Positions 1 to 64,000 of a stretch of DNA of 64,000 nucleotides are shown piece by piece (position 1 is the stretch's first letter; every line of letters begins with the position of its first letter). The notes under the pieces were generated by a model. That model was not told the origin of the DNA and did not search any database. It saw nothing but the letters and a program-made list of their open reading frames with translations. The position numbers and the translations under genes are program-made. The stretch is taken from NCBI RefSeq assembly GCF_036322705.1, contig NZ_AP027270.1, forward strand, positions 2,667,501 through 2,731,500, written 5' to 3'. This stretch comes from Maricaulis maris. GTDB lineage: Bacteria > Pseudomonadota > Alphaproteobacteria > Caulobacterales > Maricaulaceae.

Positions 1-309
1 GCCCTCGACCAGCTGGTCGAGGAGAAGGAAACCCATATCTATTCGCCGCTCGCCGCAGATCCGCTGACCCGCGACTACATCTCCCGTCTCGATGGCCAAA
101 TCCACGGCCTGTCCAGCCGGATCGACATCCTGCGGACGCATATCGACCTTGGGCTGATGGATGAGGATCGCAATCGTCCCGATCTGGACGCCTCGCTGGC
201 CCGGCTCGTCAAACAGCTGCGGTCACGCTTCAGACGCGAAGCGGCGTTGATCCCGGTCTATGCCGGCTGGCTGGATCGCAATGCCAACGCGGCCGCAGCG
301 GCCGCCTGA
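1..309 (+). CDS. Hypothetical protein, 3' end only
   Basis: The reading frame is open from the first base and ends in TGA at 307-309, giving 102 C-terminal residues. The visible part is strongly helical and charged, with heptad-like leucines, and ends in a run of alanines. No motif is diagnostic. A four-helix, hemerythrin-like fold is possible, because the spacing of His and Glu residues is loosely compatible, but this is a guess. The start and the upstream neighbours lie outside the window, so the function is left open. Confidence 0.6.
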   Translation, partial: ALDQLVEEKETHIYSPLAADPLTRDYISRLDGQIHGLSSRIDILRTHIDLGLMDEDRNRPDLDASLARLVKQLRSRFRREAALIPVYAGWLDRNANAAAAAA

Positions 310-370
310 CCCGATCGGCGCGGGTCAGGCTCAACCGGCCCGCGCCTCACCCCCCGGATCGCCATGAAAA

Positions 371-402
371 ACGGGCCGGCGCGCATGGCAGCGCCGGCCC
401 GT
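371..402 (-). terminator. Rho-independent terminator for the sigma-54 regulator
   Basis: The arms ACGGGCCGGCGC (371-382) and GCGCCGGCCCGT (391-402) form a perfect 12-bp stem with an 8-nt loop. On the minus strand the stem is followed by a short T run (the AAAA before 371 on the plus strand). It lies downstream of the regulator gene that ends at 461. Confidence 0.7.
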
Positions 403-430
403 CTCGTCCCCCACCCCGCGGGGCAGGCCT

Positions 431-455
431 CCTCCCGTGGCGGGGAGGCATTTTT
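431..455 (+). terminator. Possible plus-strand terminator
   Basis: CCTCCC (431-436) pairs with GGGAGG (443-448) across a 6-nt loop and is followed by CATTTTT. It could end transcription of the gene stopping at 309, which converges on the regulator. The stem is short, so this is a weaker call than the hairpin at 371-402. Confidence 0.45.
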
Positions 456-460
456 CGTGC

Positions 461-1924
461 TCAGCCGGCGGCGCGAACGCCGTCGACATCCAGCTCGTAT
501 TCCCGAACCTTGCGGTACAGGGTCGACCGACCAACACCGAGGCGCCGGGCCACTTCACTCATGCGCCCGGCATAGGTCTCGATCGCGAACTCGATCAGAT
601 CGCGCTCGATATCCTCGAGTGAGCGCAGGTGCCCGCCCTCATCCATGATCTCAACCGGTCCCAGCTCGCTGGCCACCGATGTGTCACCGGCGGCAATCGA
701 GCTCGCCATCGCGGTCAGCGCGCCGGTATCCGGCATCTCGCCGATCTGCGGCGTCAAACCGGAAATCTGCGGGAAATCGGCCGGCGTCAAATGGTCATCG
801 TCCGACAGGACAACCGCGCGGAACACCGCATTCTCGAGCTGGCGGACATTGCCCGGCCAGTCATAGGTCGTCAGTAGCGCATGGGTTTCCGGCACCGCGT
901 CGATGATCGACTTGTCTTCCTGGGCGTTGAACCGGCCAATGAAATGGCGGACCAGAGCCGGGATGTCGTCCTTGCGAGACCGCAGCGACGGCACTTCGAT
1001 CGGGAAGACGTTCAGGCGATAGAACAGGTCCTCGCGGAAGGCGCCGCAGGCAACCTGCTCGGCCAGATCGCGATTGGTGGCGGAAATGATCCGGACATTG
1101 ACCTTGACCGGGCGCTTGCCACCCACCGGGTCAACCTCGCCCTCCTGCAGGGCCCGCAGCAGCTTGACCTGCATGTCGAGCGGCAGCTCGCCGATCTCGT
1201 CGAGGAAGAGCGTCCCGCCATCGGCTTCCTGGAACTTGCCCATATGCTTGCCGACAGCGCCGGTGAAGGCGCCTTTCTCGTGACCGAACAGGGTCGACTC
1301 GACCAGGTTTTCCGGGATCGCACCGCAGTTCACGGCGACGAAGGGGCCACCGGCGCGCTTGGACGCCGCCATGATCGACCCGGCGACCAGCTCCTTGCCA
1401 ACGCCGCTCTCTCCGGTAATCAGGATGGGAATGTCGGACTGCGCCGCGCGCTCACCCAGACGCACCACCTGGCGCATCGTCGGCGCTCCGGCGATCATGT
1501 CGGCAAAGCCCAGCGTGCCTTCCGCCTTGCGGCTGAGACGCTTCACTTCACCGGACAGGTTCTGGACCCGAAGGGCATTGCGGATCGAAACCGTGATCCG
1601 TTCCGGGCTGGCCGGCTTCACGAAGAAGTCCACCGCCCCGGCCCGCATGGCCGCCACAACGGTCTCGATACCGCCGCTCGCCGTCAGCACGATGACGGGA
1701 AGGTCGGGCTGTTTGCGTTTGACCGCCTCCAGCGTCTCCATTCCGTCCATGCCCGGCATGATCAGATCGAGGAGCATCACGTCAACGCCCGGAGACGCGA
1801 CGCGATCCAGGGCGGCCTCGCCGCTTTCCGCGGTCTCTGCCCGATAGCCCTGCTTCTCGATCACCGCCTGAAGAAGGCGGCGTTGTGTCGGATCGTCATC
1901 GACGATCAGAACTGATTTCACCAT
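461..1924 (-). CDS. Sigma-54-dependent response regulator, NtrC family, TacA-like
   Basis: A response regulator of 487 residues that activates sigma-54 promoters. The N-terminal receiver domain (about 1-120) has the acidic pocket VDDD and the phospho-acceptor Asp53 in LLDLIMP. The central AAA+ domain carries Walker A GESGVGKE, the sigma-54 contact loop GAFTGA and Walker B LFLDEIGE. A Fis-type helix-turn-helix ends the protein (ARRLGVGRSTLYRK). I chose the ATG at 1924; an in-frame GTG lies one codon upstream. Length and order match TacA, the stalk-gene activator of Caulobacter, but NtrC-family paralogues are alike, so orthology is an inference. No kinase gene is adjacent. Confidence 0.9.
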   Translation of the reverse strand: MVKSVLIVDDDPTQRRLLQAVIEKQGYRAETAESGEAALDRVASPGVDVMLLDLIMPGMDGMETLEAVKRKQPDLPVIVLTASGGIETVVAAMRAGAVDFFVKPASPERITVSIRNALRVQNLSGEVKRLSRKAEGTLGFADMIAGAPTMRQVVRLGERAAQSDIPILITGESGVGKELVAGSIMAASKRAGGPFVAVNCGAIPENLVESTLFGHEKGAFTGAVGKHMGKFQEADGGTLFLDEIGELPLDMQVKLLRALQEGEVDPVGGKRPVKVNVRIISATNRDLAEQVACGAFREDLFYRLNVFPIEVPSLRSRKDDIPALVRHFIGRFNAQEDKSIIDAVPETHALLTTYDWPGNVRQLENAVFRAVVLSDDDHLTPADFPQISGLTPQIGEMPDTGALTAMASSIAAGDTSVASELGPVEIMDEGGHLRSLEDIERDLIEFAIETYAGRMSEVARRLGVGRSTLYRKVREYELDVDGVRAAG

Positions 1925-2118
1925 CACCCACGCCTTTTCGGTCGCCTTGTTATTTCGCCGGACCTTCTGGCCTCACCACCCTTGCGGGCGGGGCGTCTAT
2001 GCGAACCGTTATGGGACACTTGTCTAAATTTGACGTTTAAGAGGCGGCAACGACCGGTTAAGCATAACAATCAAGACCGTCTTAACGGACCGGCCCACCA
2101 GGACGACCACGACACGAC

Positions 2119-2952
2119 ATGGCTGTATCGCAAGGATCCCCGACCCGCTGGCCGTTTGCGCGCCATGACGTTTTCGCCAGCCTGTCGGAAGAATACCGCA
2201 TGCGGGTTATCCGTTCCCTGCCGGGCATGATCGTCTGGCCGGCGCTGATGTTTGCCCTGATCATTGCCGCCCAGCTGGCGACATTGATCAGCTGGAGTGT
2301 GGCGGGCGGGCCGGGCACGGGCGTCAGCGAGGGCAGCGCAATCTTCCTGGGCAATATCATCGGCTATTCCGGCCTTGCCCTGGTGATGTGGGCCTGGATG
2401 AAACGCTACCAGGCCCACCGCCCGGTCTTCGCCATCTTCCCGCTCCGCCTGTCGGATTTCGGCGCTGCCGCGCTGGTCATGGTCTTCATGATCCTGATCG
2501 CCAGTCCCCTGACCCTCAGCTTTCACGAGTTCGCCATGAGCGATCCGCAACTGACGTTGTCGGGCGGGGCGACACGCGATGACCTGTCCAATGTCGACGA
2601 TTTCGCCGGCGCGGGGGCCAATTTCTGGCTGGTGATCGGCCTGACGCTGATTGCCGCCCCGATCGTCGAAGAAATCCTGTTTCGCGGCTGGATGCTGCCG
2701 ATGATGATGGCGCGCGGCGTGCCCGCGCTGTTTGCCATCATCATTTCGGCGCTGGCCTTCGGCCTGGTCCACATCACCCAGGGACTGCTGGTGATGACCT
2801 CGACCTTCTTCCTCGCCCTCGCCCTCGGCGCGGCGCGGGTCTGGACCGGACGGCTTGCAGCGCCGATCCTGGGTCATATGGCCAATAATGCATGGGCCGT
2901 ATTCGCTGTGCCCTATCTGATCTCGCTGGCTCCGGCGACCGGCGGCAATTGA
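2119..2952 (+). CDS. CPBP-family intramembrane metalloprotease
   Basis: An integral membrane protein of 277 residues. It shows the CPBP (CAAX protease / bacteriocin-processing) signature: EEILFRG in motif 1, FGLVHITQG in motif 2 and a terminal NNAWAV helix that supplies the last conserved Asn. These residues form the metal site inside the membrane in the Rce1-like family. About six to seven hydrophobic segments are visible. It is divergent from the sigma-54 regulator and is followed 31 bp later by a hydrolase gene. The substrate cannot be predicted from sequence. Confidence 0.85.
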   Translation: MAVSQGSPTRWPFARHDVFASLSEEYRMRVIRSLPGMIVWPALMFALIIAAQLATLISWSVAGGPGTGVSEGSAIFLGNIIGYSGLALVMWAWMKRYQAHRPVFAIFPLRLSDFGAAALVMVFMILIASPLTLSFHEFAMSDPQLTLSGGATRDDLSNVDDFAGAGANFWLVIGLTLIAAPIVEEILFRGWMLPMMMARGVPALFAIIISALAFGLVHITQGLLVMTSTFFLALALGAARVWTGRLAAPILGHMANNAWAVFAVPYLISLAPATGGN

Positions 2953-2983
2953 CGCCGCGCGCGCCCGGGGCTAGCGCTAGACA

Positions 2984-3931
2984 ATGAGCACAAAAGCCGC
3001 AACCTCCCCCCGCCCGCCTGCGCCGCTTGTCGCCTTCAACGGAAGCCGTCCGCCTGCACCGGACTGGTTTGCCAAGGCGCTGGCCGTCCCGACCGACGCC
3101 GGCGATGTCGTGGTGGACGGAGCCAGGGTCTGCTGGAAGGCTTGGGGTCAGCGCGGCGCGCCGGGCCTGATCCTTGTCCATGGCGGGGTCGCCCACAAGG
3201 ATTGGTGGGACAGTATCGCGCCCTTCCTCGCCGATACGCGCCGCGTGGTGGCGCTTGATCTCTCGGGCATGGGCGACAGCGATCATCGCGACCGCTACCG
3301 GATGGAGACCTATGCGCTGGAGGTTCTCGCCGCCGGCCAGGCAGGCGGTGCCTTCGAGGCCGGCAAGCCGTTCCTGGTCGGTCACTCGTTTGGCGGTTTT
3401 GTCTCCCTCGCGACCGCGATGGAGCATGGCGAGCAACTCAACGGCATCGCCGTGCTGGACAGCCCGATCCGCCCCAGTGACGAGCAGCGCCGGTCGTCAC
3501 CGCCCTCGCGCGGCGGCACGGTTTACAACAGTTTCGATGCCGCCCTGATGCGGTTCCGCCTTCTGCCCGAACAGGATTGCGACAATGCCTTCCTGCTCGA
3601 TCACATCGCCCGCCAATCTCTCAAAGAGGTCGAGCGCCCGGATGGCTCTGCCGGATGGACGTGGAAATTTGATCCCAAGCTCTGGGCCAAGCTCGACTAT
3701 GACCGACCGCCACCGGCCGACATTGTCGGCGCGCTGAAGACCCGGATCGCCCTGTTCCGGGGCGCCGAGTCGCGACTGGTGACTGACGAGGTCTGGGACT
3801 TCATGCGCGAAACCTTCGGACCGGACACGACCATGGTCTCGATTCCGCAGGCCGAACACCATCTGATCCTCGATCAACCGATCGCGGTTGCGGCTGCGCT
3901 GGAAGTCCTGACAGGTCCGGGCTGGGGCTAG
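2984..3931 (+). CDS. Alpha/beta hydrolase
   Basis: A 315-residue alpha/beta hydrolase-fold enzyme. Visible features are the oxyanion-hole strand ILVHGGVAHKDWW, the nucleophile elbow GHSFGG and a C-terminal catalytic His in AEHHLILDQP. A cap region rich in charged residues lies between the elbow and the last strands. There is no signal peptide, so it is likely cytoplasmic. It probably forms a transcript with the CPBP protease gene upstream. Substrate class (esterase, haloalkane- or epoxide-hydrolase-like) is not resolved. Confidence 0.85.
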   Translation: MSTKAATSPRPPAPLVAFNGSRPPAPDWFAKALAVPTDAGDVVVDGARVCWKAWGQRGAPGLILVHGGVAHKDWWDSIAPFLADTRRVVALDLSGMGDSDHRDRYRMETYALEVLAAGQAGGAFEAGKPFLVGHSFGGFVSLATAMEHGEQLNGIAVLDSPIRPSDEQRRSSPPSRGGTVYNSFDAALMRFRLLPEQDCDNAFLLDHIARQSLKEVERPDGSAGWTWKFDPKLWAKLDYDRPPPADIVGALKTRIALFRGAESRLVTDEVWDFMRETFGPDTTMVSIPQAEHHLILDQPIAVAAALEVLTGPGWG

Positions 3932-3961
3932 CCGCAGCTCCGGGCCGGAAGCCTCGGCGCG

Positions 3962-4219
3962 CTAGTGTTCCGGGTGCCGACGGATTTCCTGTTCCACATC
4001 CTCGGGCAGGGCTTCAGGGCGCGAGGTCGCGGCCTTGCGGATACCGGAAATGATGGCCATCACGACCACCAGGGCGAGCCAGACGCCAGCGATTTTCAGC
4101 CCGATCGGCCAGAGATAGCCAAACTCGATGGCACCGAAATTCAGATATTCCCGTCCCGCCACGACCGCGAAAGCCAACAGGGCAAGAAGGCCCGACCAAA
4201 GGGCGAAGGGAAGACGCAT
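3962..4219 (-). CDS. Small two-helix membrane protein
   Basis: An 85-residue protein starting with MRLPFALWSG. Two transmembrane segments are clear (about residues 5-21 and 38-58), followed by a basic and then acidic cytoplasmic tail. I chose the ATG at 4219 because the upstream extension of the frame has no membrane-protein character and runs into the next gene. It lies just downstream of the response regulator gene on the same strand, so it may be co-transcribed with the two-component system. No family recognised. Confidence 0.65.
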   Translation of the reverse strand: MRLPFALWSGLLALLAFAVVAGREYLNFGAIEFGYLWPIGLKIAGVWLALVVVMAIISGIRKAATSRPEALPEDVEQEIRRHPEH

Positions 4220-4268
4220 GCGAGGCTCCGAAGTTCTGCAGCACAGCCAGTTTAGGGCAGCGGTTTGC

Positions 4269-4871
4269 CTACAACCACCCCTTTTGTCGGGCCAGCCTTG
4301 CAGCCTCGATCCGGTTGGTGGTGCCCAGCTTGCCAATGGCACTGTGCAGATAATTGCGCACCGTTCCGCGGGCCAGCCCCGAGGCCTCTGCGATGGCATG
4401 ACTGTCCAGTCCGGCCTCGGCGAGGCGTAGCAGGCGGCGTTCGGCATCGCTCAACGGATCCGCTTCATCCCAGGCCCGGGCAGCCAGTTCAGGGGCCACA
4501 ACACGCTCCCCGGCCGCTACCCGGCGGATCGCACCGGCAAGGTCTGCAGACGGACCATCCTTCAGGATAAAGCCCGAGACACCCGCCTCCATGGCCCGGC
4601 GCAGATAGCCGGGACGGTCGAATGTGGTCACGATCAGGATGCGGGGCCGCACCGTCTCGCGCTGGAGAAGATCAGCCAGCTCAAGCCCGGTCATGTCCGG
4701 CATCTCGATATCGGTGAGCAGGACGTCGGGCTGATGCCGGCGGACCAGCGTATGGGCCTCCCGGCCATTGGCCGCCATGCCAACGATCTCGATATCGGTC
4801 TCCAGACCCAGCAAGGTCGCCAAGGCATCCCGCAGCAGCGTCTGGTCCTCGGCAATCACGACCTTGAGCAT
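4269..4871 (-). CDS. NarL/DesR-type response regulator
   Basis: A 200-residue regulator with a receiver domain (acidic pair in IAEDQ, phospho-acceptor Asp54 in LLTDIEMP, switch Thr in IVTTF, Lys in ILKDG) and a LuxR-type helix-turn-helix (GLARGTVRNYLHSAIGKLGT). The gene overlaps the 3' end of its histidine kinase by 16 bases, so the pair is translationally coupled. The layout matches DesKR/LiaSR-type systems that sense membrane state, but the stimulus here is unknown. Confidence 0.92.
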   Translation of the reverse strand: MLKVVIAEDQTLLRDALATLLGLETDIEIVGMAANGREAHTLVRRHQPDVLLTDIEMPDMTGLELADLLQRETVRPRILIVTTFDRPGYLRRAMEAGVSGFILKDGPSADLAGAIRRVAAGERVVAPELAARAWDEADPLSDAERRLLRLAEAGLDSHAIAEASGLARGTVRNYLHSAIGKLGTTNRIEAARLARQKGWL

Positions 4872-5971
4872 GCGTCGTCCTCCAGCCGGATCCGCGCCTC
4901 GATACGGGTGCCCGCCGCGGCGGAATTCGGGCCGACCGACAAGGTCCCGGACACCGGTTCCAGGCGCGCCCTCAAACCAGACAGGCCACCGCCCGCCGGA
5001 TCGGCACCGCCCTTGCCGTCATCGCAAACGGTCAGCCGGGCTTCTGCCGCATCGACGGCAAAATCGAGGTCCGCCCGGCTCGCCTCGGCATGGCGCAGGA
5101 TATTCGTCACCGCCTCGCGCGTCACCATGGCGAGCGCCGTCGATGCGGCGGTGGTCAGGTCCACCGCTGCCGTTTCGCCGCGGACCGTCACCGTGAGCCC
5201 CGCATCGCGCAGCCTTTGTCCGGCGTCAGCGAGGGCCTCGGCCAGGTTTCGGCCACGCAGACCGATCACCGCCTCGCGAACTTCCGCAAGGGCATCGCGG
5301 GAGATCGTCTGGATCGCCTGCAACTCGGCACGGGCCCGCTCCCGGTCCTGGTCGATCAGCCGCTCGGCAATCTCGGCCTTCAGCGTGACGACGGAGAGGG
5401 TGTGGCCCAGCAGGTCATGGAGATCGCGGGCAATCCGCTGGCGCTCGGCTTCTGCGGCCTCATGAGCCGCCCGGGCCCGGGTGGCCTCCGCCTGCTCGAC
5501 CTGCCTTTCATTGCGGGCCGCGAAGGCGGACCCGGCGGCCGCAACGGCGCCCAGGCCCAGAAGGACCACAGCCATCAGCGGGGTTGGTGCAAGGACCCAG
5601 ACGCTGCTCACGCCGGTGATCGCGAGAACAGCAAGGGCTGACCAGAGCATCGGTCCGAACCGCAACCGCCCCAGCATGGCCGCGGCGAAAACGAAGTAGA
5701 CGGCGCCGCCGATCGTCGAGGGCAGGAAGGCCAGTCCAAGCAGCGTGCTGGCCAGGGCTGCCGGATAGATGGTCCAGTCCATCCGGCGCATCACAAAGAC
5801 ATAGACTCCGATGAAAGCGGCCATGGCGACCAGGGATATCGCCGCCTCGACCGGGCTGGGCGGGGCGTAGAGCCAGCCGAAGAAGAACATGCCCAGATAG
5901 AGGAGATGTATCCACGGCCGGTTCGGCGATATCAGGTCGCGCACGGAGATCACGGGATCAGCCTTTCTCAT
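4856..5971 (-). CDS. DesK-type sensor histidine kinase (HisKA_3)
   Basis: A 371-residue membrane kinase. The N-terminal 145 residues hold about four to five hydrophobic helices with no large periplasmic domain. A coiled linker follows, then the HisKA_3 dimerisation box RIARDLHDLLGHTLS with phospho-acceptor His185. The C-terminal ATPase has an N box (EAVTNILRHA) and a G box (CDDGKGG...GLSGL). It is the cognate partner of the overlapping NarL-type regulator. A small sensor made only of membrane helices suggests that it reads lipid state or a membrane ligand. Confidence 0.92.
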   Translation of the reverse strand: MRKADPVISVRDLISPNRPWIHLLYLGMFFFGWLYAPPSPVEAAISLVAMAAFIGVYVFVMRRMDWTIYPAALASTLLGLAFLPSTIGGAVYFVFAAAMLGRLRFGPMLWSALAVLAITGVSSVWVLAPTPLMAVVLLGLGAVAAAGSAFAARNERQVEQAEATRARAAHEAAEAERQRIARDLHDLLGHTLSVVTLKAEIAERLIDQDRERARAELQAIQTISRDALAEVREAVIGLRGRNLAEALADAGQRLRDAGLTVTVRGETAAVDLTTAASTALAMVTREAVTNILRHAEASRADLDFAVDAAEARLTVCDDGKGGADPAGGGLSGLRARLEPVSGTLSVGPNSAAAGTRIEARIRLEDDACSRS

Positions 5972-5981
5972 GCCTGCGCCG

Positions 5982-6557
5982 CTATTCGGCCGGAACCGCC
6001 ATCATCTGGCGATAACGGTTTGATTCCCATGAAAGCCCGGCTGCCGCCAGCAGGTAAAGACCGCTGACCACGAGCGGGATGGCCACAAAGCTGAGTTCCG
6101 GCAGGCCGAAGAAGATCACCGTGACGGCCGCCGTCCGAACCACGGCATGCGCCATGCACACCCGGCTGGCATAAGCCCAGCCGATGATTGGCCAATGCAG
6201 GGTCATGCCGATGGCGAGGGTCAGCGCGGCTGCCTGGGGCACGGTCCAGATGACAATCATGTGGACGGGCCAGAGCAGATTGATGGCAATGATCGCCGCC
6301 ATGGTGACGCCGGAGAGCGGCGACTTGGCCTTCATGAAGGGCGACCGGAACGCGCCCTGCAGCAGAAGGCCGATCGGGAAGATCACGCCGGAGAAGGCAG
6401 CAGCATAGAAGGCCCAGCTGGCCGGATCGAGAATGGCCCCGGCGACAGCCAGCCCGGCCCAGTAGATCGCGCCGGCCACCGGCAGAGAAACACCACCACC
6501 CGATGCGGCACTGTAGCGACGGCGTTCATTGAGGAAGTCCTGATTGATATCGGTCAT
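5982..6557 (-). CDS. Multi-pass membrane protein upstream of the DesK-like kinase
   Basis: A 191-residue protein with about six hydrophobic helices after a polar start (MTDINQDFLNERRRYSAAS). I chose the ATG at 6557 because GGAGCC precedes it at a suitable distance. It is the first gene of a minus-strand run with the kinase (10 bp gap) and regulator, so it is likely either the regulated target or an accessory sensor component. It loosely resembles DUF7010-type membrane proteins, but I cannot confirm that. Confidence 0.7.
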   Translation of the reverse strand: MTDINQDFLNERRRYSAASGGGVSLPVAGAIYWAGLAVAGAILDPASWAFYAAAFSGVIFPIGLLLQGAFRSPFMKAKSPLSGVTMAAIIAINLLWPVHMIVIWTVPQAAALTLAIGMTLHWPIIGWAYASRVCMAHAVVRTAAVTVIFFGLPELSFVAIPLVVSGLYLLAAAGLSWESNRYRQMMAVPAE

Positions 6558-6733
6558 GTGATGGCTCCATTTGTCTGCAGGCAAACTGCACCGCCGACTT
6601 CGGGCGCGGCAGAAGCAGGCGTCACCGATCGGACATGACAGCTGTCACTTGCGGCAAATGGCGCTGGTATCTTGGCGGCGCATTCAACGCGTGCTATCCG
6701 CTCCAAAACCAATTTGACGGAGGCTCTGCACCG

Positions 6734-7039
6734 ATGGCGTCTGATTATGTTCGTGGCGAAATGGATATCGCCGACCAGAAATCCACGTTTGACGGCTTTA
6801 TCGCGGTTTCCGTCTGGGGCGGCCTGCTGACCGTCATCAGCGTGCTTTACCTCACGCTTGCCTTTGCGGTCGGCGTTGACTGGCTGGCATCGCTGATTGC
6901 GACAGCCATCGTCGGCGCTGTGCTGGGTTTGGCGCTCGGCATGAAGACGTCCTGGTATGTCACGGTCGGCGGCCTGTTCGTGTTCGGCCTCGTCTGCGGC
7001 GGCATTGTTCAATTGTTCGGTATGGCGATCGGCGGCTGA
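6734..7039 (+). CDS. aa3-type cytochrome c oxidase subunit IV-like protein, extended
   Basis: A 101-residue protein whose first half (YVRGEMDIADQKSTFDGF, then a hydrophobic helix) fits the small bacterial aa3 oxidase subunit IV family, which is usually a single-helix protein of 45-70 residues. Here the helix is followed by two more hydrophobic segments, so the protein is longer than usual. The ATG at 6734 has GGAGG ten bases upstream; the longer frame starting at 6635 lacks such a site. It lies just upstream of the pnt genes, as in other alphaproteobacteria. Confidence 0.7.
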   Translation: MASDYVRGEMDIADQKSTFDGFIAVSVWGGLLTVISVLYLTLAFAVGVDWLASLIATAIVGAVLGLALGMKTSWYVTVGGLFVFGLVCGGIVQLFGMAIGG

Positions 7040-7167
7040 TTTTTTCACCCCGCCTTCGCACTGCACAATTTTTCTGAGCTTCGGTCTAGAAATCACTGGG
7101 AGGGGCCTTCCCCTCACGGGAGAATTCGCGCATCCTCGCGGCACTTAGCCAAAAGCGGCAGGATGAA

Positions 7168-8298
7168 ATGCGAATTGCCATTTTGAAAGAAAGACATGCG
7201 GGCGAAACCCGCGTGGCAGCCACACCGGAAACCGTCAAGAAATTCGTGGCCGCCGGCCACGAGGTCGCCATCGAAAAGGGCGCGGGCCTGACCGCCGCCG
7301 TCACGGATGACGCCTTCGCCGACGCAGGTGCGAAGATCAGCACGGCCGCCGCGACCCTGAAGGGCGCTGACGCCCTGTTCGCGGTCCGCAGCCCGGACGA
7401 GGCCACACTGGCCAAGCTGAAGGGCGTGCTGCTGGTCGCCCATCTCAGCCCGCACGGAAATACCAAGATGGCGGAAAGCCTGGCCAAGGCGGGCATTGAT
7501 GCCCTCGCCATGGAATTCGTGCCGCGCATCACCCGCGCCCAGGCCATGGACGCCCTCTCCTCACAAGCCAATCTCGCCGGCTATCGCGCCGTGATCGAGG
7601 CCGCTGAACTGTATGGCCGCGCCTTCCCGATGATGATGACGGCGGCGGGCACCGTGGCCCCGGCCAAGACCTTCATCATGGGCGTCGGTGTCGCCGGCCT
7701 TCAAGCCATCGCCACCGCCCGTCGCCTCGGCGGGATCGTGACCGCAACCGATGTCCGTCCGGCCGTGAAGGAACAGGTCGCCTCGCTGGGCGCGAAATTC
7801 ATCGCCGTCGAGGACGAGGAATTCAAGCAGGCCGAGACAGCTGGCGGTTATGCCAAGGAAATGTCCAAGGAATACCAGGCCAAACAGGCCGAGCTTGTGG
7901 CCAGTCACATCGCCAAGCAGGACATTGTCGTCACCACCGCTCTCATCCCGGGCCGCCCGGCCCCGACCCTGGTCACCAAGGCCATGGTCGAGAGCATGAA
8001 ACCGGGCTCGGTCATCATCGACCTGGCCGCGCCCAATGGCGGCAATTGCGAACTCACCAAAGTCGACGAGATCGTCGATCACAAGGGCGTCAAGATCGCC
8101 GGCTGGAGTAATCTCGCCGGACGCCTCGCCGCCGATGCCTCCGCTCTTTACGCCAAAAACCTCGCCAACCTCCTGCCGCTCCTCGTCAATGAGGAAGGCG
8201 GACTCGCCCCGCACTGGGATGATGACGTCATCCAGGGCATGGCGCTGACCAAGGGCGGCGACGTCATTCATCCGACCCTGACGAAAAAGGAGTCCTGA
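7168..8298 (+). CDS. pntAA: NAD(P) transhydrogenase subunit alpha part 1 (PntAA)
   Basis: A 376-residue soluble NAD(H)-binding domain (dI) of proton-translocating transhydrogenase. It begins [21 protein letters not shown], the typical alanine-dehydrogenase/PntA N-terminus, and has the Rossmann region [23 protein letters not shown]. The complex uses the proton gradient to drive hydride transfer from NADH to NADP+, supplying NADPH. The alpha chain is split into two genes, as in Rhodospirillum and most alphaproteobacteria. The next gene starts three bases after its stop. Confidence 0.97.
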
Positions 8299-8300
8299 TC

Positions 8301-8639
8301 ATGGAAGCCGTTGATCCCGTCATCTTCCGCCTCGCGATTTTCGTGCTGGCGGTCTTCGTTGGATATTATGTCGTCTGGTCGGTGACACCGGCCCTGCACA
8401 CACCGCTGATGGCCGTCACCAATGCCATCTCCTCGGTCATCATCGTCGGCGCGCTTCTGGCTGCCACGGCGACCGCGACCGGGGCTGGTGAGGTCGCAGC
8501 CACAGCGGCCCAGACCGGTGGCGCCGGCTTCTCGCGCGGGCTGGGCTTCGTCGCCATCATCCTTGCGAGTGTGAACATCTTTGGCGGCTTCCTGGTGACC
8601 CGGCGCATGCTGGCGATGTACAAGAAGAAGGAGCGCTAG
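8301..8639 (+). CDS. pntAB: NAD(P) transhydrogenase subunit alpha part 2 (PntAB)
   Basis: A 112-residue membrane protein with three hydrophobic helices (about residues 8-28, 38-58 and 80-100). It corresponds to the C-terminal membrane part of the fused enterobacterial PntA. It sits between pntAA and pntB with two-base gaps on both sides, so the three genes are one translation unit. It forms part of the proton-conducting dII domain. Confidence 0.95.
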
Positions 8640-8641
8640 AC

Positions 8642-10045
<1,404 letters not shown>

Positions 10046-10057
10046 GACCTGTCAGCT

Positions 10058-10090
10058 GCGGTTCAGCTTTGCTCCGGCAGGCTGAACCGC
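10058..10090 (+). promoter_or_regulatory. Perfect inverted repeat abutting a start codon
   Basis: GCGGTTCAGC (10058-10067) and GCTGAACCGC (10081-10090) form a 10-bp stem with a 13-nt loop. The second arm touches the ATG at 10091. There is no T run, so it is not a standard terminator. It may separate pntB from the next gene, or hide that gene's ribosome entry site. No clear Shine-Dalgarno sequence lies outside the hairpin. Confidence 0.55.
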
Positions 10091-10396
10091 ATGCTCGCAG
10101 AACTCGCTCTCGCCCTCGCTCTTGCACACGCCGCCAGCGACGCGGTGGCCGAGGACTGCACGTGGAACGGCATCGCGCTCTACGGTGATGTCGAGGTGGT
10201 CGAGAGCTTTCCCGATATCCGGGTCCAGGTCGTGACCAGCTTCCCCGACCTCAAGGTAAAAACCGTCACCTCCTTCCCCGACCGCTGCGGGGAATGGAAG
10301 TTCGTGACCAGCTTTCCCGATTTCACGATCCAGTTCGTGACCAGCTTTCCCGACATCAAGATCGAGTATGTGACCAGCTTTCCCGGACGTCCCTGA
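10091..10396 (+). CDS. Small secreted SFPD-repeat protein, probable 7(1) septoil knot domain
   Basis: A 101-residue protein with a short hydrophobic N-terminus (a probable signal peptide, though without the usual basic residues). Six copies of a [VT]xSFP motif follow, with the serines at residues 39, 50, 61, 74, 85 and 96: a spacing of 11, 11, 13, 11 and 11. Each copy is flanked by alternating hydrophobic strands such as IRVQVV and LKVKTV. Cys23 and Cys66 could form a disulfide. The pattern CTWNGIALYG plus SFPD repeats agrees with what I remember of the Septknot (7(1) septoil knot) family, whose knotted fold came from structure prediction. Its biological role is unknown. It follows pntB on the same strand. 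Confidence 0.75.
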   Translation: MLAELALALALAHAASDAVAEDCTWNGIALYGDVEVVESFPDIRVQVVTSFPDLKVKTVTSFPDRCGEWKFVTSFPDFTIQFVTSFPDIKIEYVTSFPGRP

Positions 10397-10420
10397 CAGA
10401 ACCCCCGCGCGGGCAAACCG

Positions 10421-11041
10421 TCAGCGTACGCCGGCCAGCCCGCGATAGACGAAGCCGGAGAATTTCGGGGTCTTGGGCGTGTAATCGGCTTCGAGACGGT
10501 CGATCCGGAAACCCCCATCCGCGATCAGCTTGTCCATCGGACGGGTCAGGTGACAGCCCCCGCCAATCGCCTTCCAGACCGGCTCCACCCGTCTCTGCCA
10601 GCGCGCGATCCCCGCATCCGCCGCCAACCCGTGCTCGACGAAGACCAGCTTGCCACCCGGCTTCAGAACCCGCCGCATTTCAGCCAGTGCGGCCTCATAG
10701 TCGGGGATGGTGCACAGGGTGAAGGTGAGCAGAACCGTGTCGATCGAGGCGTCCTCAACCGGCAGGGCCTCGCCCGGCGCGTCGATCAGCTCGACCGGGA
10801 TGGACTGACCATCGATCGCGCGCCGCGCCTTGATCCGCATGCCCTCGGAGGGTTCAACGCCAACAATCTCGCTGACCCGCTCGCCGTCATAATAGGGCAG
10901 GTTGGTGCCCGACCCCATGCCGACCTCGAGCACCCGGCCTTCGGCCTCGGGCACCATGATCCGGCGATGCTTGAGGATCGGCTTCGACCCGCAGGCGCAA
11001 GCGATCAGATTGGGCAGGATGCGTTCGTTGTAGAATCCCAT
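10421..11041 (-). CDS. Class I SAM-dependent methyltransferase
   Basis: A 206-residue methyltransferase of the UbiE/phospholipid-methyltransferase type. Motif I is VLEVGMGSGTNLPYY, the acidic ribose-binding position is GVEPSEGM, and motif IV lies around IDTVLLTFTLCTIPD. LKPGGKLVFVEHG follows, as in Methyltransf_11 proteins. I chose the ATG at 11041, preceded by GGGGGG at a good distance; the longer open frame reads through the divergent gene. The substrate is undetermined. Confidence 0.85.
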   Translation of the reverse strand: MGFYNERILPNLIACACGSKPILKHRRIMVPEAEGRVLEVGMGSGTNLPYYDGERVSEIVGVEPSEGMRIKARRAIDGQSIPVELIDAPGEALPVEDASIDTVLLTFTLCTIPDYEAALAEMRRVLKPGGKLVFVEHGLAADAGIARWQRRVEPVWKAIGGGCHLTRPMDKLIADGGFRIDRLEADYTPKTPKFSGFVYRGLAGVR

Positions 11042-11105
11042 ATCGCCCCCCTTTTCTTCCATTGATGCCGCAGGCTGGTCGTAGCCGGCCGACTTGTCCA
11101 TCCAG

Positions 11106-11699
11106 ATGATTGACAGCCAGGCCACATCGCGCGAGATCGCCACCATGACCGACCGTTTCCTGCCCTGCTCCGAAGCGCGCCGGATCCTGTCCAGAACCGG
11201 GCTGATGCGTCGCCTTGCCGCCTTCACGCCGCGCTGGGTGGGCTCCATCCCGCTCAATATCCACGGCTCCGGCGCCGACATCGATATTGTCTGCAGCGCC
11301 ACCAATGGCCTCACCGCGTTTCGGATGGCACTGGAAGCCCTCGCTGCGGGCCTCCCGGGGTCCCGCGTCGATGACAATGAGCACGCCGGCGAAGCCTCGG
11401 TCATCGCCCGCCTCGTGGTCGAGGAAGTCCCGGTCGAGGTCTTCGGTCGCGAGCGACCGGTGGAAACCCATGAAAGCTATGTTCACTGGCTGGCCGAGCA
11501 TCGCCTGCTCGGGCTCGCCGAGGACCGGCTCCGCGTCGATATCCGCGCAGCCAAGGCCGACGGCCTGAAGACTGAACCCGCTTTCGCGCACTGCCTGAAA
11601 CTGGGCGGCGATCCCTGGGTCGAGCTGTTGAAGCTGGCCTCACCCGGCGATGACGCCCTGCGTGGCCTGATCCGCCGCGCGGGCTATACGACGCGCTAG
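11106..11699 (+). CDS. DUF4269 family, nucleotidyltransferase-like protein
   Basis: A protein of about 197 residues with the segment VGSIPLNIHGSGADIDIVC, matching the DUF4269 pattern of a G-S/T motif followed by D-x-D, as in nucleotidyltransferase-fold proteins. Other conserved-looking parts are the paired acidic region around VDDNEH and the C-terminal KLGGDPWVELLKL. An ATG at 11145 could be the true start and would give 184 residues; neither has a strong ribosome site. It is divergent from the methyltransferase and its stop overlaps the convergent oxygenase gene by four bases. No biochemical role is known for the family. Confidence 0.7.
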   Translation: MIDSQATSREIATMTDRFLPCSEARRILSRTGLMRRLAAFTPRWVGSIPLNIHGSGADIDIVCSATNGLTAFRMALEALAAGLPGSRVDDNEHAGEASVIARLVVEEVPVEVFGRERPVETHESYVHWLAEHRLLGLAEDRLRVDIRAAKADGLKTEPAFAHCLKLGGDPWVELLKLASPGDDALRGLIRRAGYTTR

Positions 11700-12439
11700 C
11701 GCACCCCGGCTTCCGGACCCGGATCACGCCCCGTCCGCAACCAGCCCGTCACCGAGACCCGGTGTGCGGCGACGCCTGCCGCGACCGGGGTGACTTCATG
11801 CGGCTGCGGGACCTTGAACAGCGAGAGCGTATTGCCGCGCGGGACGAAACAGTCGGCGACCAGCCCGTCCCGGGTCTGGAACTCGAGCACACCGCCCCAC
11901 TCACCCTGCCAGCCCTCGGACAGGGTCAGCACAAAGGCGGCCACGCGGTTCTTGCCGTCAACGCCATCATCATGCGTGGTCAGGAAATGGCCTTCGCGGT
12001 AACGCGTCAGCTGGGCGTCGGCAAAGCTGATCTCCGGCGCGTCCAGCAAATGCCGCATCGGATCGAGGAAGGCCGGGCTGTTGAGGGCTGCAAAGAGCTC
12101 GGCGAGCACGGGGGCCTCGGCGGCCAGCACACCGCCGTGGAACTTGTCGTAGAGCGGATAGGTCTCATAGAGATACTGGAAGCCCTTAGCCGCATCAGCC
12201 TGCACACGCAGATCAAACTCCGCGCGCTGGGCGGCGGGTAATTGCGCCATGGCGGCGGCATCAAGATCGAGATGGCGCCCACCGAGACGGGTCACCAGGG
12301 TCCAGCGCGGAACAGCCTCGATGGCTGCCAAGACGCGCGCGCTCGAAGCGGCGGACAGCGCGCCCGCAATCTGGCACCGCGTCAGGGCCCGCATCTGGTC
12401 GTGCGCTTCGCTTTGTGCCTGCGCTGACAGATCAAACAT
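11696..12439 (-). CDS. 2OG-Fe(II) oxygenase, prolyl-4-hydroxylase type
   Basis: A 247-residue non-haem iron dioxygenase. The iron triad is visible as H-x-D in TTHDDG and the later His in PQPHEV, and the 2-oxoglutarate-binding Arg is in AHRVSVTGW. The jelly-roll core runs from about residue 130 to the end, with EWGGVLEF before the second half. Substrates in this family include peptidyl proline and free amino acids, so the target here is open. It is convergent with the DUF4269 gene. Confidence 0.85.
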   Translation of the reverse strand: MFDLSAQAQSEAHDQMRALTRCQIAGALSAASSARVLAAIEAVPRWTLVTRLGGRHLDLDAAAMAQLPAAQRAEFDLRVQADAAKGFQYLYETYPLYDKFHGGVLAAEAPVLAELFAALNSPAFLDPMRHLLDAPEISFADAQLTRYREGHFLTTHDDGVDGKNRVAAFVLTLSEGWQGEWGGVLEFQTRDGLVADCFVPRGNTLSLFKVPQPHEVTPVAAGVAAHRVSVTGWLRTGRDPGPEAGVR

Positions 12440-12512
12440 GCCTATCTCCCTCCAGCGCCAGTCTTCCAGAGACCGATGGCCGATTGAAGTGACAGGTCAG
12501 CAATTCACCGCC

Positions 12513-12836
12513 TCAGGCGCAGCCGGCACAGCGCGGCACGGCCGGGTCAATCTCCAGGCGAGCCGGCTCGATGGCCTCGCCGCACTCGACACACCAGCCG
12601 TAATCATCCTCGTCAATCCGCGCCAGGGCAGCATCGATCCGGCGTGTCTCCTGGACCCGCCGGGCATCGGAGGCCCGGGCCATGGCCTGGATCTGCATGG
12701 AATCCTGCCGCGACAGACGCCCCACCGATTGTTGGTCCAGTTCGACCGGCTTGCGGTCGTCTTTCGCGGCGCTGGAGAGGTCGAGTAATTCCTGGCGCAG
12801 GGCCAGAAGCTTGTTTCGGGCGTCTTCACTGCTCAT
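12513..12836 (-). CDS. DksA/TraR-type zinc finger protein
   Basis: A 107-residue protein with an N-terminal coiled-coil and a C-terminal C4 zinc finger (CVECGEAI then CAGC). The coiled region contains the run ARRVQETRRIDAALARIDE typical of the TraR/DksA family. It is shorter than E. coli DksA (151 residues), closer to TraR or YbiI. Members bind the RNA polymerase secondary channel and modulate initiation. It is monocistronic and 100 bp from a divergent DinB gene. Confidence 0.88.
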   Translation of the reverse strand: MSSEDARNKLLALRQELLDLSSAAKDDRKPVELDQQSVGRLSRQDSMQIQAMARASDARRVQETRRIDAALARIDEDDYGWCVECGEAIEPARLEIDPAVPRCAGCA

Positions 12837-12946
12837 GCGTGCTCACCCTTGCGTGCTTTTGCAACAGGGTCAGTATCGGCCCGAACAGGCCCGACGGCCA
12901 GTTGCATCAACACAGGCCCGACAGGCCCAGACGCGGAGATCGACGG

Positions 12947-13444
12947 ATGCGCGACCACTTCCTTCAGCTGGCCGACTATAATGCATGGGCCAATTCCCGG
13001 ATTTATGCCGCCACCCGCGCCATCGGACCCACCGCCCGGACGCGCGATATCGGCGCCTATTTCGGCTCCTTGCAGGGCACGCTGGCCCATATTCTCGTCG
13101 CCGACCATTTGTGGATGGCCCGCCTGCTCGACCAGCCCCCGCCCCATGCAACGCTGGACGCGACGCCAACCTCCGATTTCGACACCTTGTGGGCGGCCCG
13201 GCAGGAGCAGGATGCGGCGACACGGGCCTTCATTTCCGATCTGGGCGATCACGACATCGCTGCGGTTCTGGACTATCAGGACATGTCGGGCACCGCGCGG
13301 TCGTTGCCGCGCCGGGTCATCCTCACCCACATGTTCAACCACGCCACCCATCACCGGGGTCAGGCGCATCACCAACTGACACAGCTGGGCATGGCCGAGC
13401 CGCCAGCGCTGGACCTGCCCTACTTCGTGCTCGACCTGTTATGA
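12947..13444 (+). CDS. DinB family protein
   Basis: A 165-residue four-helix protein of the DinB/YfiT metal-binding superfamily. The three metal-ligand histidines are in LAHILVADHLWM and in HMFNHATHHRGQ. The ATG at 12947 begins MRDHFLQLADYNAWAN, the usual start for this family; the longer open frame extends into the divergent dksA-like gene. Some DinB proteins are thiol transferases (bacillithiol or mycothiol), but the role here is unknown. Confidence 0.87.
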   Translation: MRDHFLQLADYNAWANSRIYAATRAIGPTARTRDIGAYFGSLQGTLAHILVADHLWMARLLDQPPPHATLDATPTSDFDTLWAARQEQDAATRAFISDLGDHDIAAVLDYQDMSGTARSLPRRVILTHMFNHATHHRGQAHHQLTQLGMAEPPALDLPYFVLDLL

Positions 13445-13538
13445 TCGCCCCGAAGCAGGGGACGGGTCGCTGTCCAATACCGGTGGCATCTGTCCACACG
13501 CCTGACTAGGCTTCGCTGCGACCATGATAGGGGGCATT

Positions 13539-14477
13539 ATGTCCGAGACCATTCTCGAGCTTTCGAACGTTTCAAAGACCTATAGCGGCAAGCCGGCCGT
13601 GCGCGATGTGAGCTTCTCCGTCCAGCGCGGCCAGATTACCGGCTTTCTCGGTCCCAACGGCGCCGGCAAGACGACCAGCCTGCGCATGTCGCTCGGCATC
13701 CTGACGCCGGATAGCGGCACGGTGAGCCTGTTTGGCGGCCGGCCGCGGCCCGAGGCGCTCGACCGGGTCGGCTTCCTGCCGGAGGAGCGCGGCATTTATC
13801 GCAAGATGAAGGTGATCGATGTCATCGTCTTCTTCGCTCGCCTGAAAGGCGTCAGCGCCGCCGACGCCCGCAAGCGCGGGCTGGCCATGCTCGAGGAGTT
13901 CGGCCTGCCGGACGTGGCCGAGAGCAAGGTGAAGACGCTGTCCAAGGGCATGGCCCAGAAGGTCCAGATCATCTCCACCCTCGTGCACGAGCCGGAATTC
14001 ATCATCCTCGACGAACCCTTTTCCGGTCTCGACCCGGTCAACCAGATGGCGCTGGAGCAGATCGTCCGCCGACAGGCCGAAGCCGGCCGCACCGTGCTCT
14101 TCTCGACCCATGTGATGGAGCATGCCGAACGCCTGTGCGACCAGATCGTGCTGGTCGCCAAGGGCCGCAAGGTCTTCGATGGCAGCGTCAAGGACGCCCT
14201 GGGCGAGGTTCCGCGCCGGGTCACGGTTGAAGTCACGTCCGACCATGACCTCTCCAGCTTGCTGGCAGGCAAGGGTGAGATCGCCCGCAGCGAGGAGGGC
14301 GGTCACACCGTCTGGACGATTGACCTCGGCAATGGCGTTGATGCCCAGGACGTGCTCAAGGCCTGCGTCGATGGCAATGTGAAACTGGCCCGCTTCGAGC
14401 CGGTTCGCGCGCATCTGCATGATGCCTTTGTCCATCTTGTCGGCGCCAGCGCCGCGACCGAAACGGAGGCCGTGTGA
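13539..14477 (+). CDS. ABC transporter ATP-binding protein, NatA-like
   Basis: A 312-residue ATPase. It has Walker A GPNGAGKT, signature LSKGMAQK, Walker B FIILDEP and the H-loop STHVMEHAE. A C-terminal extension of about 90 residues is typical of NatA/DUF4162 proteins. I chose the ATG at 13539 because AGGGGG lies just upstream; another ATG 15 bases earlier has no site. The stop TGA overlaps the permease ATG by one base, so the two are coupled. It probably drives export. Confidence 0.93.
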   Translation: MSETILELSNVSKTYSGKPAVRDVSFSVQRGQITGFLGPNGAGKTTSLRMSLGILTPDSGTVSLFGGRPRPEALDRVGFLPEERGIYRKMKVIDVIVFFARLKGVSAADARKRGLAMLEEFGLPDVAESKVKTLSKGMAQKVQIISTLVHEPEFIILDEPFSGLDPVNQMALEQIVRRQAEAGRTVLFSTHVMEHAERLCDQIVLVAKGRKVFDGSVKDALGEVPRRVTVEVTSDHDLSSLLAGKGEIARSEEGGHTVWTIDLGNGVDAQDVLKACVDGNVKLARFEPVRAHLHDAFVHLVGASAATETEAV

Positions 14478-15877
14478 TGCGTGCCATCTATCTCATCGCC
14501 CGCCGCGAATTCCTGTCCTATGTCGCCACCTGGGGCTTCTGGCTATCACTGGCCTCGGTGCCGCTCTTCATGGCGCTGGGCATCGGCATGCCGATCCTGA
14601 TCGAGAACTCCCAGCCAACCCGCTACTACGTCCTCGTTGACGAGACCGGCGGCTCACTGGAGGCGGCCATCGAGGCGCAGGCCGAGGCCAGCCGGGCGGA
14701 AGACCTGGAACGGGCGCGCGAGGCGGCGCGAGACCTGTTTGGCGACATGCCGCAGATCGAAGCCGCGCTTGCCTCGCAGCCACAATTGTCCGATGAGCGC
14801 TATATTCGCATCGACGCCGGCACCACCAATCTGGACGAACTGCGGCCCTACCTGACCGGTGATACGACCTTCACCGCTGCCGATGGCGAGCATCGCCTTT
14901 TTGCGGCGATCTATCTGCGTCAAGGCGCGGATAGCGCGATCCAGATCGATTATTGGAGCGCCAATGTCTCGGACGGCGGCCTGCGCTCGCAGATCCGCAA
15001 CGCCCTGCGCGCCTACATGCAGACGCAATTCCTCATTGATGCCGGCGTTGACCCGGGCCTGATCGAGACGGCAGACGACCTGACACCCTCTGTTCGCGAA
15101 CTCAATCCGGAACGCACCGGTGACACGGCCGAAGTCACCGACGCTGAACGCATCCCTTTGGTTGTCAGCGCTATGACGGCCATTGGCCTGTGGGTGATCA
15201 TCTTCTCCGTGGTCAACATGCTGCTGACGGCGATGATCGAGGAGAAGGGCAACAAGGTGCTGGAAATGATGCTGGCCTCGACCCGGCACCATGAAATTCT
15301 CACCGGCAAGCTGATCGGCGTCGCCGCCGTCTCTGCAACCCTGCTGGTGGTCTGGGGCGGGGTCGCCCTTCTTGGCACATTGGGCGTGCAACAGGTCGCG
15401 GCCTCGGCTGACATGCCAATCGCCGATATCCTCGCCGCCGTGCTGGATCCAGGCCTGCTTCTGCCGGCCCTGGGCTATTTCATCATCGGCTATCTGATGT
15501 ATGGCGCCGTCTTCCTGGCCATCGGCTCGCTGTGCGAGACGCTGCAGGACGCCCAGACCCTGATGAGCCCGATGATGCTGATCATGATGGTCCCGCTGCT
15601 CCTCGTCATAGTGGCGCTCAAGTCGCCCGACAGCTCGATCGTCGCGATCGCCAGCTGGGTGCCTCTGTGGACGCCATTCATCATGCTGGCACGCTTGCCT
15701 CACGACATCGGCATCGTCGATATCGTCGGCACCACGGCGGCAATGATCGCCATGGCCGCCTTCGTGATCTGGGGCTCCGGCGTCCTGTTCCGCATGGGCG
15801 CCCTGAACCAGGCCAACCAGGACACGGTCAAGGGCTGGTTCGGGATGGGCGGCAAGAAAAAACCGGCGGCGTCCTGA
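14477..15877 (+). CDS. ABC-2 type permease, NatB-like
   Basis: A 466-residue permease. One hydrophobic helix lies near the N-terminus, then a large extracytoplasmic domain (about residues 45-230), then five or more helices. The segment MIEEKGNKVLEMMLASTRHHEILTGK is the typical ABC-2 coupling motif. Together with the upstream NatA-like ATPase it forms an exporter; NatAB of Bacillus moves sodium, but the substrate cannot be assigned here. A terminator hairpin follows. Confidence 0.92.
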   Translation: MRAIYLIARREFLSYVATWGFWLSLASVPLFMALGIGMPILIENSQPTRYYVLVDETGGSLEAAIEAQAEASRAEDLERAREAARDLFGDMPQIEAALASQPQLSDERYIRIDAGTTNLDELRPYLTGDTTFTAADGEHRLFAAIYLRQGADSAIQIDYWSANVSDGGLRSQIRNALRAYMQTQFLIDAGVDPGLIETADDLTPSVRELNPERTGDTAEVTDAERIPLVVSAMTAIGLWVIIFSVVNMLLTAMIEEKGNKVLEMMLASTRHHEILTGKLIGVAAVSATLLVVWGGVALLGTLGVQQVAASADMPIADILAAVLDPGLLLPALGYFIIGYLMYGAVFLAIGSLCETLQDAQTLMSPMMLIMMVPLLLVIVALKSPDSSIVAIASWVPLWTPFIMLARLPHDIGIVDIVGTTAAMIAMAAFVIWGSGVLFRMGALNQANQDTVKGWFGMGGKKKPAAS

Positions 15878-15941
15878 CGCTGCCGGTTACCGGCCGGGGC
15901 ACATGTCCCGGCTGACCTGCTTGCTGGATTTCAGGCAAAAG

Positions 15942-15975
15942 GAAACCGCCGTGCCCGATCGGACACGGCGGTTTC
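15942..15975. terminator. Bidirectional terminator between ABC operon and rpsU
   Basis: GAAACCGCCGTG (15942-15953) and CACGGCGGTTTC (15964-15975) make a perfect 12-bp stem with a 10-nt loop. ACTTT follows on the plus strand and CTTTTG on the minus strand. It sits between convergent genes ending at 15877 and 16003, so it serves both. Confidence 0.8.
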
Positions 15976-16002
15976 ACTTTATTCGCTTCAAGTCTGGCGA
16001 CC

Positions 16003-16239
16003 CTAGCGGCGGGCTGTTCCACCACGCTTGGCGATAAGGCCTTCGCGTTGTGCCCGCTTGCGCGCCAGCTTGCGCGCGCGGCGAATGGCTTCAGCCTTTT
16101 GGCGAGCCTTCTTCTCCGAGGGCTTCTCGTAATGGTTACGACGCTTCATTTCGCGGAAAGTACCTTCCCGCTGCATCTTCTTTTTCAGCGCGCGGAGCGC
16201 TTGCTCCACGTTATTGTCGCGCACAACGATCTGTACGAT
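16003..16239 (-). CDS. rpsU: 30S ribosomal protein S21, apparent AUC start
   Basis: The protein reads [20 protein letters not shown], then the highly basic C-terminus [15 protein letters not shown], which is clearly bS21 (78 residues). Homologues start Met-Val-Gln at this point, but the codon here is ATC (16239-16237). GGAG (16251-16248) lies eight bases upstream, ideal spacing for that codon. The only in-frame standard start upstream is a GTG at 16281 with no ribosome site; it would add 14 unusual residues. I therefore infer initiation at AUC, or an error or variant at this base. The gene is divergent from COQ9, a common alphaproteobacterial arrangement. Confidence 0.85.
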
Positions 16240-16393
16240 GGCTCTCTCTCCATTAGGTTGGACGCGAGGGCCATTCCTCACGCCGCTAGTTCGCCAGAGG
16301 CGGGGCTACTAGCAGAGCTGCGACCACGTGTCCACACTGTCAGCACACACGGGTGAGGTGACGAAGTCACCGCACTGGTCTAGACAGATCGAC

Positions 16394-17071
16394 ATGATGG
16401 AAGCCGATACCCTGCCCCGCTCCGTGAAGGATAGCACACGCGACGCGCTTTTAGAGTCGATTCTACCGTTGGCCGCCTTTGATGGCTGGACCGAGGGAAG
16501 TTTCGCGGAAGCCTGCACCGATGCCGGCATCGACAAGGGCCAGGCCCTGCTGGCCTGCCCGCGTGGCGCGCTCGACCTGATCACCCACTGGTCACGGCAG
16601 CTGGATGGTGCCGTTGTGGCTGCTGTCCGGGCCGCAGACGTCAAGGCCATGAAGATCCGCGAGCGGGTTCGATTCGGGGTCATGGCGCGCCTTGAAGCCA
16701 TCGGCCCGCATGAAGAGGCGGCCCGCAGGGCGCGCTCACGGCTGATGCTGCCCGATGCCGCCAAGGACGCGCCGCAACTGCTGTGGGCCACGGCAGACAC
16801 GATCTGGCGGGCGATTGGCGACACCTCGACCGATGTCAATTTCTACTCCAAGCGCACCATCCTCGCCGGCGTCTATGGCTCCACCCTGTCGACCTGGCTC
16901 AACGAGGCCGATGCCGGGAAGGTCGACGCGCAGGCTTTCCTCGACCGTCGCATCCAGAATGTGATGGATTTCGAGAAGACCAAGGCCAACATCACCAAGC
17001 TCACCGCCGACCTGCCTGACCTGGCCGGTCTGCTTGGCAAGCTGCGCCACGGACCCGGCCCCCGGGTCTAG
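16394..17071 (+). CDS. COQ9 family protein
   Basis: A 225-residue protein of the COQ9 family, a lipid-binding TetR-like fold that helps COQ7 in ubiquinone synthesis. Recognisable stretches are LAAFDGWTEGSFAEACTDAGI near the N-terminus, the middle WATADTIWRAIGDTSTDVNFYSKRT, and RRIQNVMDFEK near the end. The ATG at 16394 is the first of two; an upstream GTG is less likely. The location divergent from rpsU supports the call. Confidence 0.87.
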   Translation: MMEADTLPRSVKDSTRDALLESILPLAAFDGWTEGSFAEACTDAGIDKGQALLACPRGALDLITHWSRQLDGAVVAAVRAADVKAMKIRERVRFGVMARLEAIGPHEEAARRARSRLMLPDAAKDAPQLLWATADTIWRAIGDTSTDVNFYSKRTILAGVYGSTLSTWLNEADAGKVDAQAFLDRRIQNVMDFEKTKANITKLTADLPDLAGLLGKLRHGPGPRV

Positions 17072-17072
17072 C

Positions 17073-17846
17073 TCAGCCCCAGCGCGGTGAGTGGAAGTAG
17101 GCTTCGCTGGCCGGCACCTGGACATAGTCACGCTCCGGCCAGCGCAAAGCGGTCAGGTGGCCGCCAAAGACGCAGCCCGTATCAATGCAGACGACATTGT
17201 TGCGCTCGCGGACCTCGGGTTCTGCGACATGGCCATGGACCACGGTCGGCTCGCCCCCGTAATTGCGGGCCCAGTCCATCCGGATCGGCAGACCGTGCTC
17301 GTCGCGATCACCAGACACCTCGCCATACATGGCAAAGGCCCGAACCCGCTTGCTGTCCTCGCCATGCATGTCAGCCGTCACGCCGGCATGGGCGACAATG
17401 AGACGACCCTGATCGAGCACCAGGTGATGGGGCAGCGTATCGAGAAAACCGGCCATCTCGCGATGGAAATGATCCGGCTCGGCCTGCATCTGCGCAATCG
17501 TCTCGGCAATACCGTGCGAGATCTTGACGTCACGCCCCATCAGCCAGCGGCGGAATTTGTCGTCATGATTACCGACCACGCAATAGCCGCGACCGGCCTC
17601 GACGGTGGACAGCACCGTGCGCAAGACGCCCGGCGTATCCGGCCCGCGGTCGACGAGGTCACCGAGAAAGACAAGGCGGCGGTCGTCAGGATGATGCCAG
17701 TCGTGATGGTCGCGCTGATCATAGCCGAGGCGTTCGAGCAGACGCTTGAGCTCGTCGAAACAGCCATGAATATCGCCGATCAGATCGAACGGGCCGCGAT
17801 CATCGATGAAGGCACGCGGGTCGGGAGGTGTTCGGATCATGCCCAT
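17073..17846 (-). CDS. Calcineurin-like metallophosphoesterase, PrpA/ApaH type
   Basis: A 257-residue phosphoesterase. The metal-binding motifs are in order: GDIHGC, GDLVDRGPDT, GNHDDK, a His in IVAHAGV and a late GH in VVHGHV. This order fits the bis(5'-nucleosyl)-tetraphosphatase and serine/threonine phosphatase branch. The stop lies one base after the convergent COQ9 stop. Which substrate it prefers is not clear from sequence. Confidence 0.88.
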   Translation of the reverse strand: MGMIRTPPDPRAFIDDRGPFDLIGDIHGCFDELKRLLERLGYDQRDHHDWHHPDDRRLVFLGDLVDRGPDTPGVLRTVLSTVEAGRGYCVVGNHDDKFRRWLMGRDVKISHGIAETIAQMQAEPDHFHREMAGFLDTLPHHLVLDQGRLIVAHAGVTADMHGEDSKRVRAFAMYGEVSGDRDEHGLPIRMDWARNYGGEPTVVHGHVAEPEVRERNNVVCIDTGCVFGGHLTALRWPERDYVQVPASEAYFHSPRWG

Positions 17847-17880
17847 AACATAGGCAGTCCGGCCGGCATTGGAAGACGCA

Positions 17881-18960
17881 TCAGAGCGGCGACAGACGGT
17901 TCACATGGCCCATCTTGCGGCCATCGCGGGTCTGGCGCTTGCCATAGAGGTGGAGCCGGGCCTGCGGGTCGGCCGACAGGGCTGGCCAGTCATCGGCATC
18001 ATGGCCGATCAGATTGGTCATCACGCAGGCGGAGTGGGCCGACGGGTCGCCCAGCGGCCAGCCGGCCACCGCCCGCATATGCTGCTCGAACTGGTCACAG
18101 CCGCAGCCGTCCATGGTCCAGTGGCCGGTATTGTGAACGCGCGGCGCGATCTCGTTGACGATCAGGTCGCCATCGCCAAGGTCGAACAGCTCGACGGCAA
18201 ACACACCGACATGATCAAGCCCGTCGCCGAGCGCCCGGGCAATCTCCAGGGCCCGTTCCTGGGTCGCGCGATCGACACCGGGGGCCGGCGCCGTGGTGGT
18301 CTTCAGGATGCCGTCACCATGCACATTTTCGGACAGGGGAAAGGCCAGGACCTCGCCACGGACCGACCGCGCCGCCACGACAGAGAGCTCGCGCGTGAAG
18401 GGCGCGGCGCCCTCGAGGATGGCGGGCTGCTCGCCGATCGCCTCCCACGCGCCGCGGGCGTCTTCCGCGTCACGGATCCAGGCCTGGCCCTTGCCGTCAT
18501 AGCCGAAACGGCGGGTCTTCAGGACGGCCGGCAGGCCGATGTTTTCAATGGCCGCTTCCAGGCTGTCGATATCATCGACCTGGGCGAACGGAACTGTCTT
18601 CACGCCCTGCTGGTTGATGAAATGCTTTTCGATGAACCGGTCCTGGGTCAGCTCCAGTGACTTGGCACCGGGGCGCAAGGGCGCTGCGGCGGCCGCAATG
18701 GCAACGGTCTCGACCGGTACATTCTCGAACTCATAGGTGATCGCATCACAGCGACTGGCGAAATTCGCCACCGCACCGGCATCATCCCAGGGCGCGCAAT
18801 AGCTGCGGGCGGCGACGCGGCTGGCCGGGCAATCCGGCTCGGGGTCATAGATATGGACGTCAAACCCGAGCGACGCTCCAGCATTGGCGAGCATGCGACC
18901 CAGCTGGCCGCCACCGAGAATGCCGATCACACTGCCGGGAAGAAGCGGCGCCTTGCTCAT
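17881..18960 (-). CDS. purK: 5-(carboxyamino)imidazole ribonucleotide synthase
   Basis: A 359-residue ATP-grasp enzyme that carboxylates AIR to N5-CAIR with bicarbonate and ATP in purine synthesis. It starts GSVIGILGGGQLGRML, the PurK hallmark, followed by DPEPDCPA. The ATP-grasp core contains LKTRRFGYDGKGQ, and the metal-site region has VELFDL and VNEIAPRVHNTGHWT. It lies five bases after purE in the same transcript, so purE-purK form an operon. Confidence 0.96.
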   Translation of the reverse strand: MSKAPLLPGSVIGILGGGQLGRMLANAGASLGFDVHIYDPEPDCPASRVAARSYCAPWDDAGAVANFASRCDAITYEFENVPVETVAIAAAAAPLRPGAKSLELTQDRFIEKHFINQQGVKTVPFAQVDDIDSLEAAIENIGLPAVLKTRRFGYDGKGQAWIRDAEDARGAWEAIGEQPAILEGAAPFTRELSVVAARSVRGEVLAFPLSENVHGDGILKTTTAPAPGVDRATQERALEIARALGDGLDHVGVFAVELFDLGDGDLIVNEIAPRVHNTGHWTMDGCGCDQFEQHMRAVAGWPLGDPSAHSACVMTNLIGHDADDWPALSADPQARLHLYGKRQTRDGRKMGHVNRLSPL

Positions 18961-18965
18961 GTCGG

Positions 18966-19499
18966 TCAGTCCTCGACCGTCACCGGAACGCTATCGGTCT
19001 GGGCCTGACGCCAGGCGGCCAGTCGGGTGGCCACGCCGGCATCCATCAGGGACAGGATCGACGCCGCCAGCAGGCCCGCATTCTTGGCGCCGGCATCGCC
19101 AATCGCCAGCGTGCCAACCGGCACGCCGCCGGGCATCTGCACGATGGAGAGAAGACTGTCCTGGCCACTCAGCGTCTTGGATTTGACCGGCACACCGAGA
19201 ACCGGAAGCGTCGTCATCGAGGCCACCATGCCTGGAAGGTGGGCCGCACCGCCCGCTCCGGCGATGACAATCTTGATGCCGCGATCGCGCGCGCCCTTGG
19301 AAAAATCAACCAGACGGTCCGGCGTCCGGTGGGCGGACACGACCTGCGTTTCATAGCCGATTCCCAGCTCGTCCAGCATGTGGGCGGCCTTCTTCATCGT
19401 CGGCCAGTCCGAGCGCGAGCCCATGATGATGGCGACGTCGACGGCCTGCGCCGAAGCGGGTGTGGAGACGGGAGTGGAGTGCGGCGAAACTTCGCTCAT
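18966..19499 (-). CDS. purE: N5-CAIR mutase
   Basis: A 177-residue class I PurE that converts N5-CAIR to CAIR. The P-loop-like [12 protein letters not shown], the catalytic-histidine region [21 protein letters not shown] and [12 protein letters not shown] are all present. About 20 extra residues precede the core. I chose the ATG at 19499, with AGGAAG upstream; the longer open frame lacks family features. First gene of the purEK operon. Confidence 0.95.
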
Positions 19500-19656
19500 G
19501 ACGCTTCCTGCGCGTGAAAAGGAAGCGCGCGACCATAGCTTCGCGCGCGTGCACGTCAAGAACATCCCGCAAAGCAAGGCAATTTGACCGCGTTTGACCG
19601 TTTCTTAACCACACTTGGCGAGCCTGAGCCTGAACAGAATCGAACTGGAACGTGCC

Positions 19657-20394
19657 ATGCGCATCGGACCGACCGGCCCTACCGGGAATGTTTCCCGCAC
19701 CAGCAAGACCGAAACTGCCCGTCGCGGCGGCCAGGCGAGCGCCAGCAGCGCACCGTCGGACAGCGCCTCGATCATGGGTGTCCCGGAAGCCGAGCTGACC
19801 CCGAATGTCCAGCGCGCCCTGTTGTCGCTGATGGGAGAGGTCGACCAGCTTCGCAAGGAAACCGAGCGCCTGCGCGGGCGTGTCCGCGAGCTGGAATCGC
19901 TGGCCGACCACGATGTCATGCTGCCCGTCCTTAACCGCCGCGCTTTCCTGCGCGAAGTCAGTCGCGCCCTCGCCTTGGCCGAGCGCCACAATGCGCCGTC
20001 AGCGCTGGTTTATTTCGACCTCAACGGCTTCAAGGCGATCAACGACCAATATGGTCATGCTGCCGGCGATGCCGCCCTGCACCACGTCGCCAACCTGCTC
20101 ACCGCACATGTGCGCGAAACCGATGCTGTGGGACGACTGGGCGGTGACGAATTCGCGGTTGTTCTGACCCTGACAGGTGCCGACGGCGCCGAGAACAAGG
20201 CCCGTGAACTGGCCGAGCGGGTCTCGACGACGCCGTTCGACTATGCCGGACGCAAACTGACCGTCGGAACCGCATGGGGCTGCCAGCCCTTGCAGGCCGG
20301 TCACCGCGCCGAGGACATCATGGCGAACGCCGATGCCGCCATGTATGCCTGCAAGGAAGCCCAGAAAGCCGAGCGGACCCGCAAGCAGGCCTGA
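19657..20394 (+). CDS. GGDEF-domain diguanylate cyclase
   Basis: A 245-residue soluble protein. A low-complexity N-terminus (1-45) is followed by a coiled-coil (about 56-84), then a GGDEF domain. The active site GGDEF is at 162-166, with the substrate-site stretch YFDLNGFKAIND before it. The inhibitory I-site RxxD (RETD, 153-156) lies five residues upstream, so it should make cyclic di-GMP under product feedback. No sensor domain is visible. It is divergent from purE; a TTAAC half-site lies in the gap. Confidence 0.92.
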   Translation: MRIGPTGPTGNVSRTSKTETARRGGQASASSAPSDSASIMGVPEAELTPNVQRALLSLMGEVDQLRKETERLRGRVRELESLADHDVMLPVLNRRAFLREVSRALALAERHNAPSALVYFDLNGFKAINDQYGHAAGDAALHHVANLLTAHVRETDAVGRLGGDEFAVVLTLTGADGAENKARELAERVSTTPFDYAGRKLTVGTAWGCQPLQAGHRAEDIMANADAAMYACKEAQKAERTRKQA

Positions 20395-20413
20395 CCGGGC
20401 CTGCCGCATTGGC

Positions 20414-20626
20414 TCAGGCGATGATGTCAGGCGTGAGCTGGTCTTCCAGGTGCGAGATCGTATCCTTGATCCGCAGCTTTTCTTTCTTCAGGCGCGCGTA
20501 TTTGAGCTGATCGACCACCCCGTTGACCGTGAGGGCGTCGACTTCAAGATTGAGGGATTCATGCTGCTCCCGCAGGCGCTCGATCCGTTCGGTCAGGGCC
20601 TGCTGGTCCAGGTTTTCTCCATCCAT
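20414..20626 (-). CDS. DUF465 (YdcH-like) small coiled-coil protein
   Basis: A 70-residue charged helical protein ending QLKYARLKKEKLRIKDTISHLEDQL, the DUF465/YdcH signature (a K-KK-LRIKD block). Likely a cytoplasmic helical hairpin; function unknown. A second DUF465 gene lies at 21467-21655 on the other side of ubiX. It is convergent with the diguanylate cyclase gene. Confidence 0.85.
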   Translation of the reverse strand: MDGENLDQQALTERIERLREQHESLNLEVDALTVNGVVDQLKYARLKKEKLRIKDTISHLEDQLTPDIIA

Positions 20627-20790
20627 TCCTCAGCCGTCTCTTTCTGGTCTGTTCCCGGACCGGTCATACCGGACGCGTGTTCGGTGTCGCAGCGACGACC
20701 GTCGTGCGGGCCGACCGGGCCATGCGCTTAGGCTAGCCGCATTCGGCGGTCAAATAAATTGCCGATCACGCTGCAGATGCGAACTGGGAC

Positions 20791-21378
20791 CTAGCGCCGT
20801 CCACCCTCCAGGTCCTCGCCCCAGCGTCGGGTGCCGTCCCAGTCGAGCCCGAACAGGTCGAGCGCCCGACCCACGGACTGGTCAACCACATCGTCGATGG
20901 TTTTCGGCAGCGCGTAGAAGGCCGGCAGAGGGGGACAAATCACCGCACCCATTTCGGTCAGCGTTTGCATGGTTCGGAGGTGTCCGAGGTGGAAAGGCGT
21001 CTCGCGAACCATCAGGACGAGGCGGCGACGCTCCTTGAGAACGACATCGGCGGCGCGGGTCAAAAGGCTGGACGTCACCCCGGTGGCGATCTCCGACATG
21101 GTCTTCACCGAGCACGGGGCGATCAGCATGCCGCGGGTCGCAAACGAGCCCGAAGCGATCGGGGCGCCCACATCAGGCATCTTGTAGACATGGTCGGCCT
21201 TGGCGCGGAACTCCTTGATCGAAAACTCTGTTTCATAACCAAGCGTCATCTCGGCGGCCTTCGATGCAACCAGATGCGTTTCGATGCCAAGCACCTTGAG
21301 GGCTTCCATCGCGCGTATGCCGTAGATGATCCCCGAGGCGCCCGAGACACCCACAATCATCCGGTCCGGTTTCATCAT
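20791..21378 (-). CDS. ubiX: Flavin prenyltransferase
   Basis: A 195-residue UbiX/Pad1 enzyme that makes prenylated FMN, the cofactor of UbiD decarboxylases in ubiquinone synthesis. The FMN-binding start IVGVSGASGIIYGIRAMEAL, the MLIAPCSVKTMSEIATG stretch and VLMVRETPFHLGHLRTM are diagnostic. I chose the ATG at 21378, preceded by GAGGTT; the longer frame runs into the divergent DUF465 gene. No ubiD gene is nearby. Confidence 0.93.
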   Translation of the reverse strand: MMKPDRMIVGVSGASGIIYGIRAMEALKVLGIETHLVASKAAEMTLGYETEFSIKEFRAKADHVYKMPDVGAPIASGSFATRGMLIAPCSVKTMSEIATGVTSSLLTRAADVVLKERRRLVLMVRETPFHLGHLRTMQTLTEMGAVICPPLPAFYALPKTIDDVVDQSVGRALDLFGLDWDGTRRWGEDLEGGRR

Positions 21379-21466
21379 AATATAACCTCGAAACGTTTCG
21401 TGAGTAGACATAAGGCGGGAACCTGTTTCAATCGAGCCTACCACTTCACAAGAGGGAGACGTCTCC

Positions 21467-21655
21467 ATGCCCATCGAAGCCCGCATCCGTGAGCTCGACG
21501 CGAAACACATGCGTCTGGATACTCAACTCGACGAGGTCAAAAAGCACCCGTCGGCGGATTCCCTGGAACTGGCGCGCCTCAAGAAACAAAAGCTCCGAGT
21601 CAAGGAACAGATAGCCAGCTTGCGAACGCCGCCGCGCGAGACGCTGACCGGCTAG
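21467..21655 (+). CDS. DUF465 (YdcH-like) small protein, second copy
   Basis: A 62-residue protein, MPIEARIRELDAKHMRLDTQ and then LARLKKQKLRVKEQIASL, which is the DUF465 signature. GAGGGAG lies upstream of the ATG. It is divergent from ubiX and differs from the copy at 20414 in its first half, so the two are paralogues rather than a recent duplication. A terminator follows. Confidence 0.85.
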   Translation: MPIEARIRELDAKHMRLDTQLDEVKKHPSADSLELARLKKQKLRVKEQIASLRTPPRETLTG

Positions 21656-21682
21656 CTGATGACAATCGCGCAATGAACAAGG

Positions 21683-21707
21683 GGGCGGCTTTCGGGCCGC
21701 CCTTTTT
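21683..21707 (+). terminator. Rho-independent terminator after the second DUF465 gene
   Basis: GGGCGGC (21683-21689) pairs with GCCGCCC (21696-21702) across a 6-nt loop and is followed by TTTTT. It separates the small gene from the TPR-protein gene. Confidence 0.8.
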
Positions 21708-21747
21708 GCGCGCTAGACTGCCCGAAACGACGTTTTTGGAGTTATCG

Positions 21748-22614
21748 ATGCGATTGACCGCCCTTCTTGCTGCCAGCCTGCTGCTCATGCCGGCCCTGTC
21801 GTCGGCGAGCCATGCCCAGAGCCCGGCGGAAACCGCCGAATGTTCGGCCGGCCGCGCCGCCTTGGACCTCGGCAATAATGAGGAGGCGATCCGCCTGTTC
21901 CGCGCCTGCCTGGACGGCGCCGACCTCGACATGAACCAGGAGATCGGCGTCTACGCCGCGCTTGGCGCGGCCCTGCTCTCCGAACAGGATTTCCAGGCCG
22001 CCCTCGAGGCCTATAACTTTGCCTTCGCCATTGTCGAAACCAATGGCGCGCGCATGGTCGAGCCGACACTCTACCGCAATCGTGGCATCGCCCGCTCCGA
22101 GCTGGGCCAGTATGAGGGCGCGCTCAATGACCTCGAAACGGCCGCCGCCGCGGCTCCGAACGACACCCTGACCCAGATCACGCTCGGCGTTGTCTACCAG
22201 GCCCTGGATCGCGATGCCGATGCGGTTGTCGCGTTTGACACCGTGGTTCGCCTCGAACCGGACTGGATTGGCGCCTGGATCAACCGGGCCGGCGCTCTGC
22301 TGGATGTCGGCCTGACCGGACCGGCCGTCGACGATGCCCGCCGCGCCGTTGAACTCGACCCGGAATCGGGGACCACACTCAACATGCTGTGCTGGACCCT
22401 GATCCAGGACGGTCGTGCGGAAACCGCACTTCCCCTTTGCGAACAGGCGGTGGCAGCAGAGCCGGATATCGGCGCGATCGTTCACTCCCACGCAACGGCC
22501 CTGGAAGCGGTTGGTCGGATGAGAGAGGCACGCCCCCTGTTCCGGCGCGCCTGGCAGCTTTCGCCGGAAGACCCTGAAATCCTGCAGGACTACGAGCGCA
22601 CCCACAATCCCTAG
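21748..22614 (+). CDS. Exported TPR-repeat protein
   Basis: A 288-residue protein with a signal peptide (MRLTALLAASLLLMPALSS, cleavage near ASHA-QS). At least six tetratricopeptide repeats follow, e.g. ALAYNFAF-like and GQYEGALNDLETAAAAAPND segments. Two Cys pairs are possible in the mature protein. The ATG at 21748 has GGAG upstream and follows the terminator; the longer open frame includes that terminator and is not coding. Probably a periplasmic scaffold; partner unknown. Confidence 0.85.
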   Translation: MRLTALLAASLLLMPALSSASHAQSPAETAECSAGRAALDLGNNEEAIRLFRACLDGADLDMNQEIGVYAALGAALLSEQDFQAALEAYNFAFAIVETNGARMVEPTLYRNRGIARSELGQYEGALNDLETAAAAAPNDTLTQITLGVVYQALDRDADAVVAFDTVVRLEPDWIGAWINRAGALLDVGLTGPAVDDARRAVELDPESGTTLNMLCWTLIQDGRAETALPLCEQAVAAEPDIGAIVHSHATALEAVGRMREARPLFRRAWQLSPEDPEILQDYERTHNP

Positions 22615-22711
22615 GGCCGGACGAGGTTGCGATGGATTGCCAGACAAGCCAGCCTGTGCAAGGTCAGCGGCCTTGAATGGCGCTCCAGCGCGCCGGCAAT
22701 GAGGAAAAAAC

Positions 22712-23515
22712 ATGGGTGATCGCGTCGCTATCGTAACCGGAGGTGCCAACGGTATCGGCAAGGCGTGCGCGCGCCGCCTGTCGGAAGATGGCTGCCATGT
22801 TGTCATCGCCGATATTGACAGCAATGCCGGGCAGGCGCTGGCCGAGGAGCTTGGTTCCGACAAGGGCAAGGCCCTCTTTGTGTCCTGCAATGTCGCTGAC
22901 CGCCTCGCCGTCAACAATCTCCTGTCCGAGACCCGCTCCACCTTCGAACGCCTTGACGTGCTGGTGAACAATGCCGGGATTGTCGCGGGTGGGGACATCC
23001 TAACCCTGTCCGAAAGCGATTTCGACAAGGTCATCGGGGTCAATTTGCGCGGCGCCTTCCTGGTCGCCCGCGAGGCCGCCCGGCAGATGGTCGACCAGAT
23101 CGAGGAAGATGGTGAGCGGGCCGAGGATGTCCGTCGGCGCTACGCCATCATCAACATGTCCTCGGTCAATGGCGTCATGGCCTTGCCCGACCAGCTGGCC
23201 TATTGCGCAACCAAGGGCGCGATCAACCAGCTGACCAAGTCGATGGCGCTCTCGCTCGCCAAATACGGCATCCGCGTCAACGCGATCGGGCCGGGCAGCA
23301 TCAACACGGATGTGCTCAAGGCCGTCGCCGACAATCCCGAGGCCATGGACAAGATCATGTCGCGGACGCCGCTGCAGCGGATCGGGGATCCCGACGAGAT
23401 TGCTTCCGTCGCCTCCTTCCTGGCGTCGCGGGATGCCAGCTATATCACCGGCACGACGATCTATGCCGATGGGGGTCGCCTGGCGCTGAACTACACCGTC
23501 CCCAAGAGCAGCTAA
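22712..23515 (+). CDS. Short-chain dehydrogenase/reductase
   Basis: A 267-residue classical SDR. The cofactor motif is TGGANGIG, with NNAG further on. The catalytic set is Ser in NMSSVNGV and YxxxK in YCATK. The end SYITGTTIYADGG is typical of FabG-like/glucose-dehydrogenase-type SDRs. Asp in ADIDSN after strand 2 suggests NAD(H) preference. It is a single gene between its own promoter region and a strong terminator. The physiological substrate is unknown. Confidence 0.9.
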   Translation: MGDRVAIVTGGANGIGKACARRLSEDGCHVVIADIDSNAGQALAEELGSDKGKALFVSCNVADRLAVNNLLSETRSTFERLDVLVNNAGIVAGGDILTLSESDFDKVIGVNLRGAFLVAREAARQMVDQIEEDGERAEDVRRRYAIINMSSVNGVMALPDQLAYCATKGAINQLTKSMALSLAKYGIRVNAIGPGSINTDVLKAVADNPEAMDKIMSRTPLQRIGDPDEIASVASFLASRDASYITGTTIYADGGRLALNYTVPKSS

Positions 23516-23536
23516 TCGCCGCCCGCCACGCAAAGA

Positions 23537-23571
23537 AAAAGGGCCTGGAACCAGTGGTTCCAGGCCCTTTT
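23537..23571. terminator. Strong bidirectional terminator
   Basis: AAAGGGCCTGGAACC (23538-23552) and GGTTCCAGGCCCTTT (23556-23570) form a perfect 15-bp stem with a 3-nt loop and A/T tails on both sides. It lies between the convergent SDR gene and trcR. Confidence 0.88.
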
Positions 23572-23590
23572 CGTAAGATAGTCGACTGCC

Positions 23591-24259
23591 CTATTCGGAC
23601 TTGGGGCTGCCGAACAGGGTCTCGAGATCGATCTCGGCTTCCTGTTCCGGCTTCTCTTCCGCCTGGTGCAGGTCTTCCTTGGCCTTCAGCGTGTCTGTCA
23701 GCAGCTCGGGATTTTCCTCCTCGAGCTTGCGACGGCGGGCCGACGCCTTCTTGACCTGCTCGTCGAGGTCGATCTGGGTGCACAGGCCGAGCGAGACCGG
23801 ATCGGTCGGCTTGATATTGGCCGAATTCCAGTGGCTGCGCTCGCGCACGGCCTGGATCGTCGTCTTGGTCGTTCCGATCAGCTTGGAGATCTGGGCATCG
23901 GCCAGCTCCGGGTGGTTGCGCACGAGCCAGGCAATGGCGTCCGGACGGTTCTGGCGGCGCGACAGCGGCGTGTAGCGCGGACCGCGGCGCTTGGCCGGCT
24001 GGTGCAGCTCGGAATATTTCGGCTTGATAACCGTCATGCGGTAGGTGGCTGTATCCTCCGCCTTCTGGATCTCTTCGCGCGTCAGCTGACCGTTGGAAAT
24101 CGGATCGGCACCGCGCACACCCACTGCGACGTCGCCATCGGCAATGCCCTTCACTTCGAGCGGATGCAGGCCGCAGAAATCGGCGATCTGGTCGAAGGTC
24201 AGCGAGGTGTTGTCGACGAGCCAGACGGCCGTCGCTTTCGGCATCAGGATCTCGGTCAT
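23591..24259 (-). CDS. trcR: Cell-cycle transcriptional regulator TrcR (DUF1013)
   Basis: A 222-residue protein of the DUF1013 family, annotated as the cell-cycle regulator TrcR in alphaproteobacteria. It starts MTEILMPKATAVWLVDNTSLTFDQIADFCGLHPLEVKGIADG-like, with a helix-turn-helix region at about 20-45. A second conserved block is IAWLVRNHPELADAQISKLIGTTKTTIQAVRER. The acidic, Glu-rich tail is typical. The ATG at 24259 has GGGAG upstream. It lies in a group with other alphaproteobacterial cell-cycle genes (rcdA about 1.5 kb away). Confidence 0.88.
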   Translation of the reverse strand: MTEILMPKATAVWLVDNTSLTFDQIADFCGLHPLEVKGIADGDVAVGVRGADPISNGQLTREEIQKAEDTATYRMTVIKPKYSELHQPAKRRGPRYTPLSRRQNRPDAIAWLVRNHPELADAQISKLIGTTKTTIQAVRERSHWNSANIKPTDPVSLGLCTQIDLDEQVKKASARRRKLEEENPELLTDTLKAKEDLHQAEEKPEQEAEIDLETLFGSPKSE

Positions 24260-24300
24260 GGTCTCAGCTCCCAGAGGAAAAACTTCAAGGCAGAAAAACA

Positions 24301-24328
24301 AAAAAAGCCCGACGCGGCGGCCGGGCTT
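24301..24328 (-). terminator. Terminator of the quinone oxidoreductase gene
   Basis: AAGCCCG (24305-24311) pairs with CGGGCTT (24322-24328) across a 10-nt loop, with a run of A before 24305 that becomes a T run on the minus strand. It lies between the gene ending at 24427 and trcR. Confidence 0.75.
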
Positions 24329-24426
24329 GGGCTTCCGACGCTGGCGGAAGGGTCTGCACCATCCAGCGGTTTGATGCCTTCATAACGCAGACTCTAGCCG
24401 CTGCAAAGACGGGGGCCCTGCACAAA

Positions 24427-25413
24427 TCAGCAATCGAGAAGAATTTTTCCAGCGTGCGCGCCGGAATCGAGACGCGCGTGCGCGGCGCGCACATCCTCCA
24501 GCCGGAACCGGCTGTCGACCACCGGCGCGAGCTTGCCCGCCGCAATCCACGGCCAGACCGTTGCCTTCACCGCGGCAGCCAGTCGCGCCTTCTCGGCCAG
24601 GGGGCGGGCCCGAAGGGTGGAGCCGGTCAGGGTGATCCGCTTGAGCATGACCCGCATCAGGTCGAGCTCGACCCGGCTGCCGGTCAGGAAGGCGATCGAG
24701 ACCAGGCGCGCGCCCATATTGGCGCAATTGATATTCTTCTGGACATAGGCGCCCCCCACCATGTCGAGGATCACGTCGGCGCCGCCGGCTTCGGTCACCA
24801 CCGTCTCGAAATCCGCGTCGCGGTAATTGATCGCGATATCGGCGCCCAGGGTCTTGCAGAGCGCAACCTTGTCCGCGGTTCCGGCGGTCGCGATGACCCG
24901 GGCTCCAGCCGCCTTGGCCATCTGGATGGCGGTGGAGCCGATACCGCTTGTCCCGCCATGGACCAGGAATGTCTCACCGCGCGACAGCGCACCGATCTCG
25001 AACACATTTGTCCAGACGGTGAACACGGTCTCGGGCAGACCGGCTGCGTCCTCGACAGCCATACCATCCGGCACCGGCAGGACCGATCCGGCCGGCGCGA
25101 TCGAATAGCGCGCATAGCCACCCCCGGCGACCAGGGCGCAGACCGCATCACCCGCTGCGAAACCCGACACGCCGTCGCCCACAGCCTCAACATGACCGGC
25201 TACCTCCAGGCCCAGACCCTCAGGAGCACCGGGCGGCGCCGGATAGAAGCCGAGACGTTCGATCTGGTCCGGACGATTGACGCCGCAAGCGACATTCCGG
25301 ATCAGGATTTCGCCCGGCCCCGGTGTCGGCAGCGGCCGCGTCACCAGGTCCAGAACCTCAGGCCCGCCGGGTTCTCGGGCGATCACGATTTGATTGTCGC
25401 GGGTCTCGGTCAT
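24427..25413 (-). CDS. NAD(P)H-quinone oxidoreductase, PIG3 type
   Basis: A 328-residue medium-chain dehydrogenase/reductase without the structural zinc cysteines, so of the quinone-oxidoreductase branch. It has N-terminal VACGVNRPDQIERLGFYPAPPG-like sequence, the NADP-binding HGGTSGIGSTAIQMAK and the C-terminal DSGAHAGKILL. The order matches the TP53I3/PIG3 family. It is divergent from the DUF1192 gene. Confidence 0.9.
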   Translation of the reverse strand: MTETRDNQIVIAREPGGPEVLDLVTRPLPTPGPGEILIRNVACGVNRPDQIERLGFYPAPPGAPEGLGLEVAGHVEAVGDGVSGFAAGDAVCALVAGGGYARYSIAPAGSVLPVPDGMAVEDAAGLPETVFTVWTNVFEIGALSRGETFLVHGGTSGIGSTAIQMAKAAGARVIATAGTADKVALCKTLGADIAINYRDADFETVVTEAGGADVILDMVGGAYVQKNINCANMGARLVSIAFLTGSRVELDLMRVMLKRITLTGSTLRARPLAEKARLAAAVKATVWPWIAAGKLAPVVDSRFRLEDVRAAHARLDSGAHAGKILLDC

Positions 25414-25475
25414 GGGACTTTGCCTTCCTTCGCGCTATGCTCTCGCCCACAAGAAACACCTGTGGAGGCCGAACC

Positions 25476-25673
25476 ATGTTCCATGACGAGGACAGCATCG
25501 CAAGCCAACGCGCCAGACAAGGCATCATCCCTGGCGAGGACCTCAGCGCCCTGTCGCTGGATGACCTCGCCGAGCGCCGCGCCACGCTGGAAGCCGAGAT
25601 CCGCCGCATTGAGGACATCACTGAGAAAAAGAAGACCGGGCTGAGCGAAGCCGACGCCGTGTTTAAGCTTTGA
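25476..25673 (+). CDS. DUF1192 family small protein
   Basis: A 65-residue acidic helical protein; the block DLSALSLDDLAERRATLEAEI is the DUF1192 hallmark. GGAGG precedes the ATG at 25476 by seven bases. It lies between the quinone oxidoreductase gene and rcdA, an arrangement I recall from other Caulobacterales. Function unknown. Confidence 0.85.
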   Translation: MFHDEDSIASQRARQGIIPGEDLSALSLDDLAERRATLEAEIRRIEDITEKKKTGLSEADAVFKL

Positions 25674-25752
25674 TCAAACTCTTTGGGCACTCTGGCCCGA
25701 GCCTTGCTACGATTCGCTCATAGCCCGTGATCGACGCACGAATGGACGCGTA

Positions 25753-26280
25753 ATGACCGATAGTCACACACCGACCCTCTTCCCCGCAGGCGGCGCACCC
25801 GCTGCCCGCGCCCAGGACTTCGCCGCTTCGGAGATGTTTCAGAAGCTGTTCCGCGAAGGCATGGACCTGGTCGAGGAGACCGCGAGCTATCTCGATGGTC
25901 CGGGTCGTGACGACTCCAAGTCGCTCGATCGGGCCGGCGCGCTGTCCTATGCAACCGAAAGCATGAAGCTGACGACACGCCTGATGCAGGCCGCGTCCTG
26001 GCTGCTGGCGCAGCGGGCTGTTGCCGAAGGCGAAATGTCGGCCGAGAGCGCGACCGACGGCAAGTATCGCCTGTCAGCCGATCGACCGAGCGAGAATCTG
26101 TGGCCGGAAAGCGAAACCCCGCCAGCCATTCTCGGCGACCTCGTTCGTCGCTCCCGCTCGCTCTATGCCCGCCTCAAGCGCATCGATGATAATCTCTATG
26201 TCGACGGCGTGCTCGACGCGGAAGCCAATCCGGTCGCCGACCAGATGGCCATGCTGCGCGGCGCTTTCGGGCAGCGCTAG
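25753..26280 (+). CDS. rcdA: Regulator of CtrA degradation RcdA (DUF1465)
   Basis: A 175-residue DUF1465 protein. The helical core includes FQKLFREGMDLVEETASYLDG, SMKLTTRLMQAASWLLAQRA and, near the end, LVRRSRSLYARLKRIDDNLY. In Caulobacter RcdA is an adaptor that, with CpdR and PopA, hands CtrA to ClpXP at the swarmer-to-stalked transition. Length and pattern match. A GATTC (GAnTC, CcrM-type) site lies in the upstream gap at about 25711. Confidence 0.9.
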   Translation: MTDSHTPTLFPAGGAPAARAQDFAASEMFQKLFREGMDLVEETASYLDGPGRDDSKSLDRAGALSYATESMKLTTRLMQAASWLLAQRAVAEGEMSAESATDGKYRLSADRPSENLWPESETPPAILGDLVRRSRSLYARLKRIDDNLYVDGVLDAEANPVADQMAMLRGAFGQR

Positions 26281-26441
26281 GCCAGGCTGGCCGGTCAACG
26301 GTCCATCTTCTGGCTACGGGGACATTGAACCGCTGACAGGGATAGACCGCGCTCCGTTGTGCACCCGCAGTTTTGTTTGGTTCACACCGCCTGAACGGGC
26401 TACGATCTCTGCGATGCAGCGGGTTCCACACAGGGGCGGCC

Positions 26442-27367
26442 ATGATTCCTGATTACCAGACCCTGATGCGGCCGGTGTTGAATGCGTGCGCGAACGGCGA
26501 AGTAAAAGTTTCGCAAGTCGTGACCGAAATGGCAGACGGCCTTGCTCTTACAGACGCTGAACGTACCGAGATGCTGCCTTCAGGCAAGCAAACCGTATTC
26601 GCGAACAGGGTGCACTGGGCCAAAACTTATCTAAAGCAAGCAGGCTTGGTCAGCTCCACCCGACGTGGCTATTTCGTGATCACGGACCGCGGCCGGGAGG
26701 TGCTGAAGGATACAAGCCTAAAAATCAACTCCTCATATCTCGCCCGCTTTAGCGAGTTCCAGGATTTCCAATCTCGAAGCAAAATCGGGGATGATACCGT
26801 TCAGACTGAACCGGATGGAATCGGGACTAGTGATGCCGACGCAACACCCGATGAACAGCTCCGTATTGCGTTCAAGCGGATCAATGATGCGCTAGCCGCC
26901 GAGTTGCTCGCCAAGATGCGAGAGACCACGCCGGCATACTTTGAGGACCTCATCGTCCAGCTGTTTGTTGCGATGGGGTATGGCGGCACAGCCGAAGATG
27001 CTGGTCGCTCATTGGGGCGCACGGGTGACGATGGCGTTGACGGGGTTATCGATCAGGACATTCTCGGAGTGGATCAAGTCTATATTCAAGCCAAGCGGTA
27101 TGCTGAAGGCAACAATGTGGGCTCAGGGGCGATCCGGGACTTTTTGGGGCGTTGAGTTTGAAGAAAGCCCAAAAAGGTGTCTTCGTAACAACCTCAGACT
27201 TCTCGCGCGGAGCGCGCGACACGGCGGCGGGGCTTGGGTCGCGGATTGTGCTAATTAGCGGTCTGGAATTAGCCCGGTTAGCGCTTCGATACGGGATCGG
27301 GTGCCGGACCGAAAGCACTTTGGTATTGATGCGTATCGACGAAGAGTTTTTCGACCAGCCTGCCTAG
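26442..27367 (+). pseudogene. Mrr-type restriction endonuclease with a frameshift
   Basis: The first frame (26442-27155) encodes a winged-helix Mrr N-terminal domain (residues 1-95), then the Mrr catalytic domain with DDGVDGVID and QAKRY, a PD-(D/E)xK nuclease core. It stops right after GSGAIRDF. The missing C-terminus (LKKAQKGVFVTTSDFS through LMRIDEEFF) continues in the +2 frame to 27367. Adding one T to the run of five at 27143-27147 restores one frame of about 308 codons. GC is visibly lower than in the flanks, suggesting acquisition. It may be a true pseudogene, a sequencing error or a slippage site. Confidence 0.8.
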
Positions 27368-27393
27368 CTGACACCATTCCAATAGAGTCCAAC

Positions 27394-27424
27394 AAAAACG
27401 CGGCACCTTTCGGCACCGCGTTTT
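27394..27424. terminator. Bidirectional terminator between mrr and rpmE
   Basis: AAAACGCGG (27395-27403) pairs with CCGCGTTTT (27416-27424), 9 bp with a 12-nt loop and A/T tails both ways. It ends rpmE on the minus strand and the mrr reading frame on the plus strand. Confidence 0.78.
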
Positions 27425-27455
27425 GCATTTTCTTGTCGCGAGAAAGCCGAAAGAC

Positions 27456-27674
27456 TTACGCGAAGCCCTTGAACTTGTCCTTGAAGCGCGAAACGCGGCC
27501 GGCGCGGTCAAGCAGGTGCTGGTTTCCGCCGGTCCAGGCCGGGTGCGACGTCGGATCGATGTCGAGGTTGATGGTGTCGCCTTCCTTGCCCCAGGTGGAT
27601 TTGGTCTGGAAGGTGGTCCCGTTGGTCATCACAACATTGATGATGTGATACTCGGGATGGGTATCCTTTTTCAT
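27456..27674 (-). CDS. rpmE: 50S ribosomal protein L31
   Basis: A 72-residue bL31: [20 protein letters not shown], then [24 protein letters not shown] and RFKDKFKGF. None of the zinc-site cysteines is present, so this is the zinc-independent (C-) form. The ATG at 27674 has CCGGA upstream; the longer frame is not conserved sequence. Monocistronic with its own terminator. Confidence 0.95.
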
Positions 27675-27976
27675 CGGTCCGGCTTTCTGTTGTCGGCCGC
27701 GCAACGGGATTACGTTGCCCCGCACGCAGCACATGTAAACTCAGGAGCGCGGCTGATACCTGAAGAAGCCTTGCGAGGCAAGCGGGCTCTGGAGTCTCGG
27801 TGCGCGGCCGCCATTCAGGATGCCAAGCCGGCTCCACCCGGCTCCATCGGTATCGGCCCCAACCCACCCGCACGGCGCGCCTCTCGTCGACCGGCTGAAA
27901 CGGTGCAGGCCCACTTGCACAGACGGGTGAAATCGAGCAGCGTGCCGAAGCCGCACCTGCACCCCGGAGTTGTCCC
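27675..27976. other. Intergenic region between rpmE and the esterase gene
   Basis: About 300 bases between divergent genes. It should hold both promoters. I see GGAG just before the esterase start, but no further reading frame, repeat or hairpin that I can support. Confidence 0.5.
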
Positions 27977-28879
27977 GTGCCGCAACTGATTGTCCTGTTC
28001 GTGCTTCTGGTCTTTGCCCCGGGCCTTGTCCTGGCACAGGCGAACGCCCCCGCATCCCCCGTCTCTGACGGTACCCCGATCACCTTTGGCACCAGCCATC
28101 GGATCGACTCGGCCATTCTGGGTGAGCCCCGGACGCTCACTGTCTGGCTCCCGCCCGGCCACGACACCGCCGAGACGCCCTACACCGTGCTCTACCTGAT
28201 CGATGGCGGCGTCGAGCAGGACTACCCCCACATTGCCGGCCTGGCGCAGCTGGGTGTTGTCGGCTGGCAATTCCAGCCGCTGATCGTGGTCGGCATCGAG
28301 ACCGGTGAGCGCATTCATGAGCTCACGCCGGCTCCGCAGGACCCGCGCTATCGTGACAGCTTCGACACCTCAGGCGGCGCTGCCGATTTCCGCGCCTATA
28401 TCGCCGAGGAGGTCATCCCCTTCATCGAAAGCCACTACCGGGTGGGGGAGCGGCGCGCCATCATCGGGGAAAGCCTGGCCGGCCTGTTCATCGTCGACAC
28501 CCTGCTGGAGCAACCTGACCTGTTTGACGACTACATCGCCGTCTCGCCCAGCCTGTGGTGGGATGACCAGGCGGCCAGCCAGGGTGCCGCGGAACATCTG
28601 GTAGCGGCCAACCGTGAGGACTGGCGCCTCTACCTCACCATGGCGGATGAAGGCGGCACCATGCAGTCCGGGCTGGATCGTCTGCTCACCGCGCTTCAGG
28701 ACACGCCGGGCGCGCCGGACTGGCGCTATGTGGACCGCCGTGACAGCGAGACCCACGCCACGGTCTTCCACCCGGCCGCCCTCGACGCCCTGCGCTGGCT
28801 CTACAGCTACCCGCCCTATGATTACGGCCCAGCCCCCTGGTATCTGCGCGAGGATGCCAGCCCGGGTGATGACGACTAG
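27977..28879 (+). CDS. Secreted esterase, alpha/beta hydrolase (PF00756 type)
   Basis: A 300-residue protein with a GTG start and GGAG eight bases upstream. The signal peptide is MPQLIVLFVLLVFAPGLVLA, cut near AQA. The mature part fits the esterase/IroE-Fes-like family: YTVLYLIDGG, VGIETGERIHELTPAPQDPR and the nucleophile elbow GESLAGLF. The terminal His of the triad is likely in ETHATVFHPA. Members cleave esters, including siderophore esters; no siderophore genes lie nearby, so the substrate is open. Confidence 0.87.
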   Translation: MPQLIVLFVLLVFAPGLVLAQANAPASPVSDGTPITFGTSHRIDSAILGEPRTLTVWLPPGHDTAETPYTVLYLIDGGVEQDYPHIAGLAQLGVVGWQFQPLIVVGIETGERIHELTPAPQDPRYRDSFDTSGGAADFRAYIAEEVIPFIESHYRVGERRAIIGESLAGLFIVDTLLEQPDLFDDYIAVSPSLWWDDQAASQGAAEHLVAANREDWRLYLTMADEGGTMQSGLDRLLTALQDTPGAPDWRYVDRRDSETHATVFHPAALDALRWLYSYPPYDYGPAPWYLREDASPGDDD

Positions 28880-28972
28880 CAGAGACGGGTCAGCACGACG
28901 ATCATTGGACCCCGGTCCGGCGCTTTGCCGCCATGACCGGGCGGATGCGACCAGGCGGGGTCTGCCGGGCGG

Positions 28973-29101
28973 CTAGATCACCAGCTTGATCAGCAGGCTG
29001 AGGAGCAGCACGGCGCCCACGCCCAGAACCCAGAGGCCGACAAACCAGGCGATCTCCCGGGGACCGGTCTTGTCGATGTGTGTCTCGCGGTCTTCCAGCA
29101 T
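28973..29101 (-). CDS. DUF2474 small membrane protein of the cyd operon
   Basis: A 42-residue protein too short for most gene callers: MLEDRETHIDKTGPREIAWF then one transmembrane helix (VGLWVLGVGAVLLLSLLIKL). Its ATG overlaps the cydB stop as TGATG, so it is translationally coupled. It matches the DUF2474 group of single-helix proteins encoded after bd-type oxidases, comparable in place to CydX, which stabilises the oxidase. Confidence 0.82.
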   Translation of the reverse strand: MLEDRETHIDKTGPREIAWFVGLWVLGVGAVLLLSLLIKLVI

Positions 29102-30102
29102 CAGTGATACCCCGCCTCCGGATCGACCTTGCCGCGGAAGACCCAGTAGGAATAGGCCGTGTAGGCAAGGATGAGCGGCAACAGGACCAGCGCGCCAACC
29201 AGCATGAAGAGCAGGCTGGAATCAGGGGCCGCGGCCGCCTGGATGGTGATCGCGCGCGGCACGATATAGGGCGCGATGGAGATGCCCAGGCCGGCAAAGC
29301 ACAGCGCAAACAAGCCGATCGTGGCGGGAAACGGGATCTGGTCATTCCGCTTGAGCAGGCCCCAACCCAGCAGCAATGCCAGCAGCGCCGTCAGGATCGG
29401 CACGGGCACCACAAACAGCAGACGCGGATAGCTGAACCAGTGATCGGCGATCTGCGGTGAGAGGAAGGGCGTCCACAGGCTGACCACACCGACAAAGGCA
29501 AGCATGGCAAGCGCGGCGCGGCGGGCGTGGCGATAGGCCGTATCGCGCAGCGCGCCCTCGGTTTTCATGACCAGCCAGGTCGAGCCAAGCAGCGCATAGC
29601 CACTGACGAGGGCGATGCCGCAGGTCAGCGTGAAGGGCGTCAGCCAGTCCCACCAGCCGCCGCCATAGGCGCGGCCATCGACCTCGATGCCCTGCACGAA
29701 CGCGCCCAGAACGATCCCCTGGCAGAAGGTGGCGAGGACGGAGCCGAAGAAGAAGGAACGGTCCCAGATCTTCTCATGCGCCTTGTCACGCCAGCGGTAT
29801 TCGAAGGCAACGCCGCGAAAGACCAGCGCCAGGATCATGATGATGAACGGTGCGTAGAGCGCCGGCATCACCACGGCATAGGCGAGCGGGAAAGCGGCAA
29901 ACAGGCCGCCGCCGCCGAGCACCAGCCAGGTCTCATTGCCGTCCCAGACCGGCGCGACCGAATTCATCGCCACATCGCGATCGCGGTCACTGGCGAGAAA
30001 GGGAAAGACGATCCCGATGCCGAGGTCGAAGCCATCGAGAATGACGTAGATGAAGATGGCGAGGGCGAGCAGGCCGGCCCAGATGGTTGGCAGATCAAAC
30101 AT
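29101..30102 (-). CDS. cydB: Cytochrome bd-type quinol oxidase subunit II
   Basis: A 333-residue membrane protein with about eight helices. It starts MFDLPTIWAGLLALAIFIYVILDGFDLGIG, the CydB/CioB hallmark, with WDGNETWLVLGGG in the second block. It forms a heterodimer with subunit I and reduces O2 to water with quinol electrons without pumping protons. The order cydA-cydB-DUF2474 on one transcript is clear from the 12-bp and overlapping junctions. Confidence 0.95.
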   Translation of the reverse strand: MFDLPTIWAGLLALAIFIYVILDGFDLGIGIVFPFLASDRDRDVAMNSVAPVWDGNETWLVLGGGGLFAAFPLAYAVVMPALYAPFIIMILALVFRGVAFEYRWRDKAHEKIWDRSFFFGSVLATFCQGIVLGAFVQGIEVDGRAYGGGWWDWLTPFTLTCGIALVSGYALLGSTWLVMKTEGALRDTAYRHARRAALAMLAFVGVVSLWTPFLSPQIADHWFSYPRLLFVVPVPILTALLALLLGWGLLKRNDQIPFPATIGLFALCFAGLGISIAPYIVPRAITIQAAAAPDSSLLFMLVGALVLLPLILAYTAYSYWVFRGKVDPEAGYH

Positions 30103-30114
30103 GGGTCCTGTCCT

Positions 30115-31521
30115 CTATTCGGCTTGGCGCGCTTCGGGACGCTGGGCGGCGAGCTGGGTCGTGCCGGCAGAGCGTGTCAGCGTCCCCGGAAGCGGTGGCA
30201 GGTCAGACGGCCGCTTGTTCATCATCTTCAGGATGTAATAGGTGCCCGCCCCGAACAGCACGAAATAGACGATGATGAAGGCGATCAGCGAGGCTGCAAC
30301 GGCCGGAGCCTCGACCGGCGCGATGGAGTCGGCGGTCAGCAGGTGGCCGTACACCGTATAGGGCTGACGCCCGACCTCGGTAGTGATCCAGCCCGCCAGC
30401 ACGGCGACAAAACCGGCCGGCCCCATCATCAGCGCGGCGCGATGGAAGAGTGGCGCGTCATAAAGCCTGCCGCGCCAGCGCAGGACCAGGCTAGTCAGGC
30501 CGACCAGCACCATCAGCAGACCAATCCCGACCATCACCCGGAAGCTCCAGAACACGATGCTCACCGGCGGCTGAAGCTCGTCCGGAACGGTATCGAGACC
30601 GGCCAACGGCGCGTTGAGATCATGGCGCAGGATCAGGGAAGAGAGTTTGGGAATGCCGATCGCGTAGTCCAGCTCCTGGTTCTCATCATCGGGAATGCCG
30701 AACAGGTAGAGCGGGGCCCCATCGGGGTGGCTCTCGTAATGGCCTTCCATCGCCATCACCTTCACCGGCTGGTGCTCGAGCGTGTTGATACCGTGAAAGT
30801 CACCGGCCACGACCTGCAACGGGGCAACGATCGCCGCCATCCACATGGCCATCGAGAACATCTTGCGCGCCTCGGCATTGGTCCGGTCGCGCAGCAGGTG
30901 AAGCGCACCCACCGCGCCGACCACGAAGGCCGTCGTCAGATAGGCCGCCAGCACCATGTGCAGGAGACGGTAGGGGAAGGACGGGTTGAAGATGATTTCG
31001 AGCCAGTTTTCCGGCACGAACTGGCCGACCTCATTGATCGAAAAGCCTGCCGGGGTCTGCATCCAGCTGTTCACCGACAGGATCCAGGTTGCCGACAGGA
31101 GTGTACCGAAGGCCACCATAACCGTCGCACCGAAGTGCAGGCTCTTCGAGACCCGGCCCATGCCGAACAGCATCACACCGAGAAAGCCGGCCTCGAGGAA
31201 GAAGGCGGTCAGGACCTCATAGGCCATCAGCGGCCCGACCACGGGTCCGGCCCGGTCCGAGAACACGCTCCAATTCGTGCCGAACTGGTAGGACATGACG
31301 ATGCCCGACACCACGCCCATGCCGAAGGCGACCGCAAAGATCTTCCGCCAGTATTTGAACAGGTTGAGATAGACCGGATTGTCGGTCTTCAGCCACATCC
31401 CCTCGAGCACCATGAGATAGGAGGCGAGCCCGATCGAGAAGGCGGGAAAGATGATGTGGAAGCTGACCGTGAAAGCAAACTGGATTCGCGCCAGCACCAC
31501 GGCGTCGAAGGCTTCAAACAT
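30115..31521 (-). CDS. cydA: Cytochrome bd-type quinol oxidase subunit I
   Basis: A 468-residue haem-carrying subunit. It starts RIQFAFTVSFHIIFPAFSIGLA with the axial His of haem b595 in FHIIFPA. GRQPYTVYGHLLTADSIAP is the conserved end-of-Q-loop block. The Q loop is short, which places it in the CIO/bd-I-S branch of cyanide-insensitive oxidases rather than the long-loop E. coli form. Such oxidases tolerate sulfide and NO. An NsrR-like palindrome lies 36 bp upstream of its start. Confidence 0.94.
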   Translation of the reverse strand: MFEAFDAVVLARIQFAFTVSFHIIFPAFSIGLASYLMVLEGMWLKTDNPVYLNLFKYWRKIFAVAFGMGVVSGIVMSYQFGTNWSVFSDRAGPVVGPLMAYEVLTAFFLEAGFLGVMLFGMGRVSKSLHFGATVMVAFGTLLSATWILSVNSWMQTPAGFSINEVGQFVPENWLEIIFNPSFPYRLLHMVLAAYLTTAFVVGAVGALHLLRDRTNAEARKMFSMAMWMAAIVAPLQVVAGDFHGINTLEHQPVKVMAMEGHYESHPDGAPLYLFGIPDDENQELDYAIGIPKLSSLILRHDLNAPLAGLDTVPDELQPPVSIVFWSFRVMVGIGLLMVLVGLTSLVLRWRGRLYDAPLFHRAALMMGPAGFVAVLAGWITTEVGRQPYTVYGHLLTADSIAPVEAPAVAASLIAFIIVYFVLFGAGTYYILKMMNKRPSDLPPLPGTLTRSAGTTQLAAQRPEARQAE

Positions 31522-31556
31522 GACAGGGATCCTACTCGATTGACCGTCGACACTTA

Positions 31557-31579
31557 AAGTGTCATCTGAAATGCGACTT
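31557..31579. promoter_or_regulatory. Candidate NsrR operator between cydA and nsrR
   Basis: An 11-1-11 imperfect palindrome: left arm AAGTGTCATCT, centre G, right arm AAATGCGACTT. Eight of eleven positions are complementary. The architecture (AAG...CAT...ATG...CTT) matches the known NsrR box layout. Overlapping it on the left is a second perfect repeat, GACACTT-A-AAGTGTC (31549-31563). The site lies in the divergent gap, so it could control both genes. Confidence 0.6.
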
Positions 31580-31692
31580 AAAGCACGAGCGCGTCATGTC
31601 CAATGCGCCGATTGTCGCACGGGCGCTCCCCAAGACGGTCGCCCCCCCTTGGGCGCAGACAAAACCGCTGCAAGCGACACAGGGAGGCCGAT

Positions 31693-32142
31693 ATTCGCCT
31701 GACAGCCTACACGAATTACGCGCTGCGGACGCTGATGTTCTGCGCGCTTCATCCGGACCGAACGGTCCGTGTATCCGACATCGCTGCGGCCTACGGGATC
31801 TCGCGCGCGCACCTGATGAAGGGGGCGCGACAATTGGGCCAGCTGGGCTATCTCAAGACGGTCCGCGGGCGGTCCGGCGGCATCCGCCTCGGCATGGCCG
31901 CGGACGACATCGTGATCGGCCACGTTGTCCGCCACACCGAGGGCGACCTGGACCTGGTCGAGTGCTTCAACCCTGACACCAATACCTGCCCGCTCATGGA
32001 CGTTTGCAAGCTGAGCCGTCTGTTCCGGAGAGGCCTCGCCGCCTTCCTCGCGGAGCTCGACACTGTCACGCTCGCCGAGATGGTCGCCGATGGACCACGC
32101 CTGCTTGAACGGCTCGCACCCCGACCGGCGGACCCGGGCTAG
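31693..32142 (+). CDS. nsrR: NsrR-like Rrf2 repressor, apparent AUU start
   Basis: Homologues begin Met-Arg-Leu-Thr; here the frame reads ATT-CGC-CTG-ACA from 31693, with AGGGAGG (31681-31687) five bases before the ATT. This gives 149 residues. The only upstream ATG in frame (31603) would add 30 Arg-rich residues that do not look like family sequence. The winged helix has YALRTLMF and ISRAHLMKGARQLGQLGYLKT. Cys91, Cys99 and Cys105 (ECFNPDTNTC, then DVCKL) and FLAELDTVTLAEM match NsrR, an iron-sulfur NO sensor. Its last four bases overlap the convergent sulP gene. Confidence 0.82.
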   Translation: MRLTAYTNYALRTLMFCALHPDRTVRVSDIAAAYGISRAHLMKGARQLGQLGYLKTVRGRSGGIRLGMAADDIVIGHVVRHTEGDLDLVECFNPDTNTCPLMDVCKLSRLFRRGLAAFLAELDTVTLAEMVADGPRLLERLAPRPADPG

Positions 32143-33905
32143 ACGTCGCGCCCGCTGTCCGGGTCGGCGGTCCCGAGAGCTGACCGGGCGCACGCGGCAT
32201 CGAGATCCTGGATGGCTTCATACTGGTTCAGATAGACATGACCGGTCAGCTCATCGAGGAAATGGGTCCGCTTGAGCTTGTCCATCACCGGGCCCTTCAC
32301 TTCCGACAGATGGAGCGTGACCCCGCCATCCCGCAGACGCAGATTGATCGCCTCGAGACTCTCGAGCGCACTGGCGTCGATATGATTGACCGCCGGACAC
32401 ATCAGGATGAGATGCTTGAGGTCCGGACGCTTGCCGAGGACATCATAGATCGTGTCCTCGAGGAAGCGGGCATTGGCAAAGTACAGGCTTTCATCGATCC
32501 GGATGGTGATGACGCTGTCCGAGCTGATCACATCATAGCGGTCGACATTGCGGAAATGATGCGTGCCCGGCACCTGTCCCACGACCGCGAAGTGCGGCCG
32601 GCTGGTGTTGTAGAGGTGCAGCAGCAGCGAGAGGACCACCCCGGTGGTGACGCCCAGCTCCACGCCAAGGCCGAGCGTGACCAGAATGGTCGCCGCCATC
32701 GCGGCAAAGTCTGACTTCGAATAATTCCACACCGTGCGCAGGGCGGTGATGTTCACCAGCGACAGGACGGCAACAATAATGGTGGCCGCAAGGACCGCCT
32801 GGGGCAGGAAGTAGAGGTAGGGCGTCAGGAAAAGGGTCGCGAGCGCGATCCCGATCGCGGTAAAGGCGCCCGCTGCCGGGGTCTCTGCCCCGGCATCGAA
32901 ATTGACGGCGGACCGAGCCAGCCCGCCGGTCACCGGATAGCCGCTCGAGAACCCGGCCGACAGGCTGGCGGCGCCGAGCGCGACCAGCTCCTGGTTGGGA
33001 TCGATGCGTTGGCGTTTCTTGGCCGCCAGAGTCTGGCTGACGGAAACCGATTCGACGAAACCGATCAGGCTGATCAGCGCGGCCGAACCGAGCAGCTGCA
33101 TCCACAGATCCTGGTCGAAGCGCGGCATGCCGAGCGAGGGCAGCGTACGCGGAACATCGCGGAGAATCCGGACACCCTCATCGGCCAGTCCCATGCCCGC
33201 CACGATCAATATGCTGGCGACCACGGCAAAGACGGGTCCGGCCCTCGCGATGATCGTGGCCGCCTTGTCGCCAAGCCCAGCACGCCTGAGCAGGGGCTTC
33301 AGCTGACCGCGGACCCAGAACAGGAAGAGGAGGGATCCGGCGCCGAGATATAGCGTTGGCAAGTTGGTCTGGGGCAGGTTTTCGATGAGCGCGCGGCCAA
33401 TCTCGAACAGGTTATGACCGCCCGCATTGACGCCCAGAATGTGCTTGAGTTGCGAGGCGGCGATGATGATGCCGGACGCGGTGATGAAACCTGACACCAC
33501 CGGATGGCTCAGGAAGTTGGCCAGGAACCCCATCCGGAACAAACCGAGCAGCAGCAGGATCGCGCCCGACAAAACAGCCAGGATCACGGCCGCTTCAATG
33601 TATTGGGGCGTTCCGGTCGCGGCGATCTTTGCCGCCGCCGCGGCCGTCATGAGCGAAAGAATGGCAACCGGCCCGACCGCCAGCTGGCGACTTGTTCCGA
33701 ACAGGGCATAGGCGAAGAGCGGCAGGATGGAGGCATAAAGCCCCACCTGCGGCGGCAGCCCGGCCAGCAGGGCATAGGCGAGGGATTGCGGGATCAGCAT
33801 AATCGTGACGATCAGCGCCGCCACCATGTCATTGACAAAGGTCTCACCCCGATAGCGCCGCCCCCAGTCGAGGATCGGAAGATATTTTGCCAGTTTGAAC
33901 GACAT
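32139..33905 (-). CDS. SulP family anion transporter with STAS domain
   Basis: A 588-residue transporter. About 12 hydrophobic helices (residues 1-410) include IPQSLAYALLAGLPPQVGLYAS, the SulP signature. A cytoplasmic STAS domain follows (about 445-560) with AVNHIDASALESLEAI. Substrates in this family are sulfate, bicarbonate or other anions. In this position, downstream of H2S-oxidising genes, it could export sulfite or sulfate, but this is inference. An ATG at 33905 follows a GTG one codon earlier. Confidence 0.9.
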   Translation of the reverse strand: MSFKLAKYLPILDWGRRYRGETFVNDMVAALIVTIMLIPQSLAYALLAGLPPQVGLYASILPLFAYALFGTSRQLAVGPVAILSLMTAAAAAKIAATGTPQYIEAAVILAVLSGAILLLLGLFRMGFLANFLSHPVVSGFITASGIIIAASQLKHILGVNAGGHNLFEIGRALIENLPQTNLPTLYLGAGSLLFLFWVRGQLKPLLRRAGLGDKAATIIARAGPVFAVVASILIVAGMGLADEGVRILRDVPRTLPSLGMPRFDQDLWMQLLGSAALISLIGFVESVSVSQTLAAKKRQRIDPNQELVALGAASLSAGFSSGYPVTGGLARSAVNFDAGAETPAAGAFTAIGIALATLFLTPYLYFLPQAVLAATIIVAVLSLVNITALRTVWNYSKSDFAAMAATILVTLGLGVELGVTTGVVLSLLLHLYNTSRPHFAVVGQVPGTHHFRNVDRYDVISSDSVITIRIDESLYFANARFLEDTIYDVLGKRPDLKHLILMCPAVNHIDASALESLEAINLRLRDGGVTLHLSEVKGPVMDKLKRTHFLDELTGHVYLNQYEAIQDLDAACARSALGTADPDSGRDV

Positions 33906-34001
33906 CACATGCGCACTCCGCAGTCAGGCCCTGAGCCGTTGGCGCCAGCCCTGTTTGATTACCCGATCAGCGAGACCACGGACCGGTTGTTCCGGGCATC
34001 C

Positions 34002-35708
34002 TCAGACCGTTTCCGCCTGGCGTGTCGCGTCGGCCGTCGGCAGAATATCCGGGCCCGCCAGGGTCTCATCGCCCTTCAGCATCAGGTCGAAATAGATCCA
34101 CGGCAGCATCTTTTCCTTCAGGAACCAGGCCGCACGGGTCGGCTTGGTTCCGTCCAGCATCCAGTGCGGGAAGGAGGGGTCCAGTTTGCCGCCATAGCTG
34201 AATTCCGCCAGCACGATCTTGCCGCGCTCAACGGTCAGCGGACAGGAGCCATAGCCGTTATAGACGGCATTCGGCGTCTGTACGTCGAGCGAACGGATGA
34301 CATTATGGGCCACGACCGGCGCCTGCTTTCGAACCGCTGCCGCCGTCTTCGCATTGGGCGCGGAGCAGGCATCGCCGAGCCCGAAGATATTGTCATGACG
34401 GGTGTGCTGCAGCGTCGCGCTGTCGACATCGACCCAGCCGGCCTCATTCGCGAGCGGGCTGCTGGCGATGAAGTCGGGGGCGCATTGGGGCGGGCAGACA
34501 TGGAGCATGTCAAAGGCACGGGCCTCCCGGGTCACCACCCCGTCGGGGCCGGTGACATCGAAGAACGCCGTTTGCGCGGGGCCGTCGACCGCCACAAGTG
34601 TCTCGCCGAAATTCAGTCCGATCCCGTACTTCTCGACGTATTTCATCAGGGCCGGAACATACTCCGCAACACCGAACAGGACGCCGCCGCTATTGTGGAA
34701 CTCGATATCGATATCGCCCAGGACGCCGCGTCGCCGCCAGGCGTCACAGGCCAGATACATGGCCTTCTGCGGCGCTCCGGCGCACTTGATCGGCATCGGT
34801 GGCTGGGTGAAGAGCGCGCGCCCCGACTTCAGCGACTGCACCAGCTCCCACGTGTAGGGGGCCATGTCGAACAGATAGTTCGAGGTGACGCCATTCTTGC
34901 CGAGCGTCTCTCTCAGACCCTCGACACCATCCCAATTGAGCTTCAGCCCCGGGGCCACGACGAGGATTGTGTAGCCGACACGCTCGCCGTCTTCCAAAAC
35001 CACCTGGTTGTGGTCGGGATCAAATCCGGCGCAGGCCGCGCGGATCCATTTGACGCCGTCCGGGATGAGCTTGCCCATCTGCCGCCAAGTCTGTTCGCGC
35101 TTGAAGACACCGCCGCCCACCAGCGTCCAGCCGGGCTGGTAATAGTGTTCCGCGCGCGGCTCGATGATCGCGATGCTGACACTGCCTCGCCGCTTGAGAA
35201 TGCTGGCGGCCGTTGCAATACCGGCCGCACCGCCGCCGATCACGACAACATCATAGCCGGCGGCAGGGGCAGCAACATTTCCGGCAAGCTTGTCGCCGGC
35301 CTCCAGTCTCGGACGTAGCCCGGACAGGTCATAGCCCGCCTTTTCGGCGGTATCGAGAATGGCTTCGGTGGAGAGGTGTCCGGCCTGGCTGAGCGCCCAC
35401 AGCGTCGCGGATCGGGTTCCGGTCCGGCAGAAGGCGAGTGCAGGCGTCGGCAGCTCGCGCATGGCGGCGCTGAATGCCGTGACATCGGCATCCTTGAGAT
35501 CACCGGCAATCACCGGAACATAGCGCAATTTGAGCCCGTGCTGCCCGGCCGCGTCTTCGATCGCCTCACGCGAGGGCTGGTCGACGCTTTCGCCGTCGGG
35601 CCGGTTCAGGATCAGCGATTTGAAGCCCTGGGCCGCGGCGGTGGCAACGTCTTCAGGCTGCAATTGCGGCGAAACCGACAGGTCTGGCGCGATGGTCCGG
35701 ATTTCCAT
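34002..35708 (-). CDS. DUF442 sulfurtransferase-SQR fusion protein
   Basis: A 568-residue fusion. Residues 1-110 are a TIGR01244/DUF442 domain with catalytic Cys94 in FCRTGTRS. Residues 150-560 form a sulfide:quinone oxidoreductase of the mitochondrial-like type II: FAD motif VVIGGGAAG, Cys309 in KCAGAPQKAMYL and Cys448 in LGDACSAPNAKTAAAV. The second part oxidises H2S to sulfane sulfur with quinone; the first may pass the persulfide on. The end KEKMLPWIYFDLMLKG also matches human SQOR. It is followed by sulP and preceded by the persulfide dioxygenase gene. Confidence 0.9.
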   Translation of the reverse strand: MEIRTIAPDLSVSPQLQPEDVATAAAQGFKSLILNRPDGESVDQPSREAIEDAAGQHGLKLRYVPVIAGDLKDADVTAFSAAMRELPTPALAFCRTGTRSATLWALSQAGHLSTEAILDTAEKAGYDLSGLRPRLEAGDKLAGNVAAPAAGYDVVVIGGGAAGIATAASILKRRGSVSIAIIEPRAEHYYQPGWTLVGGGVFKREQTWRQMGKLIPDGVKWIRAACAGFDPDHNQVVLEDGERVGYTILVVAPGLKLNWDGVEGLRETLGKNGVTSNYLFDMAPYTWELVQSLKSGRALFTQPPMPIKCAGAPQKAMYLACDAWRRRGVLGDIDIEFHNSGGVLFGVAEYVPALMKYVEKYGIGLNFGETLVAVDGPAQTAFFDVTGPDGVVTREARAFDMLHVCPPQCAPDFIASSPLANEAGWVDVDSATLQHTRHDNIFGLGDACSAPNAKTAAAVRKQAPVVAHNVIRSLDVQTPNAVYNGYGSCPLTVERGKIVLAEFSYGGKLDPSFPHWMLDGTKPTRAAWFLKEKMLPWIYFDLMLKGDETLAGPDILPTADATRQAETV

Positions 35709-35749
35709 GGTAATCCTCCCGTGGATCTTGGTGTCGATCGTTGATGCGT

Positions 35750-36616
35750 CTAGAGCGCGTTGATCGGCACTTTCATGTAGCGAACACCATTGTCCTCGGC
35801 GGGCGGCATCTCACCGGCGCGCATGTTGACCTGGACCGACGGCAGGATGAGGTGCGGCATGGCGAGCGTCTTGTCGCGCGCCGTCCGCATGGCAATGAAT
35901 TCGTCCCGGCTGATCCCGGTCTTGACGTGAATATTGGCGCGCTTTTCTGCACCAACCGTGGTTTCCCACTCATAGGTGTCGCGGCCTGGCGCCTTGTAGT
36001 CGTGGCACAGGAACATGCGGGTCTCGTCGGGAAGCGCGAACAGCGTCTGGATCGAGTCGTAGAGCGTTCCCGCATCCCCGCCGGGGAAGTCGCACCGTGC
36101 GGTTCCGTAATCCGGCATGAAGATCGTATCACCGACAAACAGGGCGTCACCGATCAGATGGGACATGCAGGCGGGCGTGTGCCCCGGCGTATGGATGGCG
36201 CGCGCTTCGAGCCGGCCAACCGTGTAGGCCTCGCCATCCTTGAACAGGTGGTCGAACTGGCTGCCATCGGTGTGGAAGCTCTGACCCTCATTGAAAATCT
36301 CGCCAAACACACGCTGGACGGTGGCGACATGCTCGCCGATCGCGGTCTTGCCACCCAGCTTTTCTCGGACATAGGGCGCGGCCGTGAGGTGGTCGGCGTG
36401 GACGTGAGTATCGATGATCCACTCGACCGTCAGGCCCTGGGCCTTCACAAATGCGATCAGACGGTCGGCCGACACGGTGGCGGTCCGCCCGGACGCGGCG
36501 TCATAGTCCAGCAGCGAGTCGACGACGGCGCAGGCCTTGGTTTCCGGGTCGGCGACCACATAGCTGATCGTGTTGGTAGGCTCATCGAAGAAGGCCGTGA
36601 CGATAGGATTGGTCAT
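35750..36616 (-). CDS. ETHE1-type persulfide dioxygenase
   Basis: A 288-residue metallo-beta-lactamase-fold protein. The metal motif is THVHADHLTAA (H-x-H-x-D-H), with a further His in HTPGHTPACMS, Asp in FVGDTIFMPDYGTARCDFPGG and His in LCHDYK. That order, and DYGTARCDFPGGDA, are diagnostic of ETHE1/SDO proteins, which oxidise glutathione persulfide to sulfite. The ATG at 36616 follows GGAGACT. Between the SQR fusion and the BigR-like repressor. Confidence 0.93.
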   Translation of the reverse strand: MTNPIVTAFFDEPTNTISYVVADPETKACAVVDSLLDYDAASGRTATVSADRLIAFVKAQGLTVEWIIDTHVHADHLTAAPYVREKLGGKTAIGEHVATVQRVFGEIFNEGQSFHTDGSQFDHLFKDGEAYTVGRLEARAIHTPGHTPACMSHLIGDALFVGDTIFMPDYGTARCDFPGGDAGTLYDSIQTLFALPDETRMFLCHDYKAPGRDTYEWETTVGAEKRANIHVKTGISRDEFIAMRTARDKTLAMPHLILPSVQVNMRAGEMPPAEDNGVRYMKVPINAL

Positions 36617-36729
36617 GTTCAGTCTCCTTGGCTGACTGGGGGCGTTGCGTGAGGGCCGTGAGGCGTGGAACGGGCGGGGGTTTGAGCTATGACGCCAAGA
36701 CTTTATGACATCGGACAGGTCTTTGCGGA

Positions 36730-37122
36730 TCAGGAGCGGGTACGGGAGAAGACCCCGTAGCCACCCGGCAGGTTGGGACGAAATTGCGGCGTTTCGGCCG
36801 AGACCGCCGCGAGCGGGACCTTGCCGAGCATCACGCCACAAATGGCATCAATCATGGCCCGCGCGCGCGGGGCGTCGGCGAGGCGATAGAAGATCACCTT
36901 GGATTCGCGGCGGGTCTCGACGACCCCTTCATCGCGAAGCTTGGCCAGTTCGCGCGACAGGCGGGGTTGACGGAACCCCAGCTGGGCCTCGATCTCGCCG
37001 ACAGACATCTCGCAGGCGCGCAGCTGACAGCAGATCGTCAGACGGACCGGATGGGCGAGCGCCTTGAGCAACGAGGTCGCCTCATCGGCGAGGGGCTTGA
37101 GAGCGGTTGTGTCAGGCGTCAC
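36730..37122 (-). CDS. BigR/SqrR-type ArsR-family sulfide-responsive repressor
   Basis: A 130-residue ArsR-family winged helix from a GTG start with GGAGG six bases upstream. The recognition region is SVGEIEAQLGFRQPRLSRELAKLRDEGVV. Cys37 (RACEMSV) and Cys95 (DAICGVM) sit where SqrR and BigR keep the pair that forms a tetrasulfide or disulfide bridge with persulfide. An extra Cys-Cys pair (31-32) is present. It overlaps the peroxiredoxin gene by 11 bases, so the two are co-transcribed. Expected to control this cluster. Confidence 0.88.
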   Translation of the reverse strand: MTPDTTALKPLADEATSLLKALAHPVRLTICCQLRACEMSVGEIEAQLGFRQPRLSRELAKLRDEGVVETRRESKVIFYRLADAPRARAMIDAICGVMLGKVPLAAVSAETPQFRPNLPGGYGVFSRTRS

Positions 37123-37777
37123 CGGAGGCCTCCTGGCGCGTATAGTACCAAGCGCCGCCAGCCGCGTCCGACCGGGCATCGGCTTCGGCCTGGTCGAGCG
37201 GTGGTGGCAGGACCGCTGGATCTCCGGGCATCCACCCCTCGGGCATCACGACCTGGTTGGCGTCGGATTCCTTCAGCGCACTGAGAACGCGCAGAACCTC
37301 CTCGACGGAGCGCCCGACATTCATCGGGTAGTGGATCATCGCCCGGACATACCCGTCCGGATCGATGAAAAAGACAGACCGGACGGCGGCGGTGGAGGCC
37401 GAGCCTTCATGGATCATTCCATAGGCCCGGGCGACCGCCATCGAGATGTCCTCGATGATCGGGAAGGTGATCCGGGTCTGGAAGCGGGCTTCGATATCCT
37501 TGATCCAGGCGAGGTGGGCGTAAAGGCTGTCGACCGACAGGCCGAGCAGATCTGCGCCGAGGGCGTCGAACCGGTCGGCCGCATTCTGGAAGGCCAGAAA
37601 CTCGGATGTACACACCGGGGTGAAGTCGGCCGGATGAGAGAAGAAAACCAGCCAGCGCCCGCGATAGTCCGACATCCGGACCAGCCCCCGCGTCGAGCGG
37701 GCCTCAAAGTCCGGGGCACGCTCGTCAATACGAGCGGTTTCGTGTCGGACTTCCGATGGGCTGGCCGTGTCGAGCAT
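37112..37777 (-). CDS. 1-Cys peroxiredoxin (Prx6 type)
   Basis: A 221-residue peroxiredoxin. The peroxidatic Cys56 is in HPADFTPVCTSEF, and no other Cys occurs in the protein, so it is a 1-Cys enzyme. The C-terminal VVMPEGWMPGDPAVLPPPLDQ block is the Prx6 dimer extension. It is the first gene of the sulfide cluster (ATG with GGAG upstream). A role in removing peroxide or reducing persulfides formed from H2S is inferred from the operon. Confidence 0.92.
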   Translation of the reverse strand: MLDTASPSEVRHETARIDERAPDFEARSTRGLVRMSDYRGRWLVFFSHPADFTPVCTSEFLAFQNAADRFDALGADLLGLSVDSLYAHLAWIKDIEARFQTRITFPIIEDISMAVARAYGMIHEGSASTAAVRSVFFIDPDGYVRAMIHYPMNVGRSVEEVLRVLSALKESDANQVVMPEGWMPGDPAVLPPPLDQAEADARSDAAGGAWYYTRQEASGDA

Positions 37778-37813
37778 GAGGCTTTCTCCGTTTCGACCCT
37801 CTATATATTACAT

Positions 37814-37843
37814 TTTACGAGAATGTCGAATCAGAATCGTAAA
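37814..37843. promoter_or_regulatory. Inverted repeat upstream of the Prx-bigR cluster
   Basis: TTTACGA (37814-37820) and TCGTAAA (37837-37843) are exact inverted copies, about two helix turns apart. Between them are three GAAT words. The stretch is AT-rich (TATATATTA just before it) and lies 37 bp upstream of the peroxiredoxin start. It is a candidate site for the BigR/SqrR-like repressor. Confidence 0.5.
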
Positions 37844-38037
37844 TTATAGAATCCAAGCCAAAACCCGATCCGTTGCCCGGCCTTGGCGGCGCGCTTGATT
37901 GGCGCGTTCGGACAGGATGACAGCAAGTCGGGGCGGGCGTTGGCGGCCACCCCTTCCATCGGTACTGCGGACTTCTGATCGAGGTCTGGCGTCACGCCAC
38001 CCCGGCCACCAATCGTGACTTTGGCTCGGCACCGGCA

Positions 38038-38055
38038 TGTGTATATTCATACACA
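38038..38055. promoter_or_regulatory. Palindromic operator of ccdAB
   Basis: TGTGTAT (38038-38044), four bases ATTC, ATACACA (38049-38055). It lies 15 bp upstream of the ccdA start, where antitoxin or antitoxin-toxin complexes normally repress their own promoter. Confidence 0.65.
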
Positions 38056-38069
38056 CATCGGAGCCTGCC

Positions 38070-38342
38070 ATGACCGACCGCACATATCCTCAAGCCGAGC
38101 GACGCAAGCGAACCAACCTCACCGTCCGCGAAGACGTGATGGCCGAAGCCAAGGCGCTCGGTCTCAACGCCTCCCGCGCCGCCGAGGCCGGGATCGAGGC
38201 CGCCATCCGAGAGGAGAAGGGGCGTCGCTGGCTGGAAGAGAACCGCGAGGCGATCAAGGCCTATAACGAGAGGCTGGAGCGAGACGGGCCACTGCTCGGC
38301 ACACCAGCTTGGGCGCTGCCGGACGAGCCGAGCGAGGCCTGA
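38070..38342 (+). CDS. ccdA: CcdA-type antitoxin
   Basis: A 90-residue antitoxin. The N-terminal ribbon-helix-helix reads RTNLTVREDVMAEAKALGLNASRAAEAGI, the CcdA pattern. The rest is a charged, probably disordered tail (ENREAIKAYNERLERDGPLL) that would bind the toxin. I chose the ATG at 38070, which has GGAG upstream. The stop TGA is directly followed by the ATG of ccdB. Confidence 0.9.
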   Translation: MTDRTYPQAERRKRTNLTVREDVMAEAKALGLNASRAAEAGIEAAIREEKGRRWLEENREAIKAYNERLERDGPLLGTPAWALPDEPSEA

Positions 38343-38651
38343 ATGGCGCGCTTCGACGTCTACCGACCGACCGGCCGACCGGCGTCCTGGCTGGTCGATG
38401 TCCAAGCCGGCCTTCTCAGCGATCTGGAGAGCCGGGTCGGCATCCCGCTGGTGCCGGCCAAGAGCGGGCGGCAGGATGCGATCGACCGGCTGATGCCCGT
38501 TCTGACCATTGACGGTCAGGACTTCGTTCTGGTGACCACTGATATCGCCATGGTCCCGACACGCCTGCTGGGAAGCCCCGTCACCAATATCGAGGCCGAT
38601 CACTGCGACAGCATCACCGCGGCGATGGACTTTCTGTTTCAGGGCTATTGA
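38343..38651 (+). CDS. ccdB: CcdB-type toxin
   Basis: A 102-residue toxin of the CcdB/MazF fold that targets DNA gyrase in known members. It begins ARFDVYRPTGRPASWLVDVQ and contains RLMPVLTIDGQDFVLVTTDIA, the typical CcdB block. It starts immediately after the ccdA stop. The C-terminal residues FQGY differ from the WGI end of the F-plasmid toxin that contacts gyrase, as is usual in chromosomal copies. The module appears intact. Confidence 0.9.
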   Translation: MARFDVYRPTGRPASWLVDVQAGLLSDLESRVGIPLVPAKSGRQDAIDRLMPVLTIDGQDFVLVTTDIAMVPTRLLGSPVTNIEADHCDSITAAMDFLFQGY

Positions 38652-38741
38652 GTGCGGCGGGACGGAAGGGTAACGCCGAGGGCGGTGCCTACCGCTCCTC
38701 GCTTCGCTCGGCCCCATCGACCCGATGCCGCGCATCGGCCC

Positions 38742-38761
38742 ACTTCCCCACGCGTGGGGAA
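38742..38761. repeat. Perfect 20-bp palindrome after ccdB
   Basis: CTTCCCCACG followed by its own inverse CGTGGGGAAG, then AAAAGGG. It can form a hairpin and may terminate ccdAB. The surrounding 215-bp gap has a style (CGCTTCGCTCGG, then the palindrome) like dispersed intergenic repeats of alphaproteobacteria. No second copy was seen in this window. Confidence 0.5.
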
Positions 38762-38866
38762 GAAAAGGGAGCGCCAGAACGTCGACACCCGAGCTCGGGC
38801 TCGCGCCCGCCCATAAATCATTTGCCGAGAGACCTGTCAGGGCCAGGGTCGCAAGCCGCCGCACCC

Positions 38867-39877
38867 CTACCGCGACGTCAGCTTCAGCTCGATCCGGCGG
38901 TTGCGCTGGTTGGCTTCCGCGCTGCGGCCCTCGACAATCGGATAATGCTCGCCGAAGCCGGCCGCTACGAGGCGGTTGGAGGGGACGCCGAGATCCTCCA
39001 TCCAGTTGACCACCGAGATCGCGCGGGCCGCCGAAAGGTGCCAGTTGGACAGGTAGGTGGTGCGGATCGGGACGGGGTCGGTGTGACCGTCAATGCGGAT
39101 CACCCATTCCAGGTCATCGGGGATCTCGTCGGTCAGCTGAATGATCGCGTCGGCGATCGGGCGCAGGCTTTCACGTCCCTCATTGGACAGGGCGGCCGAC
39201 CCCGACGGGAAGAGCACATCCGTTTCGAACACGAAACGGTCGCCGACAATGCGCACACCGGTACGATTGCCGAGAATAGCGCGCAGGCGGCCAAAGAAGT
39301 CGGAGCGGTAGACGGCCAGCTCGGCAGCGCGTTCGGCAAGGGCGGCATTGAGACGTTCGCCCAGATTGATGACCTGGGCCTCGGCCTCCTGGGCCCGCAC
39401 CTCGGCCGCGTCGAGGGCGGCATTGAGGGTGGCGATCTGGTTGCGCAGCGCCTGGATCTGCTGGTTCAGCAGCATCAGGGCGCGGCGGCTTTCCTCGGAC
39501 AATTCGCGTTCGGCGGAGAGTTCGTCCTGCAGCGCCTCGGCCTGGGTATTGGCCATGGCGAGGGCGCTGGTCAGGGCATCGCGCTCGGTCTCAAGGCCGG
39601 TGATCTCGGTCTCCAGCCCGCTGATACGGATTTCCAGCTCGGTGTTTTCTTCCTGCGTCAGCGCCAGCTCGTCGGCCAGCTGGGCGAGCTGGGCGTTGAG
39701 CGCGGCGAGCTGTTCATCGCGTCCGGTCAGCGCCCGTGACAGGGCGAACTGGCCTGCGACAAAGATCGACAGCAGGAAGACAATGACGAGCAGGAGGGTG
39801 GCCAGGGCATCGACAAAGCCCGGCCAGTGATCGCCATTATCGGCTTCCTGGAAACGCGCGAAACGCGGCGAGGCCAT
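38867..39877 (-). CDS. MotB-like protein with OmpA peptidoglycan-binding domain
   Basis: A 336-residue protein. One transmembrane helix (about 27-49) has WPGFVDALATLLLVIVFLLS with an Asp in the position of the proton-channel Asp of MotB. A long coiled-coil (about 55-190) follows, then an OmpA domain with RIDGHTDPVPI and NRRIELKL. It overlaps no flagellar gene but follows a MotA-like gene by three bases. The pair probably forms an ion-driven cell-envelope motor or stator of unknown job. Confidence 0.87.
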   Translation of the reverse strand: MASPRFARFQEADNGDHWPGFVDALATLLLVIVFLLSIFVAGQFALSRALTGRDEQLAALNAQLAQLADELALTQEENTELEIRISGLETEITGLETERDALTSALAMANTQAEALQDELSAERELSEESRRALMLLNQQIQALRNQIATLNAALDAAEVRAQEAEAQVINLGERLNAALAERAAELAVYRSDFFGRLRAILGNRTGVRIVGDRFVFETDVLFPSGSAALSNEGRESLRPIADAIIQLTDEIPDDLEWVIRIDGHTDPVPIRTTYLSNWHLSAARAISVVNWMEDLGVPSNRLVAAGFGEHYPIVEGRSAEANQRNRRIELKLTSR

Positions 39878-39880
39878 GGT

Positions 39881-40873
39881 CTATTCCCCTCCCCGCTCCC
39901 GCGATTGCAGGGCCCGGATCAGCACCCGGATCTCGTCGCGCAGGGCGCGCATGGCTTCTTCCTGGCTGGCACGGCTGTCCTCGGCAAAGCGTTGCAGGGT
40001 CGTGTCCATCTGCCGCGAATTGCGCTCCAGCGTGTGTGACAACCGGTCCAGCGTCTCGGCGGTCTGCTGCAGCAGGGCGCCGACATAGGCGGTCGAGACC
40101 TCGCCATCATCACCGGTCGTCGGACCGGCCGCTGCAAGGCGGGAGATCGAGGACAGCCATTCCTCGATCTCGTTGTAGAAACGGTTCTGGGCGCGGCTGG
40201 CCTGGAGGTCGAGAAAGCCGATGACCAGCGAGCCGGCCAGACCGAAGAGCGAGGACGCAAAGGCAGTGCCCATGCCCTGGATGGGGTCCTCGATGGCCGA
40301 CATCAGGCGCATCACATCGGCTTCGCCACCGGTCGAGCTCTCGGTCACGGCGCGCACGGCCTCGCCGACATCGGAAACGACCGACAGCAGGCCCCAGAAG
40401 GTGCCAAGCAGGCCGAGAAAGATCAGCAGACGTCCGAAATAGCGGGTAAAGGCCCCGGCCTCCGACATCCGCGCGCCAACCGAGTCGAGCACGGTGCGAA
40501 CCGAGCCGGCCGACAGCGAGACGCGGCCATCGGCGGACGAGATCATCGACGCCATGGGGGCAATCAGGGCCGGCGGGCGCGGCAGCGAGGCGCGGTCCTC
40601 GGCCGAACGGAAACGGATCAGCCAGCGCGCGGCCGGGCCGATGCCCAGCGCCTGGGCAAAGGTGTAGAGCACGCCGATGACCAGCACGCCGAGGATGAGA
40701 CCATTGATCGCCGGATTGGCCCGGAAGGCTTCTTCCAGAGGCTCGAGCAGGAAAATCCCCAGCGCCGCGACGCCCGCCGTGAACAGCGCCATCCAGATGA
40801 TGTAGCGCCACGGCCCGGTAAAGCTGACGCTCGGTGCCTGGGACATATCCTGACCGGAATTGAGAACGGGCAT
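39881..40873 (-). CDS. MotA/TolQ/ExbB-like proton-channel protein
   Basis: A 330-residue protein with four transmembrane helices: about 25-47, 58-76, 148-168 and 210-232. The region GRLLIFLGLLGTFWGLLSVVSDVGEAV then GMGTAFASSLFGLAGSLVIGFLD is the MotA/ExbB core. A C-terminal coiled part (RNSRQMDTTLQRFAEDSRASQEEAM) extends into the cytoplasm. It is co-transcribed with the MotB-like gene. Confidence 0.88.
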   Translation of the reverse strand: MPVLNSGQDMSQAPSVSFTGPWRYIIWMALFTAGVAALGIFLLEPLEEAFRANPAINGLILGVLVIGVLYTFAQALGIGPAARWLIRFRSAEDRASLPRPPALIAPMASMISSADGRVSLSAGSVRTVLDSVGARMSEAGAFTRYFGRLLIFLGLLGTFWGLLSVVSDVGEAVRAVTESSTGGEADVMRLMSAIEDPIQGMGTAFASSLFGLAGSLVIGFLDLQASRAQNRFYNEIEEWLSSISRLAAAGPTTGDDGEVSTAYVGALLQQTAETLDRLSHTLERNSRQMDTTLQRFAEDSRASQEEAMRALRDEIRVLIRALQSRERGGE

Positions 40874-41129
40874 GCTGACCCCTCGTTAAAGCCGCCGTCT
40901 TTCCTACCCCCCGGATTGGGACAATTTGGAGGCGAGGTCAAAGGGTCGGTGCGAACTAATCGCGATCACCGCTGATGCGTCGGCGAACAATCACACCGTT
41001 ATATCCAGAACGGAAACAATAATCCGCCAAATCGCTGGTTTTTCCCGATCCCTTCCATAGCCATTCTACCACCATCGATTTCACGGGCCTTGCCGGCCCG
41101 CACCCCGCATCCATGAATGGAGCTTGTTC

Positions 41130-41714
41130 ATGACCTCGCAAACCCCGACCCAAATCCTGCGTATCGATGCCAGCATGCGCCGCCAGGGCTCTGTCAGCCG
41201 CGCGCTGGCCGATACGCTGGTCGAGCGCCTGATCGCCAACACGCCGACCGGCTCGGTCACGCATCGCGATCTCGCCGAGCACGCCCCGGCCTTCCTCGAT
41301 GAAGCCTGGATCGGCGCCACCTTCACCCCGGTCGACGCCCGCACCGATGACCAGAAGGCCACCCTCGCACGCTCCGACGCGCTGGTCGCCGAACTGCAGG
41401 CCGCCGACACGCTCGTGATCGCGACACCGATCTACAATTTCGGGGTGCCCGCCGCGCTGAAGGCCTGGATCGACCAGATCGCCCGCGTCGGCGTGACCTT
41501 CAAATATACGGAGAGCGGTCCGGTCGGCCTGCTGGACGGCAAACGCGCCATCATCGTTGCCGCTTCGGGCGGGACTCAGGCCGGCAGCGCGATCGACTTC
41601 GCCACGCCCTATCTCAGGCACGTGCTCGGCTTCATCGGCATCCATGATGTCGAGATCATCGCGGCCGACCAGCTCGGTCAGGGCGCCGAACGCATCGAGG
41701 CCCTGGCGGCCTAG
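41130..41714 (+). CDS. azoR: FMN-dependent NADH-azoreductase
   Basis: A 194-residue flavodoxin-fold protein. It starts ILRIDASMRRQGSVSRALADTLVE, has DTLVIATPIYNFGVPAALKAWIDQIARVGVTF, the AzoR core, and ends with YLRHVLGFIGIHDVE. The ATG at 41130 has GGAG upstream. Such enzymes reduce quinones and azo dyes with NADH. Monocistronic, with a terminator after it. Confidence 0.93.
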   Translation: MTSQTPTQILRIDASMRRQGSVSRALADTLVERLIANTPTGSVTHRDLAEHAPAFLDEAWIGATFTPVDARTDDQKATLARSDALVAELQAADTLVIATPIYNFGVPAALKAWIDQIARVGVTFKYTESGPVGLLDGKRAIIVAASGGTQAGSAIDFATPYLRHVLGFIGIHDVEIIAADQLGQGAERIEALAA

Positions 41715-41756
41715 GCGAGGCCAGGACAGCACGTTCGCTGTGTTGTGGAGTTTGAG

Positions 41757-41789
41757 CGACGCCCGGCTTTGACAGTCGGGCGTCGTCTT
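41757..41789 (+). terminator. Terminator after azoR
   Basis: CGACGCCCG (41757-41765) pairs with CGGGCGTCG (41777-41785), loop of 11 nt, then TCTT. It separates azoR from the convergent inositol-phosphatase gene. Confidence 0.65.
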
Positions 41790-41821
41790 GTATCCGGCGC
41801 GTCCGCGAAACGCCTGACGAC

Positions 41822-42619
41822 CTAGACCGCGGCCTTCTTCAGGCGGGCGAGGACTTCGGCCAGCATCGGCTCGTTGCCGGCGGCGATATTGCCGGTCTCG
41901 AGGATATTGTCGCCGCTATCGGCCTCGGAGACGAAACCGCCGGCTTCCTTGACCAGGATGATTCCGGCCGCGATGTCCCAGGACTTCAGGCCGCGTTCCC
42001 AGAACCCGTCATAGCGGCCCGCCGCGACCCAGGCGAGATCGAGCGCGGCCGAGCCCATGCGGCGGATGCCGGCGCAATGCGGCATGATCTGGTGCAGTTC
42101 CTTGAGGAAGCGCGCCTGACCCGGGCGGCCAATATAGGGCGTACCGGTGGCGATGACGGCTTCATCGAAATGCTTGCGTTCCGCGACCCGGAGGCGGCGG
42201 TCGGCGAGCCAGGCGCCGCGGCCCTTTTCGGCGTGAAACATTTCGTCGGTGGCCGGATTGTAGATCACACCGGCAACGATCTCGCCTTCGCGCTCGAGCG
42301 CGATCGAGACCGAGAAGTGCGGCATGCCGTGCAGGAAGTTGAGCGTCCCGTCGAGCGGGTCGACGATCCAGCGATGCGACTTGTCGCTGCCCTCGACGAT
42401 GCCGCGCTCCTCCATCAGGAAGCCGTAGCCCGGACGGGCCTGGCTCAGACGGTCATAGATGATGTCCTCGGACTTGTGGTCGGCGACCGAGACGAAATCG
42501 GCCGGCCCCTTGCGCGAGACCTGCAGGTGCTCGATGTCGCGAAAATCGCGATTGAGCGAGCGCCCGGCGCGCGCGGCAACATCGGTCATGACCGTGAGGA
42601 GCGGAGACAGCGTACCCAT
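41822..42619 (-). CDS. Inositol monophosphatase family protein
   Basis: A 265-residue IMPase-fold phosphatase. Metal ligands are visible in LMEERG, DPLDGTLNFLHG and KSWDIAAG. It resembles SuhB but the family includes other sugar phosphatases. The efp gene lies four bases upstream on the same strand, so they form an operon. Confidence 0.92.
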   Translation of the reverse strand: MGTLSPLLTVMTDVAARAGRSLNRDFRDIEHLQVSRKGPADFVSVADHKSEDIIYDRLSQARPGYGFLMEERGIVEGSDKSHRWIVDPLDGTLNFLHGMPHFSVSIALEREGEIVAGVIYNPATDEMFHAEKGRGAWLADRRLRVAERKHFDEAVIATGTPYIGRPGQARFLKELHQIMPHCAGIRRMGSAALDLAWVAAGRYDGFWERGLKSWDIAAGIILVKEAGGFVSEADSGDNILETGNIAAGNEPMLAEVLARLKKAAV

Positions 42620-42623
42620 CAGA

Positions 42624-43190
42624 TCAGTCCGCCCGCTTCACATAGCTGCCGTCTTCAGTGGCGACGATGATCTTCTCGCCAACGCCGACGAAGGGCGGCA
42701 CCGAAGAGCGCACGCCATTGGACAGGATGGCCGGCTTGTAGGAATTGGCCGCGGTCTGCCCCTTCACCACCGGCTCGGTATCGGCCACTTCCAGGGTCAC
42801 GTGCTGCGGCAGGGAAATGCCGATCGGACGGTCCTCGTGGAATTCGACAACGACATTCATGCCATCGGTCAGATAAGAGGCGCGCTCGGTACCGACGAAG
42901 TCGGCCTGCAGCTCGATCTGCTCATAGGTTTCCGCATCCATGAAGGTCAGGGCTTCGTCGCTGGCGAACAGGAAGGTGTGATCCTTCTGCTCCAGACGCA
43001 CTTTCTCGACCTTGTCGGCGGCGCGGAAGCGTTCGTTCAGCTTGCGGCCATCGAGCAGGTTCTTCAGCTCGACCTGCGCAAAAGCACCGCCCTTGCCCGG
43101 CTTGACGTGATCCGTCTTGACCGCAACCCAGAGCGTGTCCTGGTGCATCAGCACATTGCCGGGGCGGATTTCGTTGCCGTTGATTTTCAT
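42624..43190 (-). CDS. efp: Elongation factor P
   Basis: A 188-residue EF-P. Domain I ends the loop [16 protein letters not shown], with Lys33 at the modification tip (lysine type, for EpmA/EpmB). Domains II and III are complete. EF-P relieves ribosome stalling at polyproline. The co-directional phosphatase gene follows after four bases, an order seen in other alphaproteobacteria. Confidence 0.96.
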
Positions 43191-43306
43191 TGGTCACCTG
43201 TTACCGCTCGCGAGCGGATCATCTGTCGCGTCAGCGCGCACGCGCCGCAAAGTGGCGCTCTCCTATCAGTGAGCACCGTGAACGGCAAGCGGTACGGCCC
43301 GTTTCG

Positions 43307-44491
43307 TCAGCGCGCGGCCTCGACCTCCGCCCGGATGCGTTGGCGAATATCGGCGGGCAGCACACCTTCCAGACCGGCCTCGAGGCGGTCGCGGTCACGA
43401 TCATGTACCGGCGCCCCGAGCGGATCGACCGCGGCCTCGAGCGCCCAGCGGTAGGCCGCCTCGAAATCCTGCGGCACGCCTTCGCCGCGCGCGAGGGCAA
43501 ACGCGTACAGGAACTGGCTCTCGACATCACCGCCACTGGCGCCGCGCGAGAACCAGTAGGCCGCCATGTCCGGATCGGCCTCGCCGCCGCGCCCCTGATA
43601 CATCATCAGGCCATACTGGCCCTGGGCCGGCGCGTAATTGCTTTCCGCGGCAACACGGAGCCATTCGCGCCCGGTGGCGTCATCCTGCTCACCGCCCTCG
43701 CCATCGGCCCACATCATGCCGGCCTGGAACGCCGCTTCGGCATGGCGGTCATTGGCGGCGCGCTCATACCAGACCCGGGCGCCGGCGGCATCGCGCTCCC
43801 CGCCCTGGCCCTGATCGAGCATCTGGGCCAGCTGGTACATGCCTTCTGCCGAACCCTGCTGGGCCGCGCGACCGGCCCATTCCCGCGCCGCGATGGCGTC
43901 TTGCGGCACCGGGGAGTTTCGCAGCGTCACCGCATGCTCAACCATGGCCGGGATATGACCGGCCCGGGCTGCCCGCTCGAACCAGGGCTCGGGCTGACCG
44001 AGCTCGAGGGCCGGATCGCCGCGCCGCGCCAGCAAGCCAAGATTATACAGCGCGACAGGGTCATCGCGGTCGGCAGCGCGACTGAACCAGCGCGCTGCGG
44101 TCACAAGGTCGACCGGACCACCCTCGCCATTGCGCGCCATCAGCCCGGACAGCAGCGCCGCATCCACCACACCACCTGCCGCGGCGGTCTCGGCATAGTT
44201 TCGGGCCAGGAAGAAATCCTCGCCGACATAGGCGATCTGGGCGCGATACCAGGCCGCCTCAGCGGCGCTCAGGCCGGTCGGCACCTCGGCAGTCTGGGCC
44301 GCAAGCCCTTCGCTGGCCGCGCTTTGCACCTCCTGCGGCAACAGGATGAGGTCCCGCGGAAAGGTCGGGGCATCGGTCTCGGGAGCCTCCTGACCGGCAA
44401 AAGCCGGCGTCGCGAGCGCAACGAGGGCGGTCAGGCCCAGAATGACCAGACCGGAGGCGGTACGGAAGAGCGGGGTGGGGCGAATTGTCAT
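43307..44491 (-). CDS. Exported Sel1-repeat protein
   Basis: A 394-residue protein with a signal peptide (TASGLVILGLTALVALATPAFA) and at least seven Sel1-like repeats of 35-37 residues, e.g. YQLAQMLDQGQGGERDAAGA and YGLMMYQGRGGEADPDMA. Such solenoids act as protein-interaction scaffolds. The ATG at 44491 was preferred, since the extra residues upstream do not look like a signal peptide. Partner unknown. Confidence 0.87.
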   Translation of the reverse strand: MTIRPTPLFRTASGLVILGLTALVALATPAFAGQEAPETDAPTFPRDLILLPQEVQSAASEGLAAQTAEVPTGLSAAEAAWYRAQIAYVGEDFFLARNYAETAAAGGVVDAALLSGLMARNGEGGPVDLVTAARWFSRAADRDDPVALYNLGLLARRGDPALELGQPEPWFERAARAGHIPAMVEHAVTLRNSPVPQDAIAAREWAGRAAQQGSAEGMYQLAQMLDQGQGGERDAAGARVWYERAANDRHAEAAFQAGMMWADGEGGEQDDATGREWLRVAAESNYAPAQGQYGLMMYQGRGGEADPDMAAYWFSRGASGGDVESQFLYAFALARGEGVPQDFEAAYRWALEAAVDPLGAPVHDRDRDRLEAGLEGVLPADIRQRIRAEVEAAR

Positions 44492-44575
44492 GCCCCTTCT
44501 AGAACGCGCCGAATGCGGCCTGGTCAAGGCCGGTTTGCCCAAGCTGGGTGAAATGTAATCCGGCCCGCGCGCCGG

Positions 44576-45193
44576 TCAGGCGTCAGCGAGGCGTGCCGAA
44601 AAAGCCTTCACGGCGGCAGCCGGACCTTCGGGATATTGCCAGACCCCGCCCGACACAGCGAGGAAATCAGCACCGGCCTCGATCAGCGGCGCGGCATTGT
44701 CCGGCGTGATGCCACCAATGGCCACACAGGGCAGCTCGAAGAGCTCGGCCCACCAGGTCAGCAGGTCCGGCGTGGCGACATGGTCGGTCTGTTTGGTCGC
44801 GGTCGGGAAGAAGGCGCCAAAAGCGACATAGTCGGCGCCGGCCTCACCCGCGACCATGGCGAGATGGCGACTGTCATGGCAGGTCACACCGACCGTGCGT
44901 TCCTTGCCCATGATGGCCCGGGCGTCCTTCACCCGACCGTCGGACTGGCCGATGTGGACGCCGTCGCACCCCAAGCGGTCCGCGAGCTCGGCGCTGTCAT
45001 TGAGGATCGCCGCGACACCCCGCGACTGGGCCGCCCGGATCAGCGCCGGGGCGAGCTGACGGATCTCGTCGACGCTGTGGGACTTGAGCCGGATCTGCAA
45101 GGCGGACACCGGACCCGCGTCGAGCGCGGTTTCCAGCGTGGTGACGAAATTCGCGTCGATGCGCGGTGGCGTGATCAGGTAAAGCTCGCTCAT
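44576..45193 (-). CDS. thiE: Thiamine phosphate synthase (ThiE/TenI fold)
   Basis: A 205-residue TIM-barrel protein. It shows [44 protein letters not shown]-like blocks and [10 protein letters not shown], typical of ThiE, which joins HMP-PP and thiazole phosphate. TenI paralogues look similar, and no other thi gene is nearby, so the assignment is probable rather than certain. The ATG at 45193 gives the correct N-terminus. Confidence 0.82.
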
Positions 45194-45343
45194 GGGCCGT
45201 CTTTTGGCAGGTGTGGCGCGCCTGCACAATGGATGAACAGCAACCGACGGATCCGTTCATCTTCCTTTCATGCAGTTTAGACAAAGGTGCCACGCAACAC
45301 GGGTAGGCTCGTCGTCTACGTGTCGTTTAAAGGGGAATTCCAT

Positions 45344-45808
45344 ATGTCTTTCAAAACCATTCTCGCAGCCGGCATCGCCGTCGCTTCCTTCGCCGGTCTC
45401 GCCGCCGCCCAGGACTGGTCCGCCAACCCGACCTTCGGTTCGGTCTCGCTCAGCGCTGGTTTCGCGCCGGATCCCTACACCGTCGCCATCACCGCCGGCG
45501 GTACGATCGAAGCCTCGAACATCTCCCCGTCCTGCCGCGGCATGATTGCCAACGCACCGGATTTCCGCCTGCAATACAATGCCGGCTCGCTGCCGCTCTA
45601 CATCAGCGCCTATTCCAGTGCCGACACCACGCTGGTGATCAACGGCCCGGACGGCTCCTGGTATTGCAATGACGACACCAACGGCCTGAACCCGTCGCTC
45701 GCCTGGGGCTCGCCGATGTCCGGCCAGTACGACATCTGGATCGGCACCTACGGTTCCAACAGCGACCTGGCCTCGTCCACGCTGCGCATTTCCGAGCTCG
45801 GCGACTAA
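45344..45808 (+). CDS. Small secreted beta-rich protein
   Basis: A 154-residue protein with a signal peptide (MSFKTILAAGIAVASFAGLAAA, cut before QDW). The mature part is rich in Ser, Gly, Tyr and Trp and reads as beta-strands, e.g. YTVAITAGGTIEAS and GQYDIWIGTYGS. Two cysteines (SCRG and YCND) could bond. It resembles pre-peptidase C-terminal/PPC-like beta-sandwich domains. It is encoded alone with a strong terminator. Function unknown. Confidence 0.75.
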   Translation: MSFKTILAAGIAVASFAGLAAAQDWSANPTFGSVSLSAGFAPDPYTVAITAGGTIEASNISPSCRGMIANAPDFRLQYNAGSLPLYISAYSSADTTLVINGPDGSWYCNDDTNGLNPSLAWGSPMSGQYDIWIGTYGSNSDLASSTLRISELGD

Positions 45809-45840
45809 TCACGCCAGCGGGATACCCGGAATGAGAAAAC

Positions 45841-45867
45841 CCCCGGCCAGACGGCCGGGGGTTTTTT
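45841..45867 (+). terminator. Rho-independent terminator after the secreted protein gene
   Basis: CCCCGGCC (45841-45848) pairs with GGCCGGGG (45853-45860), loop AGAC, then G and a run of six T. A leading AAAA makes it usable from the other side for the fba gene. Confidence 0.85.
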
Positions 45868-45895
45868 GGTACGTCCGATACAAAAAGTGGAAGGC

Positions 45896-46933
45896 CTACG
45901 CCGTCTCTTTTTCCATCGCCGGCTTGTACTCGCCCAGCGAGGCCAGACCGTTCATCCGGGCGCGGTGGTTGAAGGCGGCTTGGGCGGCGGCATAGTTCTC
46001 GGACTTGCCGGCCCAGGCTTTCAGCGGGGCGGCCTGCAGGGCGCGACCATAGGAGAAGGTCATCGGCCAGGGCAGGTCATAGGCCTCGTTCATGATGGCG
46101 AGGTGCTCGGTGGCTTCCTCGTCGCTCTGGCCGCCCGACAGGAAGGCAATGCCCGGAACCGCGGCCGGCACGCAATTGGCCAGGCACTGGACCGTCATGT
46201 CGGCGACTTCCTCGGCCGAGGCGCGATCGCCATTGGTGGTGCCGGAGATGACCATGTTCGGCTTCAGGATCGTGCCTTCCAGCACGACGCCGTGATCGAA
46301 CAGTTCGCGGTACAGCGTCTTGAGGGCGAATTCGGTGACTTCGTAGCAACGCTCGATCGAGTGATCGCCATCCATGATGACTTCCGGCTCGACGATCGGA
46401 ACGATATTGGCTTCCTGGCACAGCGCCGCATAACGGGCCAGGGCGTGCATGTTGGTGTTGATGCAATACTGGCTGGGGACGCTCTCATCGCCGTCCTGGC
46501 CGATATTGATAACCGCGCGCCACTTCGCGAAGCGGGCGCCGAGCTCGTAGTATTCGGCCAGGCGCTCGCGCAGGCCATCGAGACCTTCGGTGATCGTCTC
46601 ACCCTCGGCACCGGCCAGCGCCTTGGCGCCCATATCGACCTTGATGCCCGGGATCGAGCCGGCATCGGTGATCAGCTTGGCCAGCGGGGTGCCGTCCTTG
46701 GCGCTCTGGCGCAGGGTCTCGTCGTAAAGGATGACGCCGGAGATGTGCTCGCTCATCGCCGGTTCGGTGCGGAACAGCATTTCGCGCCAGTCGCGGCGAT
46801 TATCGGCGGTGTTCTCCAGACCGATCGAGGCAAAGCGCTTGCCGATCGTGCCGGTCGACTCATCGGCGGCCAGAATACCCTTGCCCGGTGCCACCAGGGC
46901 GCAGGCGATTTCGTTGAGTTGATCGAGATCCAT
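45896..46933 (-). CDS. Class I fructose-bisphosphate aldolase
   Basis: A 345-residue class I (Schiff-base) aldolase. It starts with ALVAPGKGILAADESTGTIGKRF, the eukaryote-like class I hallmark, and has YCINTNMHALARYA, VPIVEPEVIMDGDH and the Schiff-base Lys stretch in EGTILKPNMVI. It cleaves fructose-1,6-bisphosphate to GAP and DHAP. It lies 176 bases downstream of pgk with its own upstream region, so it has a separate promoter. Confidence 0.94.
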   Translation of the reverse strand: MDLDQLNEIACALVAPGKGILAADESTGTIGKRFASIGLENTADNRRDWREMLFRTEPAMSEHISGVILYDETLRQSAKDGTPLAKLITDAGSIPGIKVDMGAKALAGAEGETITEGLDGLRERLAEYYELGARFAKWRAVINIGQDGDESVPSQYCINTNMHALARYAALCQEANIVPIVEPEVIMDGDHSIERCYEVTEFALKTLYRELFDHGVVLEGTILKPNMVISGTTNGDRASAEEVADMTVQCLANCVPAAVPGIAFLSGGQSDEEATEHLAIMNEAYDLPWPMTFSYGRALQAAPLKAWAGKSENYAAAQAAFNHRARMNGLASLGEYKPAMEKETA

Positions 46934-47074
46934 CAGGATACCCCCAGCTGTTCAAGCATGATGAGACAGACACCCGCCTGCCCGTTCCGACTGCCGCCCT
47001 TTTAGCCCGGAGCGGCGTGAATTCCCACTGGTCCGGCGCGGATTTTCGCGCCTCGCCAAGTAATTTATGTTACC

Positions 47075-47086
47075 GATACCATTACC
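47075..47086. promoter_or_regulatory. Candidate LacI-type operator upstream of fba
   Basis: GATACCATTACC. It differs at two of twelve positions from GATAACGTTACC at 49579-49590 upstream of gap. The two share the form GATA-n-C-n-TTACC, an imperfect dyad. It lies about 140 bp before the fba start, between it and pgk. Confidence 0.4.
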
Positions 47087-47109
47087 TGTGTGGCAAGTCA
47101 TCCAGCCGC

Positions 47110-48321
47110 TCAGGCCACCAGCTCAACCTCTCCCGAGACGGCGGCGACGCCCGGCAGGGTCTTGCCTTCCATCCATTCGAGGAAGGCCCCGCCGGCGGTC
47201 GAGATGAAAGTGAAATCACCCGCGACACCGGCCTGGTTGAGCGCGGCGACCGTATCACCTCCACCGGCCACGGCGATCAACTCGCCCTCGGCCGAGGCAC
47301 GGGCGGCGTGCCGGGCGGTTTCCACCGTCGCGGTATCGAAAGGCGGCGTCTCGAACGCCCCGAGCGGACCATTCCAGATCAGCGTCGCAGCCTTGTCGAT
47401 CGCCTGCCCGAGCGCCACGACCGTAGCCGGTCCGCAATCGAGGATCATTTCGTCCTCGCCGACCTCACTGGTCGCTGCGAGGCGGGTTTCCGGGTTCGGC
47501 TTAAACTCCTTGGCCAGGACGACATCGCTCGGCAGCATGATCTTGCAGCCGCTCTGTTCCGCCACCGCAAGGATGGCGCGCGCCGTATCGACGAGATCGC
47601 GCTCGCACAGGCTGACGCCGACCTTGATGCCCTGCGCATAGAGCAGGGTGTTGGCCATGCCGCCGCCGACGAAAAGCGTGTCGACCTTCTTCACCAGGTT
47701 TTGCAGGAGCTCGATCTTGGTCGAGACCTTGGCACCGCCCACCAGGGCGATGACCGGACGCTTCGGGCTTTCCAGCGCCGCCACCAGATGATCCATCTCG
47801 CGCTGCAGGGCGAGACCGGCATAGGACGGCAGGTGATGGGTTACGCCCTCGGTCGAGCCATGCGCCCGGTGCGCCGCCGAGAAGGCGTCGTTGACGTAGA
47901 GATCACCGAGCTCGGCCAGGGCCGCCGCGAACGCCGGATCATTCTTTTCCTCGCCGGCGTCAAACCGGGTGTTCTCCATCAGCAGGACTTCGCCGGCCGC
48001 CAGATCCATCGTCGCCGACACCGCATCGGGTCCGGTCACGACGGTCGAGAAATAGACGGCTTCACCGAGCAGGTCGGCGAGCGGCTGACAGACCGGCTCG
48101 AGCGACATCTCGGGCACCACAGCGCCCTTGGGACGACCGAAATGAGCCAGGAGAACGACTTTCGCGCCCTTTTCGGTGAGGTATTCAATGGTCGGGATGG
48201 CGGCCTCCAGACGCGTCGCGTCGCTGACCTGCCCGTCCTTCATCGGCACGTTGAAATCGACACGGACAAGCACGCGCTTGCCGGCAACATCGGCATCCTG
48301 GATGCGACGGATCGTGGTCAT
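47110..48321 (-). CDS. pgk: Phosphoglycerate kinase
   Basis: A 403-residue PGK. N-terminal substrate site [25 protein letters not shown], the hinge region [13 protein letters not shown] and nucleotide site GNGPLGAFE-like ([10 protein letters not shown]) and GGGDTVAAL are all present. It transfers phosphate between 1,3-BPG and ADP. gap lies 25 bases upstream on the same strand, so gap-pgk form an operon. Confidence 0.97.
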
Positions 48322-48346
48322 GGCGAGGCCTTTTCAGCGTCTGCGA

Positions 48347-49357
48347 TTACAGGAATTTGCCCATCGCCACGGTCGTGTCGACCATGCGGCAGGCAAAGCC
48401 CCACTCATTGTCATACCAGGTCATGACCCGGGCCAGGCGCTCATCGATGACCTTGATCTTGTCGAGGGCGACGATGGAGGAGCGGCTGTCATGGTTATAG
48501 TCGATCGAGACCAGCGGCAGGGTGTCATAGCCCAGCACGCCCTTCATCGGACCATCGGCCGCCGCCTTGATGGCTTCGGCGAGTTCCTCGGCCGTGGTGG
48601 CGCGACCCGGGGTGAAGACAAGGTCGATCAGCGACACGTTCGGGGTCGGCACGCGCACGGCGGCGCCGTCGAGCTTGCCGATCAGCTCCGGCAGGACGAG
48701 ACCGACCGCCTTGGCCGCGCCGGTCGAGGTCGGGACCATCGACATCGCGGCCGCGCGGGCGCGGTGCAGGTCCTTGTGATTGCGGTCCAGAGTCGGCTGG
48801 TCGCCGGTATAGGCGTGGATCGTCGTCATGTGACCGCGCTCGATACCGACCGCGTCATTGAGCACCTTGGCCACCGGGGCGAGACCATTGGTGGTGCAGG
48901 AGGCGTTGGAGACGATGATGTCCTGGGCCGTCAGCTGGTCGTGATTGACGCCATAGACGATCGTCTTGTCGGCATTCTTGGCCGGGGCCGAGACCAGCAC
49001 CCGCTTGGCGCCCGCCTCGATATGGGCCATCGACGCCTCTTTCGAGTTGAAGGCGCCGGTGCATTCCATGACCACATCAATGCCCATGTCCCCCCAGGGC
49101 AGTTCGGCCGGATTGCGATTCGAGACTTTCCGGATCTTGCCGAAGCCGGCATCGATCCAGTCATCGCCGACCTTGATCTCACCGGGATAGCGACCGTGCA
49201 CGCTGTCATAGGTCAGCAGGTGGGCATTGGTTTCCGGGGTGGAACTGTCGTTGATCGCGACGATCTCGACTTCATCCCAGCGCTTGTTCTCGAGAACCGC
49301 GCGCAGCGCCAGACGGCCAATACGGCCAAAACCGGTAATCGCAACCCGAAGGGCCAT
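48347..49357 (-). CDS. gap: Glyceraldehyde-3-phosphate dehydrogenase, type I
   Basis: A 336-residue GAPDH. The NAD site is ITGFGRIGRLALRA, and the catalytic Cys is in SNASCTTNGLAPV. Both are typical of the glycolytic type I enzyme. First gene of the gap-pgk unit; the class I aldolase gene follows, so a segment of lower glycolysis is grouped here. Confidence 0.97.
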   Translation of the reverse strand: MALRVAITGFGRIGRLALRAVLENKRWDEVEIVAINDSSTPETNAHLLTYDSVHGRYPGEIKVGDDWIDAGFGKIRKVSNRNPAELPWGDMGIDVVMECTGAFNSKEASMAHIEAGAKRVLVSAPAKNADKTIVYGVNHDQLTAQDIIVSNASCTTNGLAPVAKVLNDAVGIERGHMTTIHAYTGDQPTLDRNHKDLHRARAAAMSMVPTSTGAAKAVGLVLPELIGKLDGAAVRVPTPNVSLIDLVFTPGRATTAEELAEAIKAAADGPMKGVLGYDTLPLVSIDYNHDSRSSIVALDKIKVIDERLARVMTWYDNEWGFACRMVDTTVAMGKFL

Positions 49358-49742
49358 GCTCTAATCTCCATGTCAGCACTCCGGACCCGAGGCGTGTCCG
49401 AAGGAAGTTGGCGCGGATTTAACGGCCTTTCCGGCCGCAGTCCACCGATGCAGTGCGGCAAATCGGTCGGAGACGGAATTATTTCCAATTCAGGTCAACG
49501 CAGACGTTTTACGCACATCCTTCCAACTTCATGCAAACATGTTGCCGAATTTCCCGAAAATCCGCATCAACGATCAATGATAACGTTACCGTTTGCACCA
49601 CCGGTTCGCGCCACTTCGCCCGAGCGCACCGGTCATGCGCCCCTTTCCGCAACAGCGCCCAGAGCAGGCAGGGCCTTGCCATGCCCCCTTCCCGCTGCGA
49701 GAACCAAGCCTCCAGGGAATAGACGTCAAGGGCAGACGTAAT
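49358..49742. other. Intergenic region between gap and sqdB, with a candidate operator
   Basis: About 385 bases between divergent genes; base composition is less GC-rich in the middle. At 49579-49590 it holds GATAACGTTACC (core TAACGTTA is a perfect dyad), similar to the motif before fba. No reading frame with family features is seen. Promoters for gap (minus) and sqdB (plus) should lie here. Confidence 0.5.
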
Positions 49743-50951
49743 ATGAAAGTGATCGTACTCGGTGGCGACGGCTTCTGTGGATGGCCGACCGCACTCCATC
49801 TTTCCAATCTCGGCCATGACGTCGTCATCGTCGACAATCTCTCGCGCCGCAAGATCGACATCGAACTCGAGGTCGAAAGCCTGACCCCGATCCGTCCGAT
49901 GTCGGAACGCCTGGCCGCGTGGAAAGAGGTGTCGGGTCGCGACATATCCTTCATCAACATGAATATCGGCAAGGATTACCAGGAGCTGGTCGATCTGATC
50001 GAGGCCGAACGGCCAGACACGATCGTGCACTTCGCCGAGCAGCGCGCCGCGCCCTATTCGATGAAGTCGGCGCGCCACAAGCGCTATACGGTCGACAACA
50101 ATCTCAACGCCACCAATGACGTGCTCGCCGCGATCGTCGAGACGGGTCGCGACATCCACCTCGTCCACCTCGGCACGATGGGCGTCTATGGCTATGGCAC
50201 GGCCGGGATGAAGATCCCCGAGGGCTATCTCAAGGTGAAGATCCAGACGGATGACGGTCTGAAAGACCAGGAAATCCTCTATCCGGCCAATCCGGGCTCA
50301 ATCTATCACATGACCAAGACCCAGGATCAGCTCTTCTTCCATTTCTACAACAAGAACGACAAGGTGAAGATCACCGATCTCCACCAGGGCATCGTCTGGG
50401 GCACGCAGACCGACGAGACCAAGCGCGATGAGCGCCTGATCAACCGCTTCGACTATGACGGAGATTACGGCACGGTGCTGAACCGCTTCCTGATGCAGGC
50501 TGCGGTCAATTATCCGATGACGGTGCATGGCACCGGCGGCCAGACACGTGCCTTCATCCACATCCAGGACACGGTGCGCTGCATCCAGCTGGCGGTCGAG
50601 AACCCGCCGCAAACCGGCGACAAGGTCCACATCCTCAACCAGATGACCGAGACGCACCGCGTCCGCGACCTGGCCAAGATGATTGCCGACCTGGCCGGCG
50701 CCGAGATGCAACTCGTCCCGAACCCGCGCAACGAGGCGGACGAAAACGACCTCCATGTCGAGAATGACACCTTCCTCAAGCTCGGCCTGAACCCGACCAC
50801 GCTGGCTGACGGCCTGATGGAAGAGGTCACCGAGATCGCGCGCAAATATGCCGATCGCTGCGACCGCTCGAAAATTCCCTGCATCTCCTATTGGGGCAAG
50901 GGCCGCGAAGATGCGGCAGCCGCCAAGCCGGCAGAAAACGCGGCGGAATAG
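49743..50951 (+). CDS. sqdB: UDP-sulfoquinovose synthase
   Basis: A 402-residue extended SDR that makes UDP-sulfoquinovose from UDP-glucose and sulfite, the head group of the lipid SQDG. It starts [19 protein letters not shown] with VDNLSRR, and has [12 protein letters not shown] and the catalytic YHMTK ([12 protein letters not shown]). The match to SQD1/SqdB is strong. The ATG at 49743 was chosen over a longer frame. No sqdC/sqdD glycosyltransferase gene follows in this window. Confidence 0.95.
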
Positions 50952-50972
50952 GGATTTCCGACTGACAGACAC

Positions 50973-51003
50973 AAGGGGCGCCTCTCGGGGCGCCCCTTTT
51001 TTT
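50973..51003 (+). terminator. Strong terminator after sqdB
   Basis: AAGGGGCGCC (50973-50982) pairs with GGCGCCCCTT (50989-50998), 6-nt loop, then a run of T to 51003. Confidence 0.9.
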
Positions 51004-51070
51004 GTCCGCGCCGCGACGGATATCCGATGCCGGTCCGTATAATACCCGGGACCGACGCGGGAGAGGCGGC

Positions 51071-52441
51071 ATGAGCGGGATCGAGACAGCCATCGCGGTG
51101 ACACGCTTCGGCATGGGCGCGCGACCAGCGGAAATGGCCGCGATCGGCCGCGACGGTCGCGGTTGGCTTGTCGACCAGATCGGCCGCTCCGATCCACTCG
51201 ATGCGAGCGGACTGCGCACCGCCCGCGAGGCCATTCTCTATTTCCGGCAGGAATACCAACCCCGCCTTCAGGCCATCCAGGACGGCACCGCCACCAATCC
51301 CGACACGGCCCAGGAAGAGCTCGGCCGCCTCCTGAGATCAGGCTCGGCCGCCCATATCGCGGCACGGACAGGGCTGGGCCTTCGGACAGCGACCGGCTTT
51401 TCCGAGCGCTGGATCCGCTTCTGGTCCAATCATTTCAGTGTCGCCATGACGTCGCCGCCCATGGCCCTGCTCGCGCCCACCCACGAGATGGAAGCCATCC
51501 GCCCCAACGCCTTCGGCCGGTTCGAGGATCTGCTCCTTGCCGCCGAACTGCATCCGGCCATGCTCTTCTACCTCGATAACGCCCTGTCGGTCGGACCCAA
51601 TTCCCGTCCCGGACGACGCCGCGGTCGCGGCCTCAACGAAAACCTGGCCCGCGAGACGCTCGAGCTGCATACGCTTGGGGTCGAGGGCGGATACAGCCAG
51701 GAGGACATTATCAGCCTCGCCAAGCTGCTGACCGGCTGGACCATCGGCAACGAGCGGTTGCAACACAGCGCCGACCAGATCGGGCGCACGGTCTTCGACG
51801 CGCGTATTCACGAGCCGGGCGCGCAGACCCTGCTCGGTCAGCGCTTCGGCGGGACGGCGCGCGACAAGGCGCCCGACGCCCTGCGCATGCTCGCCCGCCA
51901 GCCACAGACCGCGACCTTCATCGCCACCAAGCTGGCGCGCCACTTCATCGCCGATACGCCGGACGCCGCCGATATCGCGCATATCCGGGAAAGCTTCGTC
52001 CGCACTGAGGGTGACCTCGCGGCGCTGGCCCGCGCGGTGATCACCGCACCGGGCGCCTTCGCGCCGGAGCCCCGCAAGTTCAAGACTCCCGAGGAGTATC
52101 TGGTCTCGGCCTTCCGCGCCCTTGATATCAACCGGCTGCAGCCCCGCGCCCTGGGCGCCTCCCTGCGTGCCCTCGGGCAGGTCCCCTTCCGCGCGCCCTC
52201 GCCGGCAGGCTGGCCGGATACGGAGAGCGAATGGGGCGGACCGGATGCGCTGATGAAACGTCTCGATTTCGCCAATGAACTGGCCCGCCGGGCCGGCGCG
52301 AATGCCGCGCCGCGCGAACGCGGACCACAGATTCTCGGCGACAGGCTGCAGGGCGGCACGGCTCTCGCCATTGCCGCCGCCGAGTCGGCCGAACAGGGTC
52401 TGACCCTGCTCCTGATGTCCCCCGAATTCCTGCGCCGCTAG
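51071..52441 (+). CDS. DUF1800 family protein
   Basis: A 456-residue protein with the DUF1800 pattern: FSERWIRFWSNHFSV, LNENLARETLELHTLGVEGGYSQEDI and LARHFIADTPD. The ATG at 51071 has GGAGAGG upstream. It forms a pair with the DUF1501 gene nine bases downstream, a very common bacterial pairing with no settled function; partners are usually exported. No clear signal peptide is visible here. Confidence 0.88.
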   Translation: MSGIETAIAVTRFGMGARPAEMAAIGRDGRGWLVDQIGRSDPLDASGLRTAREAILYFRQEYQPRLQAIQDGTATNPDTAQEELGRLLRSGSAAHIAARTGLGLRTATGFSERWIRFWSNHFSVAMTSPPMALLAPTHEMEAIRPNAFGRFEDLLLAAELHPAMLFYLDNALSVGPNSRPGRRRGRGLNENLARETLELHTLGVEGGYSQEDIISLAKLLTGWTIGNERLQHSADQIGRTVFDARIHEPGAQTLLGQRFGGTARDKAPDALRMLARQPQTATFIATKLARHFIADTPDAADIAHIRESFVRTEGDLAALARAVITAPGAFAPEPRKFKTPEEYLVSAFRALDINRLQPRALGASLRALGQVPFRAPSPAGWPDTESEWGGPDALMKRLDFANELARRAGANAAPRERGPQILGDRLQGGTALAIAAAESAEQGLTLLLMSPEFLRR

Positions 52442-52450
52442 GAGACAGCC

Positions 52451-53614
52451 ATGACCCGTTTCAGACCCGACCGACGCGAGCTTCTGGCCGGCGCCCTCGC
52501 CACCGGCGCCCTGACCCTGGGCGGCACAAGCCTCGCCCACGCCCGGACGACAACCGACCGCAAGCTTGTGGTTATCATCCTGCGCGGGGCCATGGATGGC
52601 CTCGCCGCCCTGATCCCGGCCGCCGAACCGCGCTATCGCGAGCTGCGCCGCGACCTCGCCATCTCCGGCGGGTTCGATGTCGGTCAGGGCTTCAGCCTGC
52701 ATCCGCGCCTGGCCAATCTGCATCAATCCTGGAGCGCCAGCGAACTGGTCCTGCTGCCAGCGACCGCCACCGGCTATCGCGAGCGCTCGCATTTCGATGG
52801 CCAGGACTATCTCGAAGCCGGTGGCCCGGTGATCCGCGATGGCTGGCTCAATCGGGCCCTGCAGATCTCCACTGACGGCCCTGCGGCTGTCGCGATCGGC
52901 CAGACCGTCCCGCTCATCCTGCGCGGCGAGGCCGCCACGACCTCCTGGTCACCGGGCATCCTGCCCGACCCCAGCGACGGTACGATCGGCCGGCTGATGG
53001 ACCTTTATGCCGGCGATCCGCGACTGGCCGAGACCCTGGCCATGGCCGTCGAGACCGATGCCATCGCCGGTGAGATGTCGATGACCGGCATGGCCGGGGG
53101 CGGACCGGGCCAGGCCTATCTTCAGACCGCACGGGCCGCGGCCAACCTGCTGTCCGCACCGGACGGGCCGGGCCTCGCCGTGATCAGCCTCGATGGCTGG
53201 GACACCCATGTCCGCCAGGGCAGCGATGACGGCCAGCTCGCCAATCGGCTCGGCGCCCTCGACGAAGCGCTCGGTATCCTGCGCGACGGGCTTCAGGCAC
53301 ACTGGTCGTCGACCGCCGTCCTCGTCATGACCGAGTTTGGCCGTACCGTCCGGGCCAATGGCTCCGGCGGCACCGATCACGGTACGGCGGGCACGGCCTT
53401 CCTGCTCGGCGGCGCCGTCCGCGGCGGCCGCATCATCGGCGACTGGCCCGGCCTCGACACACTCCATGAGGACCGCGACCTGATCCCCGCCAACCGTACC
53501 GAAGACCTCTGCCGCACCGTTCTGGCCGAGCATTGGGGTCTTGATCGCAGCGATCTGGACCGGCGGGTATTTCCCGATCTCGGAGGCGGCGGGTTCAGTG
53601 GGCTGATCGGCTAG
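52451..53614 (+). CDS. DUF1501 family protein, Tat-exported
   Basis: A 387-residue protein with a twin-arginine signal (DRRELLAGALATGALTLGG, cut near AHA). It has LVVIILRGAMDGLAALIPAAEP, GWDTHVRQGS and MTEFGRTVRANGSGGTDHGTAG, the alkaline-phosphatase-superfamily-like DUF1501 motifs. Tat transport suggests that it folds, perhaps with metal, before export. Coupled to the DUF1800 gene. Its stop overlaps the convergent argE stop by four bases. Confidence 0.9.
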   Translation: MTRFRPDRRELLAGALATGALTLGGTSLAHARTTTDRKLVVIILRGAMDGLAALIPAAEPRYRELRRDLAISGGFDVGQGFSLHPRLANLHQSWSASELVLLPATATGYRERSHFDGQDYLEAGGPVIRDGWLNRALQISTDGPAAVAIGQTVPLILRGEAATTSWSPGILPDPSDGTIGRLMDLYAGDPRLAETLAMAVETDAIAGEMSMTGMAGGGPGQAYLQTARAAANLLSAPDGPGLAVISLDGWDTHVRQGSDDGQLANRLGALDEALGILRDGLQAHWSSTAVLVMTEFGRTVRANGSGGTDHGTAGTAFLLGGAVRGGRIIGDWPGLDTLHEDRDLIPANRTEDLCRTVLAEHWGLDRSDLDRRVFPDLGGGGFSGLIG

Positions 53615-54780
53615 CCCTCCAGCACCCGCACCATCTTTTCAAGGAAGACGCAGCACTGGTCGAGTTGGTCGATGGCGACGAACTCGTCGGGCTGGTGGGC
53701 CTGGCTGATCGAGCCGGGGCCGCACACAACCACACTCAAACCGGCGGCCTGGAACTGGCCGGCCTCGGTGCCGTAGGACACGACGCGGGTGGAATTGTCG
53801 CCGGTCAGCTGGCGCGCGAGACGTTCCGCGGCGCCCTCGGTTTCCGGCGCGAAGGCCGGCACGTCCGAGCGCACGCGGACCTTGATCGAGGCCTCCGGCG
53901 CGCTTTTGCGCATCTCGGCTTCGATCTCGGCCGCGCGCTCACGCAGACCGGCCGCGATGGCGTGCGGGTCATCCCAGGGACAGGGCCGCATCAGCGTGCC
54001 GAACTCGCAATCGAGCGCGAGGATGTTGAGCGCCGTACCGCCCTTGATCTCACCAATGGTCAGCGTGCCATGGGCCGGCGAGAACGGGCTGTCGTCCGGC
54101 GCCGCGGCTTCCATCCTGGCGGCTTCATCGACCAGGTATTGCATCAGCGGCACGGCATGGGTGATGGCGCAGGCGCCGTCCTTCACCAGAGAGGAATGCG
54201 CCTCGCGGCCGCGCACCGTCACCACCATCGAGAACAGCCCCTTGTGGGCGGTCACGACCTTCATGTCGGTCGGCTCTCCGACCACGACCATGGACGGCTT
54301 GACCGGGCCTTCCATGATCCGGTCGATCAGGGCCGGCGCGCCGAGGCAGCCGACTTCCTCGTCAAAGGACAGGGCGATATGGATCGGCTTTTTCAGCGCC
54401 GCCGAGGCGATCATCGGTGCCAGGGCCAGGATGCAGGCGGAAAAGCCCTTCATGTCACAGGTGCCGCGGCCATAGAGACGGCCATCGCCCTTGTCGGTCA
54501 GCACCCAGGGATCGGACGTCCAGGGCTGGCCATCGACCGGCACCACATCGGTATGACCGGACAGCACCACGCCGCCATCAACCGCCGGGCCGAAGCGGGC
54601 GTGCAGGTTGGCCTTCGTGCCATCCTCGTTGGGGATGCGCTCGCAGACCGCTCCCAAGGCCAGCAGCCTGGCCTCGACATGGTCGATCAGCGGCAGGTTG
54701 GTTTCGCGCGAGGTGGTATCGAAGGCGATCAGGTCGCGCAGTTCGGCGATGGCGGTGTCGAGCTTTGTGGAGACGGGCAT
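53611..54780 (-). CDS. argE: Acetylornithine deacetylase
   Basis: A 389-residue M20-family deacylase. It shows LSGHTDVVPVDGQPW, GRGTCDMKGFSACIL, SFDEEVGCLGAPALI and, later, GTEAGQFQAAGLSVVVCGPGSI, the ArgE pattern. It removes acetate from N-acetylornithine in arginine synthesis. DapE relatives are similar, so the specificity is probable. Single gene. Confidence 0.9.
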   Translation of the reverse strand: MPVSTKLDTAIAELRDLIAFDTTSRETNLPLIDHVEARLLALGAVCERIPNEDGTKANLHARFGPAVDGGVVLSGHTDVVPVDGQPWTSDPWVLTDKGDGRLYGRGTCDMKGFSACILALAPMIASAALKKPIHIALSFDEEVGCLGAPALIDRIMEGPVKPSMVVVGEPTDMKVVTAHKGLFSMVVTVRGREAHSSLVKDGACAITHAVPLMQYLVDEAARMEAAAPDDSPFSPAHGTLTIGEIKGGTALNILALDCEFGTLMRPCPWDDPHAIAAGLRERAAEIEAEMRKSAPEASIKVRVRSDVPAFAPETEGAAERLARQLTGDNSTRVVSYGTEAGQFQAAGLSVVVCGPGSISQAHQPDEFVAIDQLDQCCVFLEKMVRVLEG

Positions 54781-54908
54781 GAGAACAATCTGATCCGTAT
54801 TTGGCTGTCCCCGTTATGGGGTTTTTTACAGCGTTATCAAACAGCGCTGCGCCGGTCGAACCGGCCGGGGCATACTGGCGGCTTCTCAGTATGGGACCCG
54901 AAGACCCG

Positions 54909-56435
54909 ATGTTGCGCCCGATCAAACCGCCAGTGCTGGATGGGTTCGTCAACCGTCTCCGCGCCTTTCCGCGACATCGTCGCGGCAATGTCGCCATGCT
55001 GTTCTCCTTGCTGCTGGTCCCGATCACGGTGCTGTCAGGCGGTGCCGTGGACATCAACCAGGCGCTCAACGCCCGTACCCGCCTGTCGAGCGCGCTGGAC
55101 GGGGCGGCTCTCGCGGTCGGCGTGCAGACCTCGATCGGCGATGAGCGGGCGACCGATCTGGCGCGCGACTTCATCACCGCCAACTATCCCGATCGCGAGA
55201 TCGGGGCGATCCAGGACCTCGCCGTCGAGATCGACCCGGCGAGCGACCGGGTCACGGTGCGCGCCGCCTCCCGGGTCGAGACCATCATTCTCGGCCTGAT
55301 CGGGATCGACTACATCACCGTGCATTGGGAGAGCGAGGTCCAGCGCGCCCGAAGCTCGCTCGAACTCGTCATGGTGCTGGACAATACCGGCTCGATGGGC
55401 GGCTCGAAGATCGCCAGCCTGCGCTCGGCCGGGCTTCTGCTGACCGACATCCTGTTCGAGGGCGCCGACCCCAACCGCCTCAAGATCGGCCTGGTGCCCT
55501 TCTCCTCGACGGTCAATGTCGGCACCGCCTATGAGCGCGCCTGGTGGCTCGACCCGAATGCGCAATCGCCGCTGCATTCGGAGAATTTCAGCCCGGCAGC
55601 CAATCGCTGGGACCTGTATGACACGATCCGCAACCGCGACTGGACCGGCTGCGTCGAGGCCCGTGCCATCCCGCATGATATCGAGGACACCCTTCCCGAC
55701 CCGGCCGATCCGGACACGCTCTTCGTCCCCTATTTTGCGCCCGATGAATCCAGCTATGCGGCCTATTCCGGCTATTCGAACTCCTACCTCAGTGACGGCA
55801 TGGGCGGTTCGGACGAGCGGGCGCGCATGCGCAACACGCCGAAATATACCAATGCCTGGATCAACTCCTCGAGCCGGGGTCCGCAATGGGGCTGCACCGC
55901 GCGACCGATCACCCCCCTGACCAATCGGCGCACCACAATCGACAATGCGATCAGTGACATGATCGCCAGCGGCACCACAAATATTCCGATCGGGATCAGC
56001 TGGGGCGTCCGCGCCCTGTCGCCCGGCATGCCGTTCGACGAGGGGGTTGGTTTCGAGGAGGAAGGCACGATCAAGGCGATGGTGGTGCTGACCGATGGCG
56101 AGAATGTTCTCAATGGTCGCAACAACCCCAACTACTCCGACTACTCCGGCTATGGCTTCGTCCGGGATGGCCGCCTCGGCGTGCTCTCGACATCGGGCAA
56201 CACGCTGGGCAATGCGCTCGACGACCGGACGGCGGCGGCCTGCGACTACGCCAAATCGCTGGGGATCCGGGTCTACACCATCACCTTCCAGGTCAACTCG
56301 ACCTCGACCCGCAACATGATGCGCGATTGCGCCACCCATCCGACCCTGTATTTCGACAGCCCGTCCGAAACCGCCCTGCGCTCCGCCTTCGAGATGATCG
56401 CCGGCGATCTGACCAATCTGCGCCTGTCCCGATAG
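54909..56435 (+). CDS. TadG-like protein with von Willebrand A domain (copy 1)
   Basis: A 508-residue protein. The N-terminus RRGNVAMLFSLLLVPITVLSGGAVDINQALNART is the Tad/TadG single-helix anchor. A vWA domain begins near residue 155 with the MIDAS motif DNTGSMGG, then LIGLVPFSSTVNVGT and VVLTDGENV. Extra Cys and Tyr-rich loops occur in the middle. TadG proteins serve Flp pilus assembly or envelope adhesion. I chose the ATG at 54909; the ATG at 54891 is possible. It is followed 93 bases later by a paralogue. Confidence 0.85.
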   Translation: MLRPIKPPVLDGFVNRLRAFPRHRRGNVAMLFSLLLVPITVLSGGAVDINQALNARTRLSSALDGAALAVGVQTSIGDERATDLARDFITANYPDREIGAIQDLAVEIDPASDRVTVRAASRVETIILGLIGIDYITVHWESEVQRARSSLELVMVLDNTGSMGGSKIASLRSAGLLLTDILFEGADPNRLKIGLVPFSSTVNVGTAYERAWWLDPNAQSPLHSENFSPAANRWDLYDTIRNRDWTGCVEARAIPHDIEDTLPDPADPDTLFVPYFAPDESSYAAYSGYSNSYLSDGMGGSDERARMRNTPKYTNAWINSSSRGPQWGCTARPITPLTNRRTTIDNAISDMIASGTTNIPIGISWGVRALSPGMPFDEGVGFEEEGTIKAMVVLTDGENVLNGRNNPNYSDYSGYGFVRDGRLGVLSTSGNTLGNALDDRTAAACDYAKSLGIRVYTITFQVNSTSTRNMMRDCATHPTLYFDSPSETALRSAFEMIAGDLTNLRLSR

Positions 56436-56528
56436 CGCGCGGATTCACACCTGGCTAACCCTGTCGCATAACGCCCCCTTAATCCCAATCCCGTAGGATT
56501 TTAGCGAGTTCTGCAATGGATCAACGCC

Positions 56529-58085
56529 ATGCCTTTCAAGGGCCTGTTCAATCTGGGTGCCCGTTTTTGCCGCGAAACCCGCGGCAATGTCGCGATGATC
56601 TTTGCCCTGTCGCTGATCCCGGTCACCCTGTTGTCCGGCGGTGCGGTTGATCTCAGCCAGTCCATGAATGCCCGCTCGCGCCTCGCCCAGGCGCTCGATG
56701 CGGCCGCGCTCGCAGTCGGCGTCAACACGACGCTGTCCAATGCCGATGCCACCCGTATTGCCAATGATTTCATCGCCGCCAACTATCCCAGTCGAGAGCT
56801 GGGCGTGGTCCAGAACGTCAACGTCAACATCGATGACGAGACCGACACGGTCACCGTGACCGGCGAGGCGCGGGTCCAGACCACGCTGCTCGGCATGGCC
56901 GGGATCGACTACATCACGGTGCATTGGCAGAGCGAGGTCCAGCGGGCGCGCCAGCGGCTCGAACTGGTCATGGTGCTCGACAATACCGGCTCGATGGGCG
57001 GGTCGAGGATCCGCAATCTGCGCGACAGCGCCGAGCTTCTGACCGAAATCCTGTTCGATGCCGCCGATGACCCGGCAGACGTCAAGATCGGCCTGGTTCC
57101 CTTCGCGGCGACGGTCAATGTCGGCACCAATTACGAGCGTGCCTGGTGGCTCGACCCGGACGCCCGATCCCCGATCCATGCCGAATGGGCAGGCGGGAAT
57201 CCGGTCGAGGTCGAAACCTGCACCGGCCGCGGGCGCAGCCGGCGCTGCACGACGGAAGAGATCATTGTGAACCATTGGGAGCTCTTCGATCAGCTCCGCA
57301 ACACATCCTGGGACGGCTGCGTGGAAGCGCGTCCGATCCCGATGGATATCGACGACACAACCCCCACAGCCAGCGATCCGGAGACCCTCTTCGTCCCGTA
57401 TTTTGCGCCGGACGAGCCGGATATCGGCAATTACTCCAATTCCTACCTGTCCGACGGTACGGGAGGCGGCGTCAGCACCCGCCTGACCTATCTCGACAAG
57501 TACGACAACGGCCGGCCCAGCCGAAACGGACCCAACCGGTCCTGCACCACAACACCGATCACACCCCTGACGACCAATGAGCGTACAATCCTCGATGCGA
57601 TTGACGACATGGATGCCAGCGGCACCACCAATATCCCGAACGGGATCGGCTGGGGCATCCGGGTCATCTCGCCCGGCGCGCCTTTCACCGAAGGCTCGTC
57701 CTACCAGGATGATGAATACATCAAGGCGATGGTCATCCTGACCGATGGCGACAATTTCATGACCGGTCGCAGTACCAACCAGATGTCCGACTATGAAGCC
57801 TATGGCTATATCGCCGACGGCCGCCTGGGCCGCCGCTCGTCAAGCGGCAATGTCCTGTCCAACGAACTCGATGACCGGACCGAGGTGGCCTGTGACTACG
57901 CCAAGTCCCAGGGCATCCGCGTCTACACCATCACCTTCCAGGTCAATTCCAGCTCGACCCGGCAGCTGATGCAGGATTGCGCCAGCAATCCCAGCCTGTA
58001 TTTCGACTCGCCCTCCTCGGAAGCGCTGCAGGACGCCTTCGAGATGATCGCCGGTGACCTGACAAACCTGCGCCTGTCGCGCTAG
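56529..58085 (+). CDS. TadG-like protein with von Willebrand A domain (copy 2)
   Basis: A 518-residue paralogue of the preceding gene: the same RGNVAMIFALS anchor, MIDAS DNTGSMGG, and identical stretches such as ERAWWLDP and the C-terminal FEMIAGDLTNLRLSR. A different insertion (TCTGRGRSRRCTTEE) is present after ERAWWLDPDARSP. The two arose by tandem duplication and have diverged mostly in loops. No tadA/cpaE secretion genes are adjacent. Confidence 0.85.
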   Translation: MPFKGLFNLGARFCRETRGNVAMIFALSLIPVTLLSGGAVDLSQSMNARSRLAQALDAAALAVGVNTTLSNADATRIANDFIAANYPSRELGVVQNVNVNIDDETDTVTVTGEARVQTTLLGMAGIDYITVHWQSEVQRARQRLELVMVLDNTGSMGGSRIRNLRDSAELLTEILFDAADDPADVKIGLVPFAATVNVGTNYERAWWLDPDARSPIHAEWAGGNPVEVETCTGRGRSRRCTTEEIIVNHWELFDQLRNTSWDGCVEARPIPMDIDDTTPTASDPETLFVPYFAPDEPDIGNYSNSYLSDGTGGGVSTRLTYLDKYDNGRPSRNGPNRSCTTTPITPLTTNERTILDAIDDMDASGTTNIPNGIGWGIRVISPGAPFTEGSSYQDDEYIKAMVILTDGDNFMTGRSTNQMSDYEAYGYIADGRLGRRSSSGNVLSNELDDRTEVACDYAKSQGIRVYTITFQVNSSSTRQLMQDCASNPSLYFDSPSSEALQDAFEMIAGDLTNLRLSR

Positions 58086-58147
58086 GCGACAGGCGTCGGC
58101 AGTCTTCGTCGTGCAACGGACGGGGCAGGGTCCGGACGGGCCGGCAA

Positions 58148-58852
58148 TCAGCCCGGCAGGCCGAGCAGTTCCAGCTCGAAAACCAGCGCCATGTTGGGGC
58201 CGATCGGACCACCCGGCGTGCCGCGCATGCCATAGCCCAGGTCGGGATGAATGAAGAGCTCCCAGCGTTCGCCAACCTGCATCAGCGGCAGGGCCTCGAC
58301 CCAGCCGGCAATCAGACGATCGGACGGGAAGGTGGCCGGCTCGCCGCGCGAATAGGAGCTATCGAACTCCTCGCCATTGAGCAGCTGACCGCGATAGTGA
58401 ACCGTCACCATGTCACCGCGCATCGGGCTGTCGCCCTCATCGACCGCGGTCCGGATCCGGAAGATCAGACCGGAGGGGAGCTGGTAGACGCACGGCTCGC
58501 CAAGGATGTCAGCCAGGTATTGATCCGCCAGCGCGCCGTTCGCGGCCGCGTCGCTGGCGTCCTCGGGAAGATCGACGACCGGGATCGTGGCGCTTTCATC
58601 CACAGCGCAGGCCCGCGCCTGATCGACAATGAGTTGGCGGTCGATCAGCTGGTCGAGATTGGGGACGACGCGCTGGGCCAGTTGAAGGCGCTCGCGAACC
58701 GCGGCTTCATCGCCGGTGGCGGCTGTGTCGGTCGTGGTGGTCTGTGAGGTCATGGGTTCGCTCGTCATGGAGGTCGAAGACGTTTCGGTGGGCTCGGAAC
58801 AGGCCGACAGCGCCAGGGCGCAGCAAGTCGCGGCTAGGGCAAAACGGGTCAT
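58148..58852 (-). CDS. FKBP-type peptidyl-prolyl isomerase lipoprotein
   Basis: A 234-residue lipoprotein (lipobox LSAC, Cys near 18) with a Ser/Thr-rich linker, a helical FKBP_N-like segment, and a C-terminal FKBP domain (VTVHYRGQLLNGEEFDSSY, LIHPDLGYG-like LFIHPDLGYGMRG, ALVFELELL). It would catalyse proline isomerisation in periplasmic proteins, like FkpA/Mip. The M16 peptidase gene lies 24 bases upstream in the same direction. Confidence 0.92.
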   Translation of the reverse strand: MTRFALAATCCALALSACSEPTETSSTSMTSEPMTSQTTTTDTAATGDEAAVRERLQLAQRVVPNLDQLIDRQLIVDQARACAVDESATIPVVDLPEDASDAAANGALADQYLADILGEPCVYQLPSGLIFRIRTAVDEGDSPMRGDMVTVHYRGQLLNGEEFDSSYSRGEPATFPSDRLIAGWVEALPLMQVGERWELFIHPDLGYGMRGTPGGPIGPNMALVFELELLGLPG

Positions 58853-58876
58853 GGTTTCAATCCAGTCAGCTTGGGA

Positions 58877-61741
58877 TTATTCGGCGTCGCGCGGCAGGAT
58901 GGTCACACGCCAGCTGCGCTCGGGCGAGAGGTAGGTGGCAGCGAGATCAACCAGCTGCTCCTGGGTCACGGCTTCATAGTCGGCACGCAATGTCCGGATC
59001 CGGTCGAGCCGCTCGGGATCGGACCAGGACTGGGACAGCCAGCTCATCCACGCCCCATTGCTCTCCATCGCATTCTCGATCTGCTCGAGTAGCGGCCGGC
59101 GGGCCCGCAGGAGCTCGTCCTCGCTGATGGCACCACCGGCAAGATCAGCAGCCAGCTCGTTGATGGCGGTATAGGCCTGGTCGACGGTGTCGATCTGGAC
59201 GTCAGCGCCGACATAGAGATAGCCGTAGTCCGGATAGACATCCGACTCCGACGCCGCGTTGGAGGCCGAATAGGTCAGGCCCTCCGCCTCGCGCAGGCGC
59301 TCGGTCAGCTTGAGGTCGAAGACCGCATTAAGCAGCGACATGGCGCGGCTGCGGGCGACATCGCTATTGTCGAAGGTCGGCCAGTAGACATTGGCGCGGG
59401 CCTGGTTGGCGGGACCGTTATGGCGCAGCACAACCGGCTCGGTGACGGCCTCCGGGAAGACAATATTGCGGGCTTCGTCATAAGTCGGCCAGCTCTCGGC
59501 ACGGGCCGGCAGGGCGCCCAGTGTCGGGGCGAGCGCCTCGATCAGGGCGGCCTCGCTGACATCACCGACAATGGTGACCTCGATCGGCGCGCGCTCCAGC
59601 GCCGGCGACAGGTAAGCCTCGATCGCGGCCATATCGACGCCGGCCACCTGTTCCGGATCCGGCAGGCCGTAGCGGTCGTCACCCGAGCGGATCAGGCGCG
59701 ACACCTCGGCCGACATCACGCCGCCCGGGGTCGAATAGGAATTGCGGCGGATTTCCGGGATCAGGGCGCGGAACTGGTCGAGCCCTTCCTGGCGCCAGCC
59801 CGGATCGCTGACAAAGGCGGTCAGCAAATCCATCTGGATCCGCAGATCGCCTGGAGTGGTCCGGGTATTGAAGCTGAAACTGTCATCCCCGACATTGAAG
59901 CTGTAGCCGATATTGCGCCCGGCGAGGACGCGGCCCAGATCGTCGGCGGAGTGCTCACCCAGACCGGCGGCGGTGAACACCGAACCGGAAATGATGTCGA
60001 CCGCCGGGACCGCCCGCGGCTCCAGCTCTCCCCGACCGAAATCGAGACGGACACGCACGGCCCGGTCCTCGAATGTGGTCGGCTTGAAGGTCACCGCGAC
60101 ACCATTCTCGAAGCGCAAGCGGACGAGACCGAGATCCTCGACCTCTTCCCGGGAGGCGATCGTACCGGCCGGACCGAAATCGGTATAGGCAAAGCTCAGT
60201 TCGCCCTGGTCTTCCGGCGCCTCCACGGCGACCTCGGCGCTGGCTTGCCAGGTCTCGATCAGGCGGCCCTGCGGATTGTCCATTTCGACCGACGTGGCGA
60301 GAAAGAGCAGTGGCTCGGCGCCGTCCCAATGCGCACGGAAGGCCGCGCTCACGGCTTCCGGCGTCACCTCATCGAGCGTGGCCTCGAAACGCTCCAGCAT
60401 GGATTGCGGAGTGGTCAGGACCTGATCGGCGCGCCAGTTCGACCAGATCTGGTCGGACAGGCTTGAAGTCTGGCGTGTCCCCGCCTGCTCGGCACCATCG
60501 CGCAGGGCCGTGTGAAGATTGGCGATCTGCTCGTTGAGCTCGGCCTGGGTGAAGCCATGCTCCAGCGCCCGGCGCAATTCCTGCTCGACGACCGCCACGC
60601 CCTCTTCCCAGCGCTCCGGGCGGGCAATGGCCAGCACCGTCGCCCGGTCGGCAAGACCGAAATCGGTGGCATGATTGGCCGAGGCCTGGATCAGCGGCGA
60701 GGTGCCCGAACTGGTCAGCGTCGCAAATCGGCGCCCCAGAATGGCATTGCCGATATTGGCGAGATTATTGTCGAAACGGGACGCGACACTGTCGAGAACG
60801 GGGGTATGCGGGCGGACGGCGTCGACCGTGAAGATGGTGTAGATTTCGGGATCGTAGAAATAGCCGGCCGAGATCGGACGATCATCGGAGACCGGACCCA
60901 GATCCGGATCCGGGCGCGGGTTTTCAATCCCCTGCCAATCGGCAAACCGGGCCTCGATCCGGGCGACGGCCGCTTGCGGGTCGACATCGCCGACGACCAC
61001 AATCATGCCGCGCTCGGGCGTGTAGAAATTCTCGTAATAGTCGACGAAGCGCTCACGCTGCGCGGTTTCGATGACCTCGGTGGTCCCGATGGCATCGCGA
61101 TCCGGGATCAGCGTCCCGGGCAAGCGGAAGCGCCACAGCGCATTGTTCCAGCGCCGGATCGGCGTGTTGCGGACGCGCTCCTCGGACAGGATCACGCCGC
61201 GCTCGCGGTCAATCGCCTCGGGGTCGAGCAGCAGCTCGCTGGCGGTCTGGCGCATCAGGAAGAGCGCGGTCTCCAGCGCTTCATCACCGGCGTCGGGCAG
61301 ATCGAGCTGATAGCCGACCGTCTCGTAGCCGGTGAAGGCATTGGTATCGGGACCGAATTGCAGGCCGTAGCGCTCGAGAAGGGGCACCATCTCGCCTTCG
61401 GGAACCTCGGTGGAGCCGTTGAAGGCCATGTGTTCGATGAAGTGGGCCAGACCGCGCTGGTCATCCGCCTCGCCGAGCGAACCCATGTTGAAGGCCATGC
61501 GCACGGAGGCAACATTGGGCGGGGTCTGGTTGGCGCGAACCGCATAGCGCAGGCCGTTCTCAAGCTGACCGTAGGTGATGGCCGGATCGGCGGGAAGGTC
61601 AGTGACCTCATGCACAAAAGCGTAATCGGTCGGGATCGAGACCTCGGTGGCCGGCGCATCCTGGGCCGGCTGACAGGCCGACAAACCGAGCACCAGCGCA
61701 ATCGCCGCGACGCCCATTCCCTTACCGAATTTCACTGCCAT
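58877..61741 (-). CDS. M16 family zinc peptidase lipoprotein
   Basis: A 954-residue insulinase-family peptidase with a lipoprotein signal (VLGLSACQ). The inverted zinc motif H-x-x-E-H is in RGLAHFIEHMAFNGS, and the third ligand Glu lies about 75 residues later. Two M16 halves are fused (PqqL-like). The second half lacks the HxxEH motif, as usual. The ATG at 61741 has GGGGAGAG upstream. Probably degrades peptides in the periplasm; upstream of the FKBP lipoprotein gene. Confidence 0.92.
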   Translation of the reverse strand: MAVKFGKGMGVAAIALVLGLSACQPAQDAPATEVSIPTDYAFVHEVTDLPADPAITYGQLENGLRYAVRANQTPPNVASVRMAFNMGSLGEADDQRGLAHFIEHMAFNGSTEVPEGEMVPLLERYGLQFGPDTNAFTGYETVGYQLDLPDAGDEALETALFLMRQTASELLLDPEAIDRERGVILSEERVRNTPIRRWNNALWRFRLPGTLIPDRDAIGTTEVIETAQRERFVDYYENFYTPERGMIVVVGDVDPQAAVARIEARFADWQGIENPRPDPDLGPVSDDRPISAGYFYDPEIYTIFTVDAVRPHTPVLDSVASRFDNNLANIGNAILGRRFATLTSSGTSPLIQASANHATDFGLADRATVLAIARPERWEEGVAVVEQELRRALEHGFTQAELNEQIANLHTALRDGAEQAGTRQTSSLSDQIWSNWRADQVLTTPQSMLERFEATLDEVTPEAVSAAFRAHWDGAEPLLFLATSVEMDNPQGRLIETWQASAEVAVEAPEDQGELSFAYTDFGPAGTIASREEVEDLGLVRLRFENGVAVTFKPTTFEDRAVRVRLDFGRGELEPRAVPAVDIISGSVFTAAGLGEHSADDLGRVLAGRNIGYSFNVGDDSFSFNTRTTPGDLRIQMDLLTAFVSDPGWRQEGLDQFRALIPEIRRNSYSTPGGVMSAEVSRLIRSGDDRYGLPDPEQVAGVDMAAIEAYLSPALERAPIEVTIVGDVSEAALIEALAPTLGALPARAESWPTYDEARNIVFPEAVTEPVVLRHNGPANQARANVYWPTFDNSDVARSRAMSLLNAVFDLKLTERLREAEGLTYSASNAASESDVYPDYGYLYVGADVQIDTVDQAYTAINELAADLAGGAISEDELLRARRPLLEQIENAMESNGAWMSWLSQSWSDPERLDRIRTLRADYEAVTQEQLVDLAATYLSPERSWRVTILPRDAE

Positions 61742-61826
61742 TCCGGCTCTCCCCAAGCACGATTTACCGTCCGGAACCTAGCGGTGTCCGGCCCATTGTC
61801 GAGTGAATTAGCTGCAAAGTCCGGCG

Positions 61827-63686
<1,860 letters not shown>

Positions 63687-63926
63687 AATAAAACTCCCCA
63701 AATACTCGATGACCGGGGAGCATATCGACACAATTGCGCAAGGCCAGCCTCGTTCTCATCCCCAACTGCCCGGGCCTTGGAACGTCTTTGCGTGACGACT
63801 GCGCTGCGCAAATGCTAAGCTTCCACACTATCGAACCTTTTCAATCCGGACGCGACGCGCTCAAACTGTCTCACCCTTTTCGTCCAAGAGGCCACGGATG
63901 ACACAAAGCGCCGGAGCATTGCCGCG

Positions 63927-64000
63927 ATGACCGCACGGTCTGCCGACATGCAACGGGCATTGTTTGCCAGCTCCCCGCTGCCCATCCTTGTCCTCGATGC
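63927..64000 (+). CDS. 5' end of a PAS-type sensor gene, cut by the window
   Basis: The frame opens at an ATG with GGAG 11 bases upstream and runs to the window end: MTARSADMQRALFASSPLPI, then LVLD. The phrase LFASSPLPILVLD is a typical start of a PAS domain in a sensory histidine kinase or c-di-GMP enzyme. Too short for a firm call. Divergent from the ABC ATPase gene. Confidence 0.5.
   Translation, partial: MTARSADMQRALFASSPLPILVLD

Follow-up and report, generated by a model that had tools for sequence, protein, structure and literature searches.

What does the small gene that follows pntB in Maricaulis maris encode, and could its product belong to the family with the most complex knots known in proteins? 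In the window (the whole stretch of DNA that we analyzed, 64,000 nucleotides), this gene lies on the + strand at 10091..10396, begins with ATG, and encodes 101 amino acids. The earlier note had described six SFP motifs at a spacing of 11 residues, with one interval of 13, and this is what the sequence contains: SFP begins at residues 39, 50, and 61 (repeats 1-3, 10205..10279, + strand) and again at residues 74, 85, and 96 (repeats 4-6, 10310..10384, + strand), for spacings of 11, 11, 13, 11, and 11. When we shuffled the protein 200,000 times, no shuffle had more than two SFP, as compared to six in the real protein. The gene is the only match to the protein within its own genome. Relative to seven homologs from the same genus, the mature domain has dN/dS of 0.07-0.13, with dS of 0.9-2.0, which is near saturation; this argues that the protein is under purifying selection and that the gene is real. 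The core, from G32 to F97, is 66 residues long in 84 of 87 aligned rows.

We compared the protein to all PDB sequences with phmmer. Up to E = 1, a single protein matched, Q9PR55 (UU089.1), which aligned significantly to residues 35-88 (E = 5.6e-12) and which is named as a 7_1 knotted protein in one PDB title. According to two reports, the knot in Q9PR55 was predicted by AlphaFold and then confirmed by X-ray crystallography (PMC13352647, PMC11223836). Structure prediction points to the same family. With an alignment of 40 homologs (A1) and the full protein, including its signal segment, AlphaFold2 gave a poor model (pLDDT 55.3) that had a TM score of just 0.27 to 8iwa. With a more diverse alignment of 87 rows (A2) and the mature domain only (residues 21-101, 10151..10393, + strand), the model had six strands, a pLDDT of 95.4, and a pTM of 0.82; the five models from this alignment ranged from 90.1 to 95.5 in pLDDT. 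Foldseek found four significant matches to the confident model (8iwa_A, 8iwa_D, 8iwb_F, and 8jrm), all of which are Q9PR55, and the next match had E = 2.4. The match to 8iwa_A covered 68 columns at 48% identity (TM 0.61/0.63, rmsd 3.3, E = 1.9e-6), and the two proteins share the repeated SFPD turns. A search for viral structural relatives of the model returned none with E < 0.001. The structure prediction that the earlier note had proposed as a check gave a confident model whose significant matches are to Q9PR55 chains only. Computation established homology, strand layout, purifying selection, and a fold model that is of high confidence and akin to 8iwa. We are nearly certain that the Maricaulis protein has the fold of the Q9PR55 (torus-knot) family, whose knots are the most complex known in proteins, and it is a genuine member of that family.

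Which knot the Maricaulis protein forms is less clear. For a pair with 48% identity, TM 0.61 and an rmsd of 3.3 are modest, and 8jrm, which is the NMR entry for Q9PR55, matched with TM of only 0.33, so the topology is tentative. The main rival for the topology is that the protein has the same fold but is wound once less, as a 5_1 knot instead of a 7_1 knot. Brems et al. 2022 (PMC9278004) describe P73136, a homolog of Q9PR55 with 112 residues and 48% identity, as having a predicted 5_1 knot, one winding apart from the 7_1 knot of Q9PR55. The modest match to the 7_1 crystal structure would also fit a 5_1 knot. However, residues 28-83 of Q9PR55, which are nearly the whole of its knot core (reported as residues 27-83; PMC9278004), align to residues 35-88 of the Maricaulis protein with a single gap of two residues. 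We consider the 5_1 form to be a serious possibility, with a somewhat less than even chance of being correct.

We also considered whether the knot might be an artifact of prediction, in which case the protein would have a standard fold such as a beta-solenoid or a beta-prism. As noted in PMC10672856, chains in AlphaFold models can cross through one another, but the same text lists knots of this type as possibly real, and a homolog with 48% identity across 68 columns has been solved as a 7_1 knot (PMC13352647, PMC11223836). An artifact therefore seems very unlikely, and the Maricaulis protein is very probably knotted in one form or the other.

The earlier note had tentatively placed the protein in the 7(1) septoil-knot family and had proposed a search against PF19647, which it named Septknot; the Pfam name in our analysis is DUF6150. 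Kinship with the 7_1-knotted Q9PR55 is supported by both sequence and predicted fold, and membership in PF19647 is not supported. We required more than 27 bits with the Pfam model for membership. PF19647 did not match the Maricaulis protein or any A1 row (40 rows, the window's own included) at E = 1, it did not match anything in the Maricaulis genome at E = 10, and it did not match the 56-residue segment of Q9PR55. It did match L106 and L107, which belong to PF19647 and served as positive controls. Membership in PF19647 was therefore rejected. Across 12 other genomes (10 with a knot-family locus, plus G525 and G540, which matched A1), there was no match at E = 0.001, and the controls were silent as well; in the phylum of L046 (Cyclobacteriaceae), PF19647 matched 5 of 148 genomes.

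DUF6150 does resemble the knot family in its layout: in L106 and L107, a central GxW corner divides six repeats into two sets of three. Unlike in the Maricaulis protein, the repeats of both have a Y-x-x-Q-A-D motif, and those of L106 have spacings of 13, 13, 16, 13, and 13. Profile-profile comparison with hhalign placed 57 columns of the two families in register, which was below significance (P = 0.028, probability 1.8%, with only three DUF6150 rows, one of them partial). One knot-family locus (L104, 1498-1749) has a single YASQAD turn, of the DUF6150 type, among its SFPD turns, and might be a link between the two families. Another locus (L109, 985-1701) encodes a longer protein that opens with a DUF6150-like stretch and also has a low-complexity linker; this stretch has five turns, most of which read YAYEAD, so the number of repeats may vary in DUF6150. 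We did not find any Pfam model for the knot family: weak matches to the A1 rows were scattered over 15 Pfam families, the best being DUF6893 (12 of 40 rows). A family name from NCBIfam was also rejected, as there was no consistent match.

Is the protein exported? The earlier note had called it secreted, and a hydrophobic segment at its N terminus (residues 1-20, 10091..10150, + strand) does make a signal peptide probable. Across the family, 102 of 112 members pass a crude hydrophobicity rule for such a segment, 8 fail, and 2 are cut off by the ends of contigs. The case in Maricaulis is weaker than the earlier note implied. The segment is atypical for a signal peptide because it lacks both lysine and arginine, and three relatives from the same genus (L002, L007, and L009) fail the rule; given both points, export in Maricaulis is probable but not proven. 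We think it likely that the protein is exported in M. maris. Two members from spirochaetes, L036 and L039, have a cysteine that we take to be lipobox-like.

If the protein is exported, then its two cysteines could form a disulfide. Cys23 (10157..10159, + strand) lies near the start of the mature domain, and Cys66 (10286..10288, + strand) lies in CGEW, a conserved corner of the family that is outside the repeats and that gives rise to the 13-residue spacing. The two cysteines tend to be kept or lost together. By a strict test of alignment columns, both are present in 71 of the 87 A2 rows, both are absent from 13, and 3 are discordant; two of the discordant rows have a misplaced N-side cysteine and none at position 66, while L152 has only the second cysteine in its column. 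By a looser rule, of 112 members including the window's copy, 92 have both, 16 have neither, and 4 have just one, so that 108 are concordant. Members without the pair occur in several lineages, including L051 (Dialister), L082, L083, L100, L101, L103, and L138, and prophage loci are among them. On a weak tree (4 of 84 inner branches were starred), the two cysteines changed 12 and 11 times. Just three independent pairs of cysteine changes fell on starred branches; they agreed in almost all of 200 draws, and with three pairs a sign test cannot reach 0.05. Because the cysteines are kept or lost together, we infer that, once the protein is exported, its fold is probably held in place by a disulfide, and from this covariation we consider a Cys23-Cys66 bond in the Maricaulis protein to be quite probable. 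By analogy, the disulfide would clamp the knot, provided that the knot core matches that of Q9PR55. Within the aligned stretch, and unlike the Maricaulis protein, Q9PR55 lacks a cysteine at the position of Cys66 but has one three columns earlier; it also has six residues after the aligned stretch, as opposed to thirteen in Maricaulis. Taking fold, export, and disulfide together, and leaving the exact role aside, we view the combination as evenly balanced between right and wrong.

The location of the gene might seem to hint at its function. The earlier note had placed it after the pnt operon and had read this as a clue. The placement is correct: protein profiles identify pntA and pntB upstream, with pntB at 8642..10045 on the + strand (PF02233; NF006974 also matched, below its cut-off), and just 45 nt separate the pntB stop codon from the ATG of the knot-family gene. 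As the earlier note had proposed, we also checked for conservation of this arrangement. In 14 of the 15 Maricaulis loci, the gene is preceded by pntB on the same strand, and at the remaining one (L018), the gene is at the very start of its contig, so the arrangement is present in all 14 loci where it could be seen. It is also kept in three genomes of the genus coded g14 and in L027. However, pntB was not found at the other loci from the same order that we examined, within about 1.5 kb (for most loci) or 5 kb on each side. Among the relatives that do have pntB, the gap from the aligned part of pntB to the matched domain varies from 58 to 2,482 nt, and at L010, the stretch between the two genes contains a strong hairpin with five U after it. 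In other lineages the neighbors differ: a peptide deformylase gene adjoins L033, genes that look like peptide deformylase (by appearance only) are beside L036, L039, and L041, and dnaJ and greA are near L040. Across the loci examined, we did not see a partner gene that was common to different lineages. If the protein were a partner of the pnt transhydrogenase, encoded in the same operon, then the short gap in the window and the shared strand in Maricaulis would be expected, but the variable gap, the lack of pntB within the distances covered at the other same-order loci, the location of relatives next to genes for peptide deformylase, dnaJ-greA, or prophages, and the T-tailed hairpin at L010 all argue against it. 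We rejected a functional tie to pnt, which seems highly implausible. Given the variable gap, the limited spread, and the hairpin, the pnt context reflects local synteny and is not evidence of function.

A hairpin is also predicted in the window itself, from a perfect inverted repeat of 10 bp (10058-10067 and 10081-10090, + strand) that spans 10058..10090 and ends at the start codon (fold z = -3.2). Similar hairpins are predicted at L003, L004, and L008, but not at L021 or L013. This hairpin may serve as a control element, or it may mark where the pnt transcript ends. Scans for promoters and terminators around the gene did not find any.

The spread of the knot family is patchy. We found the gene in 16 of the 19 Maricaulis genomes. 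Counting matches at E = 0.001, and including the window's own genome, it was present in 69 of 299 genomes from the order of Maricaulis and in 3 of 299 from its phylum. We ran four more surveys, each at the level of phylum and each centered on a genome that was chosen because it carries the gene and that was included in the counts. In the phylum of L041 (Spirochaetaceae), 25 of 198 genomes matched. The survey around L043 (Spirulina) gave 13 of 194, with one of the 13 being weak (E = 3.2e-4), the one around L046 (Cyclobacteriaceae) gave 9 of 247, two of which have a match that is interrupted by a stop codon, and the one around L051 (Dialister) gave 4 of 299. Three plasmid records also matched, two from Leptospira weilii and one from Burkholderia stagnalis. 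In the phylum of the Dialister record, Omp85 was found in 3 of 4 carriers versus 6 of 26 non-carriers, although not in the Dialister record itself. A link between the gene and a diderm envelope within this phylum is suggestive only.

The family is also known from viral sequences. phrog_6462 from PHROGs, whose function is unknown, matched the window's protein (E = 2.9e-30) and all 87 rows of A2. Unlike the members of phrog_6462, the window's copy is chromosomal; the flanking genes that we scanned are pntB and a methyltransferase. In IMG/VR, 16 distinct contigs have a knot-family gene. We scanned the neighbors in all of these contigs except five (L143, L145, L150, L153, and L156). Nine have genes for phage structure, packaging, or lysis nearby (L147, L148, L149, L151, L152, L154, L158, L161, and L170, the last by a weak match with E = 9.9e-9). 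For L144 and L146, where one protein was scanned in each contig, there was no match to such genes. In L148, L149, and L152, the knot-family gene is flanked by two baseplate-hub genes (phrog_4930 and phrog_5233) and is encoded on the opposite strand, and that of L170 is on the same strand as its neighbors. Outside of IMG/VR, a genomic member, L083, is near an AlpA-type prophage regulator.

At one site, prophages with and without the gene can be compared. Searching with the minor tail protein of L158 returned 37 related contigs, including L158's own. Of the 36 contigs that have sequence upstream of this tail gene, 3 have a knot-family gene in that slot (L187, L188, and L190) and 33 do not. L189, whose tail protein is 95% identical and which shares an IMG record number with L187 and L188, has a GhoS-like gene (PF11080) in the same slot and orientation. 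The corresponding search with the baseplate-hub protein of L148 found its own contig only. Phage cargo genes, or morons, stand singly in variable slots among the late genes and are often on the opposite strand. In some prophages, the knot-family gene behaves as a cargo gene of this kind. The window's copy does not show this arrangement and lies outside any prophage, so the argument for cargo rests on its relatives. Among 50,697 records of isolated phages, three queries gave no match. An anti-phage defense family was rejected as an explanation: across the 87 rows of A2, PADLOC reported just two families, with one weak match each. A search of open-licence papers returned none that links knotted proteins with prophages.

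The patchy spread, the lack of a fixed neighbor, and the single-gene cargo in prophages suggest that the protein acts alone and provides an advantage at the level of the envelope. As we envision it, the chain would cross the inner membrane unfolded and, once in the periplasm, would wind up as a beta domain with either a 5_1 or a 7_1 knot. Oxidation would then join Cys23 to Cys66 and so fasten the N-terminal end at the corner that separates repeats 3 and 4, which would keep the knot from slipping. This would yield an envelope protein that is small, rigid, resistant to proteases, and very stable, and its host might gain an advantage in the envelope; for instance, a target at the surface or in the periplasm might be shielded from other phages or from hydrolases. 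For the Maricaulis protein, a rigid, degradation-resistant, and protective envelope protein that stands alone is the likeliest role, if a doubtful one. For the family as a whole, a bolder reading is that bacteria and prophages share a mobile family of exported, disulfide-locked, torus-knotted envelope shields, with the knot having been selected for resistance to unfolding and to proteases; we would give this a probability of roughly one in three.

The main rival for the role is inhibition of envelope enzymes: the protein might be a periplasmic inhibitor of lysozyme or of a protease, with one corner of the rigid domain blocking the active site. The protein is small and has a stand-alone gene, most members look exported and have paired cysteines, and CGEW is conserved despite being outside the repeats. 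Inhibitors with such a build (small, exported, and cysteine paired) are known. On the other hand, no Pfam or NCBIfam family is convincingly similar to the protein and there is no enzyme partner nearby in the window, and we consider an inhibitor to be rather unlikely.

If the protein is instead a shield, then its knot would have a selected function, namely, resistance to unfolding and to proteases outside of the cytoplasm. Why proteins knot is an open question; in the accessible part of PMC9278004, the 7_1/5_1 family has no stated function, and both Q9PR55 and P73136 are called uncharacterized. The Maricaulis protein itself adds one member to this known family. What is new is the wider pattern of proteins that look exported, that have paired cysteines, and that are sometimes carried by prophages. 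The existence of an exported-looking class with the cysteine pair, a class without the pair, and prophages with or without the gene at a single site means that the knot, the disulfide, and the phenotype could be separated experimentally.

Two other loci have unusual arrangements of the domain. L045 has two knot-family genes in tandem (3841-4547), the first of which is strongly diverged, with a long branch of 1.76. At L129 (1210-1758), which was found by the search centered on Spirochaetaceae, the knot-family domain follows a Tudor-like domain (PF21743, E = 0.0017, below the cut-off).
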